32,000 nt of DNA, taken from positions 1-32,000 of the forward strand of contig JAGOIF010000016.1 of the NCBI GenBank assembly GCA_017995775.1, written 5' to 3'. The notes below the pieces were generated by a model. That model was not told where the DNA came from. It saw only the letters and a program-made list of their open reading frames with translations, and did no database searches. Each line of letters begins with the position of its first letter. Position 1 is the first letter of the stretch. Below are positions 1 through 32,000 of the stretch, piece by piece. Origin of the DNA: Aliarcobacter sp. GTDB lineage: Bacteria > Campylobacterota > Campylobacteria > Campylobacterales > Arcobacteraceae. The translations under genes and the position numbers were made by a program.

Positions 1-70
1 TAAATAAAGCTCCTGTTGAAAATATAACAACAACCACAAGCGCAGATGATATAAATATATTTCCAATCAT
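1..70 (-). CDS. Hydrophobic N-terminus of an unidentified protein (partial)
   Basis: An ATG at 70-68 preceded by AAGGG opens a reading frame that runs off the left edge of the window. The 23 visible residues (MIGNIFISSALVVVVIFSTG, then ALF) form one hydrophobic segment, either a signal anchor or a pilin-type N-terminal helix. It lies on the same strand as two other short proteins with a hydrophobic N-terminus (164-877 and 963-1550), so it may be a third member of that group. Too little is visible to assign a function. The start codon and strand are reasonably clear; the identity is not. Confidence 0.5.
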   Translation of the reverse strand, partial: MIGNIFISSALVVVVIFSTGALF

Positions 71-92
71 TTTAAAGCCCTTTTTAGAAAAC

Positions 93-127
93 AAAAACTA
101 AATGCTAGGTTTTAGCACTTAGTTTTT
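93..127. terminator. Long AT-rich hairpin between pilin-like genes
   Basis: A 15-base stem with one mismatch (left arm 93-107, right arm 113-127) closes a 5-base loop. The arms end in A and T runs, so on either strand the hairpin is followed by T or A residues. It lies between the 164-877 gene and the partial gene at 1-70. It could be a terminator or an mRNA stability element. The structure is seen in the sequence; the role is inferred. Confidence 0.4.
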
Positions 128-141
128 ACTTTATAAATAAC

Positions 142-162
142 ATTTAGGCAAAATGCCTAAAT
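142..162 (-). terminator. Terminator-like hairpin after the 164-877 gene
   Basis: A perfect 8-base stem (ATTTAGGC at 142-149 and GCCTAAAT at 155-162) with a 5-base loop lies immediately after the stop codon of the minus-strand gene. Read on the minus strand it is followed by a moderately T-rich tract. It is probably the 3' end signal of the pilin-like gene; readthrough to the 1-70 gene cannot be excluded. Confidence 0.5.
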
Positions 163-163
163 A

Positions 164-877
164 TTATTCAACTACTTCATCTGATCCAAAATCTTTAAAG
201 TAAAGTATAAATTTTCCATCACTTAGTGCTGCAGCTGTTGGATCCGTAGGTTTTCCATCCGCATCAACAGTACCAATTGCTGGCGTTCTTTTTTCTATAG
301 AAGTTGCATCTGTAGCAGAATTTATAACTCCAGCTTTTGCTGTTGCTGTTGTTGCAGATCTATCAATATATGCAATTGCTTTTAAATCTGTTGCAATTTG
401 AGATTCTAAGAATGCAGCATTAGCTAATAAATTTCCTTGCGAAAAATCAACAAAAATACCAGGAGTTCTTTTTACTGGAACAGTTCCTGAAATTGGTGTT
501 GGAACGACTAAAGAAAGCCCCATATTAGGTTTATCGGTTGCCAATTTTAAAGCTTGTCCTCCAAAAGATATTGCACTATACACATTTTTATTTGCTGCAA
601 TATTTTCTTTTAGTTGTTCATTTATTTGCTCTGCAAAATATGATAATTTAGCTAAGTCTTGTAAATTATCTACTTTATCACCATCCCCACCTGTTTTGCT
701 AGTAAGCTGTCCTGATTTAGCAGCTATTTTAACTCCATCTTTAATATTATTAACCTCAGTAATAATACTCGTTTTTTGAGCAATACCTTCGATTTTATCT
801 CCAGTTCCTCCAAATGTTTGGAACATATATATCATTGCTCCAACTACTATGATAATCATCGCTATCAATTGTGGCAT
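164..877 (-). CDS. Pilin-like protein with hydrophobic N-terminus, function unknown
   Basis: This 237-residue protein starts with MP followed by about 18 hydrophobic residues (3-20), with no positively charged leader and no classical Gly-Phe/Glu5 prepilin peptidase site. After the helix it is soluble, with an amphipathic stretch (about 30-60) and a low-complexity Gly/Thr/Ala-rich body, and it contains no cysteine. This layout resembles pilins or pseudopilins of type IV filament systems, or simply a signal-anchored periplasmic protein. The start is supported by an AAGGGG Shine-Dalgarno sequence 7 bases upstream of the ATG. The neighbour at 963-1550 begins the same way (MP plus a hydrophobic helix), which suggests related roles or an ancient duplication. 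I do not recognise the family. Confidence 0.6.
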   Translation of the reverse strand: MPQLIAMIIIVVGAMIYMFQTFGGTGDKIEGIAQKTSIITEVNNIKDGVKIAAKSGQLTSKTGGDGDKVDNLQDLAKLSYFAEQINEQLKENIAANKNVYSAISFGGQALKLATDKPNMGLSLVVPTPISGTVPVKRTPGIFVDFSQGNLLANAAFLESQIATDLKAIAYIDRSATTATAKAGVINSATDATSIEKRTPAIGTVDADGKPTDPTAAALSDGKFILYFKDFGSDEVVE

Positions 878-937
878 TCTTTACCCCTTGTTTTTAGTTT
901 TTAGTTTATTCAACTAATATCTCGTTATTTTATCATA

Positions 938-958
938 TAAGAACTATTTAAATTCTTA
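938..958 (-). terminator. Weak hairpin after the 963-1550 gene
   Basis: TAAGAA (938-943) and TTCTTA (953-958) form a 6-base stem just past the stop codon of the minus-strand gene. The stem is short and AT-only, so it is a weak candidate terminator. A GATAAAAT-like -10 box for the next gene lies just beyond it on the minus strand (about 934-926). Confidence 0.25.
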
Positions 959-962
959 ATTT

Positions 963-1550
963 TTACTTAAAGATTACGCAAATAAACTTCCCATCTTTTT
1001 TAACTGTTGTTGTAATCTTAAAATTATTTTTTACATCATCATAATATGATGTCTCAGCTTCTTGAATTGAACCAAAAAATGTCTTTTCACAAATCTCTCT
1101 TGATAAAAAGTTCTCTGCAAACCCAGCTTTACTATCTAATGTTTTATTTCCACTCATATCAATATAAAGCTTATATCCACTTCCTGCTGATGAAGAATAT
1201 AAAGTATCTTCTAAAGAGATAGGAACAATATGCCATACAATCTTACTATTTGGGAAAGTTAATTTTGATTCAAAAATTTTATCCTTTACATCATCACTCG
1301 CCAAAGCTGTCGGTTTTGTCATTTTTATATTCCCTAGTAAAATACCATTGTCATATAATTCTTCAAAATTTATCTTCGTCATATCCCCACCTGACTGGAT
1401 ATAAGTATTCACAAATCCATCAACAGTAATAAACATTGATTTTGTTCTTTCAATTTCTGCAGTAATTGCGCTATCATCAGCTTCATATCTTGTAAGAAGG
1501 ATAATCATTGCAGTAACAACAGCTATTATAGATGAGACTAAATATGGCAT
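963..1550 (-). CDS. Pilin-like protein with C-terminal cysteine pair, function unknown
   Basis: The 195-residue protein begins MPYLVSSIIAVVTAMIILL, a hydrophobic helix directly after the initiator with no charged leader. It is followed by a predicted soluble domain. Two cysteines, C154 and C191, are 37 residues apart, the second five residues from the C-terminus. That is the geometry of the disulfide-bonded D-region of type IV pilins, although the conserved Glu5 and the prepilin cleavage motif are absent. A good Shine-Dalgarno sequence (AAGGAA) precedes the ATG. It is the first of three same-strand genes encoding short proteins with hydrophobic N-termini, and lies just downstream of a tRNA-Arg gene. 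The pilin relationship is inferred from architecture only; an unrelated anchored periplasmic protein is equally possible. Confidence 0.6.
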   Translation of the reverse strand: MPYLVSSIIAVVTAMIILLTRYEADDSAITAEIERTKSMFITVDGFVNTYIQSGGDMTKINFEELYDNGILLGNIKMTKPTALASDDVKDKIFESKLTFPNSKIVWHIVPISLEDTLYSSSAGSGYKLYIDMSGNKTLDSKAGFAENFLSREICEKTFFGSIQEAETSYYDDVKNNFKITTTVKKDGKFICVIFK

Positions 1551-1706
1551 TTTATTCCTTAAGTTATATTCGAATTTGTCTTATATTTTAACATAAAATT
1601 ATAAGAAATTTGTTTTAATTATTATTTTGATTAAAAGCTTATGTTTATGGTTTTAGGATGGTTATATTCAGATTAAAAATTATTTTATTTTTAAGTTAGT
1701 TTTTAG

Positions 1707-1783
1707 TGGTACGCCTGGTAGGATTCGAACCTACAACCGCCGGGGCCGAAACCCAGTGCTCTATCCAGTTGAGCCACAGACGC
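1707..1783 (-). tRNA. tRNA-Arg (anticodon UCG)
   Basis: The 77-base sequence folds as a complete cloverleaf read on the minus strand. The acceptor stem is GCGTCTG with CAGGCGT (terminal G-U pair), the D stem GCTC/GAGC, the anticodon stem CTGGG/CCCGG and the T arm GTAGG-TTCGAAT-CCTAC. It has an A discriminator and an encoded CCA end (1709-1707). The anticodon loop TTTCGGC carries TCG at 1749-1747, which reads arginine CGA codons. A TATATA-containing sequence lies directly upstream and could be its -10 box. The gene's 3' end faces the pilin-like genes. Confidence 0.95.
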
Positions 1784-1831
1784 GTATATATTTAGAGTTG
1801 GGAGTTTATCGTAATATAGCTTAATATTTTT

Positions 1832-2707
1832 TTATTTGATTATATTATCAATTATAATCAAAATTAAAAATATTATTCCAAGGTAGCCATTTACTGTAAA
1901 AAAGGCTTTATCTATTTTTCTAAAATCTTTATTTACCAAATAATGTTCATAACCTAACATCAAGGCACTTATAAGTACAGCTAAATATGCAAAATACGAA
2001 CTTCCTGAGCTTATGGCAAAAATCAACCAAAAAATCACAGTTAAACTATGAAATACTCTTGATATTTGCATTGTTTTTTCTGCACCAAATTTTGATGGAA
2101 TTGAGTGAAGTCCTAATTTTTTATCTACATCTATATCTTGAAGTGAATAAAGTAAATCAAATCCAGCAACCCAAAACATAACTCCGATACTTAAAACTAT
2201 TGACCAAAATGGTATAGATTCGCTAACAGCTACAACTCCAGCAATGGGAGCAAGAGCAAGAGAAATCCCTAGTATAATATGTGCTAGATATGAAAATCTT
2301 TTAAAATAAGAATACGAACCAATCACAAGTAAAATAGGAATAGAAAGTTTAAATGCCAAGTCATTTACAAAATATGCCACAAATATAAATCCAAGGGCAT
2401 TTCCTAAAGTGAAAACTAGCATTTGAGATGCTGAGATTCTTCCATCTACATTTGGTCGGTTTACTGTTCTTGGGTTTAGAGCATCTATATCTCTATCCAT
2501 GTATCTATTAAATCCCATGGCAAAATTTCTAGCAGTTAAGGCTGCTAAAATTCCCAATACAAAAAGTTTAAGTCCAAACCATGCACTTCCATTTATTTGC
2601 CCTGATGAAACCACCATGGCTATGAAAATAAAAGGAAGAGAAAAAATAGAGTGTTTGAACATTACTAGTTCATTAAAATCGTTTAGTTTTTTTATAAGCT
2701 TATTCAT
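1832..2707 (-). CDS. mqnP: UbiA-family prenyltransferase, probably menaquinone biosynthesis (MqnP)
   Basis: This polytopic membrane enzyme of 291 residues attaches a polyprenyl chain to an aromatic ring. It has both aspartate-rich motifs of the UbiA superfamily. The first is NRYMDRDIDALNPRT at 67-81; the second is DLLYSLQDIDVDKK at 184-197, with D191, D193 and D195. These bind the Mg-diphosphate of the prenyl donor. Campylobacterota make menaquinone by the futalosine route, so a MqnP role is the likely one; a 4-hydroxybenzoate prenyltransferase is the alternative label. I place the start at the ATG at 2707. The frame is open to an ATG at 2785, but the extra 26 residues are unlike the family and would cover this gene's own -10 box and the divergent promoter of the lipoprotein gene. 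A TACAAT box 7 bases before this ATG suggests a leaderless mRNA. Confidence 0.88.
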   Translation of the reverse strand: MNKLIKKLNDFNELVMFKHSIFSLPFIFIAMVVSSGQINGSAWFGLKLFVLGILAALTARNFAMGFNRYMDRDIDALNPRTVNRPNVDGRISASQMLVFTLGNALGFIFVAYFVNDLAFKLSIPILLVIGSYSYFKRFSYLAHIILGISLALAPIAGVVAVSESIPFWSIVLSIGVMFWVAGFDLLYSLQDIDVDKKLGLHSIPSKFGAEKTMQISRVFHSLTVIFWLIFAISSGSSYFAYLAVLISALMLGYEHYLVNKDFRKIDKAFFTVNGYLGIIFLILIIIDNIIK

Positions 2708-2714
2708 AAGGTGG

Positions 2715-2722
2715 ATTGTATC
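2715..2722 (-). promoter_or_regulatory. -10 box of the prenyltransferase gene
   Basis: On the minus strand GATACAAT (TACAAT at 2720-2715) is followed by only 7 bases before the ATG at 2707. A normal transcription start would therefore fall at or next to the start codon. No Shine-Dalgarno sequence is present. Confidence 0.55.
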
Positions 2723-2761
2723 GAAGATAATATTAAAATATAAATGTAAACTTTTTCTAGC

Positions 2762-2767
2762 TATAAT
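2762..2767 (+). promoter_or_regulatory. -10 box (TATAAT) for the lipoprotein-miaA unit
   Basis: A perfect TATAAT preceded by T-rich sequence lies 30 bases before the lipoprotein start codon. It is divergent from the prenyltransferase promoter. The resulting leader of about 24 bases contains the purine-rich ribosome binding site AAGAAAAGAG. Confidence 0.6.
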
Positions 2768-2797
2768 CTTATTTAATTTATACAAGAAAAGAGTTCA

Positions 2798-2995
2798 ATG
2801 AAAAAAAAGTTTATACTAATTATTGCTTTACCTTTAATATTTTTATTAAATGGATGTACATCAAAATCACAAACAGACGTTATAAATTCTGGTTCAAATG
2901 ATATTTCAGATCTTTTAAAAACTCTTATTCAAAAAGAAAAAGAGATTAATACTCTAAATAAAAAACTTGAAGATTGTGGAAAAACGAAAAAATAA
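2798..2995 (+). CDS. Small lipoprotein
   Basis: The 65-residue protein has a lipoprotein signal peptide: a basic start (MKKK), a hydrophobic core and a lipobox LLNGC with the lipidated cysteine at position 20. The mature part is about 45 residues and ends in a Lys/Glu-rich segment (about 47-60) likely to form a short coiled coil, plus a second cysteine at 60. It has its own TATAAT promoter and a purine-rich ribosome binding site. It sits 2 bases before miaA, so the two are probably co-transcribed and translationally coupled. The family is not recognised and no function is claimed beyond membrane-anchored lipoprotein. Confidence 0.75.
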   Translation: MKKKFILIIALPLIFLLNGCTSKSQTDVINSGSNDISDLLKTLIQKEKEINTLNKKLEDCGKTKK

Positions 2996-2997
2996 TC

Positions 2998-3885
2998 ATG
3001 AAAGAAATAGCAATCATAGGCTCAACAGCATCAGGGAAAACAGCTTTATCTATAAAAATAGCAAGCCTTACTAACTCTATTATATTGTCTCTTGATTCCC
3101 TTTGTGTTTATAAACATATTGAAATTGCATCTGCAAAACCAACAGCAGAAGAAAGAGGAGATATCATTCACTTTGGAATAGATGAAGTTTTTCCTAATAC
3201 TGAGTTTGATGTTATTAAATTTATAGAACTTTATAAAAAAGCAAAAGATTATGCAATAAAACATAATAAAAATCTAATCATCGTAGGTGGAACAGGATTT
3301 TATCTAAAAGCCCTGATTGATGGTCTTTCTTTAGGTGTTGAATCTAAGGTAAAACTTGATATTCCTATTAGTGAAGCTTATGATTTACTTTATGATTTAG
3401 ATAAAGAGTATATGCAAAAAATAGAAAAAAACGATAGATATAGAATAGAAAAAGCTTATTCAATTTATAAACAAACAGGTCTTTGCCCTACTTTATACTT
3501 TGAACAAAATCCAAAAATTGCTTTTTCTAAAGATATAAAAATATTTGAAATTTTATGGGAAAAAAATGAACTAAAAAATAGAATTACCCAAAGAACAAAA
3601 ATCATGATAGAAAGTGGTTTGATTGATGAAGTAATTTTTTTAGAAAAGACTTACACAAGAGAGCCAAATTGTATGTCATCTATTGGAATAGTGGAAACTT
3701 TAGAGTATTTAGATGGGAAATTATCAAAAACTGCACTTGAAGAAAAGATTTCCGCAAATACGATAAAACTAGCAAAAAGACAAAATACCTTCAACAAATC
3801 CCAATTTACTGACAAAATATCTAATAACTTAGAAGATTTAAATTCAGATATTCTTAAGTATTTTTCGATACAATCCACGCCCTAA
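2998..3885 (+). CDS. miaA: tRNA dimethylallyltransferase
   Basis: MiaA transfers a dimethylallyl group to N6 of A37 in tRNAs that read codons starting with U, the first step toward ms2i6A. The 295-residue protein has the P-loop GSTASGKT (8-15), the substrate-contacting segment DSLCVYKHIEIASAKP (33-48) and GGTGFYLKALIDGL (97-110), all family signatures. The frame is open to an upstream ATG at 2974, but the P-loop strand begins right at the ATG at 2998 (MKEIAIIGSTASGK), as in the family. That start also leaves a 2-base gap after the lipoprotein stop codon rather than an overlap. A GATACAATCC box for the next gene lies inside its 3' end. Confidence 0.93.
   Translation: MKEIAIIGSTASGKTALSIKIASLTNSIILSLDSLCVYKHIEIASAKPTAEERGDIIHFGIDEVFPNTEFDVIKFIELYKKAKDYAIKHNKNLIIVGGTGFYLKALIDGLSLGVESKVKLDIPISEAYDLLYDLDKEYMQKIEKNDRYRIEKAYSIYKQTGLCPTLYFEQNPKIAFSKDIKIFEILWEKNELKNRITQRTKIMIESGLIDEVIFLEKTYTREPNCMSSIGIVETLEYLDGKLSKTALEEKISANTIKLAKRQNTFNKSQFTDKISNNLEDLNSDILKYFSIQSTP
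3867..3874 (+). promoter_or_regulatory. Candidate -10 box for rpmE within the end of miaA
   Basis: GATACAAT (3867-3874) lies in the last codons of miaA. A start about 7 bases on would give rpmE a leader of roughly 75 bases. The surrounding 15 bases TTCGATACAATCCAC are identical to the -10 region of the prenyltransferase gene on the other strand (2709-2723), which supports promoter function. Confidence 0.4.
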
Positions 3886-3902
3886 AGAGTTTAATAAAGG
3901 GC
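3879..3902 (+). promoter_or_regulatory. Inverted repeat in the rpmE leader
   Basis: GCCCT (3879-3883) and AGGGC (3898-3902) flank a 14-base AT-rich loop right at the miaA stop codon. No T run follows, so it is not a convincing terminator. It could be a leader structure of the rpmE message or a processing site. Confidence 0.25.
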
Positions 3903-3955
3903 TTGCAATAGACTCGACCTTTTGTTAGACAATAATTATATTTAAGGATATTGGT

Positions 3956-4159
3956 ATGAAAAAAGATATTCATCCAGATTATAAAGTTTGTAAAATTTCT
4001 TGTGCTTGTGGTAACGAGTTTGAAACTAAGTCAAATGTTGAAGTTTTAAGAATTGATATTTGTTCTTCTTGTCACCCATTCTTTACTGGAGAGCAAAAAC
4101 TTGTTGATGCTGCTGGTAGAGTTGAGAAATTCAAAAACAAATATAACATGGCTAAATAG
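3956..4159 (+). CDS. rpmE: 50S ribosomal protein L31
   Basis: This 67-residue zinc-type (C+) L31 protein bridges the large and small ribosomal subunits near the central protuberance. Cysteines C16, C18, C36 and C39 (motifs CACG and CSSC) match the four zinc ligands of the C+ form, and there is an additional C12. The C-terminal segment (VEKFKNKY) is typical. The start is supported by AAGGA 7 bases upstream. The zinc-free paralogue used under zinc limitation is not in this window. It is followed 9 bases later by rsmI. Confidence 0.95.
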
Positions 4160-4168
4160 TACGCTATT

Positions 4169-4981
4169 GTGCTGTGCTTAGTTCCAACTCCAATAGGAAA
4201 TCTTGAAGATATTTCAATAAGATCTTTAAGAATCCTTGAAGAGGCGGAACTTATTTTTTGTGAAGATACTAGAGTAACAAAAAAACTTCTAAATCTTTTA
4301 GGTGAAAAACAAAACCTAGACTTTTCAAACAAAGAATACAAATCTTTTCATTCTCACAACGAAAATAATATTCTACAATCTTTAACAAAAGAAACTTTTA
4401 CTAAAAATGTTGTTTATGTAAGTGATGCAGGAATGCCTTGCGTTAGTGATCCTGGTGCCTCACTTGTGGATTATTGTATAAAAAATGATATTGCTTATGA
4501 TGTTTTACCTGGTGCAAATGCCATTTTAACAGCTTATGCAATGAGTGGATTTCCTCATACTACTTTTTCTTTTTATGGTTTTTTAGACCACAAAGGTGTA
4601 AGTCGTGCTTCAAAATTAAATGATGCATTAAATGATGATAAACTAGCAATCCTTTATGAATCACCGCACAGACTTTTAAAATTACTTGAGGAATTAAGTA
4701 TAAAAGATGCAAATAGAACAATATTTTTAGCAAAAGAAATTTCAAAACTTCATCAAAATAGCTATAAAGATAGCGCTTTAAATCTATTTGAAAAATTCAA
4801 GGATATAAATATCAAAGGTGAATGGGTTGTAATTATAGAACCAAAAGAAACTGTTGGTTTTAATCTTGACTTAGATGACATTTTATCTTTAGATATCGCT
4901 CCAAAAATAAAAGCTAAATTAATAGCAAAAATGACAGGACAATCTATAAAAGACGTTTATCAAGAACTTTTAGGAAATTAA
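4169..4981 (+). CDS. rsmI: 16S rRNA (cytidine1402-2'-O)-methyltransferase
   Basis: RsmI methylates the ribose of C1402 in the decoding centre of 16S rRNA using S-adenosylmethionine. The 270-residue protein has the whole family pattern: VPTPIGNLEDIS (5-16), CEDTRVTKKLL (31-41), VSDAGMPCVSDPG (84-96), LPGANAILTAYAMSGFP (113-129) and YESPHRLLKLLEEL. The start is a GTG at 4169 giving MLCLVPTPIGN, which matches the usual N-terminus. No Shine-Dalgarno sequence precedes it, and the rpmE stop codon is only 9 bases upstream, so translation may depend on reinitiation. A preceding ribosomal protein gene fits a shared role in ribosome assembly. Confidence 0.93.
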   Translation: MLCLVPTPIGNLEDISIRSLRILEEAELIFCEDTRVTKKLLNLLGEKQNLDFSNKEYKSFHSHNENNILQSLTKETFTKNVVYVSDAGMPCVSDPGASLVDYCIKNDIAYDVLPGANAILTAYAMSGFPHTTFSFYGFLDHKGVSRASKLNDALNDDKLAILYESPHRLLKLLEELSIKDANRTIFLAKEISKLHQNSYKDSALNLFEKFKDINIKGEWVVIIEPKETVGFNLDLDDILSLDIAPKIKAKLIAKMTGQSIKDVYQELLGN

Positions 4982-5031
4982 TCCTAAGTGAATAATTTTC
5001 AAAAAACAAAGAACTTTATCAACATTTTTTA

Positions 5032-5039
5032 GATATAAT
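5032..5039 (+). promoter_or_regulatory. -10 box of rlmB
   Basis: GATATAAT (TATAAT at 5034-5039) follows a T-rich stretch and is only 6 bases before the rlmB ATG at 5046. Transcription starting at the normal distance would produce a leaderless mRNA; no Shine-Dalgarno sequence is present. Confidence 0.65.
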
Positions 5040-5045
5040 CGCCGT

Positions 5046-5735
5046 ATGATAATATATGGAAAACAAATCGTACTTTATGTACTTGACAAACACCCTCATT
5101 TAATAGAAGAAATTTTTCTTTCAAAAGAAATTGATAAGAAATTATTCTCAAGATTTGCAAAACTTGACAAGAAAATCCACAAATTGGATAATCAAAAGGC
5201 TCAAGCATTAGCAAAAGGTGGAAACCATCAAGGTTTCTTTTTAAAACTAAATCACGTTGAATATGCAAATATCAAAGATATTAAAGCTATGAATTTTATT
5301 CTAGTTTTAGATGGAGTTACTGATGTTGGAAATATTGGTGCAATTGCTAGAACTGCTTATTCTTTAGGAATAGAAGCTTTAGTTGCTGCTGATATTAAAA
5401 CAGTAAATGACTCAGGAATTCTAAGAACAAGTTCAGGAGCACTACTTGATTTACCTTTTATGGTTCATCCAAGATCTGCTGATTTAGCAAGTGAATTAAT
5501 TGATGCTGGTTTTACACTAATTGGCGCAACAACAGATGGTGTTGATTTAAAAAAATATGGAAAAATCGAAAAATCTGATAAAGTTGCCCTATTTTTAGGA
5601 AGCGAAGGTATGGGTATTTCTCCTAAAGTCGCTAAAAAACTAGATTTAAAAGTTGCAATTGCTATGGAACATGAATTTGATTCATTAAATGTTTCTGTTG
5701 CTGCTGGAATTTTAATCTACAACTTAAAAAGATAA
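5046..5735 (+). CDS. rlmB: 23S rRNA (guanosine2251-2'-O)-methyltransferase, SpoU/TrmH family
   Basis: This is a SPOUT-class methyltransferase of 229 residues (E. coli RlmB has 243). A small N-terminal substrate-binding domain contains the HQGF segment (61-64). The trefoil-knot domain carries motif 1 (LDGVTDVGNIGAIARTAYSL, 88-107, with catalytic-type R102), motif 2 (LFLGSEGMGIS, 182-192) and motif 3 (SLNVSVAAG, 213-221). RlmB modifies G2251 in the peptidyl-transferase P loop; another SpoU-family rRNA or tRNA target is possible from sequence alone. It has its own promoter with no room for a leader, and is followed 15 bases later by a periplasmic protein gene. Confidence 0.88.
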   Translation: MIIYGKQIVLYVLDKHPHLIEEIFLSKEIDKKLFSRFAKLDKKIHKLDNQKAQALAKGGNHQGFFLKLNHVEYANIKDIKAMNFILVLDGVTDVGNIGAIARTAYSLGIEALVAADIKTVNDSGILRTSSGALLDLPFMVHPRSADLASELIDAGFTLIGATTDGVDLKKYGKIEKSDKVALFLGSEGMGISPKVAKKLDLKVAIAMEHEFDSLNVSVAAGILIYNLKR

Positions 5736-5750
5736 TAAAGAAGAGATATC

Positions 5751-6560
5751 GTGATAAAAAAATTTATTTTAATTGCTGTTTTTTGCGTTTTTGCAAATGC
5801 TAGTTTAAATGAAAAAATTCAAAATATTCTTGGGAATACAGATTATAATACCCATAAAAATTTGATAAATCATCTATTTAACAACCAAGATGCTTTTTAT
5901 ACAAATGGTAAAATAAATTATGCACGAATATCTCAAGAGCTTGAAAATAACAACTTATTAAAACTAAGTTTAGGTTCAACTCAAAACATTGATGTTACTT
6001 TTAATGTTAATGGTAACATGAAAAAATCTATCAAAAATCTAAATGATATTTTAAAAGTTTTAGGTCACCAGTACTTCATTACAAAAGATGCAACTGTTGT
6101 TGATGATACTTTTAAATGGACTATAAAGATGAAAACTGCATCCGCCATAAGCCCTCTCAGATTATCGCAAGAATTACAAGGGATAAATTGTAATATTCTA
6201 GATATTAAAAGAGAGGGAGATTATAAATGGAGTTACTCAATAGATATGAGTAATGCATCTGTTTATAAAGCAGAAAATTTGGTTGATAATAATCGATTGA
6301 GCTTGAAAAAACCACTTAAACCTTATATTGTGAGAGTGCAAAATATTTCAAGAATTTCTATCGATTCAAATGCAGGTAATACATGGTACCCAAGTGTTAT
6401 TTTCTATGATAATGATTTCAATATAATCGAAATTCATGAAGATGAAAGTTTACAAAAAAGCTTGAGAATCAGTGTGCCAAAAAATACAAAATATATTAAA
6501 ATTGATGATTTATATACCCTTGCTAACCTTAAGCGAGGAATTAACATTACTAAGGATTAA
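5751..6560 (+). CDS. Conserved periplasmic protein of unknown function
   Basis: The 269-residue protein has a clear signal peptide (MIKKFILIAVFCVFANA, cleavage expected after residue 17). The mature part is a mixed alpha/beta domain with a single cysteine (C148) and no recognisable catalytic motif. It starts with GTG at 5751, preceded by AAGAAGAG. From memory, C. jejuni has an equivalently placed periplasmic protein gene between the rRNA methylase and the aminotransferase, so the position is conserved in the phylum although the role is unknown. The gene ends 3 bases before the next ATG, whose Shine-Dalgarno sequence AAGGA lies in its last codons, so the two are one transcript. Confidence 0.8.
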   Translation: MIKKFILIAVFCVFANASLNEKIQNILGNTDYNTHKNLINHLFNNQDAFYTNGKINYARISQELENNNLLKLSLGSTQNIDVTFNVNGNMKKSIKNLNDILKVLGHQYFITKDATVVDDTFKWTIKMKTASAISPLRLSQELQGINCNILDIKREGDYKWSYSIDMSNASVYKAENLVDNNRLSLKKPLKPYIVRVQNISRISIDSNAGNTWYPSVIFYDNDFNIIEIHEDESLQKSLRISVPKNTKYIKIDDLYTLANLKRGINITKD

Positions 6561-6563
6561 ACA

Positions 6564-7778
6564 ATGTTCCCAGAAATTGAATTTGAAAGAATGAAAAGAC
6601 TTCCAAACTATGTGTTTGCAGAAGTTAATAACATTAAAATGGAAGCTAGACGAGCAGGAGAAGATGTAATCGATTTCTCAATGGGAAATCCAGATGGTCC
6701 AGCACCACAACACATAACTGACAAACTAATCGAAGCAGCAGCAAAACCTAAAAATCACGGATATAGTGCAAGTGCTGGTATTTTTAAATTAAGACTTGCT
6801 ATTTCTAATTGGTATAAAAGAAAATATGACGTAGATTTTTTAGATCCTAATAAACACATATGTGCAACAATGGGTTCAAAAGAGGGTTATGTTCACTTAG
6901 TTCAAGCAATTGTAAACGTAGGTGACGTGGCTGTTGTTCCAGATCCTACATATCCAATTCACTCATATGCATTTATGTTAAATGGTGCTGCTGTTCATAA
7001 ATTTGAATTAGTTTTTGATAGTGAATATAAAGTAGATGAAGATCTATTTTTCCAAAGATTACAAAAAACAATTGATGAATCAATTCCTAAAGTAAAATTT
7101 GTTGTTGTAAACTTCCCACATAATCCAACTTGTGCTACTGTTACACCTGAATTTTATACAAAAATAGTAGCAATGGCAAAAAGAGAAAGATTTTATATTA
7201 TTTCTGATATTGCTTATGCTGATATTACATTTGATGGATATAAAACTCCTTCAATTTTCCAAGCAGAGGGCGCTTTAGATGTTGCTGTTGAATGTTTTAC
7301 ATTAAGTAAATCATACAATATGGCAGGATGGAGAGTAGGTTGTATAGTTGGAAATGAAAAATTAATTGGTGCTTTAAAAAGAATTAAATCATGGTTAGAT
7401 TATGGAATGTTCACTCCTATTCAAATTGCAGCTACTGTTGCACTTGATGGTCCACAAGATTGTGTTGCTGAACATGTTGAAAAATATAGAAAAAGAAGAG
7501 ATTTAATGCTTGAAGTATTTGAAGAAGCTGGTTGGAAAATGGATAAACCAAATGCATCTATGTTTATTTGGGCAAAAATTCCAGATTGTGCTTCACATTT
7601 AGGAAGTATGGAATTCTCAAAACAGTTATTAACTCAAGCACAAGTTGCAGTTAGTCCTGGTATTGGTTTTGGAAATTATGGTGACCAGCATGTAAGAATT
7701 GCTCTAATTGAAAATGAAAAAAGAATTAGACAAGCAGCGAAAAACGTAAAGAAATATTTAAAAACATTAGAAAAGTAG
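6564..7778 (+). CDS. Class I/II PLP aminotransferase (AlaC / LL-diaminopimelate aminotransferase-like)
   Basis: This 404-residue fold-type I aminotransferase has SMGNPDGPAP (39-48), NFPHNPT (183-189), the PLP-pyridine aspartate in ISDIAYAD (D215) and the Schiff-base lysine K249 in TLSKSYNMAGWR. The opening, including DFSMGNPDGP, is close to the E. coli AlaC glutamate-pyruvate transaminase subgroup; Campylobacterota homologues are often annotated as LL-diaminopimelate aminotransferase. Being immediately upstream of hom (9-base gap) favours a role in aspartate-family metabolism, but sequence alone does not settle alanine, aspartate or diaminopimelate as substrate. Translation starts at ATG with AAGGA overlapping the end of the preceding gene. 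Confidence 0.9.
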   Translation: MFPEIEFERMKRLPNYVFAEVNNIKMEARRAGEDVIDFSMGNPDGPAPQHITDKLIEAAAKPKNHGYSASAGIFKLRLAISNWYKRKYDVDFLDPNKHICATMGSKEGYVHLVQAIVNVGDVAVVPDPTYPIHSYAFMLNGAAVHKFELVFDSEYKVDEDLFFQRLQKTIDESIPKVKFVVVNFPHNPTCATVTPEFYTKIVAMAKRERFYIISDIAYADITFDGYKTPSIFQAEGALDVAVECFTLSKSYNMAGWRVGCIVGNEKLIGALKRIKSWLDYGMFTPIQIAATVALDGPQDCVAEHVEKYRKRRDLMLEVFEEAGWKMDKPNASMFIWAKIPDCASHLGSMEFSKQLLTQAQVAVSPGIGFGNYGDQHVRIALIENEKRIRQAAKNVKKYLKTLEK

Positions 7779-7787
7779 GGAAGTGAT

Positions 7788-9050
7788 ATGTTAAAAGTTG
7801 GAATTATAGGTGTAGGTACAGTAGGAACTAGTGTTGTAAATATTTTAAGAGATAATAAAAATATTATAACAGCGCGTGCTGGTGTAGAAATAGTACCTGT
7901 ACTAGGAGTAGTTTCAAACTTAAAAAAAGACAGAAATGTTGACATAAAACTAAGTGACAATATAGATGATATTTTAAATGATGACTCTATTGATGTTGTT
8001 GTTGAATTAATGGGTGGAATCGAAAAACCAAATGAGATTGTAAGAAAAGCATTACTTAAAGGCAAAGCAGTGGTTACTGCAAATAAAGCTCTTTTAGCAT
8101 ATCATAGATATGAACTTCAAGAGCTAGCTGGTGATATTCCCTTTGAATTTGAAGCAGCAGTTGCAGGTGGAATTCCTATTATTAATGCTTTAAGAGATGG
8201 TTTAAGTGCTAATCATATTATATCTATGCAAGGTATTATGAATGGTACTTCAAACTATATGCTAACTCGAATGATAAATGATGGTATTTCTTATGATGAT
8301 ATTTTAAAAGAAGCTCAGGATTTAGGTTATGCAGAAGCTGATCCAACTTTTGATGTTGGTGGATTTGATGCTGCTCATAAACTTCTAATTTTAGGATCTA
8401 TTGCTTATGGAATAGATGTTAAACCTGAAGAGATTTTAATTGAAGGTATTCAAAATATCACAAAAGCTGATATTGATTTTGCGAAAGAGTTTGAATATTC
8501 AATCAAAATTTTAGGAATTGCAAAAAAAGTCGGATCTCAAATCGAACTTAGAGTTCATCCTGTTTTAATTCCTGAAGATAAAATGATTGCAAAAGTTGAT
8601 GGCGTTATGAATGGTATCTCTGTTTTTGGTGATAAAGTTGGAGAAACTATGTATTATGGAGCAGGTGCGGGTGGCGATGCAACTGCGTCTGCTGTTATTG
8701 CAAATATTATTGATATTGCAAGACGTGGAAAAGGATCTCCAATGCTTGGCTTTGAAAACCAACCAGGAGAGAGAGTTACTTTAATGGCTAAAGATGATAT
8801 TGAAACAAAATATTATTTAAGACTTGAAGTTGCAGATAAATCAGGAACTTTAGCAAAAATTGCAACAATTTTAGGAAATAATTCAATTTCTATTGAAGCA
8901 ATGTTACAAAAACCATTAAAAAATGCAACTGCAAATTTACTTCTTACAACTCATACTTGTATAGAAAAAAATATAATAAAAGCAATAAAAGAGCTAGAAA
9001 ATTCAGGAGTGGTTTTAGTAAAACCAGCGATGATTAGAATTGAAGAATAG
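7788..9050 (+). CDS. hom: Homoserine dehydrogenase
   Basis: This enzyme reduces aspartate semialdehyde to homoserine, the branch point to threonine and methionine. The 420-residue protein has an N-terminal Rossmann fold (GVGTVGTSVV, 8-17) and the catalytic-type lysine in TANKALLA (K100). Its central domain has GIMNGTSNYML and EAQDLGYAEADPTFDVGG, and a C-terminal ACT domain (from about 345, LEVADKSGTLAKIATILG) probably mediates threonine feedback. The monofunctional form without aspartokinase is normal for this phylum. The start ATG is preceded by AGGGAAGTG. It follows the aminotransferase gene closely and precedes the MATE gene by 17 bases. Confidence 0.95.
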   Translation: MLKVGIIGVGTVGTSVVNILRDNKNIITARAGVEIVPVLGVVSNLKKDRNVDIKLSDNIDDILNDDSIDVVVELMGGIEKPNEIVRKALLKGKAVVTANKALLAYHRYELQELAGDIPFEFEAAVAGGIPIINALRDGLSANHIISMQGIMNGTSNYMLTRMINDGISYDDILKEAQDLGYAEADPTFDVGGFDAAHKLLILGSIAYGIDVKPEEILIEGIQNITKADIDFAKEFEYSIKILGIAKKVGSQIELRVHPVLIPEDKMIAKVDGVMNGISVFGDKVGETMYYGAGAGGDATASAVIANIIDIARRGKGSPMLGFENQPGERVTLMAKDDIETKYYLRLEVADKSGTLAKIATILGNNSISIEAMLQKPLKNATANLLLTTHTCIEKNIIKAIKELENSGVVLVKPAMIRIEE

Positions 9051-9067
9051 TTCTTTGAAAAATTAAT

Positions 9068-10426
9068 TTGAGAAAAAACACACAACACCTAACAACTCAA
9101 AACATTCCATCTTTAATAAAACAACTTGCAATCCCTGCAAGTGTTGGAATGTTTTTTAATACAATGTACAACGTTGTAGATACATTCTACGCAGGTCTTA
9201 TATCAACCCAAGCAATTGCAGCCTTATCTTTATCATTTATGATATTTTTCTTAATTATTGGTTTTGGATATGGTTTTTCATCAGCAATTACAGCACTTTT
9301 AGGAAATGCTCTTGGTAAAAAAAGATATAAATTAGCTTCTATTTACGCCCATAAAGGTCTATTTTTTGTACCAATTATTGGTCTTGGATTAGCTATTATT
9401 GGATATTATTCATCTCCTTTTCTTTTTAAACTTTTAGGTGCTCAAGATGAGTATTTACAAATATCTCTTGATTATATTAATCCTATTTTATTTGGTGCAG
9501 TGTTTTTTATGTTCAACTTCTCTTTAAACTCTATTTTAGTAGCCACAGGAGATACGAAGACATATAGAAATAGTTTGATATTTGGGTTCTTTGCAAATAT
9601 GACATTAAACCCTGTGTTTATTTATGGATTTTTATTTATTCCTGCTATGGGAATAAAAGGAATTGCCATATCAACGGTTTTAATTCAAGTTATAAATATG
9701 TTTTATTTACTTTTTAAAGTTCTTCAAACTAAACTTATTCACTTTGAAAAACCTGAATATTTTATTCCAAATTTAAGAGTTTATAAACAGTTTTTATTTC
9801 AAGGTTTACCTGCTAGTTTAAATATGTTAACAATGGCTATTGGTTCACTTATTCTTACTTATTTTGTATCTCATTATGGGATGCAAGCGGTTGCTGGATA
9901 TGGAATAGGTTATAGAGTAGAGCAACTTATGTTACTTCCTGCTTTAGGAATTAGTACGGCTGTTTTAACTCTTGTATCAAATAACTTTGGTGCAAAAAAA
10001 TATGATAGGGTTATAGAAACTGTAAAAACTGCACTAAAATATGGATTTATTGTAGCCACCGTTGGAATAATTGTTCTTACAATTTTGGGCAGATTCATAA
10101 TCTCACAATTTGATTCAAATGCTGTTGTTGTGGATTTTGGGGTTAGTTATTTACTTATTGAAATATGGATATTTTATGCTTATGTAGTTTTATTTATATG
10201 CGTTTCTACTTTACAAGCTATTAAAAAACCTAAGATGCTTTTATATATCGGGCTTTATAGACAAATATTTGCGAAATTAATTATCGCTTATGTTATTGTA
10301 AAATATTTTGAACTTGATTTTATATATTTATGGTTTGGTATTTTATTTATGATTTATAGTGCATCGATTTTTATTTATTTTTACACAAGAAGATTATTAA
10401 AAGAAGTTTGTAATACAACTTTTTAA
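9068..10426 (+). CDS. MATE-family multidrug/metabolite exporter
   Basis: The 452-residue protein has about 12 hydrophobic segments and the MATE N-terminal pattern: LIKQLAIPASVGMFFNTMYN, then VVDTFYAG. It is mirrored by a second half beginning near residue 240 (FLFQGLPASLNMLTMAIGS), the usual inverted pseudo-repeat. MATE proteins export cationic drugs or metabolites in exchange for H+ or Na+; the substrate is not predictable. The start is TTG at 9068, needed to include the conserved first segment; no strong ribosome binding site is visible, so it may be coupled to hom. The gene ends in a strong hairpin at 10425-10470. Confidence 0.88.
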   Translation: MRKNTQHLTTQNIPSLIKQLAIPASVGMFFNTMYNVVDTFYAGLISTQAIAALSLSFMIFFLIIGFGYGFSSAITALLGNALGKKRYKLASIYAHKGLFFVPIIGLGLAIIGYYSSPFLFKLLGAQDEYLQISLDYINPILFGAVFFMFNFSLNSILVATGDTKTYRNSLIFGFFANMTLNPVFIYGFLFIPAMGIKGIAISTVLIQVINMFYLLFKVLQTKLIHFEKPEYFIPNLRVYKQFLFQGLPASLNMLTMAIGSLILTYFVSHYGMQAVAGYGIGYRVEQLMLLPALGISTAVLTLVSNNFGAKKYDRVIETVKTALKYGFIVATVGIIVLTILGRFIISQFDSNAVVVDFGVSYLLIEIWIFYAYVVLFICVSTLQAIKKPKMLLYIGLYRQIFAKLIIAYVIVKYFELDFIYLWFGILFMIYSASIFIYFYTRRLLKEVCNTTF

Positions 10427-10470
10427 ATCAAGTAGTTATAGGAATTTTTTCCTATAACTACTATTGATTT
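10425..10470. terminator. Bidirectional terminator between the MATE gene and the copper locus
   Basis: A perfect 12-base stem (10432-10443 with 10450-10461) encloses a 6-base loop, and a further 7 bases pair outside it (10425-10431 with 10464-10470) after a 2-base bulge. It lies between two converging genes and has A/T tracts on both sides, so it should terminate both transcripts. Confidence 0.8.
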
Positions 10471-10478
10471 CTTACTAA

Positions 10479-10775
10479 TTATTTACTTCCACACTTACCA
10501 GTACCACATGAACCTTTAGTATCTTTCATGTTTTTCATATCTTTCATATCCGATTTAACATCTTTCATATCTGTTCCGCATTTTCCAGCTCCACAAGAAC
10601 CTTTTGCCTCTTTCATCATTTCTGCACCGCATTTCCCAGTTCCACAAGAAGCTTTTTTATCTTTCATCATTTCAGCTCCACATTTTCCAGTTCCACAAGA
10701 ACCTGCTGCGAATGCCATTGAAGTTCCAAGTAATGCTGTTAAAATTAATCCTACTATTTTCATTTTTTTATTCAT
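10479..10775 (-). CDS. Exported Cys/Met-rich repeat protein, candidate copper binder (HvfA/bufferin-like)
   Basis: This 98-residue protein has a signal peptide (residues 1-23, ending AFA) and a mature part that is almost pure repeat. Four SCG(T/A)GKCG motifs place cysteine pairs at 27/32, 44/49, 61/66 and 90/95. The first three lie in 17-residue units with AEMMK tails, and an M-K-D-rich linker (69-85) precedes the fourth. There is no other domain. It is the last gene of a CusCBA-type operon, 2 bases after the pump gene, with an AAGGA ribosome binding site inside that gene. Repeated GKCG motifs after a signal peptide are characteristic of the HvfA/bufferin precursors that MNIO (DUF692) enzymes turn into copper-binding RiPPs. 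No such enzyme is encoded here, so it may also act unmodified as a thiol metal buffer. Metal binding is inferred from composition and context. Confidence 0.8.
   Translation of the reverse strand: MNKKMKIVGLILTALLGTSMAFAAGSCGTGKCGAEMMKDKKASCGTGKCGAEMMKEAKGSCGAGKCGTDMKDVKSDMKDMKNMKDTKGSCGTGKCGSK
10488..10700 (-). repeat. Tandem 51-base coding repeats encoding the Cys motifs
   Basis: Three consecutive 51-base units (10700-10650, 10649-10599, 10598-10548) encode 17-residue copies that start SCG(T/A)GKCG. A partial fourth copy of the 8-residue core lies at 10511-10488. The first two units are the most similar at DNA level, which points to recent expansion by slippage or unequal exchange. Confidence 0.85.
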
Positions 10776-10777
10776 TT

Positions 10778-13700
10778 TTATATCCTTTTATTTTCTTGTC
10801 TCATAATTATAATATAAAATATTGAAGGAATTATAATTAATGTTAAGAATGCTGATGAAAGCATTCCACCTATCATTGGTGCTGCGATTCTTTGCATAAC
10901 TTCACTTCCAACACTATTTATATACATGATTGGAATTAATCCACCAAGTATTGCAAATAATGTCATAAGTTTTGGTCTTAAACGTAAAACTGCACCTTTA
11001 TAAATAGCATTAAAAACATCTATTTTCTCTATTTTTATAGCTTTTTCTTTTAATTCAATTATTGCTTCGTGTAAGTAAACAATCATCACAATAGATGTTT
11101 CAGCAGCAACTCCTAATAATGCTAAGAATCCTACGATTACAGCAATTGACATATTAAAATTTAAAAATTCTAAATAAAATATTCCTCCTGTTAATGCAAA
11201 TGGTAAAGTAAAGAAAATTATCATTGTATATGTAAAATTTCTTAAAGCCAAAAATATAAGCGCAAAAATAATCACAAAAGTTAAAGGAATAATATAAATC
11301 AATCTTTGCATTGCTGATTCTAAATATTCACTTTGTCCAGCCCACTCATAATAAAATCCACTTGGGAGTTTTAAATCTTTTAATAAAATCTCCGCTTCAT
11401 CTTTATATTGTTTAGATGATACCTCATCTTTTGGTGTGATATATATAAAATTTACATTTAATGCTTTTTCAGATTTTATGATAGAAGGTCCTTCTTCATA
11501 CTCTAACTTTGCAAACATTTTTAATGGTTGAAAACCTAATTTTGTTTTTATTTGAAGATTTTCTAAACTTATTAAATCTTCTCTTTGGCTTGTTTCATAC
11601 CTAAGACTTATTGGATATCTTTCAAGATTATGTAAAAGTGTAGATATTTGACTTCCTGCAACTCCCAAAGATATAGTTTGAATCACATCATCTTTTGTAA
11701 TACCAAATCTTGAAATCATCTCATCATTTATATCTATATTTAAATAATATCCTGAATTAATTTTATCTATTGATACAGACAAAGTTTTATCATAATTCTT
11801 TAATTTTTGTTCTATTTGTCCTGCTATTTTTTCTAATTCTTGATGATTATTCCCGTATAATTTTATTCCAATTGGTGTTCGTATACCTGTTAAAAGCATA
11901 TCAATTCGACCTCTTATTGGATAAGTCCAAGAGTTAATAAGACCTGCAATTTCTAGCTTTTTATTCATCTCTTCCATTAGTTTTTTATAACTCATTCCAT
12001 CTCGCCATTGATCTTTTGGTTTAAATGTTATTATAGTTTCTATCATTGCAAGTGGCGCTGGATCTGTGGCACTATTTGCTCGACCAGCTTTTGCAAAGAC
12101 TGTTTGAACTTCAGGAAATGATTTTAAGATTATATTTGTTTTATTTGAAAGCTCTTTTGCTAAATCTATTCCTATTCCATATGGAGTCACAGGCATATAC
12201 ATAAATACTTCTTCATTCATCATGGGCATAAACTCCCAGTTTTGTTTTTTATAAATAGGATATGCTAAAACTAATGTTCCAAAGAAAATCAAAATAACCA
12301 AATATCTAAATTTTAATGCAAGTTTTAAAATAGGGGAATAAAGCATAATAAAAAATCTATTTAAGAAATTTTTATTCTCAGCTACTATTTTGCCACGAAT
12401 TAAAAATACCATTAAAATAGGAACTATTGTAATTGAAAGAATTGCTCCACTTATCATTGCAAATGATTTAGTAAAGGCAAGTGGAGTAAATAATCTTCCT
12501 TCTTGACCACTTAATGCAAATATTGGTAAAAAAGATACAACAACTAAAATAAGTGCAAAAAAGATTGGTCTTCCTACTTGTTTTGCTGATTTTATGATTA
12601 TTTCTATTCTTTCATTATTACTTATATTCTCTTTTCCTTGAAGATATTTATGGGCATTTTCAACCATTGCAATTGTAGCATCGACCATTGCTCCAATTGC
12701 TATTGCGATTCCTCCTAAACTCATAATATTTGAGCCTATACCAAAAATCTTCATCATTAAAAATGTGATTAAAACTGTTATTGGTAAAGTTATAATTATA
12801 ATTAATGCGCTTCTAAAATGAAGTAAAAAAAGTGCACTTATTATCATCACTATAATTGATTCTTCTATTAGTGTATTTTTTAAAGTATCTATGGCTTTAT
12901 CTATTAGTGATGTTCTATCGTAGGTTTCTACTACTTCTACATCTTCAATTTTTAGGGTTTCAAGTTTTTGTTTTACGGCTTTAATAACAGAATATGGATT
13001 TTCACCAAATCTTACTATTACAATGCCACCAACTGTTTCACCTTCTCCATTTAAATCAGCCATTCCTCTTCTATTTGTGGAAGTGATATTAACATCTGCT
13101 ATATCTTTTATTTTCAAAGGAATTGCATTATCTGCTTTTATTGTGATGTTTTGAATATCAGAAATATTTTTTAAATAGGCCTTTGCTTGAATCATATGCT
13201 CAAAGCCATTTTCTAAAATAATTCTTCCACCTTTTTCATCATTATTACTAATTAATGCTTTTTTAATATCTTCAATACTTAAATCATATTGCACTAACTT
13301 ATCTTGATTTAAAGTAATCTCATAGTTTTTAATATATCCACCAATTGATGCAATTTCACTTACTCCATCAACGCCTAAAAGTGCATATTTGTAATAATAG
13401 TCTTGTAAAGTTCTTAATTCATCTAAACTTTTTGTTTTTGATTTTAAAGCGTACTCATAAGCCCATCCAACACCTGTTGCATCTGGACCCATCTTTACAC
13501 TTGAACCTTCAGGAAAAGTTCCTTGTAGGCTTGATAACTGCTCTAGAATTCTACTTCTTGCTTCATATATATCTGTTTTATCTTTGAAAATAATATATAT
13601 CATCCCATTAGAAAAAGAACTCATTGCTCGAACTGTTGAAATATTTGCTAAACTCATCAGATTTGAAATCAAAGGGTATGAGATTTGTTCTTCAATGGTT

Positions 13701-13876
13701 TTAGGACTTTGTCCATCCCATTGTACTTCTAAGATTACTTGAGGTGCTGATAAATCAGGTAAGGCATCTAGGCTTGTATTTTTTACAGCCCAAATTGAAG
13801 CAAAACTTAGAATAAAAACTGTTATTAATACTAAAAATCTATTTTTAATACTATATGAGATTATACTTTCAACCAT
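10778..13876 (-). CDS. cusA: Copper/silver efflux RND pump, CusA type
   Basis: This 1032-residue inner-membrane pump of the heavy-metal RND family is driven by protons and exports metal through a tripartite channel. The proton-relay segment GAMVDATIAMVENAHK (395-410) has D399, equivalent by offset to CusA D405. Three methionines, M561 (YMPVTP), M611 (APLAMIET) and M660 (RIDMLLTG), fall where E. coli CusA has its M573-M623-M672 copper/silver binding triad. This predicts Cu(I)/Ag(I) rather than Zn/Co/Ni specificity. The two halves each have an N-terminal helix, a large periplasmic domain and a helix bundle. It lies 6 bases downstream of the adaptor gene and 2 bases before the Cys-repeat gene. 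The triad assignment rests on remembered alignment, not a computed one. Confidence 0.93.
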   Translation of the reverse strand: MVESIISYSIKNRFLVLITVFILSFASIWAVKNTSLDALPDLSAPQVILEVQWDGQSPKTIEEQISYPLISNLMSLANISTVRAMSSFSNGMIYIIFKDKTDIYEARSRILEQLSSLQGTFPEGSSVKMGPDATGVGWAYEYALKSKTKSLDELRTLQDYYYKYALLGVDGVSEIASIGGYIKNYEITLNQDKLVQYDLSIEDIKKALISNNDEKGGRIILENGFEHMIQAKAYLKNISDIQNITIKADNAIPLKIKDIADVNITSTNRRGMADLNGEGETVGGIVIVRFGENPYSVIKAVKQKLETLKIEDVEVVETYDRTSLIDKAIDTLKNTLIEESIIVMIISALFLLHFRSALIIIITLPITVLITFLMMKIFGIGSNIMSLGGIAIAIGAMVDATIAMVENAHKYLQGKENISNNERIEIIIKSAKQVGRPIFFALILVVVSFLPIFALSGQEGRLFTPLAFTKSFAMISGAILSITIVPILMVFLIRGKIVAENKNFLNRFFIMLYSPILKLALKFRYLVILIFFGTLVLAYPIYKKQNWEFMPMMNEEVFMYMPVTPYGIGIDLAKELSNKTNIILKSFPEVQTVFAKAGRANSATDPAPLAMIETIITFKPKDQWRDGMSYKKLMEEMNKKLEIAGLINSWTYPIRGRIDMLLTGIRTPIGIKLYGNNHQELEKIAGQIEQKLKNYDKTLSVSIDKINSGYYLNIDINDEMISRFGITKDDVIQTISLGVAGSQISTLLHNLERYPISLRYETSQREDLISLENLQIKTKLGFQPLKMFAKLEYEEGPSIIKSEKALNVNFIYITPKDEVSSKQYKDEAEILLKDLKLPSGFYYEWAGQSEYLESAMQRLIYIIPLTFVIIFALIFLALRNFTYTMIIFFTLPFALTGGIFYLEFLNFNMSIAVIVGFLALLGVAAETSIVMIVYLHEAIIELKEKAIKIEKIDVFNAIYKGAVLRLRPKLMTLFAILGGLIPIMYINSVGSEVMQRIAAPMIGGMLSSAFLTLIIIPSIFYIIIMRQENKRI

Positions 13877-13882
13877 AATAAT

Positions 13883-14890
13883 TTACCACTCTTCATTATC
13901 TGATTCATAAAGTGCATTTGTTTGTGCATCTGAATCAAGTAAAAATAGGGCGTTATTTATAACTTCATCATTTTCATTTAAACCACCTAATATTTCATAT
14001 TTATTCGATGTTATTCTTTTTGCATCTATTTTAAGAGCTTCAAAATTTCCATCATCTAAGGGTTTAAAAACATAATAACTATCAGACTTTTTTAAAACTG
14101 CTGTTTTTGGAAGTGTTAGTTTTACATCCTTTGAAACTTCAATATTTACTTTTCCAAACATACTTGGAACTAGCTCATAATCTTGATTATCTACAATAAA
14201 CCGCACATCAACTGTTTTTGTTTTATCATCAAAAATAGGGTAGATAAAATCAATCTTTGTATTAATACTTTTATTTATTCCATCAATATTTATACTTGCT
14301 GTCATATCTTTTTTTATATAAGCTAATTCATTTTGATAAATAGATGCTATAAACCAAATTTTATCTAAACTAGCTATTTGAAGTAACATTTCTGCTTTTT
14401 TTACAGAACTTGAGTTGTTTATATTTTTTTCAATCAAAATCCCATTTACAGGAGAAGTTATTAAAATCCCATTTGAATCTATTTTACTATTTTTTATTTT
14501 TTCTTGTTCTTTTTTTGTAATTGCAAGATTATCAAGTTTTTGTAAACTTGAATTATAAATATTCTTATTAAACTCTTTTGCTATTTCAAGTTCACCTTGA
14601 ATACTTTGTATTTCTTGGGAATAAATAGAGTATAAAGGTGCATCTTTTTTTATTTTCATATATGTTTTATTTGCATAAAGTTTTGTGATATATCCATCAA
14701 ATCTACTTACAATATCAACTAAAGAGCTTTCATCTATTTTAGTAATTCCATAGTAACTTTTTGTGATATTTACTTCTTCTTTTTTTACTTTTACCACTTT
14801 TTTATTAAACAATTGTTTTGCTTCGATAATTTGGGCATTTAAAAAAGTACCAAAAAGTAGGGTGCTTATAAATAAAATTCTATAAATCAT
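13883..14890 (-). CDS. cusB: Periplasmic adaptor (membrane fusion) protein, CusB type
   Basis: This 335-residue protein joins the RND pump to the outer-membrane channel. It has a signal peptide (1-19), a first lipoyl half-motif (RFDGYITKLYANKTYMKIKK, about 63-82), an alpha-helical hairpin (about 90-135), and a returning lipoyl/barrel part (ITSPVNGILIEKNI, then a beta-barrel). It ends with a membrane-proximal domain. It is shorter than E. coli CusB (about 407) and its mature N-terminus lacks the Met-rich stretch that hands Cu(I) to CusA in E. coli. Its ATG overlaps the stop codon of the outer-membrane factor gene by 4 bases (ATGA), indicating translational coupling. Confidence 0.88.
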   Translation of the reverse strand: MIYRILFISTLLFGTFLNAQIIEAKQLFNKKVVKVKKEEVNITKSYYGITKIDESSLVDIVSRFDGYITKLYANKTYMKIKKDAPLYSIYSQEIQSIQGELEIAKEFNKNIYNSSLQKLDNLAITKKEQEKIKNSKIDSNGILITSPVNGILIEKNINNSSSVKKAEMLLQIASLDKIWFIASIYQNELAYIKKDMTASINIDGINKSINTKIDFIYPIFDDKTKTVDVRFIVDNQDYELVPSMFGKVNIEVSKDVKLTLPKTAVLKKSDSYYVFKPLDDGNFEALKIDAKRITSNKYEILGGLNENDEVINNALFLLDSDAQTNALYESDNEEW

Positions 14891-16071
14891 TTTATACCTT
14901 TATTTGTAAAATAAATTAATTGGGAATAGGCTTCATAATATTTTTGTAATTCATCCAAAGATTTTGTTTCATATAAGATTAATTCATTTAGATTATTTAT
15001 GCTTTCTTGTGGATTTACCTTATCAAAGCTATTGTATGTTTCTAAGTTTTTTTGGATTTTTTCTTGGATTGGTATTATTTTTTCTTTGATTAAATTATAG
15101 TTATTATATGAAGTATTTAAAGTGTTTTTTAATATCTCACTTTGTATTTTAAAGTTGTGTTTTAGTTGTTCTAATTTATCGTTGGTTTCATTTGTATTCA
15201 TTCTAGCTTGTAGTCTTGAAGCATCTTCTGTTTTGTATATAGGCAAAGGAAAACTAAGACTTAGGTTTACATAATTACTATCATCTTCTTTTTGAAAATA
15301 TCCAAGGCTTACTTCCACATCAGGAGTTTTTTTTGCACTTTCAAGTTCTGCTAAATTTTTTGATTTATTTGCACTCTCTTCTAGGGTTTTAAACTTTGGG
15401 TGGTCTTGATTTATTACTAATAAATCAATCTTATTTATATTAATTGATTCTTGGATTTTATCAATTTTTGTATATGTTATTTGTTCTAATTGCAAATATA
15501 AATTATCAATTGTATTTTTTAGATTTTGTTTTTCAAGTTCGATTTGCATTGATGATATTTGAGAATTTAATATATCATTTTGACTTGCTTTTTCATATTT
15601 ATACAAAGAATTAAAAAGTTTTTCTGTTTTTTTTATATTTTTATCAAACTCTTCTAAAAATTTATATTTCTTTTCTAAAATCAAAATATTATATGCGTAT
15701 TCATAAACCTTTGATTCTAATTCAAGCTTTTTATCTTCAAGGTTTAAACTTTGTATATTTCTATCTTTTTGCGCAATTTTTTCTTTTATATCCAATTTTC
15801 CTGCTGTTGAAATAACTTGTGATATTCCAACAAAAGAAGTTTTCATATTTTCATTATTTTTTGATGATAAATACATATCATTTACACCAAGAGATAAAAC
15901 TGGATTTTGCCACTTTTTAGATAATTCAATTTGATAATTTGCAATTTGTATGGATTTATCTATACTTTTTAAATCATAATTATTTTCATTTGTATGTTTT
16001 ACTAGCTCATCTATTGTTACAGCTTTTAATAAACAAACAAGAAAAACTAAGCATAGTAAAACCTTTTTCAT
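14887..16071 (-). CDS. TolC-type outer-membrane efflux protein (CusC/CzcC-like)
   Basis: This 394-residue protein has a signal peptide (about 1-17, ending LLKA) and long alternating helical segments rich in Asn, Lys, Glu and Leu, typical of the periplasmic helical barrel of TolC-family channels. Two family landmarks repeat in the two halves: a conserved NP in the first helix region (KWQNPVLSLGV, about 54-64) and the matching later segment SLGYFQKEDDSNYVNLSLSF, which are the outer-membrane strands. It should form the trimeric exit duct of the copper pump. It is at the short end for the family. No lipobox is present, unlike E. coli CusC. Its start shares a base with the previous stop (TAATG), and its own stop overlaps the adaptor start. 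Confidence 0.85.
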   Translation of the reverse strand: MKKVLLCLVFLVCLLKAVTIDELVKHTNENNYDLKSIDKSIQIANYQIELSKKWQNPVLSLGVNDMYLSSKNNENMKTSFVGISQVISTAGKLDIKEKIAQKDRNIQSLNLEDKKLELESKVYEYAYNILILEKKYKFLEEFDKNIKKTEKLFNSLYKYEKASQNDILNSQISSMQIELEKQNLKNTIDNLYLQLEQITYTKIDKIQESININKIDLLVINQDHPKFKTLEESANKSKNLAELESAKKTPDVEVSLGYFQKEDDSNYVNLSLSFPLPIYKTEDASRLQARMNTNETNDKLEQLKHNFKIQSEILKNTLNTSYNNYNLIKEKIIPIQEKIQKNLETYNSFDKVNPQESINNLNELILYETKSLDELQKYYEAYSQLIYFTNKGIK

Positions 16072-16454
16072 TATAAATTCACGCTACCTTTAACAGTATG
16101 AACAACATCATCATTTGTTTTAAATTTCAATTGATATTGCCAAGTTCCATTCATAGAGAAATTTATACTTACTTTATATTTTCCATCAATTAAAGTAGCT
16201 TTTTCTTCAAATTCCATATAAGGCATTCCTGGCATTTCAGGCATAAATACTTTAAATTTAACTTTCGCATCATTTATTTGTTTAGTATCTTTTGATAATT
16301 CAATGAAAATATCATTATTACCAACAATTAGAGTTTTTTCACTACTTACTTTAATCTCATAACCATCTTTTTGTCCATTTTGCTCTATTGATTCAGCATT
16401 TAAAAGACCTAAACTAATACACACTAAAACAATTATTTTAAATATATTTTTCAT
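16071..16454 (-). CDS. Met-rich FixH/YtkA-like periplasmic protein
   Basis: The 127-residue exported protein has a signal peptide (1-20, ending LLNA) followed by a single beta-sandwich-type domain. The pattern FMPEMPGMPYM (70-80), a Gly-Tyr-Lys/strand segment, then MNGTWQYQLKF (101-111) matches what I know of the FixH/YtkA-like domains found beside copper transport genes. Four methionines spaced every three residues (M71, M74, M77, M80) form a plausible Cu(I) site. It heads the structural part of the operon, where E. coli has the chaperone CusF, which is absent here, so it may fill that position. A strong Shine-Dalgarno sequence (AAAGGAGA) lies inside an inverted repeat. Domain assignment is from pattern memory; copper binding is inferred. 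Confidence 0.72.
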   Translation of the reverse strand: MKNIFKIIVLVCISLGLLNAESIEQNGQKDGYEIKVSSEKTLIVGNNDIFIELSKDTKQINDAKVKFKVFMPEMPGMPYMEFEEKATLIDGKYKVSINFSMNGTWQYQLKFKTNDDVVHTVKGSVNL

Positions 16455-16456
16455 TG

Positions 16457-16486
16457 AATTCTCTCCTTTGATTTTATAGGAGAATT
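16457..16486 (-). promoter_or_regulatory. Inverted repeat covering the ribosome binding site of the FixH-like gene
   Basis: The arms AATTCTCTCC (16457-16466) and GGAGAATT (16479-16486) are complementary apart from a 2-base bulge. On the minus strand the 3' arm contains the AAAGGAGA Shine-Dalgarno sequence of the FixH-like gene, and a TATAAAA sequence lies in the loop. It may be an mRNA hairpin limiting translation, a processing site between the regulatory and structural genes, or an internal promoter with an operator. Confidence 0.4.
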
Positions 16487-16517
16487 TTAGTTATTTAGTG
16501 TGCAGATTGTGTGGAGT

Positions 16518-17672
16518 TTAGAACTTTAAAGTAAAAATCGTTCCCTGTTTTAATTGTGAGTTTACTTCTATTTTTATATTATAGTTATTACAAATTTGAT
16601 TTACAATACTAAGTCCTATACCAAAACCACCTTGTTCATTGGTTGCTCTATAATATCTTTTATAGATATCTTTTAGTTTATCTTTTGAGATTCCTATTCC
16701 TGTATCTTTAATTATTAGTTCATTATTTTTAAGAGTTATTTCTATTGTTCCTGCTATTTTATTATATTTAATAGCATTAGAAATTAGATTATTAAAAAGT
16801 CTTATAAAATCATCTTTATTTATTTTATACTCAAATTGTTCTAATTGAAGTTTTATATCAATACTTTTTTTACTCGCAAGGGGAGTAAAATATTCTAATT
16901 GTTCTATTATTAGATTTTTTAAATCTACTATTTCTAAAGTATTTTTATTTTGTTTATTTTGCAAAAAAACGTAAGTTAAATCTTCATAAATCTCAGAAAT
17001 TCTTTTTGCACTTAATCTTATTCTTTGGATTTGTTTTTCATTTAGATTTGTTGTTTCTGTTGACATCAAAATTGCACTTATTGGTGTATTTAATTCATGG
17101 GTTGTATCTTTTATAAAGTTATTTAATTTTATTCTTTCATCTTTTATTGGTTTTAAAAAAAGTTTTGCTAAATAAAATCCAATTATTGCTATAAATGAAT
17201 AAATCAATAAAAATATAAATACAATATTCATTTTTAATTTACTAATTTGTTCATAAAAAAGATTCTCTTTTATCGCTATATAATAAACTCCTAAATGTCC
17301 CAAGGTTGAGGAATCAATTAAAATAAAATGCTTTTTATAATCCATTATTGTTTTTGTAAAATCAATCTCATCATCTAAATTCCCAAATATCTTTTCTTTG
17401 TTTTCATTATAAAATGAGATTTTATAATCATTTGTTTTAAGTAAATAATCTTTATCAAATTCATTATTTGTCATATGTGCAAATATTATTTTTGATGAGA
17501 TTTTTGATACTTCATTTTGCATATTTGATTTAGTTAAATCATAATATAAAGTTTTTTCATTTTGAAAATAAAAAAAAGCAAGCATTATTACTAAAATAAA
17601 AGATGAACCTAAATATAAAAAAAGAAATCGAAAAAAAGTGCTTTTTTCACTAGCAGTTAAATCTATAACCAA
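16518..17672 (-). CDS. Sensor histidine kinase of the copper locus
   Basis: This 384-residue membrane kinase has a first transmembrane helix (about 14-36), a periplasmic sensor loop of about 110 residues, and a second helix (about 149-170). A DHp domain follows with phospho-acceptor H192 in KDTTHELNTPISAIL, then an ATPase domain with the N box (NNLISNAIKYN), G1 (DTGIGIS) and G2 (GGFGIGLSIV). The sensor loop has few Met or Cys residues, so its metal ligands are not obvious. The gene overlaps the regulator gene by 23 bases. The start is uncertain: the TTG used here sits immediately against an AGGAG sequence, too close for normal initiation, so the true start may be a rare codon slightly downstream. 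The likely signal, periplasmic copper or silver, is inferred from the downstream pump genes. Confidence 0.88.
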   Translation of the reverse strand: MVIDLTASEKSTFFRFLFLYLGSSFILVIMLAFFYFQNEKTLYYDLTKSNMQNEVSKISSKIIFAHMTNNEFDKDYLLKTNDYKISFYNENKEKIFGNLDDEIDFTKTIMDYKKHFILIDSSTLGHLGVYYIAIKENLFYEQISKLKMNIVFIFLLIYSFIAIIGFYLAKLFLKPIKDERIKLNNFIKDTTHELNTPISAILMSTETTNLNEKQIQRIRLSAKRISEIYEDLTYVFLQNKQNKNTLEIVDLKNLIIEQLEYFTPLASKKSIDIKLQLEQFEYKINKDDFIRLFNNLISNAIKYNKIAGTIEITLKNNELIIKDTGIGISKDKLKDIYKRYYRATNEQGGFGIGLSIVNQICNNYNIKIEVNSQLKQGTIFTLKF

Positions 17673-18309
17673 CTCCTCTTATATTTATGATTGACTCATC
17701 TCCAACTATTTTTCTAAGATTTTTAATATAGGTTCTAATAGTTGATGCAGTTGGAGATTCTTCATATGCCCATACATTCGTACTTAATTCATCAATACTA
17801 ACTATTTTATTCTTATTTTGAATAAGATATTCCAAAACTTCACTCTCTTTTTGTGCAATATGAACTTTTGTTTCATTTATATTTATTATTAAATTTCCTT
17901 TATCTAAAGATATATTTTTTGATATTTCTATTATTGAATTTGATGAGATATTATGTAATCTTTTTATATTTTCAATACGTAAATCAAGCTCTTTTAGTTC
18001 AAAAGGTTTTTTAATATAATCATCACAACCAGATTCAAAACCTTTTTCTATGTCCTCTAGCATATTTGCAGAGGTAATAAAAATCGCTGGTGTTTTTATA
18101 CCATTTTTTCGTAATTGATTTAATAACTCAAAACCATTTATATTTGGAACATTTACATCCAAAAGTAATATATCAAAAGTCTTTGAATATATTGCGTCTT
18201 GGGCATCATCCCCTGTAAAAACTGATAAAACTGAATGTTCTTTTTCTATTAAATGCTCTTGTATTATTTCATTTAATATTAAATCATCTTCTAATAATAA
18301 TATTTTCAT
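17650..18309 (-). CDS. OmpR-family response regulator of the copper locus
   Basis: This 219-residue regulator has a receiver domain with acidic pocket E7/D8/D9, phospho-acceptor D51 (LLLDVNVP) and the conserved lysine in DYIKKPFEL. A winged-helix DNA-binding domain (about 125-219) ends in INIRGVGYRF, typical of OmpR/PhoB regulators. It is presumably phosphorylated by the overlapping kinase and activates the pump genes, like CusR or the Helicobacter CrdR. It has its own promoter (GATACAAT) with a palindrome at the expected transcription start, suggesting autoregulation. The start ATG is preceded by AAGGAA. Confidence 0.92.
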   Translation of the reverse strand: MKILLLEDDLILNEIIQEHLIEKEHSVLSVFTGDDAQDAIYSKTFDILLLDVNVPNINGFELLNQLRKNGIKTPAIFITSANMLEDIEKGFESGCDDYIKKPFELKELDLRIENIKRLHNISSNSIIEISKNISLDKGNLIININETKVHIAQKESEVLEYLIQNKNKIVSIDELSTNVWAYEESPTASTIRTYIKNLRKIVGDESIINIRGVGYRFNC

Positions 18310-18315
18310 TGAAAT

Positions 18316-18335
18316 TCCTTAGTAAGGATTGTATC
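18316..18335 (-). promoter_or_regulatory. Promoter and dyad of the copper-locus regulator
   Basis: On the minus strand a GATACAATCC -10 element (TACAAT at 18333-18328) abuts a perfect dyad TCCTTA-G-TAAGGA (18316-18328). The dyad covers the expected transcription start and the Shine-Dalgarno sequence. It could be an operator for the regulator itself or a small hairpin that hides the ribosome binding site. Confidence 0.45.
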
Positions 18336-18421
18336 ATAAAACTATTTAGTAAAATTTGGTTTTTGAGGTTTTGGTTTTAATTAGATTTTAAATTAATTTT
18401 TAAAAGTTTGTAGAGTTTAAG

Positions 18422-18447
18422 AAAGTAGTACATAAAAGTACTACTTT
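18422..18447 (-). terminator. Terminator of the RRM gene
   Basis: A perfect 10-base stem (AAAGTAGTAC at 18422-18431 and GTACTACTTT at 18438-18447) with a 6-base loop lies just past the stop codon of the RRM protein gene on the minus strand. An outer TTAAG/CTTAA pairing can extend it. It separates that gene from the regulator promoter. The rest of the 147-base gap to 18310 is AT-rich with no ORF. Confidence 0.65.
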
Positions 18448-18456
18448 AACTTAATG

Positions 18457-18723
18457 TTAGAATTGTCTTCTTGGTTTTTCTTCTCTAGGTTGAGCTTCAT
18501 TAACTCTTAAAGTTCTTCCTTCGTTTTCTTTACCGTTTAGAGCTTCAATTGCTTTAGCTCCAGCTTCTGCTGTTTCCATTTCAATGAAACCAAAACCTTT
18601 AGATTTATTTGTTTCTCTATCCATGATAACTTTTGCACTTTTCACTGCACCAAACTCTGAGAAAAGTTGCTTTAAATCAGCATCTTCTGTTCTATATGAT
18701 AAATTTCCTACATAAATATTCAT
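18457..18723 (-). CDS. RRM-type RNA-binding protein
   Basis: This 88-residue protein is a single RNA recognition motif with RNP2 IYVGNL (3-8) and RNP1 KGFGFIEM (42-49), followed by a short basic tail (EEKPRRQF). Such small RRM proteins resemble cyanobacterial Rbp proteins and occur widely in Campylobacterota; they probably bind RNA as post-transcriptional regulators, but their targets are unknown. It has its own promoter downstream of gltX, a good ribosome binding site (AAAGGAT) and a terminator, so it is likely an independently expressed, abundant protein. Its codons are richer in G/C than those of its neighbours, which fits high expression. Confidence 0.92.
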   Translation of the reverse strand: MNIYVGNLSYRTEDADLKQLFSEFGAVKSAKVIMDRETNKSKGFGFIEMETAEAGAKAIEALNGKENEGRTLRVNEAQPREEKPRRQF

Positions 18724-18749
18724 CTATTCTATCCTTTGTAAATGTAACA

Positions 18750-18758
18750 ATATTATGC
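18750..18758 (-). promoter_or_regulatory. Candidate -10 box of the RRM gene
   Basis: On the minus strand GGCATAATATT (CATAAT at 18757-18752) lies 28 bases upstream of the start codon, leaving a leader of about 20 bases that contains AAAGGAT. It fits a sigma-70 -10 element. Confidence 0.4.
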
Positions 18759-18776
18759 CTGATTAATATTAAATAA

Positions 18777-20186
18777 TCAAGTATTTTTAAAATTTCTTTC
18801 CATTGCATTTTTTAGTCTATAACTTGCTTCTTCCAATCCTAAAATAGCGATAATATCATACACTGAAGGTGCTTGTGTACCACCTGTAAATGCTATTCTA
18901 ATTGGCTGAAATAATTGTGGGAATTTTAAGCCATTTTCATTTATAAATGGTTTTGTAATATCCTCAATATTTTGCACATTATTCAAGCTTTCTTTGTTTG
19001 CTTCTAGTAATAAAATATATTTTTCTAAAAATGCATTTGTATCTTCTTTAACAAACTTTTTAACACCACTTTCTTCATATGTTGTAGGTCTATCTAAAAT
19101 ATCTGTAATTGATTTTTTTAGTTCTATTATCGTTTGTGCTCTTTGTTTTGCTAACTCTAAAAGTTCTGTTTTTTTAGGATTATTTGATAAATCTAAATCA
19201 AAGAATTTTAATTCTTCTATTAATCTATCATTTGATACAGATTTTATATATTCACTATTTAGCCATAATAATTTTTCAGCATTATATGCAGATGCAGATT
19301 TATTTATATTTGATGGATCAAATAGTTCTAACATCTCTTTCATTGAGAAGATTTCTTGGTCACCATTTGACCATCCAAGTCTTACTAAAAAGTTAAGAAG
19401 TGCTTCTGGTAAATATCCTTGATTTTTGTAATCCATAACATCCATAGCACCATCTCTTTTAGATAGTTTTTTACCTTCTGGATTGTTAATCATTGGTACA
19501 TGATAGAATTTTGGAACTTTAAATCCTAAAGCATTATAAACAACGATTTGTTTTGGTGTATTTGAAAGGTGGTCATCACCTCTTATTACATCTGTCATTC
19601 CCATTAAAGCATCATCAATAGCCACAACAAAGTTATATGTAGGCATTCCATTACTTCTTGCAATTACAAAATCATCAACCTGATTTGCATCAAATTTCAT
19701 AGAACCTTTTACGCCATCTTCGAACTCTATTGTTCCACTAGTTGGTGCTTTTATTCTAATAACTGGGTCAACACCTGCTGGAACTTCTGGTAATGTTTTT
19801 CCAGCTTCTGGTCGCCATGTTCCATCATATCTTGGATTTTGTTTTGCGGCTTCTTGAGAAGCTCTTAAGCTATCCAGTTCATCTCTACTCATATAACATT
19901 TATATGCATTCCCATTTTCTAAAAGCTTATCAATATAAACTTTATAAATATCTGTTCTTTTTGATTGATAAAATACTTCACCATCATAATTTAACCCAAC
20001 CCATTCAAATGCACTAATGATTGCTTTCATAGCTTCTTCATTATTTCTTGCTGTGTCTGTATCTTCAATTCTTAATCTAAATTCACCATTTGTTTTTCTA
20101 GCCCATAAATAGTTGTAAAGTGATGTTCTTAGCCCACCAATATGTAAATATCCTGTTGGACTTGGTGCAAATCTTGTAATTGCCAT
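18777..20186 (-). CDS. gltX: Glutamyl-tRNA synthetase
   Basis: This 469-residue class I synthetase charges tRNA-Glu. It has the HIGH-type motif in APSPTGYLHIGG (7-18), the KMSKS-type loop KKLSKRDG (239-246), and the GluRS-specific insertion and alpha-helical anticodon-binding C-terminus. Length is normal. Campylobacterota commonly carry two GluRS paralogues, one charging tRNA-Glu and one acting on tRNA-Gln before amidation; which one this is cannot be decided by eye. The start is an ATG preceded by GAGGAG, which lies in the end of the 33-codon ORF upstream. Confidence 0.95.
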   Translation of the reverse strand: MAITRFAPSPTGYLHIGGLRTSLYNYLWARKTNGEFRLRIEDTDTARNNEEAMKAIISAFEWVGLNYDGEVFYQSKRTDIYKVYIDKLLENGNAYKCYMSRDELDSLRASQEAAKQNPRYDGTWRPEAGKTLPEVPAGVDPVIRIKAPTSGTIEFEDGVKGSMKFDANQVDDFVIARSNGMPTYNFVVAIDDALMGMTDVIRGDDHLSNTPKQIVVYNALGFKVPKFYHVPMINNPEGKKLSKRDGAMDVMDYKNQGYLPEALLNFLVRLGWSNGDQEIFSMKEMLELFDPSNINKSASAYNAEKLLWLNSEYIKSVSNDRLIEELKFFDLDLSNNPKKTELLELAKQRAQTIIELKKSITDILDRPTTYEESGVKKFVKEDTNAFLEKYILLLEANKESLNNVQNIEDITKPFINENGLKFPQLFQPIRIAFTGGTQAPSVYDIIAILGLEEASYRLKNAMERNFKNT

Positions 20187-20190
20187 TAAA

Positions 20191-20292
20191 TTATTTCTCC
20201 TCTTCTTTTTTATTTTGTATATAAAATCCTACGCCTGTTACAACTGCTACTACTGCTATAAAAACAAGTAGTGATATCTCAAGAATCCCCAT
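20191..20292 (-). CDS. Overlooked 33-residue single-pass membrane protein
   Basis: An ATG at 20292 opens a 33-codon frame encoding a hydrophobic helix (about residues 4-24, starting [20 protein letters not shown]) followed by a charged tail ending NKKEEEK. It has a good Shine-Dalgarno sequence (AAAGG, 7 bases before the ATG). It overlaps the last 14 bases of rlmN in another frame and ends 5 bases before gltX, whose ribosome binding site lies in its last codons. Without it the rlmN-gltX gap would be an otherwise empty 92 bases. The layout (start signal, tight spacing, membrane topology) supports a real small gene; function unknown. Confidence 0.65.
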
Positions 20293-21361
20293 TTGCAACC
20301 TTTTCTTTTAATTGTCCACATGCCGCACTAATATCTAAACCTTTTGATTCACGAATAGTACAAATAACACCTTTTTGATTTAAAAAGTCTTTGAACTGTA
20401 ACATTCCTTCAACAGTAGGTCTTTCATATGTTGTTCCTGGATATGGATTAAAATAAATAAGATTTACTTTTGCTTGTATTCCATTTAATAAACTCACAAG
20501 TTTTTTAGCAGCTTCTAGTGAATCATTTTTATTTTTAATTACAAGATATTCAAACATAACTTTTTTTCTAGTATCAACAGGAAAGGCTTTAACAGCTTCA
20601 ATAATTGTTGCAATATTATAAGCTTTATTCATAGGAATAAGCTCACTTCTAAGCTCATCATCAACAGCATGAAGAGAAATAGCTAATTGTATTCCTAAAT
20701 CTTTTTCACCTAGCTTTTTGATTTTACTTGCAATTCCTGAAGTTGAAACTGTTTGTCTTCTTTTACTAATTGCTAAACCATCAAGTTCAGAGAAAATCTC
20801 AACAGCTTTTACAAAGTTATCAAAGTTATCTAAAGGTTCACCCATTCCCATATAAACGATATTTAGAGCTTTATTTTCAGCAATATCATTATCTCTTTTG
20901 ATATTTACAATTTGAGCTATATATTCTCCAACTGTAAGATTTCGTACAAATCCACCTTTTGCTGTTAAACAAAAACTACATCCAACTTTACATCCAACTT
21001 GAGATGAAACACAAACTGTGTATTTTTCACTTCTTACAATATTTCCATCTTCATCTTTTTTCTTTTCTTTCATTAAAAGTAAAACAGCTTCAACAGTTAA
21101 ATTGTCTCTTAATTTAAAAAGATATTTTATACTTCCATCACTACTTTGCTCTTTTTTAATGATTTGCATTACATCAATTGGATAGTTTGCTTCTAAATCT
21201 TCTTTTAACTCTTTTGGTATATTTTTCATATCATCATAAGAGTTTGCATACTTTTTATAAAGCCAATTATAAACTTGTTTTGCTCTAAATGATGGTTTTA
21301 ATTTTTCTTTTAATTCATCTAATGTGAAATCATATATAGATGGTAGTCCTTCTTTTGCCAT
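20279..21361 (-). CDS. rlmN: 23S rRNA (adenine2503-C2)-methyltransferase, radical SAM
   Basis: RlmN methylates C2 of A2503 in 23S rRNA, and A37 in some tRNAs, by a radical mechanism. The 360-residue enzyme has the 4Fe-4S motif CKVGCSFC (C124, C128, C131) followed by [11 protein letters not shown]. It also has the SAM-binding region ([13 protein letters not shown]) and a C-terminal cysteine, C348 (DISAACGQL), equivalent to the catalytic methyl-accepting cysteine. The N-terminal accessory domain is present. The start is an ATG with a weak ribosome binding site. Its stop codon overlaps the small membrane ORF. Confidence 0.95.
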
Positions 21362-21388
21362 TATTATTTGTCCAATATCTTTTTTAAT

Positions 21389-21925
21389 TTATTTTATTAT
21401 ATTCTTTTCTAGTAAATATTTTGTTAGTTTTTCCATAGCTTCTTCATGATTTTTCATAAAATCTTCATGGGCATTTTCATTTGTATAGTTTGTTATTACG
21501 AATATTCCAGCAACTGGTATTTCAAACTCTTTTGCAACACTTAAAATTGAGAAAAATTCCATATTTTCGATTCCAACTCCATACTCTTTAAACTCTTTAC
21601 ATAATTCTTCATTTGTTGATATATAGTTTGAAGAGTTTACAATAGTATCATTTCTTGCAAATTTATTTTCAGATTCAAGTACATTGTCAAGGGGAGTATA
21701 TGCACTTTGTATTAAAAATCCAAGCTCAATATTTGAAGCTCTTTTTGATTCAACAATATCAAATATTTGATGCTCACCATAAGAGCCAGCACTTCCTACA
21801 AAAAGTAAAAAGTCAGGTTTATCAAATAAACACATTCTTGTAAGATTAATAGCAGATTCTATTAAACCAACTCCAATAGGATGTGCAAATGCAAAAGTTT
21901 CATTTCTTCCTGCGCAAATAATCAT
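21389..21925 (-). CDS. Short nucleoside phosphorylase-like protein
   Basis: The 178-residue protein looks like a trimmed member of the PNP/UDP phosphorylase fold. It has an N-terminal IICAGRNE strand-turn, a central LFVGSAGSYG segment (about 40-50) as in the phosphorylase core, and GVGIENMEFFSILSVAKEF (about 114-132), which matches the conserved Glu-Met-Glu ribose-binding region. Full-length members (MTA/SAH nucleosidase, MqnB, PNP) are usually 230-250 residues. The enzyme may be a specialised nucleosidase or an inactive relative; the substrate is unknown. Its start overlaps the stop of the SIMPL-domain gene (ATGA), so the two are coupled. Confidence 0.7.
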   Translation of the reverse strand: MIICAGRNETFAFAHPIGVGLIESAINLTRMCLFDKPDFLLFVGSAGSYGEHQIFDIVESKRASNIELGFLIQSAYTPLDNVLESENKFARNDTIVNSSNYISTNEELCKEFKEYGVGIENMEFFSILSVAKEFEIPVAGIFVITNYTNENAHEDFMKNHEEAMEKLTKYLLEKNIIK

Positions 21926-22608
21926 TTACATTCCAATAAAAATGTAGGATTTACTGTGATATTTTGTTCACTATTTACAGGTGCCACATCAGCAGCCACT
22001 TTTGACATACTTGATAATGCCATTTCACTTCTTGCATAAACGATGTTTCCACCATTATATTCATTTATATTGATTTTCTTTACTTCACATTTTTTTGAAA
22101 GTTTTGCTGATAAAGTATTTGAATAAGATTCTATCCACATAATTGACTCAAGTCTTAAATCATCAAAACTTTTGTTTTGTAAATCTTCACTAATTCTCCA
22201 AGAAAGATTTGAAAGGTTTAATTTTACATCATCTGATTTAATTTTTTCTTTTATTGAAATTAATTCATCCATAAAAGTGTTTATCTGTTTTGCATCTTTT
22301 GATTCAGCTGTATATCTTAAACTTCCTACATATCCTACAAACTCTTGTTTGTTATTAGAATAATTATATTTTGGGCTTATTGTGTAGCTTCCATTTTTTA
22401 TTATTACATTTGTAGTTTTTTTAATAAAGTCATTAAATTTTTCAATCTCAGCATTTACTTTTGTTTCATCTTTTTTTTCAATATTAATATCTACATTTGT
22501 AGCTAATAAATCAGGATTTACAACTTTTGAGAAACTTTTATTAAAATCTAATTCATAAGAAAACGATAAAACAGGCAATAATAAAGCCAGTATTATTTTA
22601 TTTTTCAA
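21922..22608 (-). CDS. SIMPL-domain (DUF541) periplasmic protein
   Basis: The 228-residue exported protein has a signal peptide (about 1-17) and a region starting FSKVVNPDLLATNVDINIEK that matches the SIMPL/DUF541 family. In that family an N-terminal conserved strand is followed by repeats of alternating helices and strands. Two cysteines (C174 in SKKCEVKK, C227 near the end) could form a periplasmic disulfide. The role of SIMPL proteins in bacteria is poorly defined; some are linked to envelope stress. The start is TTG at 22608, with AAGGAT located in the final codons of hisF. It is the second gene of a hisF-led transcript. Confidence 0.75.
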   Translation of the reverse strand: MKNKIILALLLPVLSFSYELDFNKSFSKVVNPDLLATNVDINIEKKDETKVNAEIEKFNDFIKKTTNVIIKNGSYTISPKYNYSNNKQEFVGYVGSLRYTAESKDAKQINTFMDELISIKEKIKSDDVKLNLSNLSWRISEDLQNKSFDDLRLESIMWIESYSNTLSAKLSKKCEVKKININEYNGGNIVYARSEMALSSMSKVAADVAPVNSEQNITVNPTFLLECK

Positions 22609-22611
22609 TTT

Positions 22612-23373
22612 TTATATCCTTACTGGTATATTATTTGATCTTAAATATCTTTTTAAATCCATAATATCTATTTCTTTAAAGTGAAATATTGAAGCGGCTA
22701 ATGCTGCACTTGCACCACATTCAAAAGCCTCTTTTATATGTTCCATAGTTCCAGCTCCACCACTTGCAATTACTGGAATACCTACAAGATCTGAGATTTG
22801 TTTTGTAATATTAAGCTCAAACCCTGTTTTTGCACCATCTGTGTCCATTGAAGTTAAAAGTATTTCACCTGCCCCTCTATCTGTCACTTCTTTTGCCCAT
22901 GCAAGTGCATCAAGACCTGTATCTTCACGTCCACCTTTTACAAAAACATGATAAGAACCATCAGCAACTCTTTTTACATCAATTGCTACAACGATACATT
23001 GAGAACCAAATCTTTTTGAACTTTCATTTATAAAACCTGGATTACTAACAGCTGAAGAATTTATAGAAACCTTGTCACAACCTACATTTAATAAAGCATA
23101 AATATCTTCTAAAGTTCTAATTCCTCCGCCAACAGTTAAAGGAATGAAAACCTCTTTTGCTACTTTTTCAACAATATCAACTATTGTTCCTCTATTTTCA
23201 TGGCTTGCTGTAATATCTAAGAAAGTAATCTCATCAGCACCTTCTGCATTATATCTTTTTGCTACTTCTACAGGATCACCTGCATCTCTTAAACCAACAA
23301 AGTTTACACCTTTTACAACTCTTCCATTGTTAACATCTAAGCAAGGTATTATTCTTTTTGCAAAACTACTCAA
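22612..23373 (-). CDS. hisF: Imidazole glycerol phosphate synthase subunit HisF
   Basis: HisF uses ammonia from HisH to convert PRFAR into imidazole glycerol phosphate and AICAR in histidine synthesis. The 253-residue TIM barrel carries both catalytic aspartates, D13 in [14 protein letters not shown] and D132 in VVAIDVKR. It also has the phosphate-binding loops ([20 protein letters not shown]). No hisH or other his gene is nearby. The start is TTG at 23373 with AAGGAT upstream; no better start exists. It is transcribed away from rsmA from a shared 72-base spacer, and is followed after 3 bases by the SIMPL gene. Confidence 0.95.
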
Positions 23374-23445
23374 TTAAAATCCTTCGTAATAAGTAATCTT
23401 ATATTATCTAATTGTAAGTTAAATACAGATATACTCTTTGCAATT
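23374..23445. promoter_or_regulatory. Divergent promoter region between hisF and rsmA
   Basis: The 72-base spacer must contain promoters for both genes. Toward rsmA, GATATACT (TATACT at 23430-23435) leaves only 10 bases before the ATG and there is no Shine-Dalgarno sequence, so the rsmA mRNA should have a leader of a few bases at most. Toward hisF, an AT-rich stretch with GATAATATAAG on the minus strand is a plausible -10 region, followed by AAGGAT and TTG. Confidence 0.5.
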
Positions 23446-24243
23446 ATGGAAAAAGTAAAAGCAAAAAAACAATACGGACAAAACTTTTTAAAAGATACAG
23501 CTATTTTGGATAGAATCATCCAATCGATGCCCCTTAACAATAACTACATCGTGGAAATCGGGCCTGGATTAGGTGATTTGACCAAAAATTTAGTCAAGTA
23601 CAAAGATTTAACTGCTTATGAAGTTGATACTGATTTAATCAGTATTTTAAAGTCTAAGTTTGCAATACAAATAGAAGAGGGAAAACTAAAACTGATCCAC
23701 ACTGACGTCTTAGTAGCTTGGGAAAAGCAAGAAACTCTACACGATGGTAAATATGACTTGATAGCAAATTTACCATACTATATTGCAACAAACATTGTAT
23801 TAAGAGCATTTGAAGATAGAAATTGTGAACACATCATAGTAATGGTTCAAAAAGAGGTAGCAGAAAAATTTACTGCGAAAGTTACTGATAAAGATTATTC
23901 ATCATTAAGTATCATTACAGAATCAATGAGTGTTGATTCTAGAATACTTTTTGACGTTCCTCCTGAATCCTTTGATCCACCTCCAAAGATAATATCTTCC
24001 ATTCTTTATATAAAAAAAGATATGAATAAAAGTTTAGATAGAAATTTTAACAAGTTTTTAAAGGCATGCTTTGTGCAACCGAGAAAAAAACTTTCTAAAA
24101 ATTTAACATCAGTACTTTCAAAAGAAAACATATCTGAACTTTATAAAGAATTGAACATTAATGACAATGTAAGACCTCATGAAGTAAGTTCATCTTTGTA
24201 TAGCCAAATGCATACAAGGGTAATACATGGAAGAAATAAATAA
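23446..24243 (+). CDS. rsmA: 16S rRNA dimethyladenosine transferase
   Basis: RsmA (KsgA) dimethylates A1518 and A1519 near the 3' end of 16S rRNA. The 265-residue protein has QYGQNFLKD (9-17), the SAM-binding VEIGPGLGDLTKNL (36-49), the acidic DTDLI (61-65) and the catalytic NLPYY (108-112), all diagnostic. The C-terminal helical domain is complete. It is the first gene of a long plus-strand unit. Its last 17 bases overlap the start of rnj. The start ATG is near-leaderless. Confidence 0.95.
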   Translation: MEKVKAKKQYGQNFLKDTAILDRIIQSMPLNNNYIVEIGPGLGDLTKNLVKYKDLTAYEVDTDLISILKSKFAIQIEEGKLKLIHTDVLVAWEKQETLHDGKYDLIANLPYYIATNIVLRAFEDRNCEHIIVMVQKEVAEKFTAKVTDKDYSSLSIITESMSVDSRILFDVPPESFDPPPKIISSILYIKKDMNKSLDRNFNKFLKACFVQPRKKLSKNLTSVLSKENISELYKELNINDNVRPHEVSSSLYSQMHTRVIHGRNK

Positions 24244-26206
24244 AGAAGAACAAGTTGTTGTTAGTACAGAAATAGTTCAATCTAATGACCAAACTATTGA
24301 ACAAAATAATACTCATCAAGAGAATAATAATGTTCAAAACATTGATAATGAAAATACTCAATTAGACGAAACAAAAAAGCCTCCTTTAAAAAAAAGAAAA
24401 CCTAAACCAAAAGTTCCTAGAGAAAATATCGTTAATCAAGCAAAAGGTGAAGGTTGGATAACTGATCTTAAAAAAGCTTATTTAGTAAATGAAAAAATTC
24501 ATAGGGATAGATTAAATCCTCATTATAAATTAAATTTAAATACAAATGCCAAACTTAGAATCACACCACTTGGTGGATTAGGAGAAATTGGTGGAAATAT
24601 GATGGTTATTGAAACTGAAAACGAAGCAATTGTTGTTGACGTTGGAATGAGTTTCCCTGATGAAAATATGCACGGTGTTGATATTTTAATCCCAGATTTC
24701 ACTTATCTTAGAGAAATCAAAGATAAAATCGTTGGTATTGTTATTACTCACGGACACGAAGATCATATTGGTGCAATGCCATACTTATTTAAAGAGATGC
24801 AATTTCCTGTTTATGGAACATCATTACCATTAGAAATGATTGGTTCAAAATTTGATGAACATAAAATGAGAGAACATAGATCTTTATTTAGAGCTATTCA
24901 AAAAAGAACTCCTATTAAAATTGGAAATGAGTTTGAAGTTGAGTGGATGCACGTTACTCACTCTATTATTGATTCATCATGTATTGCTGTGAAAACTGCA
25001 GCTGGTACTATGATTCATACGGGAGATTTTAAAATAGATCATACTCCAATTGATGGATTCCCAACAGATTTACATAGAATTGCACATTATGGAGAAGAGG
25101 GTGTTTTAGTTTTAACATCGGATTCAACTAACTCACATTCTCCTGGATTTACAAGAACAGAAAAAACAGTTGGACCAACTTTTGATAGAATTTTCCAAAA
25201 TGCAAAAGGTAGAGTTATTATGTCTACTTTCTCATCTAATATTCATAGAGTTTCTCAAGCTATTGAAAAAGCACTTTTTCATAATAGAAAAATCTGTGTT
25301 ATTGGAAGATCAATGGAAAAAAACCTTGAACTTGCAATGAATTTAGGTTATGTTAAATTTCCAAAAGATCAATTTATTGATGCACATGAAGTAAATAAAT
25401 ACAATGATAAAGAAATTTTAATTGTAACAACAGGAAGTCAAGGTGAATCAATGTCTGCACTTTATAGAATGGCAATTCATGAACATAGACATATTAAAAT
25501 AAAACCTGATGATCAAATTGTACTTTCAGCAAAAGCAATTCCTGGAAATGAAGGAAGTGTTTCTGGAATTATAAACCATCTTTTAAAAGCTGGTGCAAAA
25601 GTTGCATACCAAGATTATCCAGATATTCACGTATCAGGTCACGCAGCACAAGAAGAGCAAAAATTAATGCTTAGACTTGTAAAACCTAAATTCTTTTTAC
25701 CAGTTCATGGTGAGTATAATCATGCTTTAAAACATGGTCAAACGGGAATTGATTGTGGTGTATTAGAGCGAAATGTTTACATTATGAGTGATGGTGAGCA
25801 AATTGAAGTAAGTCCTAAATATCTTAAAAAAGTAAAAACTGTTAAAACAGGAAAAGTTTATATTGATAATCAATTAAATCATAAAATTGCAGATGATATT
25901 ATTTTAGATAGACAAACAATGGCTAATGAAGGTGTTGTTATGATTGTTGCTCAAATCAATGAAAGTGATAGAACTATGGCTCAAAAACCAAAAGTTACAT
26001 CATTTGGATTAGTTTCTGATAAACAAGATAAATTCTTCTCAAAAGAAATTGAAGATTTATTAACAATTTTCTTAGAAAACATTAAACCTGGAATCTTAAA
26101 AAATACAAGAATTTTAGAAGATGAATTAAGAAAAGTTGTAAGAAAACATTGTACAAGAAAATATAAAAAATATCCAATGATCGTTCCAACAATATTTGTT
26201 CAATAA
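24227..26206 (+). CDS. rnj: Ribonuclease J
   Basis: RNase J is the 5'-3' exonuclease/endonuclease that leads mRNA decay in Campylobacterota, which lack RNase E. The 659-residue protein has a metallo-beta-lactamase core with zinc motif THGHEDHIGAMPYL (174-187) and IHTGDFKID. The beta-CASP domain (GRSMEKN) and the later VHGEYNH histidine motif follow, then a C-terminal domain. An N-terminal extension of about 110 residues precedes the core. It is Asn/Gln/Glu-rich, then Lys/Pro-rich (51-65), like the extended RNase J of Helicobacter pylori. It starts inside the end of rsmA. Confidence 0.94.
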   Translation: MEEINKEEQVVVSTEIVQSNDQTIEQNNTHQENNNVQNIDNENTQLDETKKPPLKKRKPKPKVPRENIVNQAKGEGWITDLKKAYLVNEKIHRDRLNPHYKLNLNTNAKLRITPLGGLGEIGGNMMVIETENEAIVVDVGMSFPDENMHGVDILIPDFTYLREIKDKIVGIVITHGHEDHIGAMPYLFKEMQFPVYGTSLPLEMIGSKFDEHKMREHRSLFRAIQKRTPIKIGNEFEVEWMHVTHSIIDSSCIAVKTAAGTMIHTGDFKIDHTPIDGFPTDLHRIAHYGEEGVLVLTSDSTNSHSPGFTRTEKTVGPTFDRIFQNAKGRVIMSTFSSNIHRVSQAIEKALFHNRKICVIGRSMEKNLELAMNLGYVKFPKDQFIDAHEVNKYNDKEILIVTTGSQGESMSALYRMAIHEHRHIKIKPDDQIVLSAKAIPGNEGSVSGIINHLLKAGAKVAYQDYPDIHVSGHAAQEEQKLMLRLVKPKFFLPVHGEYNHALKHGQTGIDCGVLERNVYIMSDGEQIEVSPKYLKKVKTVKTGKVYIDNQLNHKIADDIILDRQTMANEGVVMIVAQINESDRTMAQKPKVTSFGLVSDKQDKFFSKEIEDLLTIFLENIKPGILKNTRILEDELRKVVRKHCTRKYKKYPMIVPTIFVQ

Positions 26207-26215
26207 GGTATACAA

Positions 26216-27178
26216 ATGAATTTTAAGCAAATAATTAAAGATGTTTTATTAACAGAAGCAAAAGAGCTTGAAAAAGCTGCTAATAGTGTCTCTTTCGATA
26301 TTGAAAAAGCTATTGATTTAATTATGAGTTCAAAAGGAAAACTTATTGTAACAGGTGTTGGAAAATCAGGACTTGTTGGTGCAAAAATTGCAGCAACACT
26401 TGCAAGTACAGGGACAAGCTCTTTTTTTCTTCATCCTACTGAAGCCATGCATGGTGATTTAGGAATGATTGGAAAAGAAGATATTGTTCTTGGGATTTCT
26501 TATAGTGGAGAGAGTGATGAATTAATTCAAATTCTTCCTCACTTAAAGAGATTAAATATTCCGTTAATTGCAATGGCAAGAAATGAAAAATCTACACTTG
26601 CAAAATATTCAGATGTTTTTATAAATATAAATGTAGAAAAAGAAGGTTGTCCCCTTGATGTGGCTCCTATGTCATCTACTACATTAACAATGGCGATGGG
26701 TGATTGTTTAGCTGTTTGTCTAATGAAAAAAAGAGACTTTAAGAAAGAGGATTTTGCATCTTTTCATCCAGGTGGAAGTTTAGGGAAAAAACTTTTTGTT
26801 AAAGTTGATGATTTACTTAGAAAGGATAATCTTCCAGTAGTTTCACGTGAAACAAAACTGAAAGATGCCATTTTAGTAATGAGTGAAGGACGACTTGGAA
26901 GTGTAATAATTTTAGATGAAAATGAAAAAGTAATTGCACTTTTAAGTGATGGGGATTTAAGACGAGCTTTAATGAATGATAATTTTTCAATGGATTGCAA
27001 GGTAGAAGAAATCGCTACAATTAATCCTAAAAGATTAAAAAATAAAGAGCTTTTAGCAAGTGATGCACTGCAAATAATAGAAGATTATAGAATACAACTA
27101 TTAATTGTTACCGATGAGAATGATAAGTTAATTGGTGTATTACATATTCATGATTTAATAGAAGCTGGTATAAAATGA
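26216..27178 (+). CDS. kdsD: Arabinose-5-phosphate isomerase (KdsD/KpsF)
   Basis: This enzyme converts ribulose 5-phosphate to arabinose 5-phosphate, the first step to Kdo for lipopolysaccharide. The 320-residue protein has an N-terminal SIS domain with GVGKSGLVGAKIAATLAS (47-64), the HPTEAMHGDLGM segment (73-84) and SYSGESDE (95-102). Two CBS domains (about 200-320) follow. This is the complete SIS-CBS-CBS form. It follows rnj with a 9-base gap and AAGG ribosome binding site, and overlaps the next start by 4 bases (ATGA). The adjacency with rnj and rsmA is, as I recall, conserved in Helicobacter. Confidence 0.93.
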   Translation: MNFKQIIKDVLLTEAKELEKAANSVSFDIEKAIDLIMSSKGKLIVTGVGKSGLVGAKIAATLASTGTSSFFLHPTEAMHGDLGMIGKEDIVLGISYSGESDELIQILPHLKRLNIPLIAMARNEKSTLAKYSDVFININVEKEGCPLDVAPMSSTTLTMAMGDCLAVCLMKKRDFKKEDFASFHPGGSLGKKLFVKVDDLLRKDNLPVVSRETKLKDAILVMSEGRLGSVIILDENEKVIALLSDGDLRRALMNDNFSMDCKVEEIATINPKRLKNKELLASDALQIIEDYRIQLLIVTDENDKLIGVLHIHDLIEAGIK

Positions 27179-27981
27179 AAAAGAAAATAGAAGAAACACA
27201 AGAAGAATTAGTAAGATTAAATAAATTTTTATCTCACAATAGTAACTACTCAAGAAGAGAAGCTGATAAGCTAATAGAAGAGGGTAAAGTAAAACTAAAT
27301 GGAAAAGTTGTAACAAATCTTGCAACAAAAGTTTCAAATAGTGATGAAGTACAAATTGGTAAAAAAACTATTAAAGAAGATAAAAATAAAATAAGCACTG
27401 TAATTGTATACAACAAACCAAAAGGTGAAATTGTTTCTAAAAAGGATCCTCAAGGCAGAAAAACTATTTATGATTCACTTGATCATAAATATAAACACTT
27501 TTTAAGTGTTGGAAGACTTGACTATGCAAGTGAAGGATTATTACTTTTATCAGATAGTGTTAAAATAGTTGATAGTTTAATGCACTCCGATTTAGAAAGA
27601 GTTTATAAGATTAAAGTAAACGGTGTTATTACAAAAGCAGTTGAAGATGCAATGCAACATGGTATTGAAATTGAAGATGCAACATCTGGAGCATTTAAAA
27701 CAAGTAAAATAAAATCAATGAATTTTGCACCTTTTTTAGCATATGATATTTTAACAAATAGTGAAAAATTCTCAAAAATTAAAGTAGTAATTAGTGAAGG
27801 TAAAAATAGAGAATTAAGAAGATTCTTTGCACACTTTGCACTTGATGTTCTTGACTTAAAAAGATTAGAGTATGGTGGAATATCTTTAAATAATTTACCA
27901 ACAGGTAAAACTAGATTTTTAACTAAAGAAGAATATAAAAATCTAAGAATCTTTATGAACGAAGATGATAGATCTATCTAA
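27175..27981 (+). CDS. rluB: 23S/16S rRNA pseudouridine synthase (RluB/RsuA family)
   Basis: The 268-residue enzyme has an N-terminal S4 RNA-binding domain (about 13-60, VRLNKFLSHNSNYSRREADK). The RsuA-type catalytic domain has the signature SVGRLDYASEGLLLL (111-125) with catalytic D116, and a later GKNRELRRFF motif. Members modify either U2605 of 23S (RluB), U2457 of 23S (RluE) or U516 of 16S (RsuA); RluB is the best guess from overall pattern. Its start overlaps the kdsD stop by 4 bases and its end overlaps rarA by 17, so all are co-translated from one mRNA. Confidence 0.88.
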   Translation: MKKKIEETQEELVRLNKFLSHNSNYSRREADKLIEEGKVKLNGKVVTNLATKVSNSDEVQIGKKTIKEDKNKISTVIVYNKPKGEIVSKKDPQGRKTIYDSLDHKYKHFLSVGRLDYASEGLLLLSDSVKIVDSLMHSDLERVYKIKVNGVITKAVEDAMQHGIEIEDATSGAFKTSKIKSMNFAPFLAYDILTNSEKFSKIKVVISEGKNRELRRFFAHFALDVLDLKRLEYGGISLNNLPTGKTRFLTKEEYKNLRIFMNEDDRSI

Positions 27982-29149
27982 TAAACTAAGACCAACAAGT
28001 TTAGAAACATTTGTTGGTCAATCTCATATAATTGCTAAAGATAAAGCACTTTATAAACTAATCAAACAAAAAGACATCCCACACTTATTTTTTTATGGAA
28101 AACCAGGAACTGGTAAAACTACATTAGCAAAAATTATTGCACGAGAGATAAATACAGACTATTTTTATTTTAATGCAACCAGTATAAAAATAGAAGATTT
28201 GCGTAAGGTATTTGATAAATACAAAAATTCTTTAATCAAGCCTTTAGTTTTTATAGATGAAGTTCATCGTCTTTCAAAAAATCAACAAGAAGTTCTTCTT
28301 CCAGTTATGGAAAACTATGATGCAATAATCATAGGAGCAAGTACTGAGAATCCTTTTTTTACACTAACATCAGCAATTAGATCACGATCATTTTTATATG
28401 AATTTAAAGCTTTTACAAAAGAAGAGATGATAAAAATATTATCAATTGCTTTAAAAGGTATCGAAATACAAATAGATGATGAAGCTTTAGAATATTTAAT
28501 CACATCAAGTTCGGGTGATGCAAGAGCTATGCTTACACTTTTAAACTTTGCGTATAAAGCATCAAAAACAATTGATTTATCTTTATTAAAAGAGTTAAGA
28601 GAAAATGTAATAGGGGATGGCGTTTCATCATCAGATACACACTATGATTTAGCAAGTGCAATGATAAAGTCTTTACGAGGATCAGACGTTGATGCAGCAC
28701 TTTATTATATGGCTAGACTTATAAATGGTGGAGAAAGTGTTGATTTTATTACAAGAAGACTTGTAATATTTGCAAGTGAAGATATAGGAAATGCAAATCC
28801 AAATGCTTTAAATCTTGCAGTTAACACAATGATGGCTTGTAATAAAATAGGTTATCCAGAATCAAGAATAATCCTTTCACAGTGTGCAATCTACTTAGCA
28901 TCAAGTCCTAAATCAAACAGTGCATATAAAGCTATAAATAAAGCCCTTGAAGAGATAAAAGCAGGTAAGATACTAGATATTCCAAAACATCTTGATTCAG
29001 AGCATATAGGCTATTTATACCCCCACAATTATGGTGGATATGTTGAACAAGAGTATTTAAAAGAAAATCTTAATCTATATGAGAATTCTAATATTGGATT
29101 TGAAAAAAGTTTAAATGATTGGTTAGTTAAAATTAAAGATAAAAAATAA
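27965..29149 (+). CDS. rarA: Replication-associated recombination protein A (RarA/MgsA)
   Basis: This 394-residue AAA+ ATPase related to clamp loader subunits acts at stalled replication forks. It has LRPTSLETFVGQSHI (8-22), Walker A GKPGTGKT (45-52), Walker B VFIDEVHR (95-102), the GASTENPFFTLTSAIRSR sensor/arginine-finger region, and the C-terminal MgsA oligomerisation region (GGYVEQEYL). The start ATG lies within the end of rluB in a different frame. It is slightly shorter than E. coli RarA (447). Confidence 0.93.
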   Translation: MIDLSNKLRPTSLETFVGQSHIIAKDKALYKLIKQKDIPHLFFYGKPGTGKTTLAKIIAREINTDYFYFNATSIKIEDLRKVFDKYKNSLIKPLVFIDEVHRLSKNQQEVLLPVMENYDAIIIGASTENPFFTLTSAIRSRSFLYEFKAFTKEEMIKILSIALKGIEIQIDDEALEYLITSSSGDARAMLTLLNFAYKASKTIDLSLLKELRENVIGDGVSSSDTHYDLASAMIKSLRGSDVDAALYYMARLINGGESVDFITRRLVIFASEDIGNANPNALNLAVNTMMACNKIGYPESRIILSQCAIYLASSPKSNSAYKAINKALEEIKAGKILDIPKHLDSEHIGYLYPHNYGGYVEQEYLKENLNLYENSNIGFEKSLNDWLVKIKDKK

Positions 29150-29161
29150 AGAAGGATTAAA

Positions 29162-29683
29162 ATGGAATATTACACTTGGATACTTACTTTTCATATCATG
29201 GCAATGATGTCATGGATGGCTATGTTGTTTTATCAACCAAGACTTTATGTTTATCATACTGAACATCAAAAAAAAGCTCAATTTGTAGAAGTTGTAGAAA
29301 TTCAAGAATATAAGATGTATAAATACATAGGAATTCCAGCTATGTGGGCAACTGTTTTAAGTGGTGCTGCTATGATATTTTTAAATCCATATTTATTAAC
29401 AGATTGGATGTATGCAAAACTTTTTGTTTTAGTTTTATTGATTGCTTATACTTATTCACTTGGATATTATATGAATCAACTAAAGCAGGGGATTTATACA
29501 AATAGTGGTAATTTCTTCAGAGCTTATAATGAAGTACCAACAATTTTATCTTTATTAATTGTGGGATATGTAATCACAAAAACTTTCTCAATTCTATTTA
29601 CAGTTCTTACAATACTATTTGGAATATTTTTAGTATATAAAGTATTTAAACAAAAACCAAAGATGCCAAAAGAGTTAAAATGA
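29162..29683 (+). CDS. hemJ: Protoporphyrinogen IX oxidase HemJ
   Basis: HemJ is the membrane haem-pathway enzyme that oxidises protoporphyrinogen IX in bacteria lacking HemG and HemY. The 173-residue protein has four or so transmembrane segments and the family pattern: WILTFHIMAMMSWMAMLFYQ with H11, then PRLYVYHTE with R27 and H32, then PAMWATVLSGAAM, and the conserved lysine in DWMYAKL (K86). Length is slightly above the typical 140-150 at the C-terminus, which is basic (KQKPKMPKELK). A strong ribosome binding site (AAGGA) precedes the ATG, and its end overlaps the PhoH gene by 4 bases. Confidence 0.88.
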   Translation: MEYYTWILTFHIMAMMSWMAMLFYQPRLYVYHTEHQKKAQFVEVVEIQEYKMYKYIGIPAMWATVLSGAAMIFLNPYLLTDWMYAKLFVLVLLIAYTYSLGYYMNQLKQGIYTNSGNFFRAYNEVPTILSLLIVGYVITKTFSILFTVLTILFGIFLVYKVFKQKPKMPKELK

Positions 29684-31086
29684 ATTTTCATAAATACTAT
29701 GTACTTGATACAAATATTCTTCTTGAAGATGCAACAAATATCTATAAACTATCACAAGAAGGGAAGAACTTAATCATTCTTCCAGAAACTGTTTTAGATG
29801 AGATAGATATAAAGAAAAGCGGTTTTGATGAGATTAACTTTCAAGCAAGAGAGTTTGCTAGAATTCTTGAAAACTCTATTATTGTTCATTCAAAAAAAGA
29901 TGGTTTGAATAAAATAATAAGATTAAAAATACAAAATGATAAAAATACAATTATAGATATTATTTCAAAAGAAGAGTATTTAATAAATATAAAAAATGTA
30001 TCTGCAAATATAATCAACGATAGAAAGATTTTAGAAATAGCAAGCTTTGCAAACACTTATTATAAAAATGAAGTTGAATTTCTATCTTTGGATATCATGG
30101 CACGAACAAGAGCAGTATCCCTTGATATAAAAACCGACTCATTATTAGGTAAAGATAAAGACAAGTTTGATTTCGAATTTATTAAAGAAATTGAGATTAA
30201 GTTCAGTGATTTAGGCTCTTTAGATAATCAAGAGATTATCAAGTTTGATAAAGATTATATGCCTTACAACTACTCATATTGCTTTAAAGTAAAGTCATCT
30301 GATCAAGTTGTTTTGGCAAATATACAAAATAAAAGAATACGATTATTAGATGAAGTAGAAATACGAGATCAAATAATTACTCCTTTAAACAAGGAACAAC
30401 TATTTTTTTCCGATGCAATTTTACATCTTTTCTATAATGTTTTAATTGTAGAAGCTAAAGCAGGTTCTGGAAAAACTCTACTTGCATTAAGTGGAGCATT
30501 AAAACTTGTACGTCAAAAACACTTTCTAAAGATTATCTATATTAGAAACTCAATTGAATCACTTGATAAAGGTGAAGATGTTGGTTATCTTCCGGGACTT
30601 GAAGAGAAGTTTAGAATATATAATCATCCATTAATGGATAGTTTAGATTATATTATAAGAAGTGAACACAAAAGAAAAAGAGGAAGAAAAGCAGGGGACG
30701 TAATAGTGCCACAATTGGACGACAATGAAGTAACATCAAGAATCGAACAGATGATTAGTAATTATGGAATTGAGACTATGTGGGTAGGGGAAATGCGTGG
30801 AAGAACACTATCTAACTCTTTTATCATAATTGATGAAGCACAAAATATGTCAAACAAAACTATGCAGATGGTTTTATCAAGAATTGATAGTTCATGTAAG
30901 GTTGTTGTACTGGGTTCCAACAAACAAATAGACAATTTTTATGTAAATAAATATACAAATGCATTAACAACTCTTCTAAAATCAACTAAAAACGAAAATA
31001 ATCTTGTAAATACATACGCGATTAAATTACAAAAAGTTCTAAGAGGTCCTATTACTGAGTGGGCTGAAGAAATTTTCTCAAAATAA
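29680..31086 (+). CDS. PIN-domain PhoH-family ATPase
   Basis: The 468-residue protein fuses an N-terminal PIN nuclease-like domain to a PhoH ATPase domain. The PIN part has YVLDTNILLED (7-17) with metal-binding D10 and ETVLDEID (36-43). The ATPase part has Walker A AKAGSGKT (259-266) and Walker B IIIDEAQNM. This PIN-PhoH (PhoH2/YlaK-type) architecture is associated with RNA unwinding and cleavage. Its substrate is unknown. It ends the plus-strand unit that begins at rsmA; clustering with RNase J and rRNA-modifying enzymes fits an RNA-related role. Confidence 0.92.
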   Translation: MNFHKYYVLDTNILLEDATNIYKLSQEGKNLIILPETVLDEIDIKKSGFDEINFQAREFARILENSIIVHSKKDGLNKIIRLKIQNDKNTIIDIISKEEYLINIKNVSANIINDRKILEIASFANTYYKNEVEFLSLDIMARTRAVSLDIKTDSLLGKDKDKFDFEFIKEIEIKFSDLGSLDNQEIIKFDKDYMPYNYSYCFKVKSSDQVVLANIQNKRIRLLDEVEIRDQIITPLNKEQLFFSDAILHLFYNVLIVEAKAGSGKTLLALSGALKLVRQKHFLKIIYIRNSIESLDKGEDVGYLPGLEEKFRIYNHPLMDSLDYIIRSEHKRKRGRKAGDVIVPQLDDNEVTSRIEQMISNYGIETMWVGEMRGRTLSNSFIIIDEAQNMSNKTMQMVLSRIDSSCKVVVLGSNKQIDNFYVNKYTNALTTLLKSTKNENNLVNTYAIKLQKVLRGPITEWAEEIFSK

Positions 31087-31118
31087 GATCAATTTATTTA
31101 CTCTTATTTTATTTAAAT

Positions 31119-31154
31119 AAACACATATTATATTACATATTATAATATGTGTTT
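31119..31154. repeat. Perfect AT-rich palindrome downstream of the PhoH gene
   Basis: AAACACATATTATA (31119-31132) and its exact inverse TATAATATGTGTTT (31141-31154) form a 14-base stem around an 8-base loop. It may terminate the rsmA-to-phoH transcript, but a clear T run is lacking. Because it lies about 75 bases before the promoter of an antitoxin-like gene, it could instead be an operator. Otherwise the 173-base gap holds only AT-rich sequence. Confidence 0.5.
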
Positions 31155-31223
31155 TAATTAAGAAAATTACTCAAAAATAAAATCTTTTTTCTCTCTCATA
31201 AAAATAATATAGTTTTAATTTGT

Positions 31224-31252
31224 GTTATAATACATACTATATTACATAAAGG
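31224..31252 (+). promoter_or_regulatory. Promoter and ribosome binding site of the antitoxin-like gene
   Basis: TATAAT (31226-31231) is a perfect -10 box. An imperfect AT-rich dyad (TAATA, then TATTA) overlaps it. AAAGG at 31248-31252 is the ribosome binding site, 7 bases before the ATG at 31260. TATATTACATA here repeats part of the upstream palindrome's loop region. Confidence 0.55.
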
Positions 31253-31259
31253 CGTTATT

Positions 31260-31655
31260 ATGGGCTTGTTACAGTATACATCAAATGAAATGTTTTCCTC
31301 AACTGAATTAGTAAGAAAGAATAAATACATATTCGACAAACTAAATAAAAATGAGATTGAAAAAGCTATTATTCTAAGAGATGGGAAACCAAATATTATT
31401 CTTTTAGATTTTAATGAATATGAACGAATTATAGGTGAATATTTAGAATTAAAAGAAAATGCTGGTATGCCTATAATCAAAAAAGAAGATAAAGAAATTC
31501 AAAAAAAAGTTCCATTAAAAATAGAAACCGAAGAGAAGATAGACAAGCTTGAATATCAAAATGCACTTAAAGAAATAGAAAAACTTGATTTTTCATTTGA
31601 CTCTGAAAAAGTAAAAGAAGAGAAGAATGAACAATTAAAAGAATTTTGGGATTAA
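31260..31655 (+). CDS. Phd/YefM-type antitoxin-like protein, no toxin partner visible
   Basis: The first 65 residues match the Phd/YefM antitoxin DNA-binding fold: YTSNEMFSSTELVRKNKYIF (6-25), KNEIEKAIILRDGKP (30-44), NIILLDFNEYERI (45-57). Residues 66-131 are an unusually long, highly charged Lys/Glu-rich tail with no hydrophobic toxin-neutralising pattern I can recognise. In typical modules a toxin gene follows directly, but here the next gene, 5 bases on, is a flavoprotein. It may be a solitary transcriptional regulator of that gene or itself, or an antitoxin that acts on a toxin encoded elsewhere. Confidence 0.75.
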   Translation: MGLLQYTSNEMFSSTELVRKNKYIFDKLNKNEIEKAIILRDGKPNIILLDFNEYERIIGEYLELKENAGMPIIKKEDKEIQKKVPLKIETEEKIDKLEYQNALKEIEKLDFSFDSEKVKEEKNEQLKEFWD

Positions 31656-31660
31656 TTAAA

Positions 31661-32000
31661 ATGATTGATGTTCTTATAATTGGTTCAGGAATAGCTGGAC
31701 TAACTGCTGCATTAAATGCATCAGAATCAAATTCTAAAGTTTTAGTTGTTTCAAAGACATATCCAACTCATTCTCAAAGTGTACAAGCACAAGGTGGAAT
31801 AAATGCAGTTTTATATGAAGATGATGATAGTGTTGATATTCACATTGAAGACACCTATAAGGCATCTTTTAAACTAGCTAGCAAAGATAATATAAAGCTA
31901 ATGTGCGAAAATGCTAAAGATACTATTCATTGGCTTGATTCTATTGGTGTTCCTTTTAATAGAGATAAAGATAATAAAATAGCTCAAAGAAAATTTGGTG
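31661..32000 (+). CDS. FAD-dependent succinate dehydrogenase/fumarate reductase/L-aspartate oxidase family flavoprotein (partial)
   Basis: The first 113 codons are visible before the window ends. They encode the N-terminal FAD dinucleotide-binding fold (VLIIGSGIAGLTAAL, 4-18) and the His/Ser segment characteristic of covalently flavinylated SdhA/FrdA proteins and relatives (YPTHSQSVQAQGGINAVL). Then come WLDSIGVPFNR and QRKFGG, which are closer to SdhA/FrdA than to NadB. It is possible that it is an orphan fumarate reductase-like enzyme or a L-aspartate oxidase. It starts 5 bases after the antitoxin-like gene, so the two are probably co-transcribed. No recognisable Shine-Dalgarno sequence is seen apart from AATTAAA. 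Confidence 0.82.
   Translation, partial: MIDVLIIGSGIAGLTAALNASESNSKVLVVSKTYPTHSQSVQAQGGINAVLYEDDDSVDIHIEDTYKASFKLASKDNIKLMCENAKDTIHWLDSIGVPFNRDKDNKIAQRKFG

Follow-up and report, generated by a model that had tools for sequence, protein, structure and literature searches.

HvfA-family peptides are normally turned into copper binders by an MNIO, which is an iron enzyme. The modification of HvfA, formerly described as oxazolone/thioamide, has been revised to 5-thiooxazole (PMC13097082; PMC13419390), and an earlier note on the DNA analysed here, which had invoked the former chemistry, is outdated in this respect. The full-length form of HvfA was reported to be modified by HvfBC, and a form lacking the signal sequence hardly at all (PMC13419390); for bufferin, Junger et al. 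2026 are cited there. FonBC, in turn, was found to tolerate single alanine changes upstream of the core as well as many substitutions at the Glu position (PMC13097082). Antoine et al. 2025 left open whether precursors from genomes without an MNIO, a combination that they describe as rare, are active in the unmodified state or dead, and their paper makes no mention of Arcobacter or Campylobacter (PMC12452194).

The protein studied here resembles several of these systems in part. With HvfA/oxazolin of Haemophilus influenzae and the EGKCG captophorins, such as fontiphorin, it has in common a Sec signal on a short exported peptide, repeated GKCG motifs, the NF050137 domain, and a copper context, but its motif is CG(T/A)GKCG where theirs is EGKCGEGKCG. 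Unlike HvfA/oxazolin, it has no adjoining MNIO, HvfC, or DoxX genes and its leader has drifted. The bufferins Buf1 and Buf2 are likewise exported Cys peptides; they buffer copper and their Sec signal doubles as the leader, but their Cys pattern is another one and they are modified. A likely role in handling periplasmic Cu(I) beside a Cus pump links it to CusF, PCu(A)C, and the other copper chaperones of the periplasm, but those are folded proteins with Met, His, and Trp sites, whereas the present protein is Cys-based with no predicted fold. The MNIO-linked precursors of Arcobacteraceae, e.g., that of genome G001 (L079:8649-8960), have the same locus, motif, and neighbours (Cus operon and MATE gene), and differ in having MNIO and HvfC genes directly downstream and a KLAGxxLGAAL leader.

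The precursor gene lies in the window, by which is meant the whole stretch of 32,000 nucleotides that was analysed; its features are summarised in Table 1. The 98-residue open reading frame contains CG(T/A)GKCG four times, starting at residues 27, 44, 61, and 90 (spacings of 17, 17, and 29), which confirms the exported four-motif protein described in the earlier note. As translated from the minus-strand frame 10479-10775, the protein begins with MNKKMKIVGLILTALLGTSMAFA, followed after the predicted cleavage by AGSCGTGKCG. The Sec signal features (KK, a hydrophobic stretch, and AFA before the cleavage and A after it) were read from the sequence, and the signal has KIVGLILTALL where MNIO-linked relatives have the KLAGxxLGAAL leader. 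Single-sequence structure prediction gave a pLDDT of 46, with residues 3-16 as the sole helix, at low confidence.

Table 1. Features of the precursor gene and the neighbouring Cus locus in the window.
Feature	Positions	Strand	Basis or remark
Cys-repeat precursor-like protein (HvfA/EGKCG-type), 98 aa	10479..10775	-	ORF list, profile match, homologues
Sec signal peptide, residues 1-23	10707..10775	-	read from sequence; cleavage inferred from AFA/A
Motif 1, CGTGKCG, residues 27-33	10677..10697	-	
Motif 2, CGTGKCG, residues 44-50	10626..10646	-	
Motif 3, CGAGKCG, residues 61-67	10575..10595	-	
Motif 4, CGTGKCG, residues 90-96	10488..10508	-	
cusA, Cu(I)/Ag(I) RND pump	10778..13876	-	has the three Met positions that bind Cu in E. 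coli CusA
cusB-type adaptor	13883..14890	-	
cusC-type outer membrane factor (OEP)	14887..16071	-	
YtkA/FixH-like exported protein	16071..16454	-	Met-rich MPEMPGMPYM stretch
Histidine kinase	16518..17672	-	
Response regulator	17650..18309	-	
MATE-like transporter	9068..10426	+	convergent with the precursor gene; anchor of the synteny
Slot between precursor and MATE gene, 52 bp	10427..10478	.	no remnant
Terminator-like hairpin, 14 bp stem	10431..10462	.	separates the precursor and MATE genes, which converge; z = -9

The relation to HvfA-type precursors proposed in the earlier note was upheld by profile search at the level of the HvfA-family domain (NCBIfam NF050137, 47 bits where 19.5 is the cut-off, E 1.5e-12), although the protein falls below the cut-off of the full-length HvfA equivalog NF050188 (30.1 bits against 95). 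Given that the MNIO-linked G001 precursor is likewise far under the latter cut-off (28.7 bits), the Arcobacteraceae form is a divergent branch. Homologues were found in 54 of 104 Arcobacteraceae genomes, which, together with the E value of the domain match, argues that the gene is not a chance reading frame.

The gene starts 2 bp after the stop codon of a CusA-type pump gene, as the earlier note had stated. The pump matches TIGR00914 at 993 bits; among solved structures, E. coli CusA is the closest (929 bits, against 444 for ZneA), and the three positions corresponding to its copper-binding methionines (M573, M623, and M672) are retained. No convincing promoter was found in the gap between cusA and the precursor, and the only terminator-like hairpin lies 3' of the precursor, which makes co-transcription with cusA likely; of the shared transcript claimed earlier, the gap and the position of the hairpin thus stand as observed, and co-transcription itself as probable from the gene layout. 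The same order recurs in relatives, with and without the enzyme genes: response regulator, kinase, ytkA, cusCBA, (yceI), precursor, (MNIO, hvfC), MATE, hom, aspC. The Cus genes lie elsewhere or are divergent in genera g9 and g15. The MATE-like gene is presumed to be one from its sequence. The recurring order makes a location with a Cus pump normal for this precursor family in Arcobacteraceae, with the MNIO of relatives sitting at the same locus, so that the placement is the norm and not the unusual arrangement for which it had been taken. The YtkA/FixH-like protein at 16071-16454, which heads the cus operon and is kept in relatives, is itself a possible Met-based copper protein.

In the 37 Arcobacteraceae genomes with PF05114 (MNIO), the MNIO gene lies directly downstream of the precursor in 36 (36 of the 54 precursor-bearing genomes), hvfC is nearly always next, and at the cus locus these two genes separate the precursor from the MATE gene. 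This slot, filled by MNIO and hvfC over about 1.5 kb in G001 and G018, measures 52 bp in the window and holds no MNIO remnant, in agreement with the earlier observation that no maturation enzyme is nearby; nor did tblastn detect MNIO remnants in the MNIO-free loci. The genome-wide search for DUF692 and DUF2063 that had been proposed recovered neither: PF05114 had no match in the window's genome (an assembly of 209 contigs, 95% complete), and PF09836 (HvfC/DUF2063), a profile which is weak on the HvfC of G001 and misses that of G018, had none in the genome or the slot. Eighteen genomes of the tree carry the precursor without an MNIO, with a precursor-MATE gap of mostly 22-34 bp; G033, counted as MNIO-free, has a weak partial PF05114 match elsewhere in its genome (50 bits). 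In a wider Campylobacterales sample, 28 of the 41 genomes with the NF050137 domain had no PF05114 match, some of them being incomplete.

A tree built from five linked housekeeping proteins places G001 and G018, the closest sampled relatives, as sister to the window's genome (SH-aLRT 99); both carry MNIO and hvfC. The genomes with a precursor require no fewer than five gains or losses of the MNIO, and under a losses-only model the window's genus alone needs four MNIO losses with the precursor kept. The gene trees of MNIO, hvfC, and yceI partly disagree. A clade of G001/G018 with g19 was rejected by the MNIO tree (p 0.002) and not by the hvfC tree (p 0.39), whereas the wider clade of the species tree, which also takes in g4, g16, and g13, was not rejected by the MNIO tree (p 0.19); a grouping of G001/G018 with g9 was not rejected by MNIO (p 0.15) and was marginally rejected by hvfC (p 0.03). 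The gene trees allow a horizontal regain of the cassette in G001/G018 as well as loss, so that loss in the window's own lineage is one of two options.

Core and leader have fared differently in the MNIO-free precursors. Scored with genus-out profiles, which were trained on the MNIO-linked precursors of other genera, the core is indistinguishable between MNIO-free and MNIO-linked precursors (24.1 vs 24.3 bits, p 0.88), whereas the leader scores 26 bits in the former and 53 in the latter (p 2e-8), both p values ignoring relatedness; the window's leader reaches 19.5 bits against 57-58 in its sisters G001 and G018. The number of Cys per precursor is likewise similar, at 7.8 in 19 MNIO-free and 8.0 in MNIO-linked precursors, and the conservation of the Cys motifs among homologues, one of the points raised in the earlier note, is borne out by an unchanged core in those 19. 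The leader motif [KR][LIV]AG.[LMI]LG[AT] is present in 33 of 36 MNIO-linked and in none of 19 MNIO-free precursors; it was written by eye after the sequences had been seen, which does not apply to the genus-out profile, and its direction is the same in 4.9 of 5 independent pairs, for which a sign test gives at best 0.0625 and p<0.05 is unreachable. G034 has both kinds, the MNIO-adjacent copy keeping its leader (38.6 bits) and the copy at the cus locus not (-1.3 bits). Met content is 10.3% in MNIO-free and 6.6% in MNIO-linked precursors, relatedness being ignored. The four copies of the motif in the window differ from one another at C, G, and K codons by silent changes only, and hom, aspC, and cusA have diverged from those of G001/G018 by 0.37-0.43 at fourfold sites; it follows that selection acts on the Cys motifs despite the absence of an MNIO. 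The missing Glu in the window's precursor does not by itself exclude modification, given the tolerance of FonBC at that position.

The reading that we favour, at a probability of roughly 0.6, is that this captophorin-type homologue of the MNIO-copper-peptide precursors works unmodified, in a lineage without MNIO and HvfC, as a Cys- and Met-based buffer of periplasmic Cu(I) that is coupled to CusCBA. Of the two options offered in the earlier note, a precursor served by enzymes encoded elsewhere or an unmodified thiol buffer, the conserved core and drifted leader favour the second, and the first is unsupported. The precursor would be made together with the Cus pump, and presumably co-regulated with it, exported by Sec, and left unmodified; its eight thiols, held in CGxGKCG pairs and aided by Met-rich spacers, would bind and buffer periplasmic Cu(I), and the bound Cu(I) might be passed to CusB/CusA. 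Metal binding is also pointed to by PCu(A)C copper chaperones that carry the same motif as a C-terminal tail in G033 and G034; no PCu(A)C was found in the window's own genome. The unprotected periplasmic Cys of the precursor could be disulfide-bonded, which would count against the buffer reading.

A wider proposition, which we consider unlikely, sees in the EGKCG-type peptides an older class of periplasmic copper thiol proteins that work without modification and are mostly MNIO-free across Campylobacterales; the MNIO would be optional, being gained and lost, and in part of the order a GMC flavoenzyme pair would take its place. Several loci bear on such partners. GKCG peptides adjoin a PF13618 gluconate-2-dehydrogenase-subunit-3-like gene with a twin-arginine-like start and a GMC oxidoreductase gene, sometimes with DoxX (L119:8125-11121; L185:225-2641; L175:4427-6836; L171:4217-6871; L176:4013-7327), and these loci, from MNIO-free Campylobacterales of several families, possibly represent an alternative partner system. 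Other arrangements were also encountered: PCu(A)C chaperones ending in SCGxGKCG repeats (L126:7614-8141 and L125:7478-8074); a 171-residue Cys/Met-rich protein of G058 with two SCGAGKCG motifs, many other Cys stretches, and no Pfam match (L128:8171-8686); tandem duplicated precursors in G019 (L091:8509-8826 and 8870-9151), one with a lipoprotein-like signal (LTGC); and further tandem GKCG peptides, one of each pair with a lipoprotein-like signal ending in GC (L176:6258-6836, L177:6885-7391, and L188:4174-4664).

That another oxidative system, such as the GMC oxidoreductase/gluconate-2-dehydrogenase-3 pair, modifies or uses the window's precursor is distinctly unlikely. Operons or divergent pairs joining a GKCG peptide to PF13618 and GMC genes occur in G085, G104, G162, G314, G143, and G235, and of 18 MNIO-free carriers 17 have a GMC homologue, as do 4 of the 50 genomes that lack the precursor, although genome size or lifestyle may account for this distribution. 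Within the genus of the window, however, the pair is unlinked to the precursor, and the window's genome shows only a contig-end fragment; since the pair is also present in the MNIO-bearing G001 and G018, it is no substitute for the MNIO and is retained only as a lead.

CusA-type RND pumps transport both Cu(I) and Ag(I), and the metal cannot be told from Cys motifs alone, so that an unmodified thiol protein with a main metal or role other than copper (silver, zinc, or redox) should also be weighed; it is rendered quite improbable by the retention of all three copper-binding Met positions in CusA and by the presence of the precursor's motif in PCu(A)C copper chaperones. Modification in trans, by an MNIO missing from the fragmented and slightly incomplete assembly or lying at another locus, has very little probability, as the assembly runs unbroken through the usual slot and shows nothing in it, the leader recognition sequence has drifted, and closed genomes with the same precursor lack PF05114 anywhere (e.g., G002, G006, G010, G011, G025, and G029). 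It is equally hard to believe that the precursor is a decaying relic whose function was lost with the enzymes, for while its leader has drifted and related smaller genomes such as G003 and G013 have no precursor, all eight Cys, the four motifs, and the open frame are intact, the motif copies differ only silently in their C, G, and K codons at a fourfold divergence of about 0.4 from G001/G018, and 18 MNIO-free genomes from four or more genera still have the gene.

That precursors exist, rarely, in genomes without an MNIO was known already (PMC12452194); the new element is a series of matched precursors at a single locus, in which core and leader have had separate fates. This split provides evolutionary support for the Sec signal as the leader of the enzyme. 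Since the gene occupies one locus in close relatives whether or not they have the enzymes, the question of whether such peptides function unmodified becomes testable with matched orthologues.
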